DNA of 64,000 nucleotides from Campylobacter sp. W0018 (GTDB lineage Bacteria; Campylobacterota; Campylobacteria; Campylobacterales; Campylobacteraceae). Position numbers and translations under genes: made by a program. Below the pieces are notes generated by a model, which searched no databases, was not told the DNA's origin, and was given only the letters and a program-made list of their open reading frames with translations. The stretch spans positions 30,517 through 94,516 of the forward strand of contig JACHTQ010000005.1 of the NCBI GenBank assembly GCA_020135845.1, read 5' to 3'. Positions 1 to 64,000 of the stretch are shown one piece after another. How positions within the stretch are numbered: position 1 is the first letter of the stretch; each line of letters begins with the position of its first letter.

Positions 1-558
1 TTTTGCTTTTCCAAAAAGTTCATTAACGATCTCATAAGCATTTCCAATGGAACCAATTTTTAATTCTTTAGTTTTTCCAAAAAATTCCAAACAAGCTCCA
101 CAACTTATAATTTCAACTCCTAAATTTTCCAATTCTTTCATTATTTTATGTGCTTTATGATTTTCATCAGTATTTACTAAAACACTTTCATTAACGCAAA
201 TAATTTTATCAGGAATATTTTCAATATCTTTTAAAGTATCTAAAAAACCGACAAATAAATTTTCTCCTAACTCTCCATGACCTACTTTATCGGTTTTTAA
301 AAACAAAACACTATATTCATTAGGATTAGTTTTATTTAAATCAACTTCTTTTTTTTTAACACAAATGATAATTTCATCCTGATATTCTTTAAAAGTCGGA
401 TTTAAATTTAAAGAGTTTAAAAATTTCAAAACATTATTTTTAGAGATAATGGAATTTAAAACAATTTCTAAGTTTTCTTCATTATTTAGATTCTCAAGAG
501 CTTTTTTTGTTTCAACGACAGGTTTAGGACAATCAAGATCTTTACAATCAATTCTCAT
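1..558 (-). CDS. yedF: Selenium metabolism protein YedF (3' end cut by window)
   Basis: The minus strand is open from an ATG at 558 to the window edge, 186 codons with no stop, so the C-terminus is missing. The N-terminal part has the TusA/SirA-like start MRIDCKDLDCPKPVVET with its CPKP motif. The C-terminal part has a CGACLEFFG motif typical of the DsrE-like half of YedF. YedF-type proteins usually lie beside selD in selenium-using bacteria, and in C. jejuni I recall selD as the next gene, which would be outside this window. The link to selenium is supported here by the selenocysteine codon in fdhA about 7 kb away. Exact biochemical role is not established by the sequence. Confidence 0.85.
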   Translation of the reverse strand, partial: MRIDCKDLDCPKPVVETKKALENLNNEENLEIVLNSIISKNNVLKFLNSLNLNPTFKEYQDEIIICVKKKEVDLNKTNPNEYSVLFLKTDKVGHGELGENLFVGFLDTLKDIENIPDKIICVNESVLVNTDENHKAHKIMKELENLGVEIISCGACLEFFGKTKELKIGSIGNAYEIVNELFGKAK

Positions 559-571
559 TGCTTTTCCTTAA

Positions 572-605
572 TAAAATTATACTTAAAAAATTAAGTATAA
601 TTTTA
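572..605. terminator. Perfect AT-rich hairpin between tlp1 and yedF
   Basis: A perfect 15-bp inverted repeat (572-586 and 591-605) encloses a 4-base loop. It lies downstream of the tlp1 stop and ends only 13 bases before the yedF ATG, directly beside its AAGGA ribosome-binding site. It is probably the tlp1 terminator, but it contains no G/C-rich core and could also affect yedF translation. Confidence 0.55.
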
Positions 606-636
606 TTTAGATAATCTTGTAATTACTCTTAAATTT

Positions 637-2742
637 TTAAAATTTCTTTTTATTTACGTCTTCTAAAATAGCACTAGCTATATGATTAACCTTACTTGTA
701 ATTTGATTAGTTGCATTAGCAATTTCAGCATTTTCTTTTGTAACAGCTTCAAGTTGCATGATGGTGTCGTTAATTTGAGTGATTCCAAGGGTTTGTTCCT
801 TTACAGACTCTGCAACTTCATTGATATTTTGAACCAATATATTAATATTTGCCTCAATTTCATTCAACGATTTTGCAGTTCTTTCAGCAAGTTGTCTTAC
901 TTCATCAGCTACAACAGCAAAACCGCGTCCATGTTCTCCAGCACGTGCAGCTTCTATAGCTGCATTAAGTGCCAAAAGATTCGTTTGCTCTGCGATATCT
1001 TTAATAACACTAGCTATATTTCTAATATCATTAACTTGACTTGTAACTTCTAAAGTTCTACCATTGATATTTTGCATAGAATGGCTTATTTGTTCTATAG
1101 TTGCAGCACTTTGCTCAAGTGACTGCGCTTGAGTATCTGAACTTTCTGTTAATTTTTGCATTGAAGCTTTTAATTCTTCAGATTGAGAAGCCAATTCTTT
1201 AGAAAATTGCGAAGACGTTATAAGCATTTTTCTAATTTCTTCCCCTAAAATATTTGTTGTAAGCTCAACTTGTCCTTGAGCATTATCCACTGAAATGCTA
1301 AAATCAAGCGCCTTATAGCTATCAAAGACTCTATTAATTTTATTCATATCAGAACCAATTTTATTTTGCAATACATCGAGCATTCTATTTAAAACATTTT
1401 TAAGTTCAACTAATTGAGGGTTAATAGGAATTTTAGAAATTCTTGTTCTAAAATTTCCACCCTCAATTTCTTTAACAGTTTGAACAGATTCATCAACTGC
1501 TTCTTGATCTTGCTTTAATGAATTGCGAGTTTTTTCAACATTTTCATTGATCATTCTTCCCATAGAACCAATTTCATCATTAGCATAAATTTCTATAGGT
1601 TTAAGTTCTATTTTTTCATAATTTAAAAATTTAAAGAATGATTCTAGGGATTTTAAAATAATTGGAAGTCTAATTCCAACAATTCTCCTAACACAATAAT
1701 ACACTACAGCTAAAACTATAAGAACAAAAGCTACAGAAGATCCAATAATAAGCATTTGAAGTTTTCTTAAAGGCGCAAAAATAGAATCTTTTGGTGCTGT
1801 TACCATGATACTCCAGGTAGAATCTCCGGCCTTAAAGCTGCTTAAGCTTGCGTAAGAGTCATCATTTGTCGAAGCAACATAATTAAAAATTCCATTTTTT
1901 CCCTCAGATAAAGCTCTATAAACTTCTTCTGTTTGTTCTCCTCTATTGTTAACCTTTATAAGATTTTGAAGAATTAAATTTTTATTAGGATGTACGGCTA
2001 TATAACCTTTAGAATTTAATAAAACATTTAATTGTCCATTAAAAAGGAATGATTTCTTATCAAGTAAATAATTTGCGATATTTTCAAAATCTAGAACTAA
2101 ACCTACAACACCTACGAGTTTATTTTTTTTGCCAAAAATTGGCATAGCCAAATTCATACCATCAAAAGGTTTACCACTTAAATTCATTTTTATAGCCTGA
2201 CCGATATAAATTTGATCTTCTCCATATTTAGCATTTTTTATAATATCTTGCACCACAGAAAAATTTACAATATCATCTACAGATTGTAAAACTTCAATTC
2301 CTCCACGTTTTTTAATATCTTCATCTGTATATAAAATAACAAAATTACCATTTTTGGTATTAAAAAATTTACTTTCATCTTTAAAGTATGCTGGTGGATC
2401 TAATAAATAAAGATAAGTATAGCTTGCATAAGCACTATTATCAAAAAGATTAATAAGAACATTTGTGATGTTATCGATATCCCAATCATCTTTATCAGTT
2501 GATTTAAACATATCTGTTAATGTATAAGCTTCACTTTTATTCAAAGCTATCATTTCATTAAATATACCTTGAGTATGGGTGGCATATTCTTTAGAAGTTG
2601 CAGAAATAATGCTTTCAGTATTTTTAGCAATATTCTGACTTACTTGATCTGTAATTAAAAAAATTAAAAATATTAAACCTAATATCACAACAATTGCAAC
2701 TGACAAAATAAGTTTTGAAGCAATATTTAAAGACTTAAACAT
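637..2742 (-). CDS. tlp1: Methyl-accepting chemotaxis receptor Tlp1 (aspartate receptor CcaA)
   Basis: A 701-residue transducer. A membrane segment at about residues 10-32 and a second at about 330-352 flank a periplasmic sensor of about 300 residues, which looks like a double-Cache (dCACHE) domain. A HAMP-like linker follows, then a cytoplasmic signalling domain with the highly conserved hairpin tip [18 protein letters not shown] near residues 590-610. In C. jejuni the protein at this position next to the fdh operon is the aspartate receptor Tlp1/CcaA. The ligand is assigned from orthology, not from residues I can verify. It is a single gene, with an intergenic gap on each side and a hairpin after its stop. 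The frame is intact. Confidence 0.9.
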
Positions 2743-2830
2743 TTGATTTACAACCTCATCTAAATTATATTTAAAAATTTATAGTTAAATTATATTATTT
2801 TTTATAACAAAATAAGCTTAAAAGAAAAAA

Positions 2831-3562
2831 TTAATTTTTTTTATGTTTTAAAAATAATTCCTTAAAACGTTTATTAGCATATTCTTCTATATCTTTTTGC
2901 AAAAGAGCAAAATTCTCCATCAGTTCTATAGCCCTAGGAGTTAATTTTGTCCCTGATTCTTTCGATCTTCCTTGTCTTGTACTTACTAAAATTTCTTGAG
3001 AATTTTTTTGCAAAACCTGTAGATGCATCCATGCTTTTTTATAATTTATTCCCATCAGTTTAGAAGCATGCAATAAACTTCCCGTTTGTCCTATTAGTTC
3101 CAAAAGTTCAGTTTTTCCTTTACCAAAAAGCAAGTCTCCATCTGAATTTTCAATCCAAGTTTTAGTTCTAATAATAAATTGCTTCCCTTTTTTCTCCTTG
3201 AAACAACCGAGTTTGCAATATTTCACATCAATTTTATATGCCTTTAAAGCCGAACGCATGCTTTTTAAACCGCAACTTTTTTGAGCAATATCTCTAGCTT
3301 CTTCACAAAAAATTCTTCTTTTATGATCAAGCTTTGGTTCTAATTCTTTTAAGACTTCAATTTTTCCTTTTTCAAAATCCAAATGTCCAAATTGACCTAA
3401 TTCACAATTATCAATTCTGATATTATTTTCATTGGCAAGTTTGCCTATTTCTTCAATATTTTTTGAGAATTTTTTTGCTATTTTAAAAGCTGTTCCGCAA
3501 TCTAATTTTTCATTGCTATTTAGCATTTCTTTCATATAAGAGAGTATTTTTTTATCATCCAT
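2831..3562 (-). CDS. modE: ModE-like molybdate/tungstate-responsive regulator
   Basis: A 243-residue regulator. The start ATG at 3562 is chosen because it overlaps the fdhD stop by 8 bases; an upstream start at 3616 would run 62 bases into fdhD. The second half holds the ModE winged-helix domain (GKGKTELLELIGQTGSLLHA, then KLMGINYKKAWMHLQVL, then the SGTKLTPRA segment). The first 120 residues are a separate Cys-containing region with CELGQFG and CKLGCF repeats that I do not recognise as a known ligand domain. There is no C-terminal MopI-type molybdate-binding pair. In C. jejuni a ModE-like protein of this locus controls Mo and W transport genes; tupABC in this window are likely targets. Last gene of the fdh operon. 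Confidence 0.85.
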   Translation of the reverse strand: MDDKKILSYMKEMLNSNEKLDCGTAFKIAKKFSKNIEEIGKLANENNIRIDNCELGQFGHLDFEKGKIEVLKELEPKLDHKRRIFCEEARDIAQKSCGLKSMRSALKAYKIDVKYCKLGCFKEKKGKQFIIRTKTWIENSDGDLLFGKGKTELLELIGQTGSLLHASKLMGINYKKAWMHLQVLQKNSQEILVSTRQGRSKESGTKLTPRAIELMENFALLQKDIEEYANKRFKELFLKHKKN

Positions 3563-4337
3563 GAATTCGAAAATCTCCACTATAAATATTGATCTTATCT
3601 TCTCTTGCAAAACCACAAAGGCTTAAGTCAAATTTTCTTGCTATCATCACACCCAAGCAAGTAGGAGCCGTTCTTGAAACCAAAATCGGTACTCTATGCA
3701 TAATCGTCTTAGCAACCATTTCAGAACTTAAACGACCGCTTACCATTAAAAAACACTGATCAAGATTAACTCCAGCCAATCTTGCCTTTCCTAAAGCCTT
3801 ATCTATGGTATTATGCTGAGCGATATCTTCTCCGATAAAAAACGTTTTTTCATCAAAAAAAAGCTTAGCTGTATGCACACATCCTGTTTTTTCATATAAA
3901 TCACATTGAGTATAAAATTGACTCATTTGTTTTAAAATATAATCTTTACTAAATTGAGCTTTAGAAGATATTTTCATGGCTTCAATATTTTCTATATCAA
4001 TATTAGCCGTGTGCGCTCTCCCGCAACCACTGATCACAACTCCTTGGGAATTGAGTTTAGCAAGATTTTCTTGATCAATTTTTGCTTCAATATATACACT
4101 CATGCCATCATCTTTACTTTCAATTTTTTGAATATCCTCCACTCTAGCAATGATGTTTTCACTCATCAAATACCCAACCGCTAAGGCTTGTTCATCAACA
4201 GGTGTTGCCATTAAAGCACCGATTCTTTCACTATTGATAAAAATTTCAAGCTTGATTTCACGTACTAAAGTATCATCACAAGCAAAAGCTTCATCGCCTT
4301 TGTATTTTAAAATTTGAGTTGTAAATAAAGGTTCCAT
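3555..4337 (-). CDS. fdhD: Formate dehydrogenase accessory sulfurtransferase FdhD
   Basis: A 260-residue FdhD protein. In E. coli FdhD passes sulfur from IscS to the molybdenum cofactor of formate dehydrogenase, so this gene fits its place after fdhABC. Recognisable family segments are the ISGCGRAH loop near residue 105, the GCVHTAKLF and GEDIAQHNTIDKALGKA segments in the middle, and the SGRLSSEMV and SRTAPT segments near the end. The family usually has a CxxC-type loop; here I see only one Cys in that loop. Twenty-one bases separate it from fdhC upstream, and its stop overlaps the modE start, indicating translational coupling. Confidence 0.93.
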   Translation of the reverse strand: MEPLFTTQILKYKGDEAFACDDTLVREIKLEIFINSERIGALMATPVDEQALAVGYLMSENIIARVEDIQKIESKDDGMSVYIEAKIDQENLAKLNSQGVVISGCGRAHTANIDIENIEAMKISSKAQFSKDYILKQMSQFYTQCDLYEKTGCVHTAKLFFDEKTFFIGEDIAQHNTIDKALGKARLAGVNLDQCFLMVSGRLSSEMVAKTIMHRVPILVSRTAPTCLGVMIARKFDLSLCGFAREDKINIYSGDFRIHG

Positions 4338-4358
4338 CGATACTCCATTAAAAAATTA

Positions 4359-5255
4359 TCAAACTTTCTTTTTATCCTCAAGTTCTTTATACCAATAATG
4401 ATGTAAAATATAAACCTCTTCTTCTTCCTTGTAACCAGTGATCATAGAATGGATACTTCCTTTGATTGCAAAAACAGCCATGTAAATATGCACTCCAAAA
4501 AATACTACACATACAATGCCTAAAATATTATGTACTATAGCAGAAATCCTTAAAAGTTCTATTTGGGTTAAACCTAAAAAATTTTGAATCACAACAGAGT
4601 CAAAATCCACAAAGTACATAAATAAACCTGTAACAATCATCAAAAAGCCGCCAAATACAGCAATATAATACCAAGTTTTTTGACCAAAATTAAACTTACC
4701 TGCAGGAATTGGCTTTTTAACTTTGCTTAAATAACCCCCAACAATCATAAGCCATTTAATATCATAACTTGCGGGAAGCATTCTTCTAATCCAGCATAAA
4801 AACATTGGAATGATAGAAATGATAAATAAAATCATCGCCAAAGCATGTAAATTTTTACAAATTCTAACAAAATTTCCACCCCCAAAAGTAGATCCAAACA
4901 TCATAATTAGCCCAGTAGGGATTAAAATAATCCAAGAAAGAGCCGCAATAAAATGAAAAATTCTTTCAAATAAGCTAAAAGTGTAAATTTTCTTTCCATT
5001 ATGAGAAAATTGCTTTGGCCCAATCACCATATAATGCAAAGCAAAAGCACTCAAAGCAGCGATAATGGCAATTAAAGCAATCGTTGCAATATATTCTCCT
5101 TGCAAACTCGTCCAAAATTGACCAAAAGTATGATAATTTGGAATATTACTGATTCGATGATGATCCCATATTTGTGTATCTTGTCCCATTCTTTCTTCGC
5201 CATAAGCTAATAAATTTACAAAACAAGAAAAAAGCAAGATAAACATTTTTTTCAT
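4359..5255 (-). CDS. fdhC: Formate dehydrogenase cytochrome b subunit FdhC
   Basis: A 298-residue membrane subunit that anchors formate dehydrogenase and passes electrons from the iron-sulfur subunit to menaquinone. The start at 5255 is chosen because its ATGA overlaps the fdhB stop; it gives a cleavable-looking signal (MKKMFILLFSCFVNLLAYG). Four later hydrophobic segments, at about residues 50-70, 95-120, 135-155 and 205-265, carry His residues suited to b-haem ligation (for example FHFIAAL, HNILG and GVHIYMAVF). It matches the gamma subunit family (FdnI/FdoI-like). It is the third structural gene of the operon, followed 21 bases later by fdhD. Confidence 0.92.
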   Translation of the reverse strand: MKKMFILLFSCFVNLLAYGEERMGQDTQIWDHHRISNIPNYHTFGQFWTSLQGEYIATIALIAIIAALSAFALHYMVIGPKQFSHNGKKIYTFSLFERIFHFIAALSWIILIPTGLIMMFGSTFGGGNFVRICKNLHALAMILFIISIIPMFLCWIRRMLPASYDIKWLMIVGGYLSKVKKPIPAGKFNFGQKTWYYIAVFGGFLMIVTGLFMYFVDFDSVVIQNFLGLTQIELLRISAIVHNILGIVCVVFFGVHIYMAVFAIKGSIHSMITGYKEEEEVYILHHYWYKELEDKKKV

Positions 5256-5893
5256 AAACGTTCCTTTCCTATATAGGCGATTTTCCATTCTATACTTTCT
5301 TTAGGTGAAGCAATGCCATAGTTTCTATTATTAAGTCTATTTTGATAAATTTCTTCGATTTTCGAACTTTCGCCCACCAATAAAGCCTTAGTTGAACACA
5401 TAGCCGCGCACACCGGTACTTTACCTTCTGCGATACGATTTTGTCCATAAAGCTCTCTTTCTTTTTGTGAATTTGTTTCTTCTGGACCACCTGCGCACAT
5501 TGTACATTTATCCATGATGCCTTTATTGCCAAAAGCACTATCTTTTGGAAACTGTGGAGCACCAAAAGGACAAGCATACAAGCAATAACCACAGCCTATA
5601 CAAATTTCTTTATCGTGCAAAACAATACCATCAGCACGTATATAAAAACAATCCACAGGGCAAACAATAGAGCAAGGTGCATCATCACAATGCATACAAG
5701 AAATAGAAGTTGAAACTTCTTTTCCTTGCACGCCTTCATTAAGAGTGATCACGCGGCGGCGGCGGATATTAATAGGAAGTTCATGAGCCTCATCGCAAGC
5801 AACCGCACAACCATTACAATCAATACAACGTTCATTATCGCAAAAGAATTTTAAACGATCTTTTTCTAAATTTATAAAATTTTCTTTACTCAT
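5252..5893 (-). CDS. fdhB: Formate dehydrogenase iron-sulfur subunit FdhB
   Basis: A 213-residue ferredoxin-like electron-transfer subunit with four Cys-rich clusters: CIDCNGCAVAC near residue 20, CMHCDDAPCSIVC near 65, CIGCGYCLYAC near 97 and CTMC with CAAMC further on. This is the usual four [4Fe-4S] layout of the FdnH/HybA type. It passes electrons from the molybdopterin subunit FdhA to cytochrome FdhC. It has no Tat signal of its own, as expected if it is exported with FdhA. Its ATG overlaps the fdhA stop and its stop overlaps the fdhC start (ATGA in both cases), so the three subunits are translationally coupled. Confidence 0.94.
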   Translation of the reverse strand: MSKENFINLEKDRLKFFCDNERCIDCNGCAVACDEAHELPINIRRRRVITLNEGVQGKEVSTSISCMHCDDAPCSIVCPVDCFYIRADGIVLHDKEICIGCGYCLYACPFGAPQFPKDSAFGNKGIMDKCTMCAGGPEETNSQKERELYGQNRIAEGKVPVCAAMCSTKALLVGESSKIEEIYQNRLNNRNYGIASPKESIEWKIAYIGKERL

Positions 5894-8688
5894 TCTCCAT
5901 CCTTAGAAATGCGACAAAGTCCGCCTTTGGTTTCTGGAATTTGACACATAATATCATAACCATAATTTGTAATTGTATTGGCACTCTCTCCGTTCACATA
6001 AGGCTTAGTTCCTTCAGGAAAATTATGGGTTAAATCCACCCCTTGCATTACTCCAGTAAAATGAAAAGGTAAGAAAATCATTTCTTTTGCAATACCTGGA
6101 TTGAGTTTCACCCTAACATAAATTTTTGTTCCCTCTGGAGAATGAATCCAAATCATATCCCCTTTTTGGATATTTTTTTCTTTTGCAAGCTCTGGATTGA
6201 TCTCACAAAACATTTCAGGCGTTAAACGTGAAAGATACATAGAAGCTCTATTTTCCATACCCGCACCATTTAGATTAACAAGCCTTGCTGTGATAAGATT
6301 GAGTGGAAATTCCTTAGAATAATCCTTAGCCTTTTGCACAGAAATAAATTTTGTATCCACGCGATAAAGTGCCTTTTGATCTTCAAAAGTAGGATATTTT
6401 TGTACCAAATCATTTCTTGGAGAATGAAGAGGTTCTCGGTGAAGTGGAATTTTATCTTTAAAAGTCCAAACAATAGCTCTAGCTTTAGCATTACCATAAG
6501 GAACTATGCCTTTTTCCATACATTTATTTGCGATAATATTACTATCATCATAAGACCAGGTTGCGCCCATTTTTTCTTTTTCTTCAGCACTTAAAGTAAT
6601 TCCTAAAATTTTTTCAATATTTTCTTTAGTGATTTGTGGATAACCTGTATCAATTGGAGAATTTAAAGGCGCATTTTTAGCTAATAAACTTTCACCTTCG
6701 TATTCAAGCCCAAAATTATTTCTAAAGCCCATACCACCTTTTGCTACTTCAACATCTACATTATAAAGCACAGGAGTTCCTGGGTGTTTATCACTCCAGC
6801 AAGGCCAAGGAAGTCCGTAATATTCACCATCAACCTCATCTTTTCCCTCTAAAGTGACTTCGTTAAATTTATCCCAATTTAAAGTATGTTTTTTAAGTCT
6901 TTCAGGACTCCAACCATTTAAACCTATACTTCTAACCGCTCTAGCAATTTCTTTTGTAGCATTTTCAGGCCAAACAATCTCGCCTTTTTCATCTCGCAAA
7001 GTTTTAGTGAAATCTTCATAAAAGCCAAGCTTTTTAGCAAGTTCAAATAAAATTTCTTGATCTTCCATGCTCTCATAAAGTGGATCAACAACCTTAAATC
7101 TCCATTGCGCACTACGATTAGTCGCAGTTACACTTCCACTGGTTTCAAATTGAGTTGCAGCCGGTAAAAGATAAATTCCATCTTTTCTTTCTGCGATAAT
7201 ACCTGCTTCATTTACAAAAGGATCTGCTAAAACCAAAAGCTCTAAAGCCTCTAAACCCTCTTTGACTTTAGCTTGCTGTGCGGTTGAAGTAATACCATTT
7301 CCCAAAACAACTAAAGCTTTTAAAGGCGTTTCTGCATTATCAACTTTATCATTTCCATCTTTGCCATTTAAAGCTGCTGCCCACCATCTAGCAAGAGAAA
7401 GTCCGGTTTTATGCATCCAATCTTTGCTGACAAAATTTCCTAAAAGCCATTCATAATCCACGCCCCAAATTTTAGCATAATACCTCCAAGTCGCTTCATT
7501 TAAAGGATAATAACCTGGTAAATTTTCACTCAAACAAGCCATATCCGATGCACCTTGAACGTTATCATGACCACGTAAGATATTAACCCCGCCGCCAAAT
7601 TTACCTATGTTTCCAAGTACCATCTGTAAAATAGGAGCTAAACGCGTATTTGAAGTTCCTACAGAATGTTGAGTTAAACCCATGGCCCATACTAAAGTAG
7701 TCGGTTTATTTTTAGCCACTTCATGAGTGATCTCTACCAAAAGCTCTTTAGAAATTCCTGTGACATTTTCAACTTCTTCCGCTGTCCATTTTGCAGCTTC
7801 TTCACGAATTTTATCGATTCCAAAAACCCTTTCATCGATATATTTTGTATCCTCTAAACCCTCATCAAAAATAATCTTTAACATTCCATACATAAAAGCT
7901 ATATCAGTTCCTGGACGAATTCTTGCGTAAATATCCGCCTTTGCCGCACTTTTTGTAAATCTAGGATCTACAACAATAAGCTTAGCACCCTTTTCTTTAG
8001 CTTTTAAGAAATGCCTAAAACCTACTGGATGATTAACCGCAGGATTTGCGCCAATAACAATAATGCACTTACTTTTTTGTATATCTCCAAGATGGTTTGT
8101 CATAGCGCCATAACCAAATGTATTCGCCACACCGGCGACTGTTGCGCTGTGTCAAATTCGAGCTTGATGATCTACGTTATTGGTTCCAAAAAATGCTGCA
8201 AATTTCCTTATATAATAAGCTTGTTCGTTATTGAGCTTAGCAGATCCCAAAAACATCACGCTTTCTGGATTTTCTTTACGATAAGCGGCAAGTTTTTCTC
8301 CGATCTCACTTAAAGCTTGTTCATAAGAAATGCGTTTCCACTCTCCATTTTCTTTTTTCATAGGATATTTTAAACGCACATGAGAACGTACCATATCAAT
8401 CATATCAGATCCTTTACAGCAGTGCCCGCCTAAACTTATTGGATGATCTTGAGCGATTTCTTGACGCACCCAAACTCCATTTTGCACTTCAGCAATGATG
8501 CCGCAACCTACAGAGCAAGCTGTACAGATTGTCTTAATTTTTTTGCTTCCCTCAAACGCTTCTTTTAATTCAGCCTTGCTTGCTTCTCTAAGATTTTCAC
8601 TTCTTGCAAGCAAAGGGGTAGCTAAACTTGAAAGAGCCGCCATTTTTAGAAAATTACGACGATTAAGTTTTATATCAACACTTGACAT
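5890..8688 (-). CDS. fdhA: Formate dehydrogenase catalytic subunit FdhA, selenoprotein with in-frame UGA
   Basis: A 932-residue molybdopterin oxidoreductase read through an in-frame TGA at 8152-8154 (codon 179). The two halves share one frame and the junction reads DHQARI-U-HSATVAGVANTFGYG, the formate dehydrogenase active-site context where U is selenocysteine. The N-terminus has a Tat signal (RRNFLKMAALSS), followed by a CTACSVGCG cluster for one [4Fe-4S]. The GYPQITKEN-to-KGGLC part is the molybdopterin-binding C-terminus. A hairpin just after the UGA resembles a bacterial SECIS element. The enzyme oxidises periplasmic formate to CO2. Its ATG overlaps the stop of the small Tat gene upstream (TAATG). 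Without selenocysteine insertion the product would end at residue 178. Confidence 0.95.
8124..8154 (-). promoter_or_regulatory. Selenocysteine UGA and bacterial SECIS-like hairpin
   Basis: UGA lies at 8154-8152 on the minus strand. Thirteen bases later a 5-bp stem (TCGCC at 8138-8134, GGCGA at 8128-8124) closes a GGTGT loop. From memory the E. coli fdhF element also has its GGUCU loop 18 bases after the UGA, the same spacing as here. SelB would bind this loop. Confidence 0.8.
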
Positions 8689-8876
8689 TATTCAGCCTTT
8701 GTATAATAATTTTCCCAATTTGCACTTCTTTGAAAAAGTACTTCTTTTTTCTTACTTCTACCTTTTACTACATCTTTATTTTCTTCTTTAGCAAAAACTA
8801 AACCAGCACTAGGCAATAAACTAGCACTTCCTAAAGCCAAAGCGGATTTTTTAAGAAATTCTCTACGATTTTGCAC
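8688..8876 (-). CDS. Small Tat-signal protein of the formate dehydrogenase operon
   Basis: A 62-residue protein that begins with a Tat signal (NRREFLKKSALALGSASLL) and continues with a short charged tail. It matches the small twin-arginine proteins that precede fdhA in many epsilonproteobacteria (C. jejuni Cj1513c type). Its role is not known; a part in export or assembly of FdhA is an inference from position and Tat signal. Its stop overlaps the fdhA start in TAATG, and its start overlaps the end of the chaperone gene by 14 bases. No cofactor-binding residues are visible. Confidence 0.8.
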   Translation of the reverse strand: MQNRREFLKKSALALGSASLLPSAGLVFAKEENKDVVKGRSKKKEVLFQRSANWENYYTKAE

Positions 8877-9546
8877 TCATCCTCCTTTTTTTATTGGTTT
8901 CTCTTCTTAAAATTTCAGATCTTGAAAGATCGTTTTGAACTTTTTTAGAAGTGGTTTTTAAAACTTTACCAAGATCAAAACAAGATCTTTCAAATTCTAT
9001 AAAAGTTGCAAGTATCTTGGCTATTTCTTTATATAAATACGCTTTTTTATGCTCTAAAATTAGCGTGATAAATTCATCAATATTTTGATGAATAAGTTTT
9101 TGAAATAACTCCTTAGCCAAATCGTCTTCTTTTAACTTTAAAAACTCACTCATCAATAAAAAACAAAATCCTATATTATCTTCACTCTCTTTAAATTTCA
9201 TTTCATTGCGTCTTAAAATACTTTTTGAAAGAATTTCTCTTACACAAAGTAAGGCTTTTGAATTTTCAAAACCTTCTTCAAGATATGAAAATGTCATAGG
9301 AATAGCACTTTTTAAAGATAAGAAAAGCTCTTCGTATTCTTTAAAAAATAACTCCAAGTTTTTTTGCGAATTTTGCAATAACAAATCAAAACTATCTAAC
9401 AAATTTTCATCAAACAAATTTTCTTTCATTACATCCAAACAACGATGTAAAGAATCTAAGTGCTGTTTAGAAAAAGAAAAAACAAAAAGATCACCAAAAA
9501 ATTGATAATAAAGACTTCTTGCCAATCTCAATTGCTCTAAATTCAT
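8863..9546 (-). CDS. TorD/DmsD-family chaperone for formate dehydrogenase
   Basis: A 227-residue, largely helical, acidic protein of the length and pattern of TorD-like redox-enzyme chaperones, with a YEELFLSLKSAIPMTFSYLE segment near the centre that resembles the family Y-x-x-L-F and P-x-x-S-x-Y motifs. These proteins hold the cytoplasmic apo-enzyme and its Tat signal until the molybdenum cofactor is inserted. As first gene of the fdh operon it most likely serves FdhA. The family is weakly conserved, so the call rests partly on position (C. jejuni Cj1514c). About 275 bases of AT-rich non-coding sequence precede it and must hold the operon promoter. Confidence 0.75.
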   Translation of the reverse strand: MNLEQLRLARSLYYQFFGDLFVFSFSKQHLDSLHRCLDVMKENLFDENLLDSFDLLLQNSQKNLELFFKEYEELFLSLKSAIPMTFSYLEEGFENSKALLCVREILSKSILRRNEMKFKESEDNIGFCFLLMSEFLKLKEDDLAKELFQKLIHQNIDEFITLILEHKKAYLYKEIAKILATFIEFERSCFDLGKVLKTTSKKVQNDLSRSEILRRETNKKRRMSAKS

Positions 9547-9822
9547 AAATCAATCCCTAAGAAAATTTAGATTGTAGAAATAAAACAGGCTTTATTATGC
9601 AAATACGACTTAATATAGTCTTTTAAATCCTATTTTAATAGATTTTATCTTATTATGATTTGAGTTAAAAAAAACTGAATTTTAAAAATTTTTAATACAA
9701 ACAATCGTTAAAAATAAGAAAAATTCATTGTTTATAAAAGTATAAAATATCAAAAATCAAAATAAAAAAATATCAGTACATTTTAAAATAAAAAATATTT
9801 TATGCAAAATAGAAATAATAAA

Positions 9823-10968
9823 TTAATTCCTTTTTGCATAATCTTCATAAGTAAATTCCCTTATAGTTTTTAAATTCTTATTTTTATCTAAAAATATCAA
9901 ATTAGGCAATCTTATGCCATTAAAAGTTGTATTTTTAACGATAGAATAATGAATTTGATCCAAAAAGACAACCTTATCGCCCCTTTTTAACTCTTTTTTA
10001 AAAGCATACTCTCCCATCACATCACCGGCTAAGCAAGTATTGCCTGTTAATAAATATGCCATCTCATCTTTTTCCAAAGAAGAAATGCTTTCTCCTTCTC
10101 TTGTGCTTAAAATTCTAGCGTCTTGAACTTCGCTTGTATAAGGCATGATAATAGTATCTGGCATATGTGCTTCACTTGAGGTATCTAAAATAGCAATTTT
10201 CTTTTCATTTTCTATAAGATCAACCACGCTGGATACAAGCACACCTGTTTGCCAACCCACAGCTTCCCCTGGTTCCAAATACACTTGAACGCCGTATTTA
10301 TCACTAAATTTCTTACAAAGATCAATAAGCTTTTGAACATCATAACCTTTTTTTGTGATATGGTGACCTCCGCCAAAATTCACCCATTTCATCTTTTTGA
10401 TCCATGAAGAAAAATTATTTTCAAACACCTTTAAAACTTGTTCTAAAGCCTGTGCGCTTTCTTCGCAAAGAGCATGAAAGTGCAGACCTTCAATACCTTC
10501 TAAATTAGCATACATTAAATCCTTAGCACGAATTCCAAGCCTAGAGTATCTTCCACAAGGATTATAAAGCTCTTTTGGGGCTAAAGAAAATTCAAGATTG
10601 CAACGAAGTCCAAGGGAATTTTTAACGCATATATTTTTATATTTTTCAAACTGATATAAAGAATTAAAAACAATGTGATGCGATAAAGAAGAAATTGTTT
10701 TGATCTCATCATCTTTAAAAGCTGGGGAATAAGTATGAATTTCTTTATCCATGTATTCTTTAGCAAATTGTGCTTCCCAAAGTCCGCTACAAGTGCAACC
10801 TTGCAAATATTCTCCGACAATCTTCATCGCTCCTGAAAAAGCAAAACCTTTAAGGGCTAGTAAAATTTTTGCCCCACTTTCTTCGCCAACATAGGCTAAA
10901 AGTTCGCAATTTTTACGTAATTTATCTTCCTCTAAAATATAAGCTGGGGTTTGAATTTTTTCATACAT
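9823..10968 (-). CDS. nspC: Carboxynorspermidine decarboxylase NspC
   Basis: A 381-residue PLP enzyme of the alanine racemase-fold decarboxylase group. The start at 10968 is preferred because AAGGAAG lies just upstream; an extension to 11013 lacks this. The PLP lysine is in ALKGFAF near residue 40, a His-rich loop VNFGGGHHITKKGYD lies in the middle, and the EPGEAVGW and CLAGDVMGEY segments carry the phosphate- and substrate-binding positions. It makes spermidine from carboxyspermidine, the alternative polyamine route used by campylobacters that lack SpeD/SpeE. Single gene, divergent from the multicopper oxidase gene. Confidence 0.93.
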   Translation of the reverse strand: MYEKIQTPAYILEEDKLRKNCELLAYVGEESGAKILLALKGFAFSGAMKIVGEYLQGCTCSGLWEAQFAKEYMDKEIHTYSPAFKDDEIKTISSLSHHIVFNSLYQFEKYKNICVKNSLGLRCNLEFSLAPKELYNPCGRYSRLGIRAKDLMYANLEGIEGLHFHALCEESAQALEQVLKVFENNFSSWIKKMKWVNFGGGHHITKKGYDVQKLIDLCKKFSDKYGVQVYLEPGEAVGWQTGVLVSSVVDLIENEKKIAILDTSSEAHMPDTIIMPYTSEVQDARILSTREGESISSLEKDEMAYLLTGNTCLAGDVMGEYAFKKELKRGDKVVFLDQIHYSIVKNTTFNGIRLPNLIFLDKNKNLKTIREFTYEDYAKRN

Positions 10969-11094
10969 AAGCACTTCCTTATAATTTGCGAAATAATACC
11001 AAAAACAAGCCAAATTTTAAATAATTTACTGAGCTTTTAAAAATAATGATTATAATATGATTATAATATGATTTTACCATTTAAGGAATTTATA

Positions 11095-12636
11095 ATGAAT
11101 AGAAGACAATTTTTAAAATTTAATGCTTTAAGTTTAGCAAGTATTAGCATCGCTTATGGCTCACCTATGCATCAAATGCATCACAATAATACTCCTAATG
11201 CCATCAACACTTCTTTTATCAATTTTGCACCTAATGATCTTAAACTTCTTAGCAAGGATCAGTTTCCAAGCGGAAAAAAACTAAAAAAATTAACTTTACT
11301 TAAAAATGAAAGTAAAGAAAAAAATTTTTTCCGCGCTACTATAGAGATTAAAGAAAGCCAAATAGAACTCATCAAAGGCAAAAAAACCAAATGCTACACT
11401 TACAATGGTTTAATCCCTGGCCCAAAAATAGAAGTTTATGAAGGCGACACAGTTGAAATTTTAGTCAAAAATCAACTCAAAGAACCTACAACTATACATT
11501 GGCATGGCGTTCCTGTTCCGCCTGATCAAGATGGCAGCCCACATGATCCTATTTTAGCCGGAAAGGAAAAAATTTATCGTTTCACATTGCCTTTAAATTC
11601 TGCAGGCACATACTGGTATCATCCTCATCCTCATTATATCACCTCTAAACAAGTTTATATGGGACTGGCTGGAATTTTTGTGATCAAGGCTAGAAAAGAT
11701 ACTTTATCTCATTTTAATGAAAAAGACTTGGTTTTTAGTGATTTAAGACTTGATGAAAACGCGCAAATTCCTGAAAATACTTTAACAGATTGGCTCAATG
11801 GAAGAGAGGGTGAATTTGTCTTGATCAACGGACAATATCAACCTAAAATTTCTTTGCAAGGTGAAAGAATTCGTCTTTATAATCTTTGTTCGGCAAGATA
11901 TTTAAATTTAAAAATTCAAAATGCCAAATTTATCTTAGTGGGAACTGATGGTGGGCTTATAGAAAAACCTATAATCAAAGAAGAATTATTTTTAGCTCCT
12001 GCTTCAAGAGTGGAAGTTTTTATACAAGCAGATAAAAAAGGGGAGTTAAAACTAGAAAGCATTTATTATGATAGAGATAAAATGATGGTTAAAGAAAAAA
12101 AAGAAAATTTATTCTTAGCCCATCTTAATATAGAAAAAAATCCTAAAAATCTGCCTTCTACTTTGAGAAAATTTGAAAGCTTAAAAGATCCCCAAGATTT
12201 CAAAGAAATCATAATGAGTGAAGATCATCACAAAATGCACGGCATGATGAAAAAAAGCAAAGACGAGCAAAAAGCTGCTTTAGCTTCTATGTTTTTAATC
12301 AATAAAAAAACCTACGATCTAAACCGCATAGACTTGATTTCAAAAGTTGGAGTTGTTGAAGATTGGATCGTTATCAATGACTCGCACATGGATCATCCTT
12401 TTCACATACATGGAACGCAATTTGAACTTATTTCATCAAAACTAAATGGTACTATAAAAAAAGCTGAATTTAGAGCCTTAAGAGATACAATCAACGTTCG
12501 TCCAAAAGAAGAATTAAGACTAAGGATGAAACAAGATTTTGTTGGACTTAGAATGTATCATTGTCATATTTTAGAACATGAAGATTTAGGCATGATGGGC
12601 AATTTAGAAGTAAAGGCAAATAATGATAAAAATTGA
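11095..12636 (+). CDS. cueO: Tat-exported multicopper oxidase (CueO/CopA-like)
   Basis: A 513-residue periplasmic copper oxidase. The start at 11095 is chosen because it places the Tat signal NRRQFLKFNALSLAS at the N-terminus and follows an AAGGAA site. All copper ligand motifs are present: TIHWHG, WYHPHPHY, HPFHIHG and YHCHILEHEDLGMMG, for the type 1 and trinuclear sites. A Met/His-rich stretch (EDHHKMHGMMKK) near residue 380 matches the copper-sensing insert of CueO. In C. jejuni this protein (Cj1516) protects against copper by oxidising Cu(I). The last 14 bases overlap moaD, although the functions are unrelated. Confidence 0.92.
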   Translation: MNRRQFLKFNALSLASISIAYGSPMHQMHHNNTPNAINTSFINFAPNDLKLLSKDQFPSGKKLKKLTLLKNESKEKNFFRATIEIKESQIELIKGKKTKCYTYNGLIPGPKIEVYEGDTVEILVKNQLKEPTTIHWHGVPVPPDQDGSPHDPILAGKEKIYRFTLPLNSAGTYWYHPHPHYITSKQVYMGLAGIFVIKARKDTLSHFNEKDLVFSDLRLDENAQIPENTLTDWLNGREGEFVLINGQYQPKISLQGERIRLYNLCSARYLNLKIQNAKFILVGTDGGLIEKPIIKEELFLAPASRVEVFIQADKKGELKLESIYYDRDKMMVKEKKENLFLAHLNIEKNPKNLPSTLRKFESLKDPQDFKEIIMSEDHHKMHGMMKKSKDEQKAALASMFLINKKTYDLNRIDLISKVGVVEDWIVINDSHMDHPFHIHGTQFELISSKLNGTIKKAEFRALRDTINVRPKEELRLRMKQDFVGLRMYHCHILEHEDLGMMGNLEVKANNDKN

Positions 12637-12844
12637 ATTTCTAGGACCCATTAACAAAGCTAGTTTGGAATTAGAAGTTAAAAATTTAAAAGAATTAAAA
12701 GAGCTTTTAAAACAAGATGAAAGTTTGAAAAAATGGCTTGATCTTTGTGCGGTAGCCTTAAATGATGAAATCATTTTTGATGAGAATACAACTTTTAAAG
12801 ATGGAGATAAAATCGCACTTTTACCTCCTGTTGGCGGTGGTTGA
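12623..12844 (+). CDS. moaD: Molybdopterin synthase small subunit MoaD
   Basis: A 73-residue ubiquitin-fold sulfur carrier ending in PPVGGG, the C-terminal Gly-Gly that is thiocarboxylated. It delivers sulfur to precursor Z in the MoaD-MoaE synthase. The start overlaps the 3' end of the multicopper oxidase gene, and its stop overlaps the moaE ATG (TGATG). Normal family length. Confidence 0.95.
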   Translation: MIKIEFLGPINKASLELEVKNLKELKELLKQDESLKKWLDLCAVALNDEIIFDENTTFKDGDKIALLPPVGGG

Positions 12845-13287
12845 TGGAATACTTTTCACTCCATAAAGGCCCTTTAAATATCCCTGAAATTTATACAAAA
12901 TGGTATGAATTTAGCATCAAACAAAATTGTGGGGCTTTAATCACCTTTTGCGGCATAGTCAGAGATGATGATAAAGTAGAGGGTTTAAGTTTTGATATTT
13001 ACGAGCCTTTACTCATTTCTTGGTTTAAAAATTGGCAAGAAAGACTTCAAAAAGAGCCTGCTTATCTTTTATTTGCGCATTCTATTGGCGATGTAAAAGT
13101 TGGAGAAAGTTCATATTTTGCAGGTATTTTAAGCAAACAAAGAAAATTAGGCTTAAAACTTATAAATGACTTTGTAGAAGATTTTAAAGCTAATGCGCCC
13201 ATTTGGAAATATGATCTTAAAAATGGTGAAAGAATTTATGCCCTAGATAGATCAAGTAAGCTTTTAGGGGCTGGAATTTTATCATGA
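12844..13287 (+). CDS. moaE: Molybdopterin synthase large subunit MoaE
   Basis: A 147-residue catalytic subunit of molybdopterin synthase. The ATG at 12844 is preferred over a TTG at 12841 because it overlaps the moaD stop in TGATG. The ALITFCGIVRDD start and the HSIGDVKVGESS segment are family hallmarks; the C-terminal PIWKYDL motif includes a Lys expected in the active site. It forms the dithiolene of the cofactor needed by FdhA. Its TGA overlaps the start of a broken small gene. Confidence 0.95.
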   Translation: MEYFSLHKGPLNIPEIYTKWYEFSIKQNCGALITFCGIVRDDDKVEGLSFDIYEPLLISWFKNWQERLQKEPAYLLFAHSIGDVKVGESSYFAGILSKQRKLGLKLINDFVEDFKANAPIWKYDLKNGERIYALDRSSKLLGAGILS

Positions 13288-13487
13288 TCAAACAAATTCA
13301 AGAATTTGCTATTTTTGGAGCAACAGCTTTAAATGATAAAAAATTAGAAAGCGATAAACAAACTTGAAAAATCTTTCCTTTATGGAAAGATTTTCATCGC
13401 GTTTTTGACACTCCTGATGAAATTTATAGTGTTTATTATGATTATAAAGATTTAGAATTTAAATTGGTAAAGGATAATCAATGCTAA
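13284..13487 (+). pseudogene. Short gene remnant, GyrI-like effector-binding fragment, with internal TGA
   Basis: The frame from ATG 13284 (ATGA overlap with moaE) gives 67 codons with one internal TGA at 13365-13367 (codon 28). The second part (FPLWKDFHRVFDTPDEIYSV) resembles the GyrI-like/AraC effector-binding fold but is far too short for a whole domain (about 150 residues). It ends by overlapping the moeA start. It is probably a decayed gene. Because the host inserts selenocysteine, a coding UGA cannot be fully excluded, but I see no convincing SECIS hairpin. Confidence 0.5.
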
Positions 13488-14671
13488 TTTCTTATGAAGA
13501 AAGTTTAAAAATTTTACATTCTCATATAAAAAGTTATGAAAGAATAGAAAAAATAGCACTCACTCAATGTTTAGGACGTATCTTAGCTTGTGATATTAAA
13601 GCACTTAAAAATGAGCCCCAAATGGAAACTTCGGCTATGGATGGCTATGCAATTAAATTTGAAGATCAAGATAAAGCTTTAAAAATTCTAGGTACAACCC
13701 CTGCAGGCACCATGCCACAATTTAAAGTTGTAAATGGAACTTGTGTCAAAACTTTTACAGGCTCTTTGATGAGTTTAGGAAGCAACACGCTTGTTCCAGT
13801 TGAAAACGTCCGCATAGAAAAAGATCAAATTTTTATAGAAAAAAGCGTTAAAAAAGGTTTTGCGGTTAGAAAAATTGGAGAAAATTATAAAAAAGATGAA
13901 ATTTTACTCAAAAAAGGTACAAAATTAAATTATAGTGAAATTGCACTTTTGGCAGAATTAGGCTTTTTTCACATCAGCGTTTTTGTAAAACCAATCATTG
14001 GAGTTTTAAGCAGCGGTAGTGAAATCAAAGATCTAGGAGAAACCTTGGACAATCCTGCTCAAATTCGCTCCTCCAATCACATCGCTATCGCTAATTTAGC
14101 TAAAAATTTAGCTTGTGATACAAGGGTTTTTCCACTTTTAAAAGATGATGAAAAAGCGACATTAGTAACTTTAGAAAGTGCTTTAGAGTCCTGCGATATT
14201 TTGATCACGACAGGCGGAGTTTCTATGGGGGATTTTGATTTTTTAAAAGGTGCTATTAAAGAGTATGAAATCATCATTGATAAAGTAGATATCAAACCAG
14301 GACGCCACATCAAAATCGCTAAGGCAAATCATAAATTCATCATTGCCTTACCTGGTTTTCCATACTCTGCTATGGTGATGTTTAATCTTTATGCTAGAGA
14401 GATTTTAAATTCTTGGTTGTGTCAAGAAAAAGATTACATCATTAAAGCTTTCTTACAAGGAAGTTATAAGAAAAAAACGCCTTATTTGGAATTCGTTGCT
14501 TGCAATGTAGAATTTAAGGAAGGACGTATTTTAGTCAATTTAGAAGGGAAAAAAGAAGGCTCTAGTGCGATCATTAACAACCTTAATCACAAGGCTGCAT
14601 TAATGATCGTTCCTAAAGAATGTGAAATTTTAGAAAATGAGAGTTTGGTTGATATAGTTTTTATGCCCTAG
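13481..14671 (+). CDS. moeA: Molybdopterin molybdenumtransferase MoeA
   Basis: A 396-residue MoeA protein that inserts molybdate (or tungstate) into adenylylated molybdopterin. Landmarks are MDGYAI near residue 50, a TGS loop at about 105, the SSGSEI segment near 170, the TTGGVSMGDFD motif near 245 and LPGFPYSAMVMF near 285. It lies downstream of moaD and moaE and ends at a hairpin terminator. NCTC 11168 carries a second moeA elsewhere, so this is the copy I know as moeA2. Confidence 0.93.
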   Translation: MLISYEESLKILHSHIKSYERIEKIALTQCLGRILACDIKALKNEPQMETSAMDGYAIKFEDQDKALKILGTTPAGTMPQFKVVNGTCVKTFTGSLMSLGSNTLVPVENVRIEKDQIFIEKSVKKGFAVRKIGENYKKDEILLKKGTKLNYSEIALLAELGFFHISVFVKPIIGVLSSGSEIKDLGETLDNPAQIRSSNHIAIANLAKNLACDTRVFPLLKDDEKATLVTLESALESCDILITTGGVSMGDFDFLKGAIKEYEIIIDKVDIKPGRHIKIAKANHKFIIALPGFPYSAMVMFNLYAREILNSWLCQEKDYIIKAFLQGSYKKKTPYLEFVACNVEFKEGRILVNLEGKKEGSSAIINNLNHKAALMIVPKECEILENESLVDIVFMP

Positions 14672-14684
14672 GCATAATTTTTAT
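14661..14684 (+). terminator. Terminator after moeA
   Basis: A 7-bp stem (14661-14667 with 14671-14677) and 3-base loop span the moeA stop codon and are followed by a run of T. It closes the moaD-moaE-moeA transcription unit. Confidence 0.65.
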
Positions 14685-14880
14685 CTTCAACCGACCCCAA
14701 GTAACGATAAAAAGGATGATAGATATAATTTGTTAAATTAATTAAAATCACAGGATAAGATCTTACAAGATCGTTTAAACTAAAAATATCCCTGATCAGA
14801 AAATCTTAAAATAATTTATTAAAATATTTGTTATTGGTTTAAATCAAACATAAAAATCATAAATTTTGTCGATCTTCCAT
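14668..14880 (-). pseudogene. Possible remnant of a small gene between moeA and hsdM
   Basis: An ATG at 14880 is preceded by AAGGAAAATTT. Its frame reaches a TAG at 14668 after 71 codons but contains stops at codons 8, 14 and 25. The last 45 codons are open and read like protein (DFLIRDIFSLNDLV, then NYIYHPFYRYLGSVEDK). I do not recognise a family. In NCTC 11168 this interval leads into the CRISPR-Cas9 locus; no such repeats are present here. It may be leftover sequence from the replaced locus or chance. Confidence 0.3.
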
Positions 14881-14943
14881 AAATTTTCCTTGTAAAAAAA
14901 TAATTTAAACTTTGTATTTTACATAAACCATTTTAAATCTAGT

Positions 14944-16434
14944 TTATCTTATAGTTTTTAAGATGCCAGCAAATAACTCTTTAGCTTTTTCTTGATTTTG
15001 TTTTAATTCCTCTAAAATTTCTTCCACTTCACGCAAAGATTTTTCTTCTTTAATATTTGGATTTTTAGCGCTTAGATCATAATTTCTATTTTTGAGTTCT
15101 TCAAGGCTAACAAGATAAGAATTAGCCATGATTTTTCTATCTTTATAACATTTTAAAAACTCATCAAAATGCGTGTATTCTAAAGGTTTATTTTTTGTCA
15201 GTTTATAAGGAGGAATCAATTCATAATAATACACATCTTTAGTTTTTTCATCTATGATACTTCTTAAACCTTTGGAAAAAACAATACATTAGTCTTAACC
15301 GCACTATAAGGCAAAAATACTCCGCTTGGCAAACTCAAAACGCATTCTAAATTAAAATCATCAAGCAAATCCCTCTTAACACTCACAAAAGCATTTGAAT
15401 TCTGAAAAAGCACGCCTTCAGGCACGACAATAGCACATCGTCCATTGTTTTTTAAAGATTTTAAAATGTGCTGTAAAAATAAAAGTTCAGTAGCGTTTGA
15501 CTTTACAGGAAAATTTTCTTGAATTTGTTCTTTTTCTTTGCCTCCAAAAGGCGGATTTGCTAAGATCACTTCATATTTTTCATCTTCGCTTATATCTGTG
15601 ATTTTTTTTGCTAAGCGTGTTTGTTTTGATGATATTTGGACTTGAAATTTCATGAAGTATCATATTCATAACACCCATTGCATAACTAAGCGGAGTTTTT
15701 TTCTTGCCAAAAAGTGCATCATTTTTTAAAAATTCAAGCTCTTCTACGCTCAAATTCGCCTTTTCTCTCTTAGCTCTATCTTTGTATAAAATATGAAAAA
15801 AGCTCTCCACCAAAAAACCACAACTTCCACAAGATGGATCGTAAATTCTTTCCTTAGCCTTAGGATTTATCACCTCAACCATAGCTTTTATTAGAGGGCG
15901 TGGAGTGTAAAATTCTCCACTATTTCCCCCATCACTTCCCATATCTTTTAAAAGCTTTTCATAAATTTCTCCTAAAGCAAAAACATCACTTTCTTTGTTA
16001 AAGCTCAACTCATCGATGATATTTATAACTTCTCTTAAGGTGTGTCCATTGGCGATGCGATTGTCTATAAATTCAAATATACCGCCTATTTTGTATTCTA
16101 TGCTTTTAAAATTTTCATTGTTTTTAAAATTTTTAAGATAAACAAAAAGTTCTTTATTGACAAAATCAAGCAAATCTGATCCGCTCAAAGCATTTTTTAC
16201 ATCAAGTTTGCCATCTTTTTTTGGCGCTGCCCAAACCTGCCATCTGAATTTCTCATCTAAGATGCTTTGATAAGATTTGTCATTTAACATCGCCTCGATT
16301 TTTAATTCTTCTTCATAATCATCTAAAAATTTCAAAAAAAGTATCCAGCTAATCTGCTCAGTATAATGCATAGCACCACTTATGCCATCATCGCGTCTTA
16401 AAATATCGGTGATTCGATCGATCTTATTTTGCAT
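14944..16434 (-). pseudogene. hsdM: Type I restriction methylase HsdM, broken by two frameshifts
   Basis: Three fragments together make an N6-adenine methyltransferase of about 495 residues. The first (to 15580) has the N-terminal helical domain and the SAM motif DPSCGSCGF after GEFYTPRPL. The second (15264-15653) carries the catalytic NPPF motif. The third holds the C-terminal helices. The first shift is an A8 run (15602-15609) where seven bases restore LSKKITDIS. The second is a six-base run (15276-15281) where seven restore FFSKGLRS. Both are homopolymer changes, so the gene may be dead or reversibly off. Order in the locus is hsdR, DUF262 gene, hsdS, hsdM. Confidence 0.9.
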
Positions 16435-16520
16435 TTTTATCCTTTAAAAAATATGTTAAAAAAATCAAAATTTTTAACATATCTAGCTAATGTGTTAAAA
16501 TTTTTCAAAAATTTTAACAT

Positions 16521-17748
16521 TTACAATCTTCCTTCAAAGGCTTTTTTCAGTAGTGATTTTTTAAGTTCTTCATAGTCTTTGATTTGAGTTTTGTAATTTT
16601 CTTTCAAAGCCTTAATATTTAAAGAAAGCTCATCTAAATACGAAGCGATTTGCTCTTGCTCTTTTAGTGGTGGTAACGGGATTTGTAAATTCTTAATATA
16701 TGTTTGACTAATATTAGGTTGAGCACCGCCAAAAGAATCTTTTATAATTCTATCCCTAATAGAAAGAAAAAAAATAAAAAATAAATTTTTCAAAAAATTT
16801 AATATTTGCTTTGTTTTTATGTAAAAATGCACAAACTGCTTGATTTGTGGCAGAATCTAAATTTAAAATACCCAATTTTCCAGATGTTGCTCCATACATA
16901 GCAATAAGTAATGTTCCTTTTGAAAAAATTTTAGCTGATGAATTTTTTATAGCCTCTTCGGTTATTTTTTCTTCCACATTCTCAATATAATCATCTTTCA
17001 ACTCTCCGCTTTTTAACCATTTGATAGTTCCATTTTTCCAATATTCTTTTTTATTTCTTAACGGAGTTCCACCGCTACTTGTAATAGCAATCTCACCTAG
17101 GCTTTTCCATTCCCAACCCTACGGGAGTTGATAATTTTCTTTGGTATCGTCTTTTAAAGGGTTAAAGGCTTTTTGCAACGCACTTTGCATCAATTCATCT
17201 AAATTGAGCAAATCTTGCTCTAAAATTTTTATACCCTCATCGATCTTTGCAAAACTCTCATCTAAAATCCCCACTATCCTTTCTTGCTCTTTGAGTGGTG
17301 GTATAGGAATTTCAATTTGTTTTAATATAGACAAATTTAAATTATTTTGAGCAACTCCGCGTCCTTTGCTACAAATTTCATCTTTTATACTTTTTAAAAA
17401 ATACATTAAATATAAACTATTTATATTATCCTTTATATTTATTCCGGCAATAGCTTGATTTGTCGTTGCATCTATGTCTAAGATAGCAACCTCACCCAAA
17501 GTAGCAAAAATAGAATAAAGCAAAGTCCCTTTTTTAAATAACTTTGCTGAAGAATTTTTTAAACCATCTTCGGTAATAAATTCTTCAGTATTAGAAATAA
17601 ATTTTTCTTTAATGTCTTTTATCTTTACCCAAGGTATAGCTCCATTCTCCCAATATTCTTTTTTACTTCTTGACGGGGTTCCGCCACTTGAAATTTCAGC
17701 AATATCACCAAGCTTTTTAATTTCCCAACTCTGCGGTAAATTTGTCAT
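16521..17748 (-). pseudogene. hsdS: Type I restriction specificity subunit HsdS, nonsense plus frameshift
   Basis: The start at 17748 overlaps the stop of the DUF262 gene (ATGA). The first target-recognition half ends at a TAG (17119-17121) where a CAG Gln would fit (LPQGWEWKSLGE). The second half then continues in frame to an A8 run (16767-16774) where seven bases would restore YFFLSIRDRI and read to the normal end. Both halves contain the SGGTP start, the NSSAK-F-KGTLL segment and the IPPLKEQE conserved turn, as expected for a two-TRD HsdS. The halves are similar enough to be an internal repeat. DNA specificity cannot be predicted by eye. Confidence 0.88.
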
Positions 17749-19424
17749 TGTGTTCTGATGTTTATTTTCCATATAGCTAAAGCTTGATCAGCTAAAAAAT
17801 TTTGATATTTTTGAATACTCTTAGCATCCCAAACTTTAAACTCTCTTGATACATATTGTGCTAATTTAAAATTAGATTGACTATATATATTAATTTTTTC
17901 TTTAAAATTTTTATTTTTTAGTTGTTGATTATATTTTTCTTCCAATAAAATATAATTTCCTAATTTATGCACTTTTTCATCTTTCGAAGAAGATGGAAGT
18001 ATATGTTCTACTGTTGCAAGTTGTTCATCACAAATGCCTCCAGACAAATGCCTCTCAATATTAACAAGTAAAAATTTAACTATTTTTGCATCATTTCCAG
18101 AAGTTGCCTTCTTGGAATATATAGAAAAAGATTTTTTAAAATCATTGTCATCAATATCAATTAATTTTAATGCTTTTATAATTTCATTTGTATTTTTATA
18201 TTTGTCATAAAATATATTACAAGCAATTTTATTATAATTAGATTCTAATTTATTAGTTCTAGTTTTTGAAATAGAATATCGAATGGACAATATAGCACAA
18301 ACTTTTAAAATTTTAGTAAATTCTTGATCATTTATTATTTTTTCTTTAGCAACTAGCAACAATGGTAAAGATGATTTAAATCTCAATAATTCCAAAATAT
18401 CAATATAATATTTGGCATCTTGCTGCGAAAATTCATTCCAAGAATTATGATTTGAATTTTGCAAAGCAAGATATAAAGAAGATAAATTGTGAAGCTTAGA
18501 TATAAAACTAAAAGCTTTTTCTGAAGTTTTAATATCTTTTCTAACCTCCTTAAAAAGTCTATTTTTTGTAACTGAATCTGTTTGAAAATTTACAACGCTT
18601 CTTAAAAAATCTGGTATTTTTTCTGTTGAAATTTTATTATTTATATCTTCCCACATTGCATTAGCTTGTTCCAAAGCCTCAGAATCATTTTTTAATAAAC
18701 TTAAAAAATAATTTTTCAATAAATCTGCAGCTGTTAATTCAGCTCCTCTAGCATTTAAAGTTTGAAATAAAACATAAGCATCTAGCTCATTTTGGACTAC
18801 AATCACAATAAATTTTAATTGTTCTCCTATCATTTCTACATATTCTGCAATTTTCTTTCCGTCTTCTTTTTGGAATTTTTCTTTAATTTTCCTTTGAAAA
18901 AAACCAAATGCTTTATGTAATAAAAGATTAGATTTATCTGCATCTGCTAAAGTTGATTTATTCGGAATATTCTGATTAATAATATAAGTAGTAAAAAAAT
19001 TATTATTAGTTTTATTTAAAGTAAGTTTTGGAACTATTTTTAATGTCGTAGAGCTTTCATAACCTAAATATTTTTTATTAAAAATTTCTTTTCTTTTTTC
19101 ATTATCTATTTTATCTTTATCTTTTTTTACCAAATCATCTATATAAGCAATAACCGCGGCAATAAAAATACTTAATGTGCTCAATCTTTGCTGCCCGTCA
19201 ATGATATCTATATTTTTAATATCTTTGGTTTCTTGCAATACTACAGAACCCATAAAATGTGGATAATTTGATTTTTCCAAATCTTCAATATCGCTCCACA
19301 AATCTTCCCATTGATCCTCATCCCAAGAATAGTTCCTTTGATATTTTGGAACACTGTAAGTTCTATCTTTACTAAATAAATCATTTAAGGTTAAAGTCTC
19401 TGTATTTAAAAAACTATTACTCAT
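17745..19424 (-). CDS. Intact DUF262/DUF1524 protein (GmrSD-like nuclease family) inside the hsd locus
   Basis: A 559-residue protein. The N-terminal DUF262 domain has VPKYQRNYSW and the IIDGQQRLSTL motif near residue 77, linked in this family to nucleotide-dependent activity. The FQTLNARGAELTAADL segment lies near residue 220. The C-terminal DUF1524 domain has VEHILP at 472-477 followed by LGNYILLE, the HNH-type nuclease signature. Related proteins (GmrSD, BrxU, SspE) act against phage DNA, often with modified bases. It lies between hsdR and hsdS like the R-linked extra genes reported in C. jejuni hsd loci. It is the only undamaged gene of the locus. It looks more AT-rich than hsdR/M. Target and activity are unknown. 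Confidence 0.85.
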   Translation of the reverse strand: MSNSFLNTETLTLNDLFSKDRTYSVPKYQRNYSWDEDQWEDLWSDIEDLEKSNYPHFMGSVVLQETKDIKNIDIIDGQQRLSTLSIFIAAVIAYIDDLVKKDKDKIDNEKRKEIFNKKYLGYESSTTLKIVPKLTLNKTNNNFFTTYIINQNIPNKSTLADADKSNLLLHKAFGFFQRKIKEKFQKEDGKKIAEYVEMIGEQLKFIVIVVQNELDAYVLFQTLNARGAELTAADLLKNYFLSLLKNDSEALEQANAMWEDINNKISTEKIPDFLRSVVNFQTDSVTKNRLFKEVRKDIKTSEKAFSFISKLHNLSSLYLALQNSNHNSWNEFSQQDAKYYIDILELLRFKSSLPLLLVAKEKIINDQEFTKILKVCAILSIRYSISKTRTNKLESNYNKIACNIFYDKYKNTNEIIKALKLIDIDDNDFKKSFSIYSKKATSGNDAKIVKFLLVNIERHLSGGICDEQLATVEHILPSSSKDEKVHKLGNYILLEEKYNQQLKNKNFKEKINIYSQSNFKLAQYVSREFKVWDAKSIQKYQNFLADQALAIWKINIRTQ

Positions 19425-19482
19425 ATTTTTCCTTTTCTTTAATAATAAAAATATATTAATATTATAATATTAATTAAATTTA

Positions 19483-21791
19483 TTATAAATAAATTTCCCT
19501 TTGCAAGTCATCAAAACTTTGCTTTAAATTTTCTAAACTTCCAAATTCATCGGCCAATTCTCTAACACTGCCCAAAGAACTAAGCTCTATAAGCGGTTTT
19601 AAACCCTCATCAAAATCTTTTATGCCGTATTCTTGATATCGATTCAGTAAAAATTCTATAAATTTTATAGCCTTTTCTTTTTGAAAGCGTTTTAAGAATT
19701 CGCTATTTTCTACTTGCAAAACACGTTCTTGCCTTGTTTTGATCTCGCTATTAAAACTTAAATGCGCTAAAACATCATATATATCACAATCTTTCTTTTC
19801 AAAAATTTCACTCAAATCTTTTAAGGCATCCTCATCCACTCCATCTTTTTCAAGAGCTTTTAACAAATTCTCTCTATTGCTTTGGACACTCCAAATTTCA
19901 CGCAATTTTTTCTCATCATCATAATACTCACCCAGCTTGCCTATCAAAAATTCCAAAAATTCCTTAGTTCGAAGTGGCTTACCCTCTAATCCCACATAAC
20001 TTGTCACGATATCTAAAACTTTAAGTTTTGTGCCTACAAGATGCACAATTACTCTTTTTTTTCTTTGCTTTCTTCTTTTGTTTTCTTTATCTCTTTGGTG
20101 ATTTTTCTTTCTTTTTCTTGCTCTTTTTCTTTGATTTCTTCTATTTTTTCACCATCCCATTTTGGATCGTAAAAAAGCTTAGTAGCGCCAACAAAATCAA
20201 GTATGGTAAAAAAGTCTTTACCTTCATACACTCTAGTTCCACGCCCAATAATTTGCTTAAATTCCACCATAGAACCTATATTTGCTAGTAAAACGATATT
20301 GCGGACATTTTTAGCATCCACGCCTGTTGTAAGCATTTTAGAACTTGTAAGTATGACAGGAAAGCTTTTATCATTGTCTTGAAACTGCTTTAGATAATCA
20401 ATCCCTATTTTACCTTCATCGCTCGTTACCCTTACACAATAATCATCTTCTTTAACATTTTTGTATTTATCTATAGCTCTTTTTACTTCACTCGCATGGG
20501 CTTGATTGACACAAAAAACGATAGTTTTATCCATAGGATTTATAAGCTCCAAAATTTTCTTAGCAATAAAATCATTATATCTTGGTAAAAATATATTTCT
20601 TTCAAATTCACTTTGCTTGTAAAAACCTTTTTCAAGATCCCCTTGTATCAAATCATTAGGATTATAAACATAACCATCACTCAAGCTTGTTTTGATGAGT
20701 TTGACTTTATAAGGTGTTAAAAAGCCATCTTCAATACCACTTTTAAGACTATAATCATAAACACTTTCGCCAAAATATTCATAAGTATCTATATTTTCTT
20801 CTTTTTTTGGAGTTGCGGTTAAACCGATTTGAGTCGCGTAAGAAAAATACTCAAGCACCGCTCTCCAACTTCCCTCTTCATTGGCTCCGCCTCTATGACA
20901 TTCATCTATAATGATAAGATCAAAAAAATCTTTTGGATATTGCAGATAAAATTTACTCTCTTGTTGTTCTTCTGTATTTTCTTGTTCTTTTGAATTTGAA
21001 GCTAAACTTTGATAAATTCCAAAAAAGACATTGGCATTTGTTATGATTTTTCCACCATTTTTCTTTATCTCTTCAGCGCTAATTGCCTTGCAATCACCCT
21101 CTATAGGATTAAATTCCCCCAAAGCTTGATCTCTTAAGGTAATCCTATCGCATAAAAACAATATTTTAGGTTTTTGATCTTTATTTTCTTTATTCCATTT
21201 TGCTTCCAATAAACAATAACATAAAGCAAAAGCTATAGTTGTTTTTCCTGTACCCGTAGCAAGAGTAAGTAAAATTCTATCTTTATCATTTATAATTGCT
21301 TCTATGACTTTATCAACCGCTATTTTTTGATAATACCTTAACTCTTTTTCTGGCATATACATCGGTTTTTGCGTTAAAAGTTTGTATTGTCACTCTTTAA
21401 GATTGCTATGAATTCGATCAAAAAGCTCTTTTGGAGTTGGAAATTTATCTATGTATTCTCCTTTAGAGCTTCTCATATCGTATTCATAAATTTTTTCTCC
21501 ATTGGTGCTATATACAAAAAATACATTTAAATTTTTTGCATATTCTATGCCTTGAGATAATCCATCTAAAGCATCTTTACTAAGTTTTTTAGCTTCGATT
21601 ACGGCAAGATTTTTTCCTTCATATGTGAGCAAATAATCCACAAATTTTCTTTCACCTCTTTTACCACCTAAAAGCTTTCTACCTGTTGTAAAATAATAAT
21701 TTCTACGAATATCAGCTTCACTCCAAGAACTACTATAAAGCTTAGTATCTATAAATTTTACTCTAGTATCATCTTCTGAAAGAAATTTCAT
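19483..21791 (-). pseudogene. hsdR: Type I restriction endonuclease/translocase HsdR, nonsense plus frameshift
   Basis: The ATG at 21791 is preferred because GGGGA lies just upstream. The first 134 residues hold the nuclease region with VIEAKK. A TGA at 21390-21392 then interrupts the frame where TGG Trp would fit. The same frame continues with the helicase motifs LATGTGKTT, DECHRGG and GLTATPKKEE. An 8-base A run (T on the plus strand, 20055-20062) ends that frame; nine bases would restore reading into VIVHLVGTKLKV and the C-terminal EcoEI-type domain that runs to 19483. Full length would be about 770 residues. Two independent lesions make restriction activity unlikely. Confidence 0.9.
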
Positions 21792-21815
21792 CACAATCCC
21801 CAAAAAGCTAAAAAA

Positions 21816-22805
21816 TCATTCTAAAACTATACCTTCATTGATCACAATTTCACCGATGATAAAAGCATCACTTGCCTCTAAAACCTTGCTTACACTTGAT
21901 GGATCAACCACCATCACTAAACCAACACCCATATTAAAACTTCTATACATTTCATTTTCTTCAACCGCTTCTCCTATAGTATAGAAAATTTCAGGGGTTT
22001 TAAGATGATGTTTTCGGATGATTGCTCCCATTCCACGCGGTAAAACACGCGGTAAATTTTCAACCAAGCCCCCACCGGTAATATGTGCTAAAGCATTGAT
22101 AAAAGGTTTTAAAGCAAGAAATTCACGCACATAAATTCTTGTAGGCTCCAATAAAACATCGATTAAATTTTTTCCTTCTACTTTATCATCAAACTTCATC
22201 TTTAAACTTTCAAAAAGCACTTTTCTAGCTAAAGAATAGCCATTAGAATGAAGTCCAGAACTTGGAAGTGCCAATAAAATATCACCATTTTTTACAAATT
22301 TGCTTCGATCGATTTCATCTTCTTCAGCCATGCCTACAGCAAAACCGGCAAGATCAAAATCATCTTTTGCATACATTCCAGGCATTTCAGCAGTTTCACC
22401 GCCGATTAAAGCACAATTTGCCAACTTACAACCCTTAGCGATCCCTTCAACAACAACTTTTGCAACATCCACTTCTAATTTAGCTGTAGCATAATAATCT
22501 AAAAAGAATAAAGGCGTAGCAAAATTGCAAATAAGATCATTCACACACATCGCAACCAAATCTTGCCCTATGGTGTCGTATTTTTTTGCGTCTATAGCTA
22601 AGCGAAGTTTAGTCCCAACTCCATCTGTAGCACTTAACATCACAGGCTTTTTAAAGCCACTTGGCATTCTAAAAGCACCTGAAAAAGATCCTATGCCACC
22701 AATAACATTTTCATTAAAAGTTTCTTTTACAAGTGGCTTTATAGCTTCAACAAAAGCATTACCGTTATCTATACTTACTCCAGCATCTTCGTATGAAATT
22801 TTCAT
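21816..22805 (-). CDS. purM: Phosphoribosylformylglycinamidine cyclo-ligase PurM
   Basis: A 329-residue purine biosynthesis enzyme that closes the imidazole ring to give aminoimidazole ribonucleotide with ATP. Landmarks are the start SYEDAGVSIDNGN, the SATDGVGTKLRLA motif near residue 60, the VAMCVNDLI segment, ALIGGETAEMPGMY near 135 and HITGGGLVENLPR near 240. Normal length. It marks the return to the conserved C. jejuni gene order after the restriction locus and is divergent from coaE across 60 bases. Confidence 0.97.
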   Translation of the reverse strand: MKISYEDAGVSIDNGNAFVEAIKPLVKETFNENVIGGIGSFSGAFRMPSGFKKPVMLSATDGVGTKLRLAIDAKKYDTIGQDLVAMCVNDLICNFATPLFFLDYYATAKLEVDVAKVVVEGIAKGCKLANCALIGGETAEMPGMYAKDDFDLAGFAVGMAEEDEIDRSKFVKNGDILLALPSSGLHSNGYSLARKVLFESLKMKFDDKVEGKNLIDVLLEPTRIYVREFLALKPFINALAHITGGGLVENLPRVLPRGMGAIIRKHHLKTPEIFYTIGEAVEENEMYRSFNMGVGLVMVVDPSSVSKVLEASDAFIIGEIVINEGIVLE

Positions 22806-22865
22806 TAATTTTCCTTTAAGAAATAAAAAGTTATTTTAACGAAAAAAGTTTTAATAAGGCATAAG

Positions 22866-23477
22866 ATGAAGAATGCTTTTTTTGTAACCGCTTCAATCGC
22901 TTGCGGCAAAAGTACTTTTATACAAATTGCAAATTCTATGGGATTTCAAAGCATCAGCGCAGATGAAATCGCTCATGAAATTTTAGATCAACACTCTTTA
23001 GAACTTGCACAAGTGTTTTCAAAATTCAATACAAAAAATCAAAAATTATTAAAAGAGAACAAAAAAATCGATAGAAAAATTCTTAGTAGTATCATTTTTA
23101 ATAATCAGGAAGCAAAAAAAATATTAGAAGATTTTACCCACCCAAAAATCAGAATGCAAATTTTAGAGCAAATGCAAATTTTAGAAAAACAAAATAAACC
23201 CTATTTCGTTGAAATTCCACTTTTTTTTGAAAGCAAAGCTTATGAGAATTTAGGCAAAGTGATCTTGATATATTCTCCTAAAGAATTAAGTCTAGAAAGA
23301 CTCATGAAAAGGGATAATTTAAATTTAAAAGCTGCCAAAGAAAGGCTTTATTCTCAAATGGATATAGAAGAAAAACTTAAAAAATCGGATTTGATTATAA
23401 AAAATACTGGCTCTTATGCCGATTTTGAGAAAGAATGCATACTGACAATTAAAAAAATCTCCAAAGGAATAATTTGA
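22866..23477 (+). CDS. coaE: Dephospho-CoA kinase CoaE
   Basis: A 203-residue P-loop kinase for the last step of coenzyme A synthesis. The nucleotide loop ASIACGKST lies near residues 9-17 and is followed by the SADEIAHEIL segment. DFTHPKIR near residue 95 and VEIPLFFE near 120 are family motifs. The TGA overlaps the dapF TTG start by four bases, so the two genes are coupled. Confidence 0.95.
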   Translation: MKNAFFVTASIACGKSTFIQIANSMGFQSISADEIAHEILDQHSLELAQVFSKFNTKNQKLLKENKKIDRKILSSIIFNNQEAKKILEDFTHPKIRMQILEQMQILEKQNKPYFVEIPLFFESKAYENLGKVILIYSPKELSLERLMKRDNLNLKAAKERLYSQMDIEEKLKKSDLIIKNTGSYADFEKECILTIKKISKGII

Positions 23478-24223
23478 AATTTTATAAATATTGTGCTAAT
23501 GGCAATGATTTTATCATTGCAAATGCTGATAAAAAAGAAAATAGAAGTGAATTAGCTAAAGAAATTTGCGATCGCTATAAAGGCATAGGTGCAGATGGTT
23601 TTATCGTGATCTTGCCTCATGAAAAATACGATTTTGAATGGGAATTTTATAACAATGATGGCTCTTATGCAAGTATGTGTGGCAATGGCTCAAGGGCTGC
23701 GGCACATTTTGCACATCATATCAATAAAACACCATCAAAAATGACTTTTTTAACTGGAGCAGGTGTGATCAAAGCCGAAGTTGAAAATGATTTGGTAGAA
23801 ATTTCATTTGGACAAGTTAAAAATATAAAAAGCCCATTTGAAGAATTTGGAAAAACTTGGCAAATTTGCGATACTGGAGTGCCACATTTAGTACATTTTT
23901 GTAAAAATTTAGATGAATTTGATATCATACTTTGTGAAAAAATGAGAAAAAAGTATAATGCAAATGTCAATTTTGCAAAAATCATAAATGAAAATTCCTT
24001 AAAGGTACGAACCTTTGAACGCGGTGTCGAAAATGAAACTTTAGCTTGTGGAACAGGAATGGGGGCTTGTTTTTATTTTGCACTTTTAGAGCAAAAAATT
24101 CAAGATAAAGCTAGTGTGTTTCCAAAAAGCGGAGAAAAAGTTGATTTTAGATTAGAACATGAAGAATTGTTTTTTAAAGGAAAGGTAAGATACTGTTTTG
24201 AGGCGAATTATAATTTTTCTTAG
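23474..24223 (+). CDS. dapF: Diaminopimelate epimerase DapF
   Basis: A 249-residue cofactor-free epimerase that makes meso-diaminopimelate for peptidoglycan and lysine. It uses a TTG start overlapping the coaE stop. The two catalytic cysteines are in MCGNGSRAAA near residue 72 and LACGTGMGA near residue 190; the N-terminal FYKYCANGNDF segment is also typical. The 3' end overlaps the next gene by 26 bases. The other lysine-pathway gene in the window is dapD. Confidence 0.95.
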   Translation: MKFYKYCANGNDFIIANADKKENRSELAKEICDRYKGIGADGFIVILPHEKYDFEWEFYNNDGSYASMCGNGSRAAAHFAHHINKTPSKMTFLTGAGVIKAEVENDLVEISFGQVKNIKSPFEEFGKTWQICDTGVPHLVHFCKNLDEFDIILCEKMRKKYNANVNFAKIINENSLKVRTFERGVENETLACGTGMGACFYFALLEQKIQDKASVFPKSGEKVDFRLEHEELFFKGKVRYCFEANYNFS

Positions 24224-24953
24224 TCTTTTTTTGAGTCAAATTTTTGCTACATCAAATTTAGAAGATGGCTTTGGGGAAGATTATTATAACTTAAGCATAG
24301 AAGAAAAAAGGCAAGTTTTTTTTGTCAAAATGAATGCGATGTTTGATGAAAGTTTTAAAGAAATCGCTAAAGAGCAAGATTTCATCGATGCATTTTTTAA
24401 ATACGAATTTCAAAATGGCTTTAGATTGGCCAATCAACAAGCTTTTGCCAAACTTTTAGAACTCAAAGAAAAATATCGCGTACAAAATCTTTTTGATTAT
24501 CATGAGTATAAAAAAAGAATCGCTCCTATCCCAAAATCTATGGGCATAGCACAAGCTTTAGTTGAAAGCGCAACCGGCACTAGTCGTTTTGCAAAAGAAG
24601 CAAACAATCTTTTTGGGGAATGGACTTGGGGCGATAAGGGCTTGATTCCTGATCTAAGACATCCTGATAAAAAGCATAAAATTAAAATTTTTGATTCTTT
24701 GCAAGATAGTGTTAATTCTTACGTTTTAAATTTAAACAGACATTTTGCTTACGCTAATTTTAGAGAAGCAAGGTATCAAGATATGAAAGAAGGTAAACTT
24801 ATAAAAGGCTTTGAAGCTATAAGAACCTTGCACGCTTATTCAGAACGTAAAGATTTTTACATCGATATCATAACAAAGGTCATGAATAAATATCATCTTG
24901 AAAAATACGATAATCTTAATTCTAAGCCAAGCTTAGATCTTTTTAAAGATTAA
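24198..24953 (+). CDS. Bax-like peptidoglycan glucosaminidase family protein, secreted
   Basis: A 251-residue protein with a signal peptide (about residues 1-18, ending QIFATS) and a glucosaminidase-fold domain: PIPKSMGIAQALVESATGTS near residue 112, NNLFGEWTW, then a C-terminal helical part including AYSERKDFYIDII. This is the pattern of the Bax/FlgJ-like muramidase family; the E in ALVES is the probable catalytic residue. It likely trims peptidoglycan in the periplasm. The TTG start at 24198 lies inside dapF, indicating coupling. The exact cleavage and role are not known for this gene (C. jejuni Cj1532 type). Confidence 0.8.
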   Translation: MRRIIIFLSLFLSQIFATSNLEDGFGEDYYNLSIEEKRQVFFVKMNAMFDESFKEIAKEQDFIDAFFKYEFQNGFRLANQQAFAKLLELKEKYRVQNLFDYHEYKKRIAPIPKSMGIAQALVESATGTSRFAKEANNLFGEWTWGDKGLIPDLRHPDKKHKIKIFDSLQDSVNSYVLNLNRHFAYANFREARYQDMKEGKLIKGFEAIRTLHAYSERKDFYIDIITKVMNKYHLEKYDNLNSKPSLDLFKD

Positions 24954-25987
24954 AAACCAAGCGCAAATTTATCAAAAGGTAAAATTTCAAATTTAACCCC
25001 TTGCTCTAAAAAACTATTTTCACTCGAAAGAGTGATAAATATCACATTATAAATTCCTAATTCTAAAGCCTTAGAAACGATTTTTCTTGCGCGAATTTTA
25101 ATCAAATCAATATCCAAAGTCGGACTAGAAATATAAGCGATTTTCAACTCTTTGCTAAAAAAATGAAAATATTTATTGTAAAAAAAATCTTCTTGAAATT
25201 TAAAAAGCTCATTTAAAATCACATTTTCAAATAAATGCGCAAAATCTTTATAAATGCAAAGATTATTTCTTAAGCCAAAATCTCTAAAATAAATCTTTTG
25301 AAGTTTTTTTTCACTATGCATAATAGGATAAATAATATAGTGATTTTCAAGCTCTTTTATGGCATGATAAACGCTATCTTTTGAAGTTTTTATTTTTGTT
25401 TTAAGCTCTAAAAATAACTTAGAAATGCTAATTTGCTGCCCTAAATTTTTAGCTAAATATTTTAAAATTTCGAGCTCTAAAAAGTTAAAACTTTGCCTTA
25501 AAAGCTCATTTTTTTGGCTCAATTCACTGCGTCCAGTTTGCAAAAAAAGCCCTACTAAGTGATTAATGGGAAGATTTTTTTTATTGATACTTATAAATTC
25601 TTCAAAATCAAAATAATCAAGCCAAAGTTCTTTAAAATCTTTAAAATGCAAATCCTTTTTATCTGTGCTTACTATAATAGGAATTTTGATATCTTGCAAA
25701 TCCAAAATAAAATCAAGATCATAAAGACAAAGAATTTTGATTTGATGATGATTTTGCAAAAAAACTCCAAGTTGCTTTAAACTCTCTTTTTCAAAACGTA
25801 TATCGCTTAAATTTAAAAATAAAATTTCTTCGGGTATAAATTGAGATAGATAATTAAAAATTAAAGTTTTTTTGCCTGATTTTTTGGGACCTTTAAGGAT
25901 GATATTGGCTTGTGAAATTTGCACTTTTCTTTCATAGCTTATTTCAAATTTGGGTGCATTTTCATAAAAAAAATTCAATATTTTCAT
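24950..25987 (-). CDS. P-loop ATPase with C-terminal winged-helix region (unknown role)
   Basis: A 345-residue protein of the AAA/DUF4143-like ATPase group. The P-loop is GPKKSGKKT near residue 33. A hydrophobic Walker B-like strand follows near residue 90 (IKILCLYDLDFIL). A winged-helix stretch (KDSVYHAIKELENHYIIYP) lies near residue 200, and a C-terminal domain of the restriction-like fold type ends the protein. Such proteins are common in bacteria and archaea with no clear function. It converges with the preceding gene, overlapping by four bases, and is the last intact gene before the lipase remnant. Confidence 0.7.
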   Translation of the reverse strand: MKILNFFYENAPKFEISYERKVQISQANIILKGPKKSGKKTLIFNYLSQFIPEEILFLNLSDIRFEKESLKQLGVFLQNHHQIKILCLYDLDFILDLQDIKIPIIVSTDKKDLHFKDFKELWLDYFDFEEFISINKKNLPINHLVGLFLQTGRSELSQKNELLRQSFNFLELEILKYLAKNLGQQISISKLFLELKTKIKTSKDSVYHAIKELENHYIIYPIMHSEKKLQKIYFRDFGLRNNLCIYKDFAHLFENVILNELFKFQEDFFYNKYFHFFSKELKIAYISSPTLDIDLIKIRARKIVSKALELGIYNVIFITLSSENSFLEQGVKFEILPFDKFALGF

Positions 25988-26026
25988 TTTTTTCCTTTTA
26001 AAAAGGATATTATAATAATTTTTTCT

Positions 26027-26930
26027 TCATAAAAGTTTTAAAACTTTATAAATCATCGCAGGACAAAGTCTTGGATGATGTAACCTTGTTCCTAAATTTA
26101 AGATGATCTTATTTCCCTTCTTAGAGTGCAAGGCTTGGACAAAATTAAAATGATGCCAACAAATTTGCTCCTTAGGTAAATGATGGGTATAAAAATGATA
26201 AGAATTATTTTTTGTATGCAAGCTGTTATTTTTTATATTTTTAGAAAGTCCAGGAGCTTGAAAGGTATAAATTCTATCTACAGCAAATCCTAAACGCGCC
26301 ATAAAAATTTGCGCTAAATATCCGCCTAAAGAATGCCCTACTAGAGTGATTTTTTTAAATTGAAATTTTGATTTGAGTTTTTTATAAAAAGAGCAAAGGG
26401 ATAAATATTGTGCTTTAGGGATTTTGTGATTTAAAAATTAAAAAATCACTCCAAATATCTCCAAGATCAAATTTAATCGGCCTTAAATCACTCCCAACAA
26501 TGGCTAAAATAAATTCTTGAGTGTTTCTATCTTGAAACAAACTCGCTCTAAAACCGCCTTTAGATTCTAAGAAATTTTCATTAATATGAGCGAGTAAAAC
26601 GAAATTTTTTATAAAATAAAATGCTATAAAAGGATCAAATTTTCCTATGGCTATACCATTTTTATAAGAAAAATTTGTCAAAACCTTAAAGAATTCTTTT
26701 TGGCTAACTTTAACAAAAATATCTTTTAAATCTAAATTCAAATAAGCAGCATGAGAAAGCAAAGAATAATGATACATTTGAATCAAATATTCTTTATTTT
26801 CTTGAAATTTAGAGTGTAATTTTTCTTTGAAATTTGATTCTTGAAGAGTTAAAGATTTTTTAGATGATAAATTTAAAAAAGTATCAAAATCATAAAGGGG
26901 TAAAAACCCCTTTTTAATTACATTTTGCAA
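26027..26930 (-). pseudogene. Class 3 lipase-like gene broken by a one-base frameshift
   Basis: The first frame (26930 to 26415) has a helical N-terminus and the AIVGSDLRPIKFDLGDIWSD stretch typical of lipase_3 proteins. A second frame continues with TLVGHSLGGYLAQIFMARL, whose GHSLGG (26338-26321) is the nucleophile-elbow motif, and a TFQAPG segment. One extra base in a four-base run (26422-26425) explains the shift: three bases would read FKSQIPKAQYLSL straight through. The TTG start overlaps the dps stop. I do not place this gene in NCTC 11168. Substrate unknown; as written, the nucleophile is not translated with the N-terminus. Confidence 0.75.
26894..26913. terminator. Terminator after dps
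   Basis: An 8-bp stem (26894-26901 with 26906-26913) with a four-base loop lies just after the dps stop at 26918. It falls inside the 5' part of the lipase remnant, so transcription from dps into the remnant would be limited. Confidence 0.6.
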
Positions 26931-27367
26931 GTGTTTTGTAAAGTAGAGCTAAGCATCCAAAGACTTTTTTCATATTTTGCAATATTTTCTTGTGCAAATG
27001 CGACTGTAGTTGTGTCTCCTGCTTTTTCTGAAACCTCATTTAACTTTTTAAATTCAGCTAAAAGATACTCATAATCTTGTTTAATTAACTCAATCACTTC
27101 AGTTGGTGTAAAGCAATCTTTACCCACTTTAGGACTTTTTGCATTTTCCATTAAAACTTTTTGACAAGTGATTGCTTTTTCACCAAGTTGCAAAACTCTT
27201 TCAGCACAATCATCAAAAAGTTCTGCCATTTCTTCATAAGCTTTTTCTGTATATTCATGGATTGAAAAAAATTGCAAACCTTTTACATTCCAGTGATAAT
27301 TATGGAATTTAATCCATAAGTGATGAGCATCCGCTTGCATTTGTAATAATTGTTTAACAACTGACAT
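26918..27367 (-). CDS. dps: Dps ferritin-like DNA-protection and iron-storage protein
   Basis: A 149-residue Dps subunit. The ferroxidase signature [20 protein letters not shown] near residues 21-40 is followed by [22 protein letters not shown], which together carry the His, Asp and Glu ligands of the shared inter-subunit iron site. It stores iron and guards against peroxide as a dodecamer. A strong-looking -10 (TTATAAT on the minus strand, about 27400) and an AT palindrome upstream suggest its own regulated promoter. A hairpin follows the stop. Confidence 0.95.
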
Positions 27368-27413
27368 TTTAACTCCTTTTTTTATTTTTTAAAATTATAA
27401 CATAAAATTCTTA

Positions 27414-27429
27414 AATAATAATTATTATT
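27414..27429. promoter_or_regulatory. AT palindrome upstream of dps, candidate PerR/Fur-type operator
   Basis: A perfect 16-bp palindrome of AATAATTATT type lies 47-62 bases before the dps ATG, at about the -35 position of the putative promoter. Its sequence resembles the AT-rich PerR/Fur boxes of campylobacters. Assignment to a regulator is an inference. Confidence 0.4.
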
Positions 27430-27494
27430 AATTAAAAATTTATATTATAAAATTTATTTAAAAACTATTATACTCTTTTTATTTAAAAAAATAG

Positions 27495-28715
27495 TTAGGA
27501 TTTTAAAATATTTTTTAAAATCAATTTTCCCACCTCAACGCCAGGCTGATTATAGGTATTAATACCGAGCATTATGCCACAAGCTGAAGTAAAAAGTTCA
27601 TAATAATACATCAAATAACCAACATGCCAAGCATCAAGTTTTTCCATTTCTATAACATCTACGCTTAAATTTTCAGAAATCAAAGCATGCATTGTCGCAT
27701 CGCATTGTGCGTTTAAGAGATCGTGTAAATTGACTTTATTGCTCAAAGAATCTAAAAATTTAAAATGAATATCAGGAATTATAGGCGATTTTTCATTGTC
27801 TTTTACTTTTAAAAAAGTGACGGTTTTATTTTTTGGGCCATCCATGATTAATTGCAAAAAACTATGCTGATCTCTTGCACCTATTAAAGCAATAGGCGTA
27901 AGTCCTATGCGTTTATAACCTTGCTTTTTTCCAAGACTTTCTGCGATTAATTGGATATACCACTCATTAAAACCCTTAAAAACATCATCATAGGAAAAAA
28001 GTACATTGATATGTGCATTTTTATGTGTACAATAATGATAAGCCTTTTGTAAAATTTCTTCTCTTTTATGGATAAAAAAATCATCAAAACAAGCCTTAGC
28101 ACCTTCTAAAAGAGCTTTTACATCATAGCCACAAAAACAAAGTGGCACAATGCCAACAGCTGAAAGAACACTAAAGCGTCCCCCAACATTTGAGGGGATA
28201 AAAAAACTTTTAATACCTAAATTTTCACCTTCTTGATGCAATTTAGAATTCTCATCCGTAACAAAAACAAAATATTTTTTTAAATTAGAATTTTCAATCT
28301 TAAAATAATCAATGATCAATTTAAAAAGCGAAACAACCTCTATAGTGCTACCTGTCTTACTTGTGATTAAAAATAAACTTTCTTCCAAATTGAGTTTTTC
28401 TAGTACAGAAAATAAAGAATAAGTACTTGTATTATCAAGGATAAAAAGCTTTTTATCCTTGCTTTTTTGATTTAAAAGCATATCTTTTAAAGCCTTAACC
28501 CCGCAACTTGATCCGCCCATTCCAATCAAAACAATATTTCTAACATGATCTTGTTTTTTGATAAATTCTAAACTTTCTTCAATGAGTGGCAAACTCGTAT
28601 TAAAAAGATGATAATACCCTATTTCACCGCTTTGAACCTCGTCATTGATGCGATAGGCATAAGAAGTAATGGTAGAAAATTCTACTTTTTTAAAAAAAAT
28701 CGAATTTTTTAACAT
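27495..28715 (-). CDS. pgi: Glucose-6-phosphate isomerase Pgi
   Basis: A 406-residue short-form isomerase, shorter than the roughly 550-residue E. coli enzyme but normal for campylobacters. Landmarks are LIGMGGSSCGVKALKD near residue 65, TSKTGSTIEVVSLF near residue 140, NVGGRFSVLSAVG near residue 180 and GARDQHSFLQLIMDGP near residue 275. It links fructose-6-P and glucose-6-P, in gluconeogenesis in organisms that lack glycolysis from glucose. Its start overlaps the galU stop by seven bases. The presence of galM in this window makes sugar use worth considering. Confidence 0.95.
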   Translation of the reverse strand: MLKNSIFFKKVEFSTITSYAYRINDEVQSGEIGYYHLFNTSLPLIEESLEFIKKQDHVRNIVLIGMGGSSCGVKALKDMLLNQKSKDKKLFILDNTSTYSLFSVLEKLNLEESLFLITSKTGSTIEVVSLFKLIIDYFKIENSNLKKYFVFVTDENSKLHQEGENLGIKSFFIPSNVGGRFSVLSAVGIVPLCFCGYDVKALLEGAKACFDDFFIHKREEILQKAYHYCTHKNAHINVLFSYDDVFKGFNEWYIQLIAESLGKKQGYKRIGLTPIALIGARDQHSFLQLIMDGPKNKTVTFLKVKDNEKSPIIPDIHFKFLDSLSNKVNLHDLLNAQCDATMHALISENLSVDVIEMEKLDAWHVGYLMYYYELFTSACGIMLGINTYNQPGVEVGKLILKNILKS

Positions 28716-29533
28716 TTGCTCTTCTCATAAAAATAATTTGTCGCCTCAACAAAACCTTCAACACTACCGCAATCAAAACGCCTTCCCTCAAATTTATAAG
28801 CCAAAACCATACCATTGGTTGCTTGCGTTAAAAGTGCGTCGGTAAGTTGAATTTCTCCATTTTTACCCGCGTTTGTATTTTCTAAAATTCCAAAAATATC
28901 CGGAGTTAAAATATATCTTCCAATGATAGCTAAATTACTCGGAGCTTCATCAGGATCAGGCTTTTCTATCATAGAATTGACCATGATCAAATTCTCCTCT
29001 ACTGTATTTCCAGCGATCACTCCATAATTACAAACTTGTTCTTTTGGTACCTCCATAACCGCTATAACAGTACAACGATATTTTTCATAAATCTTAACCA
29101 TTTGCGCCATTACATTTAAGCCGTTTTCATTCACGCATAAATCATCAGCTAAAATAACCCCAAACGCTTCATCTCCTGCTAAAGGCCTTCCTTTAAGCAC
29201 AGCATCGCCTAAGCCACGCATTTCATTTTGACGTGTAAAAGTAAAAGTGCATTGATCGATTAAAGATCGTATGTCTTTAAGTAAATATTCTTTTTTTGTC
29301 CCAGAAATTTGATGTTCTAATTCATAAGAAATATCAAAATAATCCTCTAAAGCTCTCTTACCTCTTCCTGTGACAAAGCCCATATTATCCATTCCAGCTT
29401 CTAAAGCCTCATCAACTCCATAATGGATTAAAGGTTTAGTAAGTATAGGCAACATTTCTTTAGGCAGACTTTTTGTAGCAGGTAAAAATCTAGTCCCATA
29501 ACCAGCCGCAGGAAAAATACAAGTTTGAAGCAT
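28709..29533 (-). CDS. galU: UTP-glucose-1-phosphate uridylyltransferase GalU
   Basis: A 274-residue nucleotidyltransferase that makes UDP-glucose for surface glycans. The signature FPAAGYGTRFLPATKSLPKE begins at residue 7, with the LADDLCVNE metal-binding segment near residue 125 and EKPDPDEAPSN near residue 185. It is coupled to pgi by overlap. In NCTC 11168 I recall acs between this gene and the tungstate transporter; here only 104 non-coding bases lie there. Confidence 0.95.
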   Translation of the reverse strand: MLQTCIFPAAGYGTRFLPATKSLPKEMLPILTKPLIHYGVDEALEAGMDNMGFVTGRGKRALEDYFDISYELEHQISGTKKEYLLKDIRSLIDQCTFTFTRQNEMRGLGDAVLKGRPLAGDEAFGVILADDLCVNENGLNVMAQMVKIYEKYRCTVIAVMEVPKEQVCNYGVIAGNTVEENLIMVNSMIEKPDPDEAPSNLAIIGRYILTPDIFGILENTNAGKNGEIQLTDALLTQATNGMVLAYKFEGRRFDCGSVEGFVEATNYFYEKSKC

Positions 29534-29637
29534 AATAATCCTTTATTTTTAAACTAAAATCAATAACGATTTTCTATTAACATTTTTTTAATTAAAATTG
29601 AATTTTAATCTTAAAAAGCGATTTTACAAAAATTATG

Positions 29638-30618
29638 TTAATCTAAAAAATAAATAGCATCTTGATTAAACGCAAGAATAATTTCATCGTATAAATTTAA
29701 ACCGCTTTGGCTAAATTGATCTTGATTTAAGCCAAATTCTAAAATTTTATCTTGAGTTTTAATACGTATAAAAACAAAATCTTTTCTAGTTCTTAAAGCT
29801 ATAACTAAACATTTATCAATTATAAAATCAAAAGCATGATCTAAATTATCTTTTTCTTTTGCAAAAGAAATTTTATAAGGATTTATGGCTATTTTACTTG
29901 AATTTTTTTTCATATAAGAACTAAAATCCATAAAACGATCAAAATAAATTCCTTTATTTTCAAGATCGAAAACATTAGTATTTTCAAATTCCAAAATTTC
30001 ACCAGAATGCAAATAATACCTTTTTTGCGCTAAAGAATCTAAAAAAACTTTATCGTGACTTGCAATTAAAAAGCCACTATTGTAATTTTTTTGCATAAAT
30101 AAAATTGCTTTTTTAAGCAAAATGGCTGTTTTTTGATCTAAAAAAGCGCTAGGCTCATCCAATAAATAATACTTCGCGCGAACACTCAAAGCTAAAGCAA
30201 AGGCAAGTTTTTGACTTTGTCCCGAGGAAAGTTCATTGGGATGTTTTTTAAGTAAGCTTTTATCAATCTCGAGCAAATTAAAAGTTTCATCGATACGATT
30301 TTTTATTTCTTTTAAATCGATTTTATAAGTTTTTAAAAGAAATAAAAAATTTTTTTCAATACTGCGATTGAGAAATACAGGTTCTGGAAAAAGAAGATAA
30401 ATTTGACGCTTTTCATCTGAATTTAAATGCGTTTTTCCAAAATAAGAAATATTTTCAAAATCCCCTTCAAGAAATTTAAGTATTCTTAAAAGTGTGGATT
30501 TTCCACTCCCATTTAAACCCATTAAAATACTGATTTTGCTAGTATCTAAAACTAATTTTTTAATATTTAAAATATTTTTTTGATCATAGCTAAAGCTAAA
30601 ATTATTAAGCTCTATCAC
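29638..30618 (-). CDS. tupC: Tungstate ABC transporter ATP-binding protein TupC
   Basis: A 326-residue ABC ATPase. Walker A GLNGSGKST lies near residue 34, the signature LSSGQSQKLAFAL near residue 130 and Walker B YYLLDEPSA just after. About 100 extra C-terminal residues look like a regulatory domain. It powers uptake with TupB, whose stop abuts its start, so they are co-transcribed. In C. jejuni the Tup system takes up tungstate with very high affinity and supplies W to formate dehydrogenase. Confidence 0.88.
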   Translation of the reverse strand: MIELNNFSFSYDQKNILNIKKLVLDTSKISILMGLNGSGKSTLLRILKFLEGDFENISYFGKTHLNSDEKRQIYLLFPEPVFLNRSIEKNFLFLLKTYKIDLKEIKNRIDETFNLLEIDKSLLKKHPNELSSGQSQKLAFALALSVRAKYYLLDEPSAFLDQKTAILLKKAILFMQKNYNSGFLIASHDKVFLDSLAQKRYYLHSGEILEFENTNVFDLENKGIYFDRFMDFSSYMKKNSSKIAINPYKISFAKEKDNLDHAFDFIIDKCLVIALRTRKDFVFIRIKTQDKILEFGLNQDQFSQSGLNLYDEIILAFNQDAIYFLD

Positions 30619-31344
30619 TCAACGCCTTTTTAATTTATAAATGATGCAATTTAAAACAAAAGCAATTGAGATTAAAACCAAAGCAAGAGCAATGCCACTG
30701 GCAAATTCGCCTTTATTGGTTTCTAAAGAAATTGCCGTTGTAATCGTTCTTGTATCGTATTTAATATTCCCACCCACTATCATGGCTACACCCACTTCAG
30801 CCACAATACGCCCATAAACTAAAGCTATTACACTGATAAGAGAAAATCTTAATTCATGAATGATAATCATAATAAGCTTGATAGAATTTAAATGGAACGA
30901 TTTAATAAGCATTAATTGCTTTTTACTGATATTTTCAACTAAATTCGCAAAAAGAGCTATTGCTATAGGCAAGGCGAGTATAAATTGACCCAAAATTAAA
31001 GCTTTTATAGTAAAAAGTAAGCCAAGTTCCCCTAAGGGCCCACGATTTGAAATCAAAGCGTATAAAATCAAACCCACCGCTACAGTTGGAAAAGAAAGGC
31101 TTGTATCGATCATAAGCCTTAAAAAACGTTTAAATTTAAAATTAAAAAATCCCAAAACAAAACCCAAAGGAAAGCCCACCAATAAAGCTAAAACTACAGA
31201 TATGCTAGAACTTAACATGGTTGTTTTTATAGCTGAAATCACACTATCATCAACATTAAATAACAATAATAAAGCTTGTTTAAAACCATCAAAAATATAT
31301 TCCAAATTCACAAGTCCAAAAAATAAATTAAGAAATTTTAGCAT
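30619..31344 (-). CDS. tupB: Tungstate ABC transporter permease TupB
   Basis: A 241-residue inner-membrane permease with about five hydrophobic segments. The cytoplasmic coupling region near residues 170-205 reads LVYGRIVAEVGVAMIVGGNI, a TupB/CysT-like EAA region. It is divergent from tupA across 55 bases and directly followed by tupC. The separation of the binding protein onto the opposite strand is unusual for an ABC importer but matches the C. jejuni arrangement I remember (Cj1538c-Cj1540). Confidence 0.88.
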   Translation of the reverse strand: MLKFLNLFFGLVNLEYIFDGFKQALLLLFNVDDSVISAIKTTMLSSSISVVLALLVGFPLGFVLGFFNFKFKRFLRLMIDTSLSFPTVAVGLILYALISNRGPLGELGLLFTIKALILGQFILALPIAIALFANLVENISKKQLMLIKSFHLNSIKLIMIIIHELRFSLISVIALVYGRIVAEVGVAMIVGGNIKYDTRTITTAISLETNKGEFASGIALALVLISIAFVLNCIIYKLKRR

Positions 31345-31399
31345 AATTTATGTTAAAATATTTCTACATTGATTTTTAAAAATTCTTAAAGGAAAAAAG

Positions 31400-32209
31400 A
31401 TGAAAAAAACGATATTTTTAGGATTGTTTTTAGCTTTAAACATTCAAGCAGCAGAATTAAGAATGGCAACCACAACAAGCACCGACAATACAGGCTTACT
31501 CGATGGCTTAAAACCTCTTTATGAACAAGAAACAGGCAATACTTTAAAATGGGTTGCTGTTGGTACAGGCGCGGCTTTGAAAATGGGTGAAGATTGCAAT
31601 GCAGATGTACTTTTTGTGCATTCTCCAAAGGCTGAAAAGGAATTTATCAAAAAAGGCTATGGAGTTGATAGAACCCCTGTAATGTATAATGATTTTGTCA
31701 TTATTGCGGATAAATCTTTAGCGCCAAAATTCAAGGGTAAAAATTTAGAAGAGAGTTTAAAACTTATAAGAGATGAAAAATTAACCTTTATTTCAAGAGG
31801 GGATAAATCAGGCACCGATAACAAAGAAAAAAGCTTGTGGAAAAGTATAGGCAAAGTTCCAGAAAAAGAAAGTTGGTATCAACAAAGCGGACAAGGAATG
31901 CTTGCAAGTATTAAAATCGCTGAAGAGAAAAAAGGAGTGATTTTAACCGATCGTGGCACTTATATCAAGTATGAATTTAATGAAAAAGGAAAACCAAATT
32001 TGATCATCGTTAATGAAGGTGATGATAGATTGAAAAATTTTTATTCTGTAATCGCAGTAAATCCAAAACATTGTAAAAATGTTAATTACACTGAAGCAAA
32101 AAAATTCATCAATTGGCTTACAAGTGACGATACTTTAAGTTTTATTGGTGGATTTAAACTGCTTTATAAACCTTTATTTAAAGTAGATGCTAAAACGAGA
32201 AAAGAGTAA
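31400..32209 (+). CDS. tupA: Tungstate-binding periplasmic protein TupA
   Basis: A 269-residue binding protein with a cleavable signal peptide (MKKTIFLGLFLALNIQAAE). The mature start RMATTTSTDNTGLLDGL is the TupA hallmark, and SRGDKSGTDNKEKSLW near residue 135 is a second anion-binding loop. It captures tungstate in the periplasm for TupBC. The stop codon lies inside a perfect bidirectional hairpin. The 55-base divergent interval must hold both promoters and probably the ModE target. Confidence 0.92.
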   Translation: MKKTIFLGLFLALNIQAAELRMATTTSTDNTGLLDGLKPLYEQETGNTLKWVAVGTGAALKMGEDCNADVLFVHSPKAEKEFIKKGYGVDRTPVMYNDFVIIADKSLAPKFKGKNLEESLKLIRDEKLTFISRGDKSGTDNKEKSLWKSIGKVPEKESWYQQSGQGMLASIKIAEEKKGVILTDRGTYIKYEFNEKGKPNLIIVNEGDDRLKNFYSVIAVNPKHCKNVNYTEAKKFINWLTSDDTLSFIGGFKLLYKPLFKVDAKTRKE

Positions 32210-32230
32210 AGCAGGAAATTTCCTGCTTTA
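32207..32230. terminator. Bidirectional terminator sharing the stop codons of tupA and mdaB
   Basis: A perfect 24-base palindrome spans exactly from the tupA TAA (32207-32209) to the mdaB TAA (32228-32230, minus strand). The two convergent genes thus end in one symmetric hairpin. Confidence 0.75.
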
Positions 32231-32809
32231 TCTAAAAACCTTTTTCAAATGTACTTCATAATTGCTTAGGTATTTTTCAACTTGTGGATTTTTTATGACA
32301 TCATTACATATAAAAGTTTCTAAGGCTTTCATACCTAAAAATTCATGAGCTTTATGCAAGTGCCAATACACCATATCTACGCCCTTACCCTCAAAAAATT
32401 CATTTTGATCATCAAAAGCTTCAATAGGCGCATTCCAAGTTAAACTAAACATATATTTTTTATCTTTAACCAAACCACCTTTTCCATAATTTTTTGTAGG
32501 ATTTTCATGACTTCTTCCATCGTTAGCATAAAGTTTGCCATGTCCTGCGGTAAAAACTTCATCGATGTATTTTTTAACAATCCAAGGCTCACCCATCCAC
32601 CAAGCTGGCATTTGATAAACAATAACATCAGATTTTAAAAATTTTTCCAATTCTTCTTGTATATTATAACCTTTATCAATGTGTGTTTGTAAAATTTCAA
32701 ATCCCAAATCACTTAAAATTTTAGCAGCATGATTGTGCAAAGTAAAATTAAGTTTGCCATTGGAATGTCCAAACTCCTTTGCTCCATTGAGCAATAATAT
32801 CGTCTTCAT
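32228..32809 (-). CDS. mdaB: MdaB-type NADPH quinone reductase
   Basis: A 193-residue flavodoxin-fold oxidoreductase. The start at 32809 follows AAAGGGG, while an upstream start would add six residues. KTILLLNGAKEFGHSNGKLN at the N-terminus is the flavin phosphate loop, YQMPAWWMGEPWIVKKYIDE near residue 80 and YMFSLTWNAP near residue 125 are family landmarks. It reduces quinones by two electrons and so limits oxidative stress. A single gene converging on tupA. Confidence 0.88.
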   Translation of the reverse strand: MKTILLLNGAKEFGHSNGKLNFTLHNHAAKILSDLGFEILQTHIDKGYNIQEELEKFLKSDVIVYQMPAWWMGEPWIVKKYIDEVFTAGHGKLYANDGRSHENPTKNYGKGGLVKDKKYMFSLTWNAPIEAFDDQNEFFEGKGVDMVYWHLHKAHEFLGMKALETFICNDVIKNPQVEKYLSNYEVHLKKVFR

Positions 32810-32942
32810 CTTTACCCCTTTAATCAATTTTTGTGCTAAAATTATATCTTAACTATAAACAATAATCAATACAAAAAAAATAAAGTCTTATCCTAGAAAC
32901 CATGTATAAATAAGATGAAAATCACAAAAAAAAGGATAAATT

Positions 32943-33389
32943 ATGATAGAACTTATCGGCGATATTAATTTACAAAATTACATGGGCGAATGGCTTGAAA
33001 TCGCTAGAAAGCCTAATTTTTTTCAAAAAGCTTGTCAAAGCTCAAAAGCCAAATACACATTAAAATATAAAGGCGAAACTCCTTATATAGAAATAGAAAA
33101 TTTTTGCCAAAAAGAAAATGAGATTTCAAGCATCAAAGGTAAAGCAAAGCTAAATGCTAATCGAAAATTAGCTGTAAGCTTTAATTTTTTTATGAATCTT
33201 TTCAACAAAACCAATTATGAAATTATTTTCATCGATACAGAATATCAAGTGGCTATTGTCGGAAGTCCTGATAAAAAATATCTATGGATTTTAGCAAGAA
33301 AAAAATTAGATGAAGCAACCTTGCAAGAACTTTTAAAAATAGCCAAAGAAAGAAATTTTGATATCAGCGATCTGATTTTTGATCGCTAA
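32943..33389 (+). CDS. blc: Lipocalin-like protein (Blc family), no signal peptide
   Basis: A 148-residue lipocalin-fold protein. The motif GEWLEIARKPNFFQK near residue 15 is the lipocalin GxW start; the YEIIFIDTEYQVAIVGSPDKKYLWILARK stretch (in two parts around residues 100-122) contains the conserved strands and Arg. Unlike E. coli Blc it has no lipobox or signal peptide, so it is probably cytoplasmic. It ends one base before the alcohol dehydrogenase stop, converging with it. In NCTC 11168 I recall an HxlR-type regulator gene just before it; that gene is not seen here. Confidence 0.8.
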   Translation: MIELIGDINLQNYMGEWLEIARKPNFFQKACQSSKAKYTLKYKGETPYIEIENFCQKENEISSIKGKAKLNANRKLAVSFNFFMNLFNKTNYEIIFIDTEYQVAIVGSPDKKYLWILARKKLDEATLQELLKIAKERNFDISDLIFDR

Positions 33390-34469
33390 TTATTCTTTTG
33401 TCATATCGATTACGTAACGGAATTTTGCTTTTCCAGAAGTTAAATTTTCATAAGCTTTATCGATTTCTTGTGGAGTGATTAGCTCGGTTTCTGGATAAAT
33501 TTTATTTTTAAGTGAAAAATCAAGCATTTCTTGAGTTTCAGCTATTCCGCCTATTAAAGATCCATAAACCCTTTTGCCTGCTTTATGGATTAAAGCATTA
33601 ATTTGAATTCCTATTTTATACTCAACCGGTGGAAGACCCACTATAGCCATTTCTCCTCCAAATTTAAGCAAATCTAGATAAACAGAAGGATTATAAGGTG
33701 TTGGAATGGTTGAAATGATCAAATCAAAACGCTCTTTAACCGCATCTTTATCCGTGCTTGTATAAAAAGAACTCACACCCATTGCCAAAGCGTCAATTTT
33801 TTTATTTTCATTTCTCGCAAAAACGCTCACTTTTGCACCCATTTTAATCGCATATTTTACCGCCATCATTCCAAGTCCGCCAAAACCTGCTATAGCTACT
33901 AAAGATCCTTCTTTGATTTTTGAAAATTTCAAAGGAGAATAAGTTGTAATACCCGCACAAAGTAAAGGTGCAACTTTTTCAAGAGGTGCATCCTTAGGAA
34001 CACAAAGTGCAAATTTTTCACTTACGACTATATTGTTAGAATATCCGCCGTAAGTGATTTCATTATTATGAAAAATATCTTTGCTGTTATAGGTGTAAAT
34101 TGTTTTTCCATTTTCGCAAAATTGCTCTTGAGAGCGTTTGCAAGCTTCACACTCCCCACAAGAATTAACCATACAACCTACACCCGCATAATCACCTACT
34201 TTAAATTTAGTCACATTTTTACCTACAGCGATAACCTCTCCAGCAATCTCATGACCAGGAACACAAGGATAAATAGTCGCTCCCCACTCACTTTTTGCAG
34301 TATGCACATCACTATGACAAATTCCTGCGTATAAAATTTTTATCAAAATATCATTATCGCTTATAGCGTGACGAGAAAATTCAAAAGGGGTAAATTTCGC
34401 ATCTTTACTAAGCATGGCATAGCCCTTGCTATGAATTCTTCCATTGTCTAAAATTTTATAGTCAATCAT
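33390..34469 (-). CDS. Zinc-dependent alcohol dehydrogenase (cinnamyl-type)
   Basis: A 359-residue medium-chain dehydrogenase. Catalytic zinc ligands are in GICHSDVHTAKSEWG near residue 50 and PGHEIAGEV near residue 72. The structural zinc is held by CGECEACKRSQEQFC near residue 105. The NADP(H)-binding turn is IAGFGGLGMMAVKYA near residue 190. The closest general group is YahK/cinnamyl alcohol dehydrogenase, which reduces a broad set of aldehydes. The natural substrate is not evident. In NCTC 11168 this gene is followed by a long accessory segment; here infA follows after 144 bases. Confidence 0.88.
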   Translation of the reverse strand: MIDYKILDNGRIHSKGYAMLSKDAKFTPFEFSRHAISDNDILIKILYAGICHSDVHTAKSEWGATIYPCVPGHEIAGEVIAVGKNVTKFKVGDYAGVGCMVNSCGECEACKRSQEQFCENGKTIYTYNSKDIFHNNEITYGGYSNNIVVSEKFALCVPKDAPLEKVAPLLCAGITTYSPLKFSKIKEGSLVAIAGFGGLGMMAVKYAIKMGAKVSVFARNENKKIDALAMGVSSFYTSTDKDAVKERFDLIISTIPTPYNPSVYLDLLKFGGEMAIVGLPPVEYKIGIQINALIHKAGKRVYGSLIGGIAETQEMLDFSLKNKIYPETELITPQEIDKAYENLTSGKAKFRYVIDMTKE

Positions 34470-34613
34470 TATTTTATCTCCTTTTTATAAAGATTAGTTG
34501 TTTTTATTTTATCAAAAAAATATCAAACGATAAATAACAAAAAAATAAGTAAATTTTTTAATAATTTTTGATAGAATAATTTTTACATTTTAAAAATTAA
34601 AAGGAGGAAACTT

Positions 34614-34832
34614 TTGGCAAAAGATGATGTAATAGAAATCGACGGAACAGTACTTGAAGCGTTACCTAATGCAAATTTTAAAGTAGAATTAGACAATAAA
34701 CATGTCATTCTTTGTCACATTGCAGGAAAAATGCGTATGCATTATATAAGAATTATGCCTGGTGATAAAGTTAAAGTAGAACTCACACCTTATAGTCTTG
34801 ATAAAGGACGCATTACTTTTAGATATAAATAA
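34614..34832 (+). CDS. infA: Translation initiation factor IF-1
   Basis: A 72-residue OB-fold factor that sits in the ribosomal A site during initiation. It uses a TTG start, preceded by AGGAGG six bases upstream. The segments [16 protein letters not shown] and [10 protein letters not shown] are standard. It leads the ribosomal cluster, separated from rpmJ by 167 bases that hold no gene I can see. Confidence 0.97.
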
Positions 34833-34999
34833 GCTAATTAAAAGTTTTTTTTCGATAAAATTAACGTTTTTGCGACATTTTGTATCGAACTATGAAAGAA
34901 GTATTTTTAAAATTCACCACTTATTTTAAAAATAGTTGGTTATTCATAAAACCTGATGCAGTCGCAAATCAAGTGGAATTTACTTAAAAGGAGACGCTC

Positions 35000-35113
35000 A
35001 TGAAAGTGAGACCATCTGTTAAAAAGATGTGCGACAAGTGCAAAGTAGTTCGCCGTAAAGGCGTAGTTCGCATTATTTGCGAAAATCCAAAACATAAACA
35101 AAGACAAGGATAA
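35000..35113 (+). CDS. rpmJ: 50S ribosomal protein L36
   Basis: A 37-residue protein starting [15 protein letters not shown] after an AAAGGAG site. The zinc-type Cys residues (CDKC and the later [10 protein letters not shown]) match L36. It is followed two bases later by rpsM. Confidence 0.96.
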
Positions 35114-35115
35114 AC

Positions 35116-35481
35116 ATGGCTCGTATTGCAGGTGTTGATTTACCAAAGAAAAAAAGAATTGAGTATGGACTAACTTACATTTATGGTATAGGGCTTTTTA
35201 CATCAAGAAAAATTCTTGATAAAACAGGAATTTCTTACGATAAAAGAGTTCATGAACTTAGCGAAGATGAAGCAGCAGCAATCAGAAAAGAAATCCAAGA
35301 AAACTATATGGTTGAAGGGGATCTTAGAAAACAAGTTGCTATGGATATCAAAGCTCTTATGGATTTGGGAAGTTTTAGAGGTTTAAGACATAGAAAAGGC
35401 TTGCCTGTTCGTGGTCAAAAAACAAAAACAAATGCTAGAACTCGCAAGGGTAAAAGAAAAACCGTTGGTGCAAAATCATAA
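35116..35481 (+). CDS. rpsM: 30S ribosomal protein S13
   Basis: A 121-residue S13 with the [19 protein letters not shown] start and the basic C-terminus [15 protein letters not shown] that contacts tRNA and the ribosomal head. Tight spacing with rpmJ and rpsK (two and nine bases) shows one operon. Confidence 0.98.
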
Positions 35482-35490
35482 GGATAAAAA

Positions 35491-35883
35491 ATGGCTAAAA
35501 GAAAAATTGTAAAGAAAAAAGTAGTTAAAAAAAATATAGCAAAAGGTATTGTATATATCAGTGCAACTTTTAACAATACTATGGTAACAGTAACTGATGA
35601 AATGGGAAATGCGATTGCTTGGAGCAGCGCGGGTGGTTTAGGATTTAAAGGTTCTAAAAAATCAACCCCTTATGCAGCACAACAAGCAGTAGAAGACGCT
35701 TTAAATAAAGCAAAAGAACACGGAATTAAAGAAGTAGGTATAAAAGTTCAAGGACCTGGAAGCGGTAGAGAAACTGCTGTAAAAAGTGTAGGCGCTATGG
35801 AAGGAATCAAAGTTACTTTCTTAAAAGATATTACTCCATTAGCTCACAATGGTTGTAGACCACCTAAGCGTCGTCGCGTCTAA
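35491..35883 (+). CDS. rpsK: 30S ribosomal protein S11
   Basis: A 130-residue S11, part of the platform of the small subunit. The segments [20 protein letters not shown] and [15 protein letters not shown] are diagnostic. The frame is intact and the length normal. Confidence 0.98.
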
Positions 35884-35910
35884 AATATAAGAAAAATTTA
35901 GGAGATTATT

Positions 35911-36537
35911 ATGGCAAGATATAGAGGACCAGTAGAAAAATTAGAAAGACGCTTTGGTGTTAGCTTGGCATTAAAAGGAGAAAGAAGATTAGCTGGAAAA
36001 AGTGCATTAGATAAACGCCCTTATGCACCAGGACAACACGGAGCAAGAAAAGGTAAAATTAGCGAATATGGACTTCAATTAAGAGAAAAACAAAAAGCTA
36101 AATTTATGTACGGAGTTAGCGAAAAGCAATTTAGAAGACTTTTTGCAGAGGCAGCTAGAAAAGATGGAAATACAGGGGTTTTGCTCATCCAGCTTTTAGA
36201 GCAAAGATTAGACAATGTAGTTTATAGAATGGGGTTTGCAACAACTCGTCGTTTTGCAAGACAACTTGTAACTCATGGACACATTTTAGTTAATGGTAAA
36301 AGAGTGGATATCCCTAGCTTTAGAGTAGAAGCAGGTGCTAAAATCGAAATCATCGAAAAAAGCAAAAATAATCCTCAAATTACAAGAGCAATAGAGCTTA
36401 CAGCGCAAACCGGTATAGTAGCTTGGGTTGATGTAGAAAAAGACAAGAGATTTGGAATTTTCACGAGAAAACCTGAAAGAGAAGAAGTTGTCATTCCGGT
36501 AGAGGAAAGATTTATCGTTGAGCTTTACTCTAAATAA
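35911..36537 (+). CDS. rpsD: 30S ribosomal protein S4
   Basis: A 208-residue S4, a primary 16S rRNA-binding protein. The [15 protein letters not shown] start, the S4 RNA-binding domain with [20 protein letters not shown] and the [13 protein letters not shown] segment are all present. It follows rpsK by 27 bases. Confidence 0.98.
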
Positions 36538-36549
36538 TAGGGGCTAAAT

Positions 36550-37563
36550 ATGAGAAAAATTACAACATCCGCTTATACGCCAACAGAATTTACGATAGAA
36601 AATATTAGCGATACTGTGGCTAAAATCAGCGCTTGGCCTTTTGAAATCGGCTATGGGATCACCCTAGCCCATCCTTTACGTCGCTTGCTTTATACAAGCA
36701 CTGTAGGCTACGCTCCAACTGCAATTCATATTGATGGAATATCTCATGAATTTGACAGTATGCGTGGTATGTTTGAAGATATCGCGCTTTTTATTCTTAA
36801 TTTGAAAAAATTACGTTTTAAGATTAAAAATGATTCTGATAAAGAAATTGTAGAATTTAACTTCAAAGGTCCTAAAGAAATTTATGGCAAAGATTTGAAC
36901 AATGATCAAGTTGAAGTGGTAAATACTGATGCATATTTAGCGACTATTAATGAAGATGCAGATCTTAAATTTACTTTGATTATAGAAAAAGGAATTGGTT
37001 ACGTTCCAAGTGAAGAAATCAAAGAATTTTTAGATGATCCTAAATTTATAGCATTGGATGCTTTCTTTACACCTGTAAGAGAGGCAACTTATGATATCGA
37101 AAAAGTTTTATTTGAAGACAATCCTGATTATGAAAAAGTGGTTTTAACTATCACTACAGATGGACAAATCACTCCAAATGAAGCTTTTCAAAATGCTTTA
37201 GAAGCTATGTATAAACAATTATCGGTGTTTGATAAAATCACTAATGTTAGAAGTATCATTAAAAATCAAGCCACCAGCAATGAATTAGAAAATACTAAAT
37301 TATTGCAAAATATCACTGACTTAAATTTAAGTGCAAGAAGTTATAATTGCCTTGAAAAAGCAGGAGTTGTTTATATAGGCGAACTTGCTTTAATGAGTGT
37401 GAATGAACTTGCAGGACTTAAAAATTTAGGTAAAAAATCACTTGATGAAATCAAAAGCATCATGGAAAGCATAGGTTTCCCTGTAGGAACTTCTAAATTA
37501 AGTGATAATAGAGATATATTAAGCAAAAAAATCACTGAATTAAAAGCACAAAATGAAGGATAA
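36550..37563 (+). CDS. rpoA: RNA polymerase alpha subunit
   Basis: A 337-residue alpha subunit. The N-terminal dimer domain has [20 protein letters not shown] near residue 32. The C-terminal domain that touches promoters and regulators has [16 protein letters not shown] and [16 protein letters not shown] near residues 260-300. Placement between rpsD and rplQ is the universal arrangement. An intact frame here argues that the sequence quality is good. Confidence 0.98.
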
Positions 37564-37566
37564 AAA

Positions 37567-37920
37567 ATGAGACATAAACACGGATATAGAAAACTTGGCA
37601 GAACTTCATCTCATCGTGCTGCTTTGTTAAAAAATTTAACGATAGCTTTAGTTAATAGCGGTAAAATAGAAACAACTTTACCAAAAGCTAAAGAATTAAG
37701 AGGATATGTAGAAAGACTTATCACAAGAGCAAGATTAGGCGATTTTAATGCACATAGAGCTGTTTTTGCTTCATTGCAAGATAAAAACGCTACTAACAAA
37801 TTAGTCACAGAAATCGCTCCAAAATTTAAAGAAAGAAACGGTGGCTACACTAGAATCATTAAAACTAGAATTCGTCGTGGTGACGCTGCTGAAATGGCTT
37901 TTATTGAATTTGTAGCTTAA
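37567..37920 (+). CDS. rplQ: 50S ribosomal protein L17
   Basis: A 117-residue L17 beginning [17 protein letters not shown], the family signature. Last gene of the operon, followed by a hairpin terminator. In NCTC 11168 histidine biosynthesis genes come next; here dapD follows, on the other strand. Confidence 0.98.
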
Positions 37921-37922
37921 TA

Positions 37923-37946
37923 AAATCCTAGCTTATGCTAGGATTT
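37923..37946. terminator. Terminator of the ribosomal/rpoA operon
   Basis: A perfect 10-bp stem (37923-37932 with 37937-37946) and TTAT loop lie directly after the rplQ stop. It also faces the end of dapD. Confidence 0.8.
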
Positions 37947-38026
37947 ACTTCCTATCTAAAAAAATAATCCAAAATATTTTTTATTGTTAAAAAATAAATC
38001 CCAAACTAAGCTTGAGAATTTTTATC

Positions 38027-39190
38027 TTAATGTAAAGCTTCGTTGAGCTTGACTGCTTTTTTATTTAAAGCAACGATCATCACTCCCGTTGTAGAGTCTT
38101 GACGGAAATGAAGTCCGTTTAAGCCTTGAAGTTCTAAACCTTTGTATATTTCTTTATCAAAAGTGAAATTTGGATTAAGCTTTGCGAGCTCTTGTGCATC
38201 TTTTAATAAAAATTTAGTTCCCTCTAGCACTGCAATTCCTGCATCAACGATACAATTATCGCCCAAAGGAACGCCGGTAACAGAATTAGCGCCTAAAAGA
38301 CAAGCTTTACCTATGCTGATCGCATTTCCACTTGTGCCGCTTAAAACTCCTAATATAGAAGCTCCTCCGCCTATATCCGATCCTTCTCCTACGACTACAC
38401 TTGAGCTTATGCGACCCTCTACCATACAGGCTCCCGTTGTTCCTGCATTGAAATTCACATAAGAAGCACCTGGCATAATCGTTGTTCCCGCTGCCAAAGA
38501 AGCACCCATTCTTACCTTTGAACTTTCTAAAATTCTTGTATTATCTTCAGGTATGATATGCGCTAAAAATCTTGGGAATTTATCAACAAAATCAATTTTT
38601 GGATATTGATTAGCCATCTTTAAACGCATTTCATTTTCTCTTAAATAATCAAGCTCTATAGGTCTATCATCACTCCAAGCAACATTGCTTAAAAGCCCAA
38701 AGGCACCATTTAGATTGATACTTCTTAAAGGCACTTTTTTTGTAGAAAGCAAATAAAGTTTAAGATAAACGCTTTCGACACTCAAAGGCTCTTTATCTTC
38801 AAAAAGACATACAAAAGCAAATTCATCGTCTTTAAATTTCTCTTTAATCAATTTTAATAAGTCGATATTTTTATGCCCCTCTTCTTCTAAAAAAGGTTTG
38901 AAGCAAGATAAAGCAAATTCAATATCTTCCATTTTTAAAACTTGAGTGAATTCGCTCGCATTAAAATCGACCTCGATTCCCCTTTGCATAAAAGATTCAA
39001 GTATGATCGCAGCTGAACTAAAATTCTGCTCATAATTTACCAAAGCAAAACTCGCTTGTAAAATTTTATTTTTATTGATTTGTCCTCTATCAAGTCTTGC
39101 TATACCAAAAGCTTTAGGCTGTTTATAGCCACTTTTTTGTTCTATTTGTTTGATTAAAAGTAAAAAATCTTCTTTAGTATTCACCAACAT
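38027..39190 (-). CDS. dapD: Tetrahydrodipicolinate N-succinyltransferase DapD
   Basis: A 387-residue enzyme of the long DapD type found in campylobacters. The N-terminal half is family-specific; the C-terminal half is a left-handed beta-helix of hexapeptide repeats, including RMGASLAAGTTIMPGASYV, VEGRISSSVVVGEGSDIGGG and ISIGKACLLGANSVTG. It succinylates tetrahydrodipicolinate in the diaminopimelate/lysine route, the same pathway as dapF. Single gene, convergent with rplQ. Confidence 0.92.
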   Translation of the reverse strand: MLVNTKEDFLLLIKQIEQKSGYKQPKAFGIARLDRGQINKNKILQASFALVNYEQNFSSAAIILESFMQRGIEVDFNASEFTQVLKMEDIEFALSCFKPFLEEEGHKNIDLLKLIKEKFKDDEFAFVCLFEDKEPLSVESVYLKLYLLSTKKVPLRSINLNGAFGLLSNVAWSDDRPIELDYLRENEMRLKMANQYPKIDFVDKFPRFLAHIIPEDNTRILESSKVRMGASLAAGTTIMPGASYVNFNAGTTGACMVEGRISSSVVVGEGSDIGGGASILGVLSGTSGNAISIGKACLLGANSVTGVPLGDNCIVDAGIAVLEGTKFLLKDAQELAKLNPNFTFDKEIYKGLELQGLNGLHFRQDSTTGVMIVALNKKAVKLNEALH

Positions 39191-39419
39191 TTTTTTCCTT
39201 TGTTGTTTTGTTATTTGAATAAATGATTATATCAAATAAAACTTGAAATCTTATTTTAAATTTAAAACTAAAAAATTTATAAACAATAATTAAATAATAA
39301 ATATTTTTAAACTTAAACTAAATTGCCATAAATAACAATGTTAAAATTTTTCTCATTATTTTTTCCTTGATAAAAAATATTGATTTGCAAATCTTTCAAA
39401 ATCATAACATAAAGTATTA

Positions 39420-39428
39420 CCCCCCCCC
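39420..39428 (+). repeat. Poly-C tract (C9) in a non-coding interval
   Basis: Nine consecutive C residues, followed by GT and a T run, in otherwise AT-rich sequence. Long C/G runs are the usual phase-variable repeats of C. jejuni. Here it is 230 bases before dapD and 260 before the relaxase gene, outside any reading frame. Confidence 0.8.
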
Positions 39429-39564
39429 GTTTTTTTGCGACTTAATTTAATCTTAAAGTAATTATTTTATAGGAATTTAAATGCAATTTTTATTTTTAAA
39501 AAAAACTTAATTAAGTTTTATTTAAGTAGATTTTTTGCAAAAAAATCTTTTTTAACGTTTAAAG

Positions 39565-39620
39565 CCCTATAAAATAGGGATTTGAGTTAAAAAACAGCCA
39601 CTATAAAGGGTTATCCTGCC
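39565..39620 (+). other. oriT: Candidate origin of transfer (oriT) with IncP-like nic site
   Basis: TATCCTGC at 39612-39619 matches the nic consensus YATCCTG/Y of IncP-type MOBP relaxases as I remember it; cleavage would be after 39618. A hairpin with 6-bp arms (39565-39570 and 39574-39579) lies upstream, as oriT sites often have. The relaxase gene starts 70 bases downstream. No experiment or search supports it yet. Confidence 0.5.
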
Positions 39621-39688
39621 TCTATACAAGTTTTATATTTTTTACTATAATTTTTTCAATTTCAAATTACAAATTTTTAAGAAAAAAA

Positions 39689-41278
39689 ATGCAAAAAAAT
39701 ATAGAAGAATTACTCGAAGAAATAAAAAAAGTTAGAAAAGCAAGTTCTGTTATAAAAGATAAATTTGATAGAAATAAAATATTTAATCATTATGTCAGTT
39801 CTTATTCAATAAAAAACAATGTTAATAATTTTAATAAATCCTCTTTTTCTAAACAAGTTGTCGTAAAACTTTTAAGTAATTTATCAAGTGCTGGAGCGAA
39901 AAGAGCGATAAACTATATCTTAAAAAATAATGATACTCCTTATTTGATTAATGAAAAAGGGGAAGAGGTTTTAGCTAAAGAAGTTTTAAAAGATTGGAAT
40001 AATGATTTTTCTAAATCAGAAAATGCAAAAGATGCTTGGCATTTAATGTTTTCTATAAAAGAAAGTGCTACTCCTAAAAATCTTGAAATATTAAAAAAAT
40101 CTGTTCAGCGAGTTATGGATAATAATTTTCTAGGTTATAAGTATGTTATGGTTTTACATACCCATCAAAATAATCCACACGCCCACATAGTTTTAAATAA
40201 AAGAAATATATTGACAAAAAAGAAAATTCATTTCAATAAAAAAGAAGATATAAAAGAGTTTTGGGACGATGTTAGAAATAATTTTAGTATGACTTTAAAT
40301 AACAAAGGTTTGCGTTATCATAATCATTCCATTTTAGAAAAGGATTTAAAGAAAGAATGCGAAAGAATTAAAAGAAATTTATACCTTGATGAGTATGAAA
40401 CCAAAAATGATTTAAATGAAATTTTATTAAATAGTATCAAGAGAGAAAATATTAAAATTGAAAAGAAAAAAAGTAGAATTGATTTCTTTTCTGAAGAGAA
40501 TAAAATTTTAAAAGACGAAAGAAAAAATTTGCTTAATCTTTTTAATCAATATAAAAAGAAAAATAATAAAAAATTTTATAAAATTGGGCGAGATTTAAAG
40601 CTTAATAATAAAAAAATAAATGAGAACGAAAAAATTATTTTAAATGAGATAAAAGAGTTAAAAGAAATTTATCCAAAAATTGAAATTTTAAACAAAGAAT
40701 TAAATAAATTAACTTATGAAAAAATAATCGATGTAAAAAGATTAGAAACGTTTTCAGATAGTATAAAAAATGTAAAAATTTCATCAAAAAAAGATTATCA
40801 AGAATTCTTAAAAGTTAGAAGTTCTATTTCTAAAAATAATCAAAATTTAGATGATGTAATTAAAAAGAATTTGGAGGCAAATTTAATCTCTTTAAGTCTT
40901 TTTAACGGCAAAAAACAAAATATTTTTAATTTAAATAATAAAATACAAAGTTTAGATAATGCAATTTATTTGCTTAAAAAATCAAATTCTGAAGTATGGG
41001 AATACGAAAACTACCTTAAAACTTTAGAAAGCAATAAGGACTTCTTAAAAGATAATATTTCCTTGAGATTTAAAAATTTAAAATTAGAACTTTCAAATAA
41101 AAGCACTAAAAAGATTAATCCTTTTTTGATTAAAGAGTATCAGAAAGGTTGTGAAATTTTAAATATCAAAGATGATTTAAATATAATCAATAAAATTAAT
41201 AATTCTAGTTATTTTGGTAAGGTTAATAATAAGCAAAATGAAAATTTAAATAATTTAAAGAATAGAAGTTATGATTAA
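39689..41278 (+). CDS. MOBP-type relaxase / mobilisation protein
   Basis: A 529-residue, very Lys/Asn-rich protein. The N-terminal domain has Tyr76 in AKRAINYILKN as a likely nicking Tyr. Residues 157-170 read HTHQNNPHAHIVLN, which matches the metal-binding three-His motif of MOBP relaxases (H-x-D/H-x-x-x-PHxH). The remaining 350 residues are mostly coiled coil with no domain I recognise. Such proteins nick plasmid or integrative element DNA at oriT and lead the strand into a recipient. No integrase, MobC-like gene or secretion genes are in the window, so transfer would need help in trans. Its stop lies in a bidirectional hairpin. The frame is intact. Confidence 0.8.
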   Translation: MQKNIEELLEEIKKVRKASSVIKDKFDRNKIFNHYVSSYSIKNNVNNFNKSSFSKQVVVKLLSNLSSAGAKRAINYILKNNDTPYLINEKGEEVLAKEVLKDWNNDFSKSENAKDAWHLMFSIKESATPKNLEILKKSVQRVMDNNFLGYKYVMVLHTHQNNPHAHIVLNKRNILTKKKIHFNKKEDIKEFWDDVRNNFSMTLNNKGLRYHNHSILEKDLKKECERIKRNLYLDEYETKNDLNEILLNSIKRENIKIEKKKSRIDFFSEENKILKDERKNLLNLFNQYKKKNNKKFYKIGRDLKLNNKKINENEKIILNEIKELKEIYPKIEILNKELNKLTYEKIIDVKRLETFSDSIKNVKISSKKDYQEFLKVRSSISKNNQNLDDVIKKNLEANLISLSLFNGKKQNIFNLNNKIQSLDNAIYLLKKSNSEVWEYENYLKTLESNKDFLKDNISLRFKNLKLELSNKSTKKINPFLIKEYQKGCEILNIKDDLNIINKINNSSYFGKVNNKQNENLNNLKNRSYD

Positions 41279-41297
41279 TGCGGATTATCCGCATTAA
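41275..41297. terminator. Bidirectional terminator between relaxase and lipoprotein genes
   Basis: A perfect 11-bp inverted repeat (41275-41285 with 41287-41297) spans both stop codons (41276-41278 plus strand; 41294-41296 minus strand). Confidence 0.7.
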
Positions 41298-41689
41298 TTA
41301 AGGTATTTGCTATCTTGTGTTTCAGCAGGAACACAATTTATAGAATTGTTTTTTTCTTTATAGCAGTCAATACCGATTATCTTGTATTTATTTTCATTAG
41401 TCTTAATTAAAAAATATTTACTATAATCAGAAAGTGGCTTTTCTTGACTTTGCATTGTATAAAATTGAACAATTTTATTTCTAATTTTAGAATCAACATG
41501 ACTTAAGTTTTTAATTGAGATATAATCATAAATTTCACAATTTGGATATTTACTTTTAATTTTTTCAATTGCTGGATTAAAAAAAGGAGAGTTATCCTTG
41601 TTTTCTGCTTTTGTTAAGCTATCGCCACCGCACCCCGCTAAAAAACTGATTAACCCTAAGGCTAAAATTCCTTTTAAAATTTTTTTCAT
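41294..41689 (-). CDS. Small putative lipoprotein beside the relaxase
   Basis: A 131-residue protein with a lipoprotein signal: LGLISFLAGC, cysteine at about residue 20. The mature part is hydrophilic with a few Cys (NCEIYDY, IDCYKEK, INCVPAE) and no domain I recognise. It converges on the relaxase gene with a shared terminator. Small lipoproteins on mobilisable elements sometimes provide entry exclusion; that is only a guess here. It could equally be a chromosomal envelope protein unrelated to the insert. Confidence 0.55.
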   Translation of the reverse strand: MKKILKGILALGLISFLAGCGGDSLTKAENKDNSPFFNPAIEKIKSKYPNCEIYDYISIKNLSHVDSKIRNKIVQFYTMQSQEKPLSDYSKYFLIKTNENKYKIIGIDCYKEKNNSINCVPAETQDSKYLN

Positions 41690-41745
41690 TTTTTTCCTTT
41701 CTTAAAATGTTTTAAATTATAGCTTTTTAAGCTTAAAAAAATGTT

Positions 41746-41768
41746 TTTAAGGTTTAACAAACCTTAAA
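41746..41768 (-). terminator. Terminator after galM
   Basis: A perfect 10-bp stem (41746-41755 with 41759-41768) lies 58 bases after the galM stop and is followed on the minus strand by a T-rich run. Confidence 0.55.
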
Positions 41769-41825
41769 GCAATAAAACACCATTTTTCCATATTTTTATC
41801 AAAAATAATCTCCAAACTTACATCT

Positions 41826-42839
41826 TTAATCATTTTTAAATGTAAATGATATATTGTAGCTTTGCTTACTATGACGTGGCAATACAATATCACCAAAATT
41901 TTCATGATGAATCGCATCAGGTAAAGTCTGTGCCTCTAATGCAATGCCTTCATTTTTATTTGCCAAAGCGCCTTTATCTCGGCTAAATGAAATGTTTTGC
42001 CCTTCGATCTTTTCAGGCGTATAAACAACAAGTCCATTACGATCAGAATGCACGATAATTTGACGCTTGCTTTCTTTATCTTTTAAGATGGCAGCTAAAT
42101 TTGTTTTAAGCACATAAGCTGTATCTAGTCCTTTAATTTCTTTAAGCACGGATTCTACATTTTTAAAATGACGAAAATCATAAGGCGTGTTATCAACAGC
42201 GAGAAATTTTCCAGTAGGGATTAAATACTCATCAGTTTCTAAAATATGATCGCTATTGATTTGTAATTCATGCGTTGTCAAATCGCGACGATTGCTCAGA
42301 TTAAAATAAACATGGCACGTTGGATTAAACAGAGTATCTTCTTCGCCACCTATTGCGCTATATACAATGCTTACTTTATTTTGATTATCCAAGGTATAAA
42401 CAATACTAGCTTGTATCTCTCCAAAAAAGCCATCCATACTTTCATCGATCTTTTTTTGAAAAGTCACACTTACACTATTTTCATCAACCGAAGTTGAATA
42501 TTCCCAATTCCAAGTTGAAAAGCCATGTGGCCCACCATGAAGAGTATTACCATGATCATTTTGTGGCAATTTATAATGTTTATAAGATGCGTTTTTGATC
42601 CTTCCAGCAACCCTGCCGATTGATTTGCAAATATTTTGAGGATTTGAGTAATAATCGTTAATGTTATCAAAACTTAATAATAAATTTTGATGCTCTTTAT
42701 CCTTAGTTGGAACTAAAAACTGATGCCAAATTGCCCCCATACTAAGGCAGGAAATTTCTACATTATTATCATTGATCAAACGAATTCTCGTTACTTTTTC
42801 ATCATTATACTCGCCAAATGTTTCTTGCAATATTTTCAT
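41826..42839 (-). CDS. galM: Aldose 1-epimerase (galactose/glucose mutarotase) GalM
   Basis: A 337-residue mutarotase that converts alpha and beta anomers of hexoses. Recognised segments are GRVAGRIKNA near residue 73, NTLHGGPHGFSTWNWEY near residue 97, the catalytic His in NPTCHVYFNLS near residue 173, and the catalytic Glu in GIALEAQTLPDA near residue 300. I do not know this gene from NCTC 11168, which does not catabolise glucose; some C. coli and subsp. doylei strains do carry a glucose pathway. No sugar transporter or kinase is next to it. It may have arrived with the insert or as an older acquisition. Base use looks like its neighbours. Confidence 0.9.
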   Translation of the reverse strand: MKILQETFGEYNDEKVTRIRLINDNNVEISCLSMGAIWHQFLVPTKDKEHQNLLLSFDNINDYYSNPQNICKSIGRVAGRIKNASYKHYKLPQNDHGNTLHGGPHGFSTWNWEYSTSVDENSVSVTFQKKIDESMDGFFGEIQASIVYTLDNQNKVSIVYSAIGGEEDTLFNPTCHVYFNLSNRRDLTTHELQINSDHILETDEYLIPTGKFLAVDNTPYDFRHFKNVESVLKEIKGLDTAYVLKTNLAAILKDKESKRQIIVHSDRNGLVVYTPEKIEGQNISFSRDKGALANKNEGIALEAQTLPDAIHHENFGDIVLPRHSKQSYNISFTFKND

Positions 42840-42942
42840 TTTTACACTCCAAAAATTTTAATATAAGTTTGACACTAATTCCATAAATACTTTATAAGAA
42901 GTAATAAAAATTTAAAAGCAATTAAAAAATAAGAAGTAAAAA

Positions 42943-42969
42943 AATATTTAGGGAATAACCCTAAATATT
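42943..42969 (-). terminator. Terminator of mrp
   Basis: An 11-bp perfect stem (42943-42953 with 42959-42969) with a five-base loop overlaps the mrp stop codon and is followed by a T run on the minus strand. Confidence 0.75.
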
Positions 42970-44074
42970 AGTGAGAACAAGCGCTTTTTCCATTCATGAT
43001 AGGCTGAATTGCAGAATTATCCGCACCGCCTTCATTGTTAATCTTTTCTATGAAATTCCAAATTTTCTCAGCCGCCATTAAATAGCGCTTTGAACTCACG
43101 CTTTCAGGATAATAAAAACTCACTGGTTTTCCATCATCTCCACCTTCTCTAACGATCATTTCAATAGGAATTTGTGCTAGAACTTCGCTTTTGTAAGCTT
43201 TCGCCATTTCTTCAGTAGTTCCTTTGCCAAAAATATCATATTCTTTGCCATTATCAGGGCATAAAAATCCACTCATGTTTTCTACGATACCTGCGATTGG
43301 AATATGAAGTTTGTTAAACATATCAAGCGCTCTTTTGCTGTCATCTAAAGAAACAGTTTGTGGAGTGCTTACGCATACACCTGCAGTGATTGGGATACTT
43401 TGTGCGGAAGTGATTTGCGCATCACCTGTTCCTGGAGGCATATCCAAAAATAAAACATCAAGTTCAGGCCAAATCACATCAGCGAGTAATTGCTCCATCG
43501 CTTTCATGATCATCGCGCCACGCCACATAAGTCCTTGTCCTTCTTCGATCAAAACCCCCATACTCATCATATAAATTCCATGAGTTAAAATAGGCTTTAA
43601 TCTTTGTCCAACCACTTCAGGTTGAGTTTTGGTTTCTCCAAGCATTCTTGGGATATTTGGCCCATAAATATCCGCATCCAAAATCCCTACTTTTTTACCC
43701 ATTTTTGCCATAGAAATAGCTAAATTTACGGTTGTAGTTGATTTACCTACGCCACCTTTACCGCTTGAGATCATGATGAAATTTTTCACTTGCGGAACGA
43801 TATTTTTACCGCTTCTTGAATTGCTTTTTTCTTCAGGAATTTTTGGTGTGATGATATTAATTTCTATATTTTTTAAATTTAAAGATGATAAAACTTCGCT
43901 AACATTTTTGCGAATTTCATTAGAAACTTCAGGATTAGACGAAGCGATTTCAATATCGATAAAAGCTTCATTATTTTCTACTTTAACTTCTTTTACAAAA
44001 TTAAAACTGACTATATCTTTTTCAAAACCAGGATATTTAACGCTTTTGAGTTTTTCTAAAATTTGTTCTTTCAT
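42968..44074 (-). CDS. mrp: Mrp/ApbC iron-sulfur cluster carrier ATPase
   Basis: A 368-residue P-loop protein. An N-terminal DUF59-like region (about residues 1-85) is followed by the ATPase with SSGKGGVGKSTTTVNLA near residue 105 and DADIYGPNIPRMLG near residue 135. The GFLCPDNG stretch carries the single Cys of a motif that often is CxxC, so cluster binding might use other residues. It loads Fe-S clusters onto target enzymes; FdhAB, SdaA and MutY in this window would be clients in principle. Single gene with its own terminator. Confidence 0.92.
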   Translation of the reverse strand: MKEQILEKLKSVKYPGFEKDIVSFNFVKEVKVENNEAFIDIEIASSNPEVSNEIRKNVSEVLSSLNLKNIEINIITPKIPEEKSNSRSGKNIVPQVKNFIMISSGKGGVGKSTTTVNLAISMAKMGKKVGILDADIYGPNIPRMLGETKTQPEVVGQRLKPILTHGIYMMSMGVLIEEGQGLMWRGAMIMKAMEQLLADVIWPELDVLFLDMPPGTGDAQITSAQSIPITAGVCVSTPQTVSLDDSKRALDMFNKLHIPIAGIVENMSGFLCPDNGKEYDIFGKGTTEEMAKAYKSEVLAQIPIEMIVREGGDDGKPVSFYYPESVSSKRYLMAAEKIWNFIEKINNEGGADNSAIQPIMNGKSACSH

Positions 44075-44148
44075 GATTCTAATCTTTCCTTAAAAAATTA
44101 AAAATTTATTTTACTAATAAAAATCTAAAATTTAGCTTTTTGTAAGTG

Positions 44149-44154
44149 TATAAT
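44149..44154 (+). promoter_or_regulatory. -10 element of the ispDF promoter
   Basis: TATAAT lies 50 bases before the ispDF ATG, in a divergent interval with mrp; C. jejuni vegetative promoters rely on a strong -10 with a poorly conserved -35. Confidence 0.5.
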
Positions 44155-44204
44155 ATGGTAACATTATATACATAGATAAAATTATAAATTTTAAAGGAAT
44201 AAAA

Positions 44205-45320
44205 GTGCAAGAATTAAGTCTAATTATGCTAGCAGCTGGAAATTCTACACGTTTAAATATGGAAGTTAAAAAGCAATTTTTACGTATAGGAGAAGATCCT
44301 TTATGGCTTTATGCGACAAAAAATTTAAGCTCTTTTTATCCGTTTAAAAAGATAATTGTTACTTCTGGTAATGTTTCTTACATGAAAAAATTTACAAAAA
44401 ATTATGAAATCGTAGAAGGTGGAGACACAAGAGCACAATCTTTAAAAAAAGCTTTAGAATTAGTCGAAACAGAATTTGTTATGGTTAGCGATGTTGCAAG
44501 AGTTTTTATCAGTAAAAATTTATTTGATCGTTTGCTTGAAAATATCGATAAAGCAGATTGCATCACCCCTGCTTTAAAAGTTTGCGATACCACGCTTTTT
44601 GATGAACAAGCCATACAAAGAGAAAAAATTAAACTCATTCAAACGCCACAAATTTCACGCACAAATTTACTCAAAAAGGCCTTAGAGCAAAATTCTGATT
44701 TTACAGATGATAGCACGGCTATTGCAGCTTTAGGGGGTAAAATTTGGTTTATAGAGGGTGAAGAAAATGCTAGAAAATTAACCTTTAAAGAAGACTTAGT
44801 TAAATTAAATCTCCCAAAACCTAGTTATGAAATTTTTTATGGAAATGGTTTTGATGTCCATGAATTTGGGCAAACAAGACCTTTAATCTTAGGCGGTATT
44901 GAAATTCATCCTAGTATGGGCTTAAAAGCACACTCAGATGGCGATGTTTTAGCGCACTCTTTAACTGATGCGATTTTAGGTGCGGCTGGCTTAGGCGATA
45001 TAGGCGAACTTTATCCTGATACAGATATGAAATTTAAAGATGCTGATTCTATGGAACTTTTAAAAAAGGCTTATCAAAAAGTCAAAGAAGTCGGCTTTGA
45101 GCTTATAAATGCTGATATTTGCGTTATCGCAGAAGCTCCAAAACTACACAAATTTAAAGAAGAAATCAGAGCCAATATAGCCTCAACCCTTAATATCAGC
45201 GAACATAGAATCAATGTAAAAGCCACCACCACAGAAAAACTAGGATTTATCGGTCGCAAAGAAGGTATAGCGGTTTTAAGCAATGCGAATTTAAAATATT
45301 TTGATTGGACAAAGTTATGA
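44205..45320 (+). CDS. ispDF: Bifunctional IspD/IspF isoprenoid enzyme
   Basis: A 371-residue fusion. Residues 1-205 are IspD (cytidylyltransferase) with LIMLAAGNSTRLNMEVKKQF at the start. Residues 210-371 are IspF (2,4-cyclodiphosphate synthase) with GNGFDVHEFG, GLKAHSDGDVLAHSLTDAI and TTEKLGFIGR. It carries out two steps of the non-mevalonate pathway. This fusion is normal for epsilonproteobacteria. The next gene starts four bases before its end. Confidence 0.96.
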   Translation: MQELSLIMLAAGNSTRLNMEVKKQFLRIGEDPLWLYATKNLSSFYPFKKIIVTSGNVSYMKKFTKNYEIVEGGDTRAQSLKKALELVETEFVMVSDVARVFISKNLFDRLLENIDKADCITPALKVCDTTLFDEQAIQREKIKLIQTPQISRTNLLKKALEQNSDFTDDSTAIAALGGKIWFIEGEENARKLTFKEDLVKLNLPKPSYEIFYGNGFDVHEFGQTRPLILGGIEIHPSMGLKAHSDGDVLAHSLTDAILGAAGLGDIGELYPDTDMKFKDADSMELLKKAYQKVKEVGFELINADICVIAEAPKLHKFKEEIRANIASTLNISEHRINVKATTTEKLGFIGRKEGIAVLSNANLKYFDWTKL

Positions 45321-46201
45321 AAGTTTTAATCATAGAAAATGAAATTTACTTAGCACAAAGTATCGGTATAAAGCTTAATAATATAGGTTATGATTGCACT
45401 ATTATTAATTCTTTTGACGAATTTAATGAAGAAAAACATTATGATATTGTCTTGCTTTCAGCTAATACGAGTAATTTTTTAAAAGCTGTGGAGCATTTTA
45501 AAAACAGTATTATTATTTTGCTAATTTCTTACATAAGCACTGATGCGGTTTCAACTCCTTTAAAAATGGGTGCAAGTGATTATATACAAAAACCTTTTAT
45601 GATAGAAGAATTAATAAGAAAAATAAAACACTATCAAGATTTTAAAAAACTTTTAGCAGTAAATAAAACCTATGAAAGTTATATAAAAACTCGCATAAAA
45701 ATGATAAAAATTTCAGAATACAATTATAAAAAAATAAAACTCCCACTCATTTTAAAATCCAATCTTCAAAATTCAGCTGATGCCTTTGTTTTCAAATATC
45801 TTTATGAACACAATATGACCTTTGCTTATATTGACTTAGCTTCTACCAATGCCGTTGAAAAAGTAATGAATTTTCATTTTGAAAATTCTCTTTTATTTTT
45901 GAGCAATTTTCAAATTTTAAAAACTTCAGAAAAAGAAGTTTTACTTAATTTTGTAAAAAATAAACCTGTGATTTTACACACTAATTCTCAAATAGAAAAT
46001 ACAAATTTCAATCAAATAAATCTAAACGATCAACAAAAAGGTATCATCGGTGATGAAATTTTAACTATAGATGAGTACATAAGATACATAGTTTTAAACT
46101 ATCAAAATGTGCTTTCTGATACAGAGCTTTCTAAAAAAATAGGAATTTCTCGCAAATCCTTATGGGAAAAAAGGAAAAAATATGACCTCAAAAAAAAATA
46201 A
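45317..46201 (+). CDS. Atypical orphan response regulator, HP1021 type
   Basis: A 294-residue regulator. The ATG at 45317 overlaps the ispDF stop. The receiver domain starts KVLIIENEIYLAQSIG, but the phospho-acceptor position in HYDIVLLSANTSN is Ser rather than Asp; the KPF switch Lys is retained near residue 100. The C-terminus ends in a helix-turn-helix (DTELSKKIGISRKSLWEKRKK). This matches HP1021 of Helicobacter, which controls genes of energy metabolism and binds oriC, and Cj1608 of C. jejuni. Phosphorylation-independent action is expected. Its end overlaps the next gene by 20 bases. Confidence 0.85.
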   Translation: MKVLIIENEIYLAQSIGIKLNNIGYDCTIINSFDEFNEEKHYDIVLLSANTSNFLKAVEHFKNSIIILLISYISTDAVSTPLKMGASDYIQKPFMIEELIRKIKHYQDFKKLLAVNKTYESYIKTRIKMIKISEYNYKKIKLPLILKSNLQNSADAFVFKYLYEHNMTFAYIDLASTNAVEKVMNFHFENSLLFLSNFQILKTSEKEVLLNFVKNKPVILHTNSQIENTNFNQINLNDQQKGIIGDEILTIDEYIRYIVLNYQNVLSDTELSKKIGISRKSLWEKRKKYDLKKK

Positions 46202-47339
46202 AACAATCACAATAGATGAAAATGAACTAGGCATTTTTTCTCTTATAGAAGAAGGCCTACTAGGAAATTGTAACTACTTAATGGATGAAAACGAAAGTAA
46301 AGAAATTTTAAAAACTGGTAAATTAAAAGGAGAAAATTTTCCTTATCCTTTCACCTTTGCCCCTAAAAATGCAGAAAAAATTTTAAAAAATCTCAAAGAA
46401 AATGATAAAATTGAACTCATTTGCAATGACAAAATAGTGGGGTATATAGAACTTAAAAATAAATTTAAAAATGATAAAAATTTTTCAAGTATTTTTAGCT
46501 CTAGAACCTGTTCTTTAGAAAACAATGGAAAAACTTGCATCAGTGGAAAAATAAAAATTTATGACTCCCCTATAAAAACCATCAAACAGCAATTTCAGCT
46601 CGCAAAAGAAAAACTCAACGCTCAAAAAATCACTGCTTTATTTGCAAATCTTGATCCTTTGCATAGAGCACATGAAAGAATGTTTCGTTGGACTATAGAT
46701 AAAGCAGATTTAGTGGTGATATTTTTAGTAGAATCTTTTGATGAAAATGGCTTTGAATTTAATTTAAAAGAAAAATATTTACAAAAACTCATACAAAACT
46801 ATTTACCGCTTGATAAAATTTTTGTTTTTCCTTTAAAAAAAATTGATCTTTTTCATTCTCATTTAAATCCTGCACTTGAAAGCATAGTAGCAAAAAATTT
46901 AGGCTGTACTAAACTTATAGTGGGGCAAAATCATACGGGACTTGGGATGTTTTATGATGAAAATCAACCTAAATCGATTTTAGACGAATTTTCTAAAGAT
47001 TACGGTATAGAAGTGATTATTTTGCCTGAATTTGTATTTTGTAATGTTTGTCATATGATTGTAAGTACTCGATCTTGCCCTCATGGATTCCATCATCATT
47101 TACATTATAATTCTCAGTCTTTGAAAAATTTATTAAAATTGGGTATTATTCCACCTGCGCTTTTTATGCGAAAGGAAATTTCAAGTATAATTTTATCCTC
47201 AATCTTTCCAAAGCGTTTTAAAAATTTTCAAAAAATATATAACGATCTTTTTGCCACAGATGGCATTTTAGAAGATAAAGAAGATGAAGAATTTTATAAA
47301 AAACTTTTAGAAGTATATCAAATGTCTTATATCGTTTGA
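46182..47339 (+). CDS. ATP-sulfurylase-like nucleotidyltransferase
   Basis: A 385-residue protein similar to sulfate adenylyltransferase. The nucleotide motif is FANLDPLHRAHERMFRW near residue 160 (HxxH-type), and VGQNHTGLGMFYD near residue 246 corresponds to the GRDHAGVG motif. A Cys/His-rich CNVCHMIVSTRSCPHGFHHH stretch near residue 290 could bind a metal. C. jejuni Cj1609 is annotated as a putative sulfate adenylyltransferase; I see no APS reductase or kinase beside it, so the physiological reaction is uncertain. It is coupled to the HP1021-type gene. Confidence 0.75.
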   Translation: MTSKKNKTITIDENELGIFSLIEEGLLGNCNYLMDENESKEILKTGKLKGENFPYPFTFAPKNAEKILKNLKENDKIELICNDKIVGYIELKNKFKNDKNFSSIFSSRTCSLENNGKTCISGKIKIYDSPIKTIKQQFQLAKEKLNAQKITALFANLDPLHRAHERMFRWTIDKADLVVIFLVESFDENGFEFNLKEKYLQKLIQNYLPLDKIFVFPLKKIDLFHSHLNPALESIVAKNLGCTKLIVGQNHTGLGMFYDENQPKSILDEFSKDYGIEVIILPEFVFCNVCHMIVSTRSCPHGFHHHLHYNSQSLKNLLKLGIIPPALFMRKEISSIILSSIFPKRFKNFQKIYNDLFATDGILEDKEDEEFYKKLLEVYQMSYIV

Positions 47340-47348
47340 AAGGTAATA

Positions 47349-47849
47349 ATGCAAAAAATTTTCTTAACTTTTTTTTATTCAGGTTGCATCCCAAAAGCAT
47401 CTGGAACTTTTGGAACTATCGCTGCTTTAATCCCTGCTTTTTTTATTTTAAGATATCTAGGAAACACCACATTAATACTACTTAGCTTTTTAATTTTTCT
47501 TATCAGTATACGTGTAATTGATAATTATGAAAAAAGCACTGGAATTCACGATGATAAACACATCGTAATTGATGAAGTCGCGGGAGTTTTTTTAGCTTGC
47601 GCTATAGCAGCTAATACATCGAATTCTTTATTAAATTTTATCATGGCTTTTATATTTTTTCGCTTGTTTGACATCACTAAACCTTCTATTATAGGAAGGA
47701 TTGATAAAAAAGTTAAGGGTGGCTTAGGAGTGATGCTAGATGATATGGTAGCAGGTTTATTTGCCGGACTTCTAAGTGCTGTAATCTATGGAATTTTAAT
47801 CAAATTCGATCTATTATTTTGGGATAAAAAATTAATATATTTATTTTGA
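47349..47849 (+). CDS. pgpA: Phosphatidylglycerophosphatase A
   Basis: A 166-residue membrane enzyme that makes phosphatidylglycerol from its phosphate. The SGCIPKASGTFGTIAALIP start is the family signature; DDKHIVIDEVAGV near residue 73 holds the catalytic acidic residues and LGVMLDDMVAGLFAGL near residue 130 is also conserved. Four hydrophobic segments. It follows the sulfurylase-like gene by nine bases. Confidence 0.93.
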   Translation: MQKIFLTFFYSGCIPKASGTFGTIAALIPAFFILRYLGNTTLILLSFLIFLISIRVIDNYEKSTGIHDDKHIVIDEVAGVFLACAIAANTSNSLLNFIMAFIFFRLFDITKPSIIGRIDKKVKGGLGVMLDDMVAGLFAGLLSAVIYGILIKFDLLFWDKKLIYLF

Positions 47850-47927
47850 AATTTTTCTTAAATTAATGAAATTTTAAATTTTATTCTTATATAATTAATC
47901 CTTAAAATTTCAAAAAAGGAATATTTA

Positions 47928-48191
47928 ATGGCAAACCATAAATCTGCTGAAAAAAGAGCGAGACAGACTATTAAAAAAACAGAAAGAAATAGATTTTATA
48001 GAACAAGACTTAAAAACATCACAAAAGCTGTAAGAGAAGCAGCTGCTAAAAACGATAAAAACGCTGCAAATGAGGCTTTCAAAATAGCCAATAAAAGCAT
48101 TCATGCTATGGTTAGTCGCGGTTTTCTTAAAAAACAAACTGCTTCACGCCGTGTAAGTCGCTTAGCTCTTTTAGTTAATAAAATTGCATAA
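47928..48191 (+). CDS. rpsT: 30S ribosomal protein S20
   Basis: An 87-residue S20 beginning [20 protein letters not shown]. The [20 protein letters not shown] end is typical. It has a good AAAGGA site and is followed by prfA after 12 bases. Confidence 0.97.
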
Positions 48192-48203
48192 TTTTATTTT
48201 TTA

Positions 48204-49271
48204 ATGTTAGCTGATAAACTAGACCCTTTTTTAAAACGCTATGAAGAGTTAAATTCTCTTCTTAGTAACTCTGATATCGTTAATGATATCGAAAAGATGA
48301 CTTCTCTCTCGAAAGAACAAAAAAATTTAGAACCTATTGTTTTAAAAGCTAAAGAGTATTTAAAAACTTTAGAAAGCATAGAAGACAACAAGACTTTACT
48401 TAACGATAACGAACTTGGAGAGCTGGCTAAAGAAGAATTAAAAACCCTAGAAGAGCATAAACCAAAACTTGAAGAAGAACTTAAAATTTTACTCTTACCC
48501 AAGGATCCAAACGATGAAAGAAATATCTTTTTAGAAATTCGTGCTGGTACTGGCGGAGATGAGGCATCTTTATTTGTTGGCGATCTTGTAAAAGCTTATT
48601 CAAGATATGCAGAAAATCGCAATTATAAATTAGAAATAGTCAGCTCAAGCGAAGGAAGCGTTGGAGGCTTTAAAGAAATCATAATGTTAATTAAAGGCAT
48701 GGGGGCTTATTCTAGACTTAAATATGAGGGTGGAACTCATAGAGTTCAAAGAGTCCCTCAAACAGAATCTCAAGGAAGGGTACATACTTCTGCAATTACA
48801 GTTGCTGTTATGCCAGAAGTAGATGATGTTGAAATACAAATCAATCCCAATGATCTAAAAATTGATGTAATGCGTTCTTCAGGCCATGGCGGACAAAGTG
48901 TTAATACCACCGATTCAGCCGTTCGTATCACTCATATCCCTACTGGTATAGTTGTGGTCAATCAAGATGGAAAAAGTCAGCATAAAAATAAAGAAAGTGC
49001 TATGAAAGTTTTAAAAGCTAGACTTTTTGAAATGCAAGAAAGTGAACGCTTGGCGCAAGAAAGCGAAGTAAGAAAATCTCAAGTGGGAAGTGGAGATAGA
49101 AGTGAACGCATACGCACTTATAATTTCCCTCAAAATCGCATCAGCGATCATCGTATAAATCTAACCTTATACCGCTTAGATTCTATCATGCAAGATGGAC
49201 TTTTTGATGAAATTATCGAACCTTTAATTGCTCATTATCAAGCTGAGTCTTTGCAAGAGCAAAATTTATAA
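48204..49271 (+). CDS. prfA: Peptide chain release factor 1
   Basis: A 355-residue RF1 that terminates at UAA and UAG. It contains [17 protein letters not shown] with the GGQ methylation motif near residue 230, and the [14 protein letters not shown] segment near residue 113. The decoding loop TSAITV-side motif lies near residue 195. Normal length; it is co-transcribed with rpsT and ends in a hairpin with a T run. Confidence 0.97.
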
Positions 49272-49281
49272 TTTTGCTCTT
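49255..49281. terminator. Terminator between prfA and hugZ
   Basis: An 11-bp stem (49255-49265 with 49271-49281) with a five-base loop is followed by T residues on the plus strand. It lies over the prfA stop and just before the hugZ stop, so it can serve both genes. Confidence 0.75.
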
Positions 49282-49282
49282 T

Positions 49283-50038
49283 TTAGTGTTTATGTGGAAA
49301 TTTATGTGGATTTCCATTAGCTCCTGCAAAACTAATCACACTTTGATTGATATCATAAGCTTGCCCAAAACCTTTAACAAATCTTCCTTTTTTAAAATCA
49401 AGTTTAACCAAATGAAAATCAAGCATTTTTCTTATAGTTTTTATGCCACCTTCTGCACCTGTTTGCCTTTCAAATTCATCATAAATTTTATCAAATTGCT
49501 CCCCTCTTTCTATAAAACTTGCATCAACTCTGTAACGCAATCTTTTTCGAAGTATCACAGAAGCGGCTTTGCTTTCATCCTCTAAAAACATTAATTCTAT
49601 ATTATTTGGATTTGCTTTGATATTGTTAAAATGTTCACTTACTTCACTGATGTAAATATAATTTCCTAAATCTGTTGCTACAAAAGGTGCATAAGAGCAA
49701 ACAACTTCATTATTTTCACCTAAAGTGGCTAAACATACAGAGTTAAAACTTGATTTAAATTCCTCAATTTCCTTAGCCACTCCACTAAAATCTTGCTCAG
49801 GTTTTGCACTCATGCAAAGAGAAATAATCGTATCTTTTAAAGTCTCTTCATTGGCCTTTTTAGGAAATTCTATATGCAAAGTTTCATCATCATTATAAAT
49901 TATATCCAAACCCTCAAAATCAACATGACTTAATTTCACATCTTTAATTTCTTTTACACCTCCAAATTTTCTACAAAGATCAACCAAATTTGATCGGTGA
50001 TGCTCATTCATGTGAGAAATAATGCTTTCTAAATTCAT
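49283..50038 (-). CDS. chuZ: HugZ/ChuZ haem oxygenase
   Basis: A 251-residue haem oxygenase of the HugZ split-barrel family. It breaks haem to release iron for the cell. Landmarks are HMNEHHRSNLVDLCRKFG at residues 8-25 and VCSYAPFVATDLGNYIYIS near residue 110. The C-terminal AGANGNPHKFPHKH stretch is His-rich, as in HugZ haem ligation. It is divergent from chuA across a shared Fur-box region. The gene is intact although the inner-membrane haem transporter genes are broken. Confidence 0.92.
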   Translation of the reverse strand: MNLESIISHMNEHHRSNLVDLCRKFGGVKEIKDVKLSHVDFEGLDIIYNDDETLHIEFPKKANEETLKDTIISLCMSAKPEQDFSGVAKEIEEFKSSFNSVCLATLGENNEVVCSYAPFVATDLGNYIYISEVSEHFNNIKANPNNIELMFLEDESKAASVILRKRLRYRVDASFIERGEQFDKIYDEFERQTGAEGGIKTIRKMLDFHLVKLDFKKGRFVKGFGQAYDINQSVISFAGANGNPHKFPHKH

Positions 50039-50181
50039 TTTTATTCCTTTTGATTAAAAAATTTTAACTCTAAAATGATATCAATTATCAAATTAAATAA
50101 ATCTTAAAGACTAAGCCAATATTTTTAAAATCAAAAATTTTATTTATTTTTAAGATAATAAACGATAAATTTCTTACTTTA

Positions 50182-50206
50182 TATTATGATATACATTATC
50201 ATTTAA
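50182..50206 (+). promoter_or_regulatory. Fur box upstream of chuA (shared divergent promoter)
   Basis: The stretch 50182-50206 has two facing TATGATA/TATCAT half sites, as in Fur boxes of C. jejuni. It lies about 20-45 bases before the chuA start and 145 bases from hugZ, consistent with iron repression of both. Confidence 0.7.
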
Positions 50207-50224
50207 TCTCTTAAGGAGTCAATC

Positions 50225-52345
50225 TTGCATAAAAAAACAACTCTAATAAAATTTTTTACCTTATTTAATTTTTTACTTATCGACATCAATGCGCAAGAAA
50301 GTAATGAAGAAGCTAAAATTAAACTTGATGAAGTTGTCGTTTCTGCAAATCAACAAGAATTTGATAACAATTTAAGAAATGTCATCATTATCAATGGATC
50401 TGAATTACAAAAAAAAGGTTTTAATTCTATAGAGCAGGCTTTAGAAAGAACAGCTGAAATTAATTTTGTTAATTTTGGATTAGGAAGAAATATCGATATG
50501 CGAGGACAAGGTGATAAATCTAATGTCGCTGTTAAGGTTATGATTGATGGAAAATCGATTAATATGCTTGATAATTCCCACGGAGTAACTCCACTAAATA
50601 GTATCAATCTTGATAATGTTGAACGTATAGAAATTATCCCAGGTGGTGGATCTGTACTCTATGGAAATGGTACTCGCGGAGGTGCGATCAATATCATCAC
50701 AAAAAAACAAAAAGAAGATTTATTTTCCATAGCTATAAAAGGAAATGGATACAATCAAAACAGATTAGGTGGCAATTTAGAAATCAATGCGGCCAAGAAA
50801 ATCAAAGAAAACCTAGCTTTTAGTTTTAATATAGAAGGCTTTAACCAAGATGGCTATCAAGATGGCTATAATGAAAAAGGCTATTTTATAAACACTAAAA
50901 CCTATATCAACCCTAATGAACAAAGTGATTTGATTTTTGGTTATAATTATTTTAAAAGTAAAAATACAGGAAGTGGATATTTAACAAAAGCACAAATTGA
51001 AGACAATCCTAAACAAAAAGGCAATGGGGAAAATATCACTTCTATTAATAGACCTGAAATCACTTTAGATTATCATTACTATCTTGATGATACTTGGGAA
51101 TTTGATCTAGAAACTTTCTGGCAAAATCAAAAAATCAATTATCTCAAAGATGTTTCCATGATGACTGTTATGGGTATAACCTTACCTGTATATCAAAATG
51201 GAAGCAGCTTTGAAGATACCCTGACAGGGATAAATCTTAAAAGTAGATACAATTATAAAGACAATTCTTACCTTATCTTTGGTTATGAACTTGCCAATCA
51301 TGATGCTAAAAGAACAAGTGTTATCCATTATGATGTAAATATGCCTAAATTTTCAATCAATCACACCATGACAACCCTTATGGATATGAAAAAGCAAAGC
51401 CATTCTTTATTTGCGCTTGATTCTCATGAATTTAATGATATTTTCAGTATTTCTAGTGGGTTAAGATATGAACGCAGTTTTTATAAAACCGATAGAAACT
51501 ATACAAGCAAAATGCTTATTTTTAATCGACCTAAAAATAATACCGAAACCTTCAATACCAAAGATCAAGGCAATAATTTTGCCTTTGAAATCACTCCAAA
51601 TTTTAAATACTCAAGCACAGGAAGTTTATACCTTAAATATGAAAGAGGCTTTATATCTCCTTCGCCAGCACAATTTGTCAATAAAGATCAAAAAACACAA
51701 AAATATTATTCTTCAAATTTAAATTCTGAAATTTTTAATACCTTTGAATTAGGAGTCAATGATCTTTGGTGGGATTTTTATGGATTTAATTTAACTTTAT
51801 TTTACACCTTAAGCAAAGATGAAATTTCATATCTTGGAAATCCACATTCTGAAGCGGGTGCTTTTTGGAAATATTACAATATCGATCAAACTCATCGTAT
51901 TGGCGCGGAATTAAATTTTGATCAAAGCTTTTTAGATGATATGCTTATATTTAGACAAAGCATAGCCTACATAGATGCTAAAATTTCAAAAGGGATTAAC
52001 AAAGGAAAAAGAATTCCTTATGTCTCAAAAATCAAAGCTAGCGCGGGTATAGAATACACTATTAATTCAAATTTTAGCACCTTTTTAGATCTGACTTATT
52101 ATTCTCGTGCTAAAGACGGTGGAATGATAGATGAAAAAACCGGAAAAATGAGTAAAAACGCTTGGATAAAAGATTACGCTTTGACAGATATTGGCTTAAG
52201 CTATTATTATAAAAAATTGCAAATTTCTAGCGGAATTAGAAATCTTTTTAACAAGCAATACTATACCTATCAAGACAGCCTCAATGATGAATATTTATCA
52301 GGAAGTGGTAGAAATTATTATTTAGAGTTAAAATATGTTTTTTAA
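50225..52345 (+). CDS. chuA: TonB-dependent haem receptor ChuA
   Basis: A 706-residue outer-membrane receptor. It has a TTG start after AAGGAG, a signal peptide (to INAQES, about residue 25), a TonB-box region (LDEVVVSA), a plug domain (VKVMIDGKSINMLD and GGGSVLYGNGTRGGAINIIT) and a beta-barrel that ends in the usual aromatic residue (ELKYVF). It takes up haem from host haemoproteins. The frame is fully intact. Its end overlaps the broken chuB by 11 bases. Confidence 0.93.
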   Translation: MHKKTTLIKFFTLFNFLLIDINAQESNEEAKIKLDEVVVSANQQEFDNNLRNVIIINGSELQKKGFNSIEQALERTAEINFVNFGLGRNIDMRGQGDKSNVAVKVMIDGKSINMLDNSHGVTPLNSINLDNVERIEIIPGGGSVLYGNGTRGGAINIITKKQKEDLFSIAIKGNGYNQNRLGGNLEINAAKKIKENLAFSFNIEGFNQDGYQDGYNEKGYFINTKTYINPNEQSDLIFGYNYFKSKNTGSGYLTKAQIEDNPKQKGNGENITSINRPEITLDYHYYLDDTWEFDLETFWQNQKINYLKDVSMMTVMGITLPVYQNGSSFEDTLTGINLKSRYNYKDNSYLIFGYELANHDAKRTSVIHYDVNMPKFSINHTMTTLMDMKKQSHSLFALDSHEFNDIFSISSGLRYERSFYKTDRNYTSKMLIFNRPKNNTETFNTKDQGNNFAFEITPNFKYSSTGSLYLKYERGFISPSPAQFVNKDQKTQKYYSSNLNSEIFNTFELGVNDLWWDFYGFNLTLFYTLSKDEISYLGNPHSEAGAFWKYYNIDQTHRIGAELNFDQSFLDDMLIFRQSIAYIDAKISKGINKGKRIPYVSKIKASAGIEYTINSNFSTFLDLTYYSRAKDGGMIDEKTGKMSKNAWIKDYALTDIGLSYYYKKLQISSGIRNLFNKQYYTYQDSLNDEYLSGSGRNYYLELKYVF

Positions 52346-53306
52346 AAAAATTATTTGGGTTATAGGTATTTTTATTATTTATTTGGGAGTTATCTTTATA
52401 TCTCTTTGCCTAGGAGATAAAAATTTAAGCCCTGCTCAACTTTTTTCTCATCTTATTTCAGAAAATGAAATTTTACGCCAAATTATAATCGATGGACGTT
52501 TGCCAAGAATAATAATGGCTATTTTAATTGGAATGCTTCTAGCAAGTAGTGGGGCTATAACTCAAAATGTTTTTTCAAATCCTATAGCCGATCCTTATAT
52601 TATAGGTATAGCTTCAGCAGCAACTTTTGGTGCAGTCCTAGTTTATTTATTAAAATTGCCAGATTATTTTTATGGAATTTTAGGATTTTTTTGCTCTGCT
52701 TTTTTTACCCTAATAATCTTTAAAATTTCATCAAAATCTTCTATAACTACTTTGCTTATTATAGGAATAGCAACTTCATCTTTTTTGGGAGCCTTTACTT
52801 CATTTTTTACCTACCTTATAGGAGAAGATTCTTTTAAAATAGTTGCTTGATTAATGGGAAATATTGGATCAACTTCTTGGCATGAAGTTGCTATTTTGAT
52901 ACCTCTGCTATTTTTATCTTTGTTATATTTTTATATACATAGAAATGAACTTAATATTATTTTAAGTGATGATGAGGCCAGAAATTTAGGAGTGGATACA
53001 AAAAAACTTAAAATTAACCTACTTATAATTTCTTCTCTATCTGTATCTTTTGCTGTATCTTTTACAGGATTAATTGGTTTTGTAGGTCTTATTATTCCTC
53101 ATGGAATAAGAATTTTATTTAAAAACTATAATAATATTTTAATAATACCTTTTTGTACAGTTTTTGGAGGTATTTTTTTGCTTATTTGTGATACTCTAGC
53201 TAGGACAATTATAGCACCTATACAAATTCCTATAGGAATTTTAACTGCTTTTATTGGATCACCAATTTTTTTATACTTAACTTTGAAAGCTAAAAGGTTA
53301 TTATAA
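52335..53306 (+). pseudogene. chuB: Haem ABC permease ChuB interrupted by a TGA
   Basis: A FecCD-type permease of about 323 residues read as two halves in the same frame, divided by a TGA at 52848-52850 after KIVA. The second half begins LMGNIGSTSWHEVAIL, and a TGG Trp would restore FKIVAWLMGNIGS, the usual FecCD context. The first half has GRLPRIIMAILIGMLLASSG near residue 55. The second carries GLIGFVGLIIPHGIR. It normally passes haem into the cytoplasm with ChuC and ChuD. A selenocysteine reading is unlikely since I see no SECIS hairpin. The operon order chuA-B-C-D is retained. Confidence 0.9.
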
Positions 53307-54081
53307 TGCTTGAAATAAAAAATTTAAATTTTTCCTATAATAAAAAAATGCTGCTAGAAAATATTAATATAAATATTGAAAGTCAAACGTTTATAGGAAT
53401 TTTAGGTCCTAATGGATCAGGTAAAAGCACTCTTTTAAAACTTATGCTTAAAAATTTAACTCCGACAAATGGTGAAATAATACTTTTTAATAAAAATATT
53501 AAAGATTTTCAACTTAAAGAATTTGCTAAAATTTGTGGCTTTGTTCCTCAAAATTCAGAACTTAAAACACCATTAAAAGTCATAGATGTACTTTTAATGA
53601 GTAAATATATTCATTTAAAAAATTCTTTTAATACATACTCAAAAAAAGATATATTAGAAATTCAAGAATTAGCCCAAATGATAAAAATAGATGAATTATT
53701 ACACAGAGATATATTGTCTCTAAGCGGAGGAGAATTTCAAAAAATATTATTAGCTAGAGCTTTACTCAAGCAACCAAAAATTCTATTTTTAGATGAACCT
53801 ACATCTGCACTTGATTTAAACCATGCTATTGAAATTCTAAGTTTTTGTGAAAATTTAATTCAAGAACAAAAAATTACCATTATAGCAGTTCTTCATGATC
53901 TAAATCTCGCATCGCTTTTTTGCAATAAATTACTTTTTTTAAAAAAAGGAGAAATAAGATATTTTGGTAATACAAAAAACTTTTAAAAAAAGAAATTTTA
54001 AAAGAAATTTATAATTTAAATTGCAAAATTATTTATGAAAATTCAAAACCTTATATTTTAGCTTTAAAGGAAACAAAATGA
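53306..54081 (+). pseudogene. chuC: Haem ABC ATPase ChuC with a C-terminal frameshift
   Basis: The ATPase body is complete to about residue 223: Walker A LGPNGSGKST near residue 33, signature LSLSGGEFQKILLARAL, Walker B LFLDEPTSALD. It then stops early because an A6 run at 53974-53979 shifts the frame; seven A would read TKKLLKKEILKEIYN and continue about 33 residues to a TGA overlapping the chuD start. Loss of that tail may or may not impair the enzyme, so this is the mildest lesion of the three. It overlaps the chuB stop by one base. Confidence 0.82.
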
Positions 54082-54900
54082 AAAAAAAATACTAATCTTA
54101 TGTTTTATACTTACAATAACACTTCAAGCAAAAGAACGTATTATATCTCTTGATCCAGCAAGTGTTGAAATGCTTTTTATGTTAAAAGCAGATGATCAAA
54201 TTATAGGTGTTGCCTCCTTAACACATTCAGATATTTATCCAAAAGAAAAAACTTCTAAAATTACAAGTGTTGGAACATTTACAAATCCATCAGTTGAAAA
54301 AATTATTTCTCTTAATCCAACTTTGGTAATTTTAAGCTCTTATTCTCTTAACTTAAAACAGAAACTTGATAATTTTGGCATCAAAACTATGGTTTTAAAA
54401 GCGCAACATCTTAATGATGTAAAAGATAATATAAAAATTCTTGCAAAAATAACACAAAAAGAAAAAGAGGGGGAGAAAATTTTAAAAAATTTTGAAGATG
54501 GATTAAAAAATTTAGAGAAACATCCTTTAAATAAAAGTGCAATTTATTTTTATTCTACTAATCCTTTAATGGCTTTTAGTGATAATTCTTTAATTGCTGA
54601 TATTTTAAAACTTATCGGAATAAAAAATTTAAGTCCAAAAAGCAATATAGCACGTCCAATAATATCAGAAGAATATATACTAAAGCAAAATCCTGATTTA
54701 TTTATTTTTGGAATTAATGCAACCGATAAAAATCTGCTAGATAGCAATTCTTTATTAAAAAATACCAAGGCAGTTAAAAAAATCAAATCTACACTTATAA
54801 AAATACATATTTACTGTTACGCTTAGGTCCTAAAATTATAGATAGAATTAAAGAATTTAAAGCGGAATTAAAAAAAGCTGATTCTACAGTCTTACCTTGA
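54078..54900 (+). pseudogene. chuD: Haem-binding protein ChuD with two frameshifts
   Basis: The ATG at 54078 overlaps the chuC tail stop. The signal peptide region has A9 at 54081-54089; ten A would give MKKKILILCFILTITLQA, a good signal. The body in the other frame matches a periplasmic haem/siderophore-binding protein (RIISLDPASVEMLFMLKADD, IKNLSPKSN, then the EEYILKQNPDLFIFG stretch). A second shift at an A5 run (54799-54803; six A restores KNTYLLLRLGPK) cuts off the last residues. The 3' end overlaps the radical SAM gene. Both shifts are one-base losses in A runs. Confidence 0.88.
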
Positions 54901-55735
54901 AAAATTCACAACTTTGACAAAGCTTTTCGATGCGTTTATCTTCCTCGAAAGCTTTTTTCATCACTATTAAACGCTCAGAATTTAAAAGATTTTCAAAGCC
55001 ATCTTTAAAAACATTGCCTAAATTTATATCCCCTTTAGCATCCAAACAGCAAGGAACTAAAGTCCCATCGCTTAAAATTCCAATTTGATCTTTTAAAGCG
55101 TAACATTTTCCATGAAAGTATAAAGGCGTATCATCGAGATTTGGCCACTTAAAAAGCTTATTTTGATGAAGGACAATGTGTCTTGCTAAATAATTTTTTG
55201 CTAAAGTAAAATCAATATCTTTTTGAAATTCTTTAGATAAAAACTCATAAATGATAAAATTTTCTTTAGGCGCTTTAAAATCAGTATCTAAATTCCAAAG
55301 CCTAAAATTAATAAAACTTGTTTTTTGGTTTCTTACATGTTCTTTGCAAAATGTTAAAATAGGATCAAAATATTGCCTTAAAGAAAATTTGCTTTGATTT
55401 AAAAAAGCCATCAAAGAAATATTAATCTGATGGATATTTTCATAATTTAGCAACAAATCACGATTTTTAACATCAAAATAAAAACCGCTCGTCGTAATTT
55501 CAAGTTTCATATTATAATCTTTAGCAATATCTAAATAATCCTTTAAATCCGGCAAAAGTAAAGGATCGCCTAAAAGATGCAGAGTAAAAAGCTTAGATTG
55601 ATCGTGAATTTGCTTTGCTAAAGTGATAAAATTTTCTTTAGACATAATTTTTCGCGTTGCTTTTTGCGAAGGACAAAAATCACATTTTAAACCACAAATA
55701 TCGCTTAATTCTATATAAATTTTTTTGAATTTCAT
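54884..55735 (-). CDS. Radical SAM/SPASM-type protein
   Basis: A 283-residue radical SAM enzyme. The cluster motif is CGLKCDFC (residues 14-21, CxxxCxxC) after YIELSDI. A C-terminal region has CYALKDQIGILSDGTLVPCC and the ending CQSCEFF, as in SPASM-like domains holding further Fe-S clusters. The substrate is not predictable; related proteins modify peptides or tRNA. Its start overlaps the mutY stop by four bases. In NCTC 11168 I recall kgtP between these two genes; it is absent here. Confidence 0.82.
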   Translation of the reverse strand: MKFKKIYIELSDICGLKCDFCPSQKATRKIMSKENFITLAKQIHDQSKLFTLHLLGDPLLLPDLKDYLDIAKDYNMKLEITTSGFYFDVKNRDLLLNYENIHQINISLMAFLNQSKFSLRQYFDPILTFCKEHVRNQKTSFINFRLWNLDTDFKAPKENFIIYEFLSKEFQKDIDFTLAKNYLARHIVLHQNKLFKWPNLDDTPLYFHGKCYALKDQIGILSDGTLVPCCLDAKGDINLGNVFKDGFENLLNSERLIVMKKAFEEDKRIEKLCQSCEFFKVRL

Positions 55736-56775
55736 TCTTTTGCTTTCAAAAGTATATTTTTTGATTTATAAATTTCAAGAGCCTTTAAAGAAAGTGCTGA
55801 AAGTGCGATGTGGCTAAGTTCATTTATTTTTTTAAACTCAAATCCCGTTTGATCTTTTAAAATTTGACAATAAATCTTTATATCAAGCCTATACTTAGTA
55901 TAACTGTGTTTAAACTCTCTTAAAAATATCATATTTTTTTGTTTTTTAAATTCATTTTGCTTAAATAAAGGAAAATTATACATATTCTTATAAAGTTTTT
56001 CTTGACTTTTTTCAACAGCAATTTGATCTTTATAAATATAAAAAACAAGAGCTAAATTTAATTTTTCATAAACAATTTTCTTATTTTCTGGATAAGAATG
56101 TGGGTTAAATTTAGCTTTGCAAAAATCATACAAAGGGCAAATTCCACATTTTGGATTTTTTGGCAAACAAATCAGGGCACCTATATCAAGCAAAGCTTGA
56201 TTGTGATTAAAAGCATCATTTAAATTTAAAATTTTATATGCTTTTAATTCAAGTTCTTTCATATTCGCATTTTTTAAAGTAAAAAGGCGAGAAAGCACAC
56301 GGCGTATATTACCATCAACAAAAGCTACCTTTTGATCATAAGCAAAACAAGCAATTGCACCTGCTGTATAAGCACCTATACCGCTTAAGCTTTTTAATTT
56401 CTCAGGCTCTTTAGGTAAAACACCGCCAAATTTCTCCATACATTCTAAAGCTGCTTTTTTTAAATTTCTAGCTCGAGTGTAATAACCAAGCCCTTGCCAA
56501 GCTTTTAAAAGCTCGTCTTCATTGGCACTAGCTAAACTTTGTAAGGTAGGAAATTTTTGCAGAAATGGAAAATAAAATCTTTCTAAAACGGATTTCACCT
56601 GAGTTTGCTGAAGCATAATTTCACTGATATAAACCCCGTAAGCTCTATCAATTTGTTTTAATCTATTATCACAACGAGTACTTTGTAAATTCCGCCAAGG
56701 TAGATCTTTTCGCCCTTTATCTTCGTACCAAAGAAGTAATTTTTTTTGAAGTTTATCAACGGTTTGTTTTTGCAT
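55732..56775 (-). CDS. mutY: A/G-specific adenine glycosylase MutY
   Basis: A 347-residue DNA repair enzyme that removes A opposite 8-oxoG. The helix-hairpin-helix LSGIGAYTAGAI lies near residue 115 with the catalytic Asp in AFVDGNIRRVLSR near residue 145. The iron-sulfur loop CLPKNPKCGICPLYDFC lies near residue 205. A NUDIX-like C-terminal domain follows. Frame intact. It is divergent from the next gene with the A10G10 tract between them. Confidence 0.95.
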   Translation of the reverse strand: MQKQTVDKLQKKLLLWYEDKGRKDLPWRNLQSTRCDNRLKQIDRAYGVYISEIMLQQTQVKSVLERFYFPFLQKFPTLQSLASANEDELLKAWQGLGYYTRARNLKKAALECMEKFGGVLPKEPEKLKSLSGIGAYTAGAIACFAYDQKVAFVDGNIRRVLSRLFTLKNANMKELELKAYKILNLNDAFNHNQALLDIGALICLPKNPKCGICPLYDFCKAKFNPHSYPENKKIVYEKLNLALVFYIYKDQIAVEKSQEKLYKNMYNFPLFKQNEFKKQKNMIFLREFKHSYTKYRLDIKIYCQILKDQTGFEFKKINELSHIALSALSLKALEIYKSKNILLKAKE

Positions 56776-56840
56776 AAATCAAAGTATATCAAAAAATTTT
56801 AGATTTTTTTGATAAAATAAACAAAATCGATTCTTTTTTT

Positions 56841-56860
56841 AAAAAAAAAAGGGGGGGGGG
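56841..56860 (+). repeat. A10-G10 tract in the ribosome-binding region of the next gene
   Basis: Ten A (56841-56850) then ten G (56851-56860) lie three bases before the ATG at 56864. The G run includes any Shine-Dalgarno pairing, so a change in its length alters the spacing to the start codon. Such G runs of eight or more are known slippage sites in C. jejuni. Confidence 0.9.
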
Positions 56861-56863
56861 AAT

Positions 56864-57616
56864 ATGTTGGCTTTTTTTAAAGGTTTAGGTGTAGGATTTT
56901 TATGTCTTTTGCTTTTTGTGGCTGGAGTGATTTTTAATGTTGAATTTTTAGAGAAAAAACATTCAAATCAAGCTTTAAATTTTTCAAGAAATATAGAAAT
57001 TAGCACTCATTTAAAACCTGATGAGTTCTATACAAATATTAATTTTTGGGCTAATGAAAATCTTGATAGTAAAATCACTTTAAGCGATAATGAAAAAAAA
57101 CAAATTGCAGATACTTTCAATCAAATCATACAACGTACTCAAAAAGATAATTTTTGCAGCGGAGGAAGCTTTTCTTTAGAGCCTAATTTTTCTTATAAAG
57201 ATGGTATACAAACCATAAAAGGACAAAAATTAAATGCAAATTTAGAATGCATTATTAAAGAAAATGATCTTGAAAATTTCAATCATTTTTTAAATGATTT
57301 AAATGCTATAGTTAATAAAAGTTCGTTTGTGGGAGTTTCTATACCTTCATTAGAACCTAAATTTTCAAAAAAACTTTTACAAGAAAATAAAGAAAAACTT
57401 TATAGTCAACTTTTACAAAAAGCTTATTCTTATGAGGTAATTTATTCTAAAGATTTAAATAAAACTTGCACATTAAAAAACTTAGATACAAATTTAAATG
57501 CAAATATATCACCAAGATTTTTTGCTGCAAAATCCAATGATATGCAATTATCCCTGCCGGTTGTTAAAAATACAGAGCAAGGCTTAAGCGCTTCAGCATC
57601 ATTTATATGTAAATAG
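56864..57616 (+). CDS. Membrane-anchored periplasmic protein of unknown function
   Basis: A 250-residue protein with one N-terminal membrane segment (about residues 3-25, GLGVGFLCLLLFVAGVIFNV) and a periplasmic remainder. Four Cys (NFCSGGSFS, LECIIKE, KTCTLKN and FICK at the end) could make two disulfides. I do not recognise the family (C. jejuni Cj1621 type). A G10 tract sits in its ribosome-binding region, so expression may be phase variable. A strong terminator follows. Confidence 0.7.
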   Translation: MLAFFKGLGVGFLCLLLFVAGVIFNVEFLEKKHSNQALNFSRNIEISTHLKPDEFYTNINFWANENLDSKITLSDNEKKQIADTFNQIIQRTQKDNFCSGGSFSLEPNFSYKDGIQTIKGQKLNANLECIIKENDLENFNHFLNDLNAIVNKSSFVGVSIPSLEPKFSKKLLQENKEKLYSQLLQKAYSYEVIYSKDLNKTCTLKNLDTNLNANISPRFFAAKSNDMQLSLPVVKNTEQGLSASASFICK

Positions 57617-57648
57617 CAAAATAAACTCATTTTAAGTTTATTTTGCTA
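57614..57648 (+). terminator. Terminator after the G10-tract gene
   Basis: A perfect 14-bp stem (57614-57627 with 57635-57648) with a seven-base loop begins at the stop codon. Confidence 0.8.
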
Positions 57649-57668
57649 GAATTTCATCTTTAAACTTT

Positions 57669-57743
57669 GCGGGAATAGCTCAGGGGTAGAGCACAACCTT
57701 GCCAAGGTTGGGGTCGCGAGTTCGAATCTCGTTTCCCGCTCCA
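57669..57743 (+). tRNA. tRNA-Gly (anticodon GCC)
   Basis: A 75-base tRNA with the encoded CCA. Acceptor arms GCGGGAA/TTCCCGC pair, the anticodon loop is TTGCCAA giving GCC, and the T-arm has GAGTTCGAATCTC. First of four clustered tRNA genes. Confidence 0.97.
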
Positions 57744-57751
57744 TATCACCC

Positions 57752-57840
57752 GCCCGGGTGGTGGAATTGGTAGACACAAGGGACTTAAAATCCCTCGGAA
57801 TTTTTCTTCCGTGCCGGTTCAAGTCCGGCCTCGGGCACCA
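57752..57840 (+). tRNA. tRNA-Leu (anticodon TAA)
   Basis: An 89-base class II tRNA with encoded CCA. The anticodon loop CTTAAAA gives TAA (reads UUA, a heavily used codon in this AT-rich genome). A long variable arm (CGGAATTTTTCTTCCG) identifies Leu. Confidence 0.97.
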
Positions 57841-57857
57841 CTTTCTAAATTTATCAG

Positions 57858-57931
57858 GGCGACATAGCCAAGCGGTAAGGCATGGGCCTGCAAAGCCTTG
57901 ATCTCCGGTTCGAATCCGGATGTCGCCTCCA
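57858..57931 (+). tRNA. tRNA-Cys (anticodon GCA)
   Basis: A 74-base tRNA with encoded CCA. Acceptor GGCGACA/TGTCGCC; anticodon loop CTGCAAA giving GCA; T-arm CCGGTTCGAATCCGG. Confidence 0.97.
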
Positions 57932-57952
57932 AAAAAGGCACAAAATTATAAT

Positions 57953-58040
57953 CGGGAGATGGCTGAGTGGTCGAAAGCGGCGGTCTTGAAAACCGTTGAG
58001 GGTAACACCTCCAGGGGTTCGAATCCCTTTCTCCCGGCCA
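57953..58040 (+). tRNA. tRNA-Ser (anticodon TGA)
   Basis: An 88-base class II tRNA with encoded CCA. Acceptor CGGGAGA/TCTCCCG; anticodon loop CTTGAAA giving TGA (reads UCA); a long variable arm. Last of the Gly-Leu-Cys-Ser set. No integrated element is visible at its 3' end. Confidence 0.96.
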
Positions 58041-58105
58041 CTAACTTTTTAAATACTCTATACAAAAACATAATAATATTATATAATCTCCTAAAAAGAA
58101 TTTTA

Positions 58106-59098
58106 ATGGAAGCAATGAAAGAATTTTACATGCAATTAGCCTTAAATGAGGCTTGGAAATATCAATTTTTAACCTACCCTAATCCTGCAGTAGGCTGTGT
58201 GATTTTAGACAAAAATGAAAAAATATTAGCCATAAAAGCACATGAAAAAGCAGGTTTGGCGCATGCAGAACTTAATGCAATTGCTCATGCTTTTAAAAGA
58301 CTAAAGCCTGAAATTTCAATGCCTAAAGAAGCTAATGCCTTGCATGATTTTATTTGCAAAAATCATCAAAATGTATTTAAAGGAGCTATTGCTTTTGTCA
58401 CCTTAGAACCTTGCTCTCATCAGGGAAAAACTCCTCCTTGTGCAAAGCTTTTTAGCGAACTTGGTTTTAAAAAAATTTTTATCAGTGTTAAAGATGAAAA
58501 TGATATCGCAAAAGGCGGAGGAGATTTTTTAAGAAAACAAGGCATAGGGGTAGAATTTGGCATACTCGAAAAAGAAGGAAAAGATCTTTTAAAACCTTTT
58601 TTAAAATGGCAAAAAGGACAATTTAAACTTTTCAAATTGGCCCTTTCTATGAATGGATCAGCTTTAGGAAAAATCGTTAGCAATGAATTAAGTAGAACTT
58701 ATGCTCATAAAATTCGTTCAATCATTGATCTTTTAGTGGTAGGTGGTCAAACCATAAGAAAGGATAAACCAACTTTAGACGCAAGACTTTGTCAAGGAAA
58801 TGCGCCCGATCTTTGTATTTTAAGCCATGAAAAATTAGAAAATTTTGATCACAATATTCCTTTATTTCAAATTCCAAATCGCCAAATTTATACTCAAATT
58901 CCAGAAAAAGCTAGATTTTTAATGTATGAAGGAGGAGAAAATTTTTTAAAAAGTTTTAAAAATGAAATGGATTTATTTTTAATTTTTCAAAGTTCCATTT
59001 TAAATGATCAAAAAAATGTTACAATACCTTTAAATTTAAAACCTCTTTATAAAAATTTTTTAGGAAATGATACCTATGGCATTTATGAATCTGAATAA
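58106..59098 (+). CDS. ribD: Riboflavin biosynthesis protein RibD
   Basis: A 330-residue bifunctional deaminase/reductase for two early steps of riboflavin synthesis. The zinc deaminase motifs are AGLAHAELNAIAHA near residue 48 and LEPCSHQGKTPPCAK near residue 105. The C-terminal reductase region has FKLALSMNGSA and VGGQTIRKDKPTLDARL. A longer reading frame runs back into tRNA-Ser, so the start was put at 58106. An ATG at 58115 with GGAAG just upstream is an equal alternative. Its end overlaps the next gene. Confidence 0.93.
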   Translation: MEAMKEFYMQLALNEAWKYQFLTYPNPAVGCVILDKNEKILAIKAHEKAGLAHAELNAIAHAFKRLKPEISMPKEANALHDFICKNHQNVFKGAIAFVTLEPCSHQGKTPPCAKLFSELGFKKIFISVKDENDIAKGGGDFLRKQGIGVEFGILEKEGKDLLKPFLKWQKGQFKLFKLALSMNGSALGKIVSNELSRTYAHKIRSIIDLLVVGGQTIRKDKPTLDARLCQGNAPDLCILSHEKLENFDHNIPLFQIPNRQIYTQIPEKARFLMYEGGENFLKSFKNEMDLFLIFQSSILNDQKNVTIPLNLKPLYKNFLGNDTYGIYESE

Positions 59099-59588
59099 AA
59101 TTTTTCGTTTAGATTATGATTTTAATTTCTTTAAAATTGAAAAGAAAAGTGATATTAAAAATATTATTTTAAAAGATTATATTTTAAAATCTTACAAAGA
59201 TGAACTTAACCCAAATGGAGAAACTTTTATCTATCAAGGAATAAAAGAGCAAGTTTTTAAAGAAAATGATGAAATTCTTATTTTAAATATTGGTAGAAAA
59301 ATCATATTTTTTAAAAATTTAACCCAAAATTCAGACAATCTTGGCGAAATTCAAACAAAGCAAAGTTTGCTTTTATCTTTTTTATTTTTTGGAGGTTTAT
59401 TTTTTGCTAGCTTATTTTTGATACAATTTAACATAACTGATTTGCTCTTTCTAATCTTATGTATTATAGTATTAATCGCAAGTTCCATTAGTACTAATCT
59501 ATTTTTTAAACATATCAATTTATTAAAAAAATTTTCAAAAAAAGAAATAATAGAATTTTTAAAAAAAAGAAAAAATGTTAAAGCATAA
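59076..59588 (+). CDS. Small two-span membrane protein of unknown function
   Basis: A 170-residue protein. A soluble N-terminal part of about 90 residues is followed by two hydrophobic segments (LLLSFLFFGGLFFASLFLI and LLFLILCIIVLIASSIS). A basic tail with many Lys ends the protein. No family recognised (C. jejuni Cj1623 type). It overlaps the end of ribD by 23 bases and shares a terminator with sdaA. The start is uncertain between 59076 and 59085. Confidence 0.6.
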   Translation: MAFMNLNKIFRLDYDFNFFKIEKKSDIKNIILKDYILKSYKDELNPNGETFIYQGIKEQVFKENDEILILNIGRKIIFFKNLTQNSDNLGEIQTKQSLLLSFLFFGGLFFASLFLIQFNITDLLFLILCIIVLIASSISTNLFFKHINLLKKFSKKEIIEFLKKRKNVKA

Positions 59589-59598
59589 TGCTTTAACA
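59576..59598. terminator. Bidirectional terminator sharing stop codons of the membrane gene and sdaA
   Basis: A perfect 11-bp inverted repeat (59576-59586 with 59588-59598) contains the stop codons of both convergent genes (59586-59588 plus strand; 59593-59595 minus strand). Confidence 0.7.
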
Positions 59599-60957
59599 TA
59601 CAGTTTTTAAATTCGTAGCAAGACCACCTAAAGAAGTTTCTTTGTATTTATAATTCATATCTTTACCGGTTTCATACATTGTTTCTATCACTTCATCAAG
59701 AGTAACTTTAGGGGTTGATTGTCGAGTCATAGCCATTCTTGCTGCACTGATAGCTTTAATCGCTCCAAAAGCATTTCTTTCAATACAAGGAATTTGAACA
59801 AGTCCTGCAACAGGATCGCAAGTTAAACCTAAATGATGCTCCATTGCTACTTCAGCAGCATTGCAAGCTTTAAAGGCATTAGCACCCAAAACTGTAGCCA
59901 TTGCGGCAGCGGCCATAGAACTTGCACTACCAATTTCAGCTTGACATCCAGCTTCAGCTCCACTAATACTTGCATTTTTCTTATATAATGAACCAATTAA
60001 CATGGCCGCTAATAAGAAATTTATGGCCTGTTCATCATTAAAACCTACAGTGTGATTTTTAAGATAAAGCATGACAGCAGGAACAACTGCACAAGCTCCA
60101 TTTGTAGGAGCTGTAACTACTCTAGCACCACTTGCATTTTCCTCTGCGACTGCTAGCGCATATAATGAAATAAAATCAATCATTCCCATAGGATCAGTCG
60201 TCATAGAAATACGCTCGTGTAAGCCTTTGGCTCTGCGTTTTAGATTAAGCTTCCCAGGTAAATACTCTTCGGTAGGATGAATTCCATTATAATAAACTTC
60301 TTGCATCACTTCCCAAATTTCAAGGCAATAAGACCTAATCTCTTCTTTTGTATGAAATTGCAATTCGTATTGATAAGAAAGCTCTGCTAAATTCCAATTA
60401 TTTTTCTCGCAAAATTCAAGAACTTCTTTAGCGCTATTGAGTTCGATTTCATTTTTGCTTGATAAGTTTTGACCTAAATTTTTATTTCTTTTTTCTAATT
60501 CTGCAGCAGTTAAAACAAAACCACCGCCTACAGAATAATAGGTTTCTTCATCGATAAGTTCATCTTTTTCATTAAAAGCTTTAATTTGCATTCCATTTTC
60601 ATGCAAAGGTAAAAAATCTTTAGAAAAAATCAAATCTCTTTCATAATTAAAATTTAATTCTTTTTCTCCACATAGATTGATTTTACCTTTTTCTAAAGCG
60701 TTTTTATTGGCTTCTTCTTGTATAGAGGCACTTAAATTTTTAGCTTCTAAACCATTTAAGCCCCAAATTACAGCCTTATCACTTAAGTGTCCTTTGCCAG
60801 TTAAAGACAAAGAACCATAAAGAGTAACTTGAATTTTAGTTATTTCATCAAGTCTTTTCGCAATCTTTTTGCAAAATAAATTTCCAGCAAGCATAGGTCC
60901 TAAGGTATGCGAAGATGAAGGACCTACACCTATTTTAAAAATACTTAAATTACTCAT
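59593..60957 (-). CDS. sdaA: L-serine dehydratase SdaA
   Basis: A 454-residue iron-sulfur enzyme that converts L-serine to pyruvate and ammonia. It starts MSNLSIFKIGVGPSSSHTLG, the beta-domain signature. SGAEAGCQAEIGSASSMAAA near residue 328 and HHLGLTCDPVAGLVQIPC near residue 370 hold cluster and substrate residues. In C. jejuni serine is a main carbon source and SdaA is needed for colonisation. It is transcribed just after sdaC (six bases apart). Confidence 0.96.
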   Translation of the reverse strand: MSNLSIFKIGVGPSSSHTLGPMLAGNLFCKKIAKRLDEITKIQVTLYGSLSLTGKGHLSDKAVIWGLNGLEAKNLSASIQEEANKNALEKGKINLCGEKELNFNYERDLIFSKDFLPLHENGMQIKAFNEKDELIDEETYYSVGGGFVLTAAELEKRNKNLGQNLSSKNEIELNSAKEVLEFCEKNNWNLAELSYQYELQFHTKEEIRSYCLEIWEVMQEVYYNGIHPTEEYLPGKLNLKRRAKGLHERISMTTDPMGMIDFISLYALAVAEENASGARVVTAPTNGACAVVPAVMLYLKNHTVGFNDEQAINFLLAAMLIGSLYKKNASISGAEAGCQAEIGSASSMAAAAMATVLGANAFKACNAAEVAMEHHLGLTCDPVAGLVQIPCIERNAFGAIKAISAARMAMTRQSTPKVTLDEVIETMYETGKDMNYKYKETSLGGLATNLKTVC

Positions 60958-60963
60958 TATATA

Positions 60964-62238
60964 CTACTTTACAAAATATTCTAAAATAAGATTATGCACA
61001 ACAGCTGAAATAGCTACTATTCCCATAATAGCAATAAAAATATCTAAACCTTTACTGCGGAATTTTGCCAAAATATCAAAACGATAAATACAATAAATTG
61101 GCATCAAGAAAAGTAAAATTGCTAAAACTGGACCACCTATAGTCTCGATAATACCTATAACACTTGGATTTTCATAAGCTACATACCAAGCAATAACAAA
61201 AGTGATAATTGCTGTTAAAGTTTGAGCTAATTTACCTTGAATTTTTCCATTACTTGCTTTATATAAAATACCATTTAAACCTTCTTGGGAACCAAGATAA
61301 TGTCCTAAGAAACTTTTACTGATCGCAACAAGAGCAACAATAGGCCCAACATAAGTTAAAACAGCTACTTGAGGGAATTTATTTGCAATAAAAGTTAAAA
61401 TATTAACATTTTGAGCTTTTGCAGAAGCAAATTCTTCAGGAGTAAAAGTCAAGGCGCAAGAAAAAATAAAAAACATAACCACAAAAACCATTAAAACCAC
61501 AGCTGAAGAAATAATTCTTCTAGCACGAAACTCTGCATTGTCACCATACTCTTTTTTACAAAAACATGCCAAAGATGAAATAATCGGGGAGTGATTAAAA
61601 CTAAATACCATGACAGGAATTACAAGCCATAAAGTCACCCAAAAATTACTTGTTTGAAATACCGAAAAATCTATATTTGTAAATAAAGCTGTATTCCATT
61701 GAGGAATTAAAAGCAATGAAAGGATAAACAAAAATATAATAAAAGGGAAAACAAGAAAACTCATAGCTCTAGTAACTACACCTTCGCCAAAAATTGAAAC
61801 AAGAACTAAAGCGCCTACGATTAAAAAGCTTATCCATATACGAGCTCCGTGAAGTGTTGCTGCATCATAATGAAACTGGTTGATTAAAAATTCAATCAAA
61901 GTTGTTGTAAGATTTGCACTATAAACAAGCAAAATAGGTAAAATAGCAAAAAAATACAACACAGTAATTAAAAATCCACCGCCTTTACCAAAATAACTTT
62001 CTGCAACAAAAGTAATATCATCTTTTGGATTGGAACTTGAAAGAACAAAACGACATAAATTCCTATGAGCCAAATAAGTCATAGGAAAAGCTAAAACAAG
62101 TATAACTAGTAAAGGAATCAATCCACCAAGTCCTGCACTTATAGGTAGCAAAAGCACACCTGCACCAATTGCTGTTCCAAAAAGAGATAACACCCACCTT
62201 ATATCGTGGCTAGTCCATTTATTGTTAGAAGTATTCAT
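60964..62238 (-). CDS. sdaC: Serine transporter SdaC
   Basis: A 424-residue transporter of the HAAAP (STP) family with about eleven hydrophobic segments. The N-terminal helix WVLSLFGTAIGAGVLLLPIS is the family signature, and MVFSFNHSPIISSLACFCKK near residue 200 is also conserved. It imports serine with protons for SdaA downstream. A long AT-rich interval of 232 bases precedes it and must hold the promoter of the sdaC-sdaA operon. Confidence 0.93.
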   Translation of the reverse strand: MNTSNNKWTSHDIRWVLSLFGTAIGAGVLLLPISAGLGGLIPLLVILVLAFPMTYLAHRNLCRFVLSSSNPKDDITFVAESYFGKGGGFLITVLYFFAILPILLVYSANLTTTLIEFLINQFHYDAATLHGARIWISFLIVGALVLVSIFGEGVVTRAMSFLVFPFIIFLFILSLLLIPQWNTALFTNIDFSVFQTSNFWVTLWLVIPVMVFSFNHSPIISSLACFCKKEYGDNAEFRARRIISSAVVLMVFVVMFFIFSCALTFTPEEFASAKAQNVNILTFIANKFPQVAVLTYVGPIVALVAISKSFLGHYLGSQEGLNGILYKASNGKIQGKLAQTLTAIITFVIAWYVAYENPSVIGIIETIGGPVLAILLFLMPIYCIYRFDILAKFRSKGLDIFIAIMGIVAISAVVHNLILEYFVK

Positions 62239-62470
62239 CTGTATTTTCCTTTTTAACGATAAAATAATTAGGCCATTATATCAGATTTTTGTAAATATTA
62301 AAGATACTTTTATTATATAATTAAATTTTTATAAAACATTTTATTAATTAAAAATTAATAAAATAATAAGAATTTAGAAGATGTTATCAAAGTATAGAAA
62401 TATTCTTTCAGTTTTAATTAAAATATTTGAATTTTTTCAAATATTTTAATTATTTTTTAACACTTTACAA

Positions 62471-62887
62471 TTAATGATCCATTTTTTGCCCTAAGATGTT
62501 ACCTTGAGCATCTGTATATATTTTCATATAATTATTTAATTCAAATTTATATCCATTCACTTCTTTACTCACCTCTAGAATTTGTGCGTTTGAAGAAGTG
62601 CTTATCTTAGGCATAATGTTTGGCAAAATACTGTTAGGTAATGCTTGATATTTTCCATCCACTTCTTTCCATTCCCCATTGATCATAAAGTCTATCTCTG
62701 TTCCATTATTTAAAGTTACATCAAAAGAATCAATATCTTTTTTAACTAAAGCAATTTGAGCATTTTTAAAATTTGTATTAATAAATTCTTGCGCATTTTT
62801 TGGAAGAGTATTAGCAGGAACAATAATATCTTTAGCTAAAAGCACTGTAGCTCCTAATAAAGCTGCTAAACCTAATTTTATTTTCAT
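62471..62887 (-). CDS. Secreted PepSY-like small protein
   Basis: A 138-residue exported protein with a signal peptide (LGLAALLGATVLLA, cleaved near residue 19). The remainder has two related halves (LPKNAQEFINTNFKNAQIALVKKD and ILPNIMPKISTSSNAQILEV) as in PepSY-like (DUF2874) repeats, with the ending YTDAQGNILGQ. Such proteins are found in the periplasm of many Bacteroidetes and epsilonproteobacteria with unclear roles. Single gene preceded by a good AGGAG site. Confidence 0.7.
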   Translation of the reverse strand: MKIKLGLAALLGATVLLAKDIIVPANTLPKNAQEFINTNFKNAQIALVKKDIDSFDVTLNNGTEIDFMINGEWKEVDGKYQALPNSILPNIMPKISTSSNAQILEVSKEVNGYKFELNNYMKIYTDAQGNILGQKMDH

Positions 62888-62951
62888 TTTTTCTCCTTTT
62901 TTGTTTTGGTTGCGAGAATTAAATCTAATTTTTGTGAAGTTAATGTGAAAT

Positions 62952-63689
62952 CTAAAAATTTATTTTTAGACTATCTCCTTCAACACTCACTCCTTTACTT
63001 TTTGAAAAATTAATATTTTTTCCATCTTCAAATTTCAAAGTGTCTAAATCTTTTAATTCGATATCATAAGTTAAAATATGTAAAATAATATCATATAAAG
63101 AAAAAAACAATTCCTTTTCATCCATTTTACTTTCACAAACTTCAAATTCTAAACGGTCAAAATTTCTTAGCCCATAAGTATAAGCATTAACACCATTTTC
63201 GCAAGGATATACACTTACATAAACCCAATTGTAAACTGGCAAACGATTTTCTTTTAGCATATTGGCATTTTCTATATAAAATTTAGGCTCTAAAACAACC
63301 CCACCGGTATAAAATCCTAAAGCATTTTTATCTTGCAAACATGCGGATGAAACTTGAGTGAAAAGTTTAGCTTGCTCAAGTTTACTTTCACTTTGACTTA
63401 GTACAGCAACCAAAAGATGGGCTTTGTGCTTTTTTGTCTCTTTTAAAGCATCTTTCCAGATAAAATTAAAATTCGCATAATACTCAGCTTCTTCATTAGG
63501 TATAGGATTTTTAATCAAACTTAGAGTCACAAGCATATTCTTGTGATAAAAAATAACACCATCTTGATTAAAATTCTCATCTGGAATCAAAATATCAAAT
63601 TCATTTTTAAGCAAATTTTGCAATTTTAAAAAGTCAAATTCATCATCACTTAAAAGCACAAAAGAAGTAAAATTATGGTTTTGTTGCAT
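62952..63689 (-). CDS. DUF4261-like cytoplasmic protein of unknown function
   Basis: A 245-residue protein without signal or membrane segments. The C-terminal part (YNWVYVSVYPCENGVNAYTYG followed by LRNFDRLEFEV) resembles DUF4261, whose members have a Trp-Val motif and a Gly-x-x-x-F-x-x-x-E pattern. It has an AAGGAA site and lies alone. Function unknown (C. jejuni Cj1627c type). Confidence 0.65.
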   Translation of the reverse strand: MQQNHNFTSFVLLSDDEFDFLKLQNLLKNEFDILIPDENFNQDGVIFYHKNMLVTLSLIKNPIPNEEAEYYANFNFIWKDALKETKKHKAHLLVAVLSQSESKLEQAKLFTQVSSACLQDKNALGFYTGGVVLEPKFYIENANMLKENRLPVYNWVYVSVYPCENGVNAYTYGLRNFDRLEFEVCESKMDEKELFFSLYDIILHILTYDIELKDLDTLKFEDGKNINFSKSKGVSVEGDSLKINF

Positions 63690-63767
63690 ACTTTTTTCCT
63701 TAGGAATTTCATTATTTAAAATTTATTATATCTTAAAAAATTCATTTTTTAGGGTAGAAATTTTTAA

Positions 63768-63818
63768 AAATTATGATAATTACTATTAATTATAGTTTTA
63801 TTTTTCTTGTAGTATAAT
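63768..63818 (+). promoter_or_regulatory. Fur-like box and -10 element upstream of exbB
   Basis: An AT-rich box (63768-63794, ATGATAAT-type) overlaps the -35 region of a TATAAT at 63813-63818, 37 bases before the exbB ATG. Iron repression of TonB-ExbB-ExbD genes by Fur is usual. Confidence 0.55.
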
Positions 63819-63855
63819 CGTGCGGTTTTAACAAATATTTAATGGGATTTATATA

Positions 63856-64000
63856 ATGGAATTTTTAAGAGATTATATTGATTTAATTATTTTTTTAATT
63901 TTAGGAATAATGGCTTTTATAGCACTTTGGTGTGTTATTGAAAGATTATTATTTTTTAGAAAAATTGATTTTAAAAATTATAAAAATCAAGAAGAATTTG
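63856..64000 (+). CDS. exbB: ExbB energy-transducing protein (5' part, cut by window)
   Basis: The first 48 residues of an ExbB/TolQ/MotA-type protein: MEFLRDYIDLIIFLILGI begins the first membrane helix, followed by FIALWCVIERLLFFRK and a cytoplasmic start. The frame is open to the end of the window. ExbB with ExbD drives TonB, which powers receptors such as ChuA. In NCTC 11168 the gene here is exbB2, followed by exbD2 and tonB2. Confidence 0.85.
   Translation, partial: MEFLRDYIDLIIFLILGIMAFIALWCVIERLLFFRKIDFKNYKNQEEF

Follow-up and report, generated by a model that had tools for sequence, protein, structure and literature searches.

Campylobacter is known for genetic exchange by natural transformation. 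Conjugative relaxases act through a tyrosine and a cluster of histidines that have catalytic roles, and in the IncP plasmid RP4 the relaxase TraI nicks according to the rule YATCCTG/Y (the slash marks the cut) and stays on the 5' end, the nic core TATCCTG/C being preceded by an inverted repeat. Relaxase genes also occur on the chromosomes of a relative, Helicobacter pylori, where VirD2-type relaxases lie beside tfs3/tfs4 and where rlx1 is another example; PMC3447787 cites a report that transfer of RP4-oriT plasmids depended on chromosomal rlx1, and states that the chromosomal relaxases of H. pylori P12 were not needed for pHel12 transfer.

The locus described here lies between dapD and galM in a 64,000-nucleotide stretch (the window) of a Campylobacter draft genome of 1.51 Mb in 77 contigs. 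It resembles the pVir-family plasmids, with which it shares a relaxase (58-59% identical), the oriT core, the hairpin, a lipoprotein gene and their order, but these plasmids also carry VirB genes, a toprim-domain gene and more genes, and the chromosomal piece corresponds to their mobilisation end only. It shares with RP4 the nic core and the inverted repeat before it, although its relaxase is only distantly related to TraI, and it differs from H. pylori P12 in that the relaxases of that strain stand beside chromosomal type IV secretion systems (T4SSs), whereas a T4SS was not found in the draft genome of the window. Among the matches listed, titles and abstract openings of the literature on Campylobacter mobilisation, pVir, conjugation of chromosomal genes, integrated plasmids and orphan or Hfr relaxases describe no such cassette. 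We consider it probable that about 2.4 kb of a pVir-family plasmid, or of a related integrated element, was caught between dapD and galM with a relaxase that most likely still nicks.

The segment between dapD and galM and its plasmid relatives

The first-pass annotation had located a chromosomal relaxase between dapD and galM, and Pfam bears out both gene names. The features of the locus are as follows.

38027-39190, minus strand: dapD
39433-39537, plus strand: left non-coding stretch, 75-76% DNA identity to two pVir-family plasmids
39548-39594, plus strand: oriT hairpin (inverted repeat), from DNA fold and pair-preserving changes; ends 17 bases before the nic core
39597-39625, plus strand: conserved nic box GCCACTATAAAGGGTTATCCTGCCTCTAT, identical in relatives
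39638-39651, plus strand: promoter-like box TTTTTTACTATAAT after nic, identical in the window, L016, L017 and L006
39689-41278, plus strand: relaxase of pVir-plasmid type, 529 aa, ATG start; from Pfam, plasmid relatives, alignment and dN/dS
41294-41689, minus strand: lipoprotein-like protein, 131 aa, fast-evolving, with relatives at the same place
41714-41798, plus strand: right non-coding end of the plasmid-like segment, 75-81% DNA identity to two plasmids
41826-42839, minus strand: galM

The dapD-galM interval is AT-rich (GC 21% at 39001-41000 versus 24-36% in 2-kb windows outside 39001-42000) and contains two ORFs of at least 60 aa, one of 529 aa on the plus strand and one of 131 aa on the minus strand; these, the relaxase and lipoprotein genes, are the only such ORFs in the inserted stretch, about 39322-41825. 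The interval first assigned to the unit, 39565-41278, begins inside the hairpin and stops short of the lipoprotein gene.

The profile search on which the first-pass annotation had staked its relaxase call returned Pfam Relaxase PF03432 above the gathering score (E 1.2e-10, 42.2 bits, cut-off 24.6). Since this local match spans residues 101-192 only, the candidate catalytic Tyr76 of that annotation rests on alignment, where it holds: Tyr76, His157, His159, His164 and His166 are invariant in all 11 aligned proteins (the window's own and ten relatives), which diverge down to 25% identity, the histidines lying in HTHQNNPHAHIV (residues 157-168). The MOBP assignment is tentative. The protein appears to be MOBP-like, and the two fetched plasmids that carry relatives of it are typed MOBP in PLSDB, but no NCBIfam profile matched the window protein above its cut-off, and neither MobP1 nor TraI_MobP matched it at E 1; the relaxase of the C. 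novaezeelandiae plasmid scores 44.6 bits with MobP1 (cut-off 200) and 22 with TraI_MobP (cut-off 250). Profile comparison with solved structures listed 56 sequences (E up to 1), none of them a relaxase, and their best-matching stretches fall in the C-terminal two thirds, at profile position 216 or later. No relatives were confirmed in viral contigs, and none were found in phage records.

Plasmids gave abundant relatives. By tblastn, 55 of 72,556 plasmid records matched the relaxase, and 33 of them, all from Campylobacter, cover 90% of it at 58-59% identity; two records of 81-176 among these 33 are taken, by their length, for pVir. A blastn search with 39200-41750 matched 37 plasmid records (33 Campylobacter, 2 Aliarcobacter, 2 Helicobacter), and in the 30 records listed the DNA similarity already begins before the relaxase gene, in 29 of them at 39502 and in the other at 39489. 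A search for similar oriT sequences in Campylobacter plasmids, which had been proposed as a check, was positive: a 106-base oriT query matched 37 records, of which 33, every one from Campylobacter, cover at least 80% of it, and the remaining four give short matches with E 0.9 or worse.

Two plasmids, from C. novaezeelandiae and C. coli, were fetched for comparison; both are of the pVir family and listed in PLSDB as MPF_T and rep_cluster_1502 in addition to MOBP. In both, VirB genes are followed by two hypothetical genes, a non-coding stretch, the relaxase gene and a convergent lipoprotein-like ORF, and the window matches this order from 39433 to 41798. The left non-coding stretch corresponds to the DNA that separates the relaxase gene from the VirB-side genes in the plasmids, with similarity reaching 39517 for the C. 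novaezeelandiae plasmid and 39537 for the C. coli plasmid; weaker copies of it occur elsewhere in these plasmids. Taken together, the pVir-type relaxase, the conserved nic and hairpin and the lipoprotein gene at the same place indicate a plasmid fragment between dapD and galM. The first-pass annotation had seen a self-contained oriT-relaxase unit; a relaxase with its site upstream is indeed present, but the locus is more aptly seen as a fragment of a pVir-like plasmid that became stranded in the chromosome.

The candidate origin of transfer

The nic-like TATCCTGC occurs once in the window, at 39612-39619 on the plus strand. With 1.11 occurrences expected per window by chance, this 8-mer alone proves nothing, and the claim of an IncP-like nic motif just upstream of the relaxase gains its strength from conservation: in all 11 loci that have a full-length gene, the motif stands 47-201 bases ahead of the relaxase start, and it also precedes a broken C. 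taeniopygiae gene and a relic in genome G018. In locus L023 the search pattern also matches at a second, unrelated site. The longer GGGTTATCCTGC occurs once in the 1.51-Mb genome (reversed control, 0); when up to two mismatches are allowed, 1.3 occurrences per window are expected. The nic box GCCACTATAAAGGGTTATCCTGCCTCTAT is identical in the window, C. estrildidarum, C. taeniopygiae, the two pVir-family plasmids and the G018 relic. The locus thus has the nic core and the preceding inverted repeat of an IncP/RP4-type oriT, and by the RP4 rule the cut is predicted between G39618 and C39619. The box TTTTTTACTATAAT that follows, varied in the remaining sequences of the alignment, is perhaps the relaxase promoter.

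When up to 3 mismatches were allowed, a longer oriT pattern matched 7 of the 120 family genomes sampled. It is exact in G000, G017 (C. estrildidarum) and G018, the C. taeniopygiae genome G029 being outside this sample; the matches in G120, G136, G162 and G165, with 3 mismatches, were discarded as chance because a motif scan found no relaxase ORF in their 3-kb loci.

The hairpin noted upstream of nic is confirmed by folding. An 80-mer of the window folds as DNA at -11.4 kcal/mol versus -5.67 +/- 1.9 for shuffles (z -3.0), with 3 of 200 shuffles folding as well; z reaches -5.0 in C. estrildidarum, and a hairpin precedes the nic core in all 8 sequences folded (8 of 13 nic loci; z -2.3 to -5.6). 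The pairing is preserved across relatives: the three innermost pairs of the outer stem, AAC/GTT in the chromosomal copies, become GTG/CAC in the two plasmids (pair-preserving changes being counted on ungapped 47-mers). The inner part keeps the register of the window only in the chromosomal copies, the plasmids pairing in other registers. Genomes G035 and G028 have a second inverted repeat directly before the nic core, which the window lacks or has only weakly. By eye, the hairpin of the G018 relic looks degenerate.

Conservation between window and C. estrildidarum was assessed over 39547-39656, where 3 of 110 positions differ, all of them in the hairpin and all pair-keeping (a base-pair swap at 39566/39578 and a change from T-G to C-G at 39560); the nic part has no difference in 46 positions. 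The two adjoining intergenic stretches differ at 35 of 323 positions, more than oriT (Fisher p 0.010). Taken singly, the dapD-side stretch (27/208) differs from oriT at p 0.002, and the comparison with the lipoprotein-galM stretch (8/115) is not significant (p 0.22). When the synonymous rate served as the reference, a binomial test seemed to give a much stronger result than the intergenic comparison, but it is given no weight, because at this locus substitutions accumulate more slowly in intergenic DNA than at synonymous positions.

Chromosomal copies, selection and transfer genes

Matches to the relaxase protein were found in 12 of the 99 genomes searched, its own included, 9 of them within the 49 genomes of the genus. 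The same dapD-galM insertion is intact in C. estrildidarum, with a relaxase of 527 aa, and is present in C. taeniopygiae, where the relaxase is broken into pieces of 273 and 249 aa. A tree built from residues 1-330 groups the three chromosomal copies (94/98, just under the starred level), and these with two pVir-type plasmid relaxases in a group of five (97/100). All 49 genus genomes have dapD; 30 loci were kept, and among the 29 compared with that of the window, 20 have mrp within about 260 bases of dapD and no galM, the rest being the two sister insertions, one genome (G021) in which dapD and galM adjoin and the site is empty, one (G041) described next, and five with only dapD matched. In G041, possibly C. 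hepaticus, the dapD-galM site (L055:5815-10149) holds Cas9 (cas_Csn1, 691 bits), Cas1 and Cas2, which suggests an insertion-prone site.

Related pieces lie elsewhere on Campylobacter chromosomes. A separate fragment in G018, beside a tRNA-Leu (L018:8150-9371), retains an intact nic box, the lipoprotein and the C-terminal part of the relaxase, whose catalytic half is missing. In G016 a 1.76-Mb contig carries another chromosomal relaxase; the 20 kb fetched there matched none of the plasmid VirB queries, and the VirB4 of this genome lies on another contig. A pVir-like integrated element of G035 (L020), on a 1.93-Mb contig near tRNA-Ala and tRNA-Ile, resembles the window in its nic core and in a relaxase 31% identical, and differs from it in the presence of VirB4, VirB8, VirB9 and VirB10 relatives, a VirB11-like ATPase, a ParA-like ATPase and a phage (tyrosine) integrase. 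Such pieces thus seem to have been acquired by Campylobacter chromosomes repeatedly.

Between window and C. estrildidarum the relaxase gene has dS 0.358, dN 0.066 and a ratio of 0.184 (525 codons). The ratio for the same species pair is 0.047 for dapD, 0.050 for galM and 0.119 for ispDF, and 0.363 (dN 0.43) for the lipoprotein; that of the relaxase pair from the plasmids is 0.161, so that the constraint on the chromosomal gene is much like that on the plasmid gene.

Three transfer families (PF03135, PF10412, PF02534) and one relaxase family (PF03432) were sought in the genome of the window. It has a single PF03432 match and, in the draft, no match to VirB4 (PF03135) or the coupling protein (PF10412, PF02534), and thus not the T4SS and coupling protein of its own that would mark an integrative conjugative element; being a draft of 77 contigs, the assembly could lack a plasmid. 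Among its ORFs of at least 60 aa, the inserted stretch has no integrase, the mark of an integrative element. Given that none of the three was found, the segment should not transfer unaided and would need a helper. VirB4 and coupling-protein genes are present in C. estrildidarum, C. taeniopygiae and G021, on separate contigs in the latter two. Campylobacter conjugative plasmids cover 94% of the first 20 kb of the C. estrildidarum contig at 88% identity; the 10.5-kb C. taeniopygiae contig is 58-59% covered at 87-88% among the matches listed, and no record covers 80%. We take both contigs to be pTet-like. These genes might help mobilise the cassette in the sister genomes, and the plasmids matching the C. 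estrildidarum contig carry a MobP1 relaxase of their own. On that genome's contig C15 (L072:1980), a CTATCCTGT site lies about 600 bases upstream of a relaxase-like ORF, possibly the nic site of its other transfer system.

Competing readings of the cassette

According to the reading that we hold probable, an ancestor of this Campylobacter group would have captured about 2.4 kb, comprising oriT, its own relaxase and the lipoprotein gene, from a pVir-family conjugative plasmid or a related integrated element. The relaxase most likely still recognises the oriT hairpin; it would nick the plus strand at TATCCTG/C through Tyr76 and, like TraI, stay on the 5' end. The relaxosome could then be taken up by a helper plasmid, and the first DNA to cross would be the relaxase gene, ahead of galM, mrp and ispDF. 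The sequence comparisons explain the origin of the segment well; its predicted state is most likely nicking-competent but helper-dependent, and mobilisation of the neighbouring chromosomal DNA, as first proposed, is plausible.

A lesser but real chance is that the segment is a dying plasmid relic, captured by chance, without present function and being lost. Both genes are frameshifted in C. taeniopygiae. From dapD start to relaxase start the window has 498 bases, C. estrildidarum 1082 and C. taeniopygiae 1304, so that 0.6-0.8 kb has been lost from the window left of the hairpin, and in the alignment this gap falls at a TTTTTTGCAAAAAA repeat, of which C. estrildidarum has an imperfect version. 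This loss and the frameshifts count against a working cassette, as do the non-significant comparison of oriT with the lipoprotein-galM stretch and the outcomes of the structure-profile and NCBIfam searches; the transfer apparatus not found in the draft genome and the similar G018 fragment without the catalytic half also fit decay. Decay is harder to reconcile with intact genes of 529 and 527 aa in two species at a dN/dS of 0.18, and with a nic region unchanged between them. In the same left flank, the window has a run of nine C at 39420-39428 followed by a G and a T run; the sister species have an opposite arm with a G run further right of the C run, which the window lacks, and the C. novaezeelandiae and C. 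coli plasmids have a ACCGACATTTTGCG / CGCAAAATGTCGGT repeat where the window has the C run.

It is unlikely that the cassette is kept for another task, with no transfer, the lipoprotein excluding pVir-like plasmids or the relaxase and hairpin acting in regulation. The lipoprotein, assigned from a signal sequence read by eye, does accompany the relaxase in two plasmids, three species (one with a broken gene) and G018; it occupies the same place in both fetched plasmids (34% identical to that of the window), and relatives from the two plasmids, C. estrildidarum and G018 share 31-49% identity over 106-124 residues. The plasmid ORFs (L014:8029-8424 and L015:6987-7379) are missing from the gene tables shown for both records, PLSDB tables being known to be incomplete. 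Its rapid evolution and a weak EexN match (E 0.019, 14.9 bits) would suit an entry-exclusion protein, which is possible, but the match is below the cut-off of 33, and the C. estrildidarum copy gives none at E 0.1. Such a task would also leave the kept nic core unexplained.

An integrative mobilisable element still moving as a unit is very improbable. The empty site in G021 and the G035 relative with VirB genes and a tyrosine integrase speak for it, but only the relaxase and lipoprotein ORFs occupy the inserted stretch and the direct repeats found around the segment include no convincing attachment pair. The best repeat spanning it (39341-39362 / 41674-41695, 91% over 22 bases) coincides at either copy with the beginning of a signal-sequence gene. 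At 39325-39365 on the minus strand there is an apparent start of a further signal-sequence gene resembling that of the lipoprotein gene, probably a gene remnant.

A bolder form of the capture reading, in which the chromosomes of these Campylobacter species are natural Hfr-like donors, a resident conjugative plasmid exports from the dapD-galM oriT-relaxase and selection keeps the pair, seems to us quite unlikely. If a kept chromosomal oriT-relaxase pair does exist, it would give chromosomal genes a directed, polar route of transfer when a helper plasmid is present. The comparison also yields a testable oriT for the pVir plasmid family, made up of the hairpin and the nic core.
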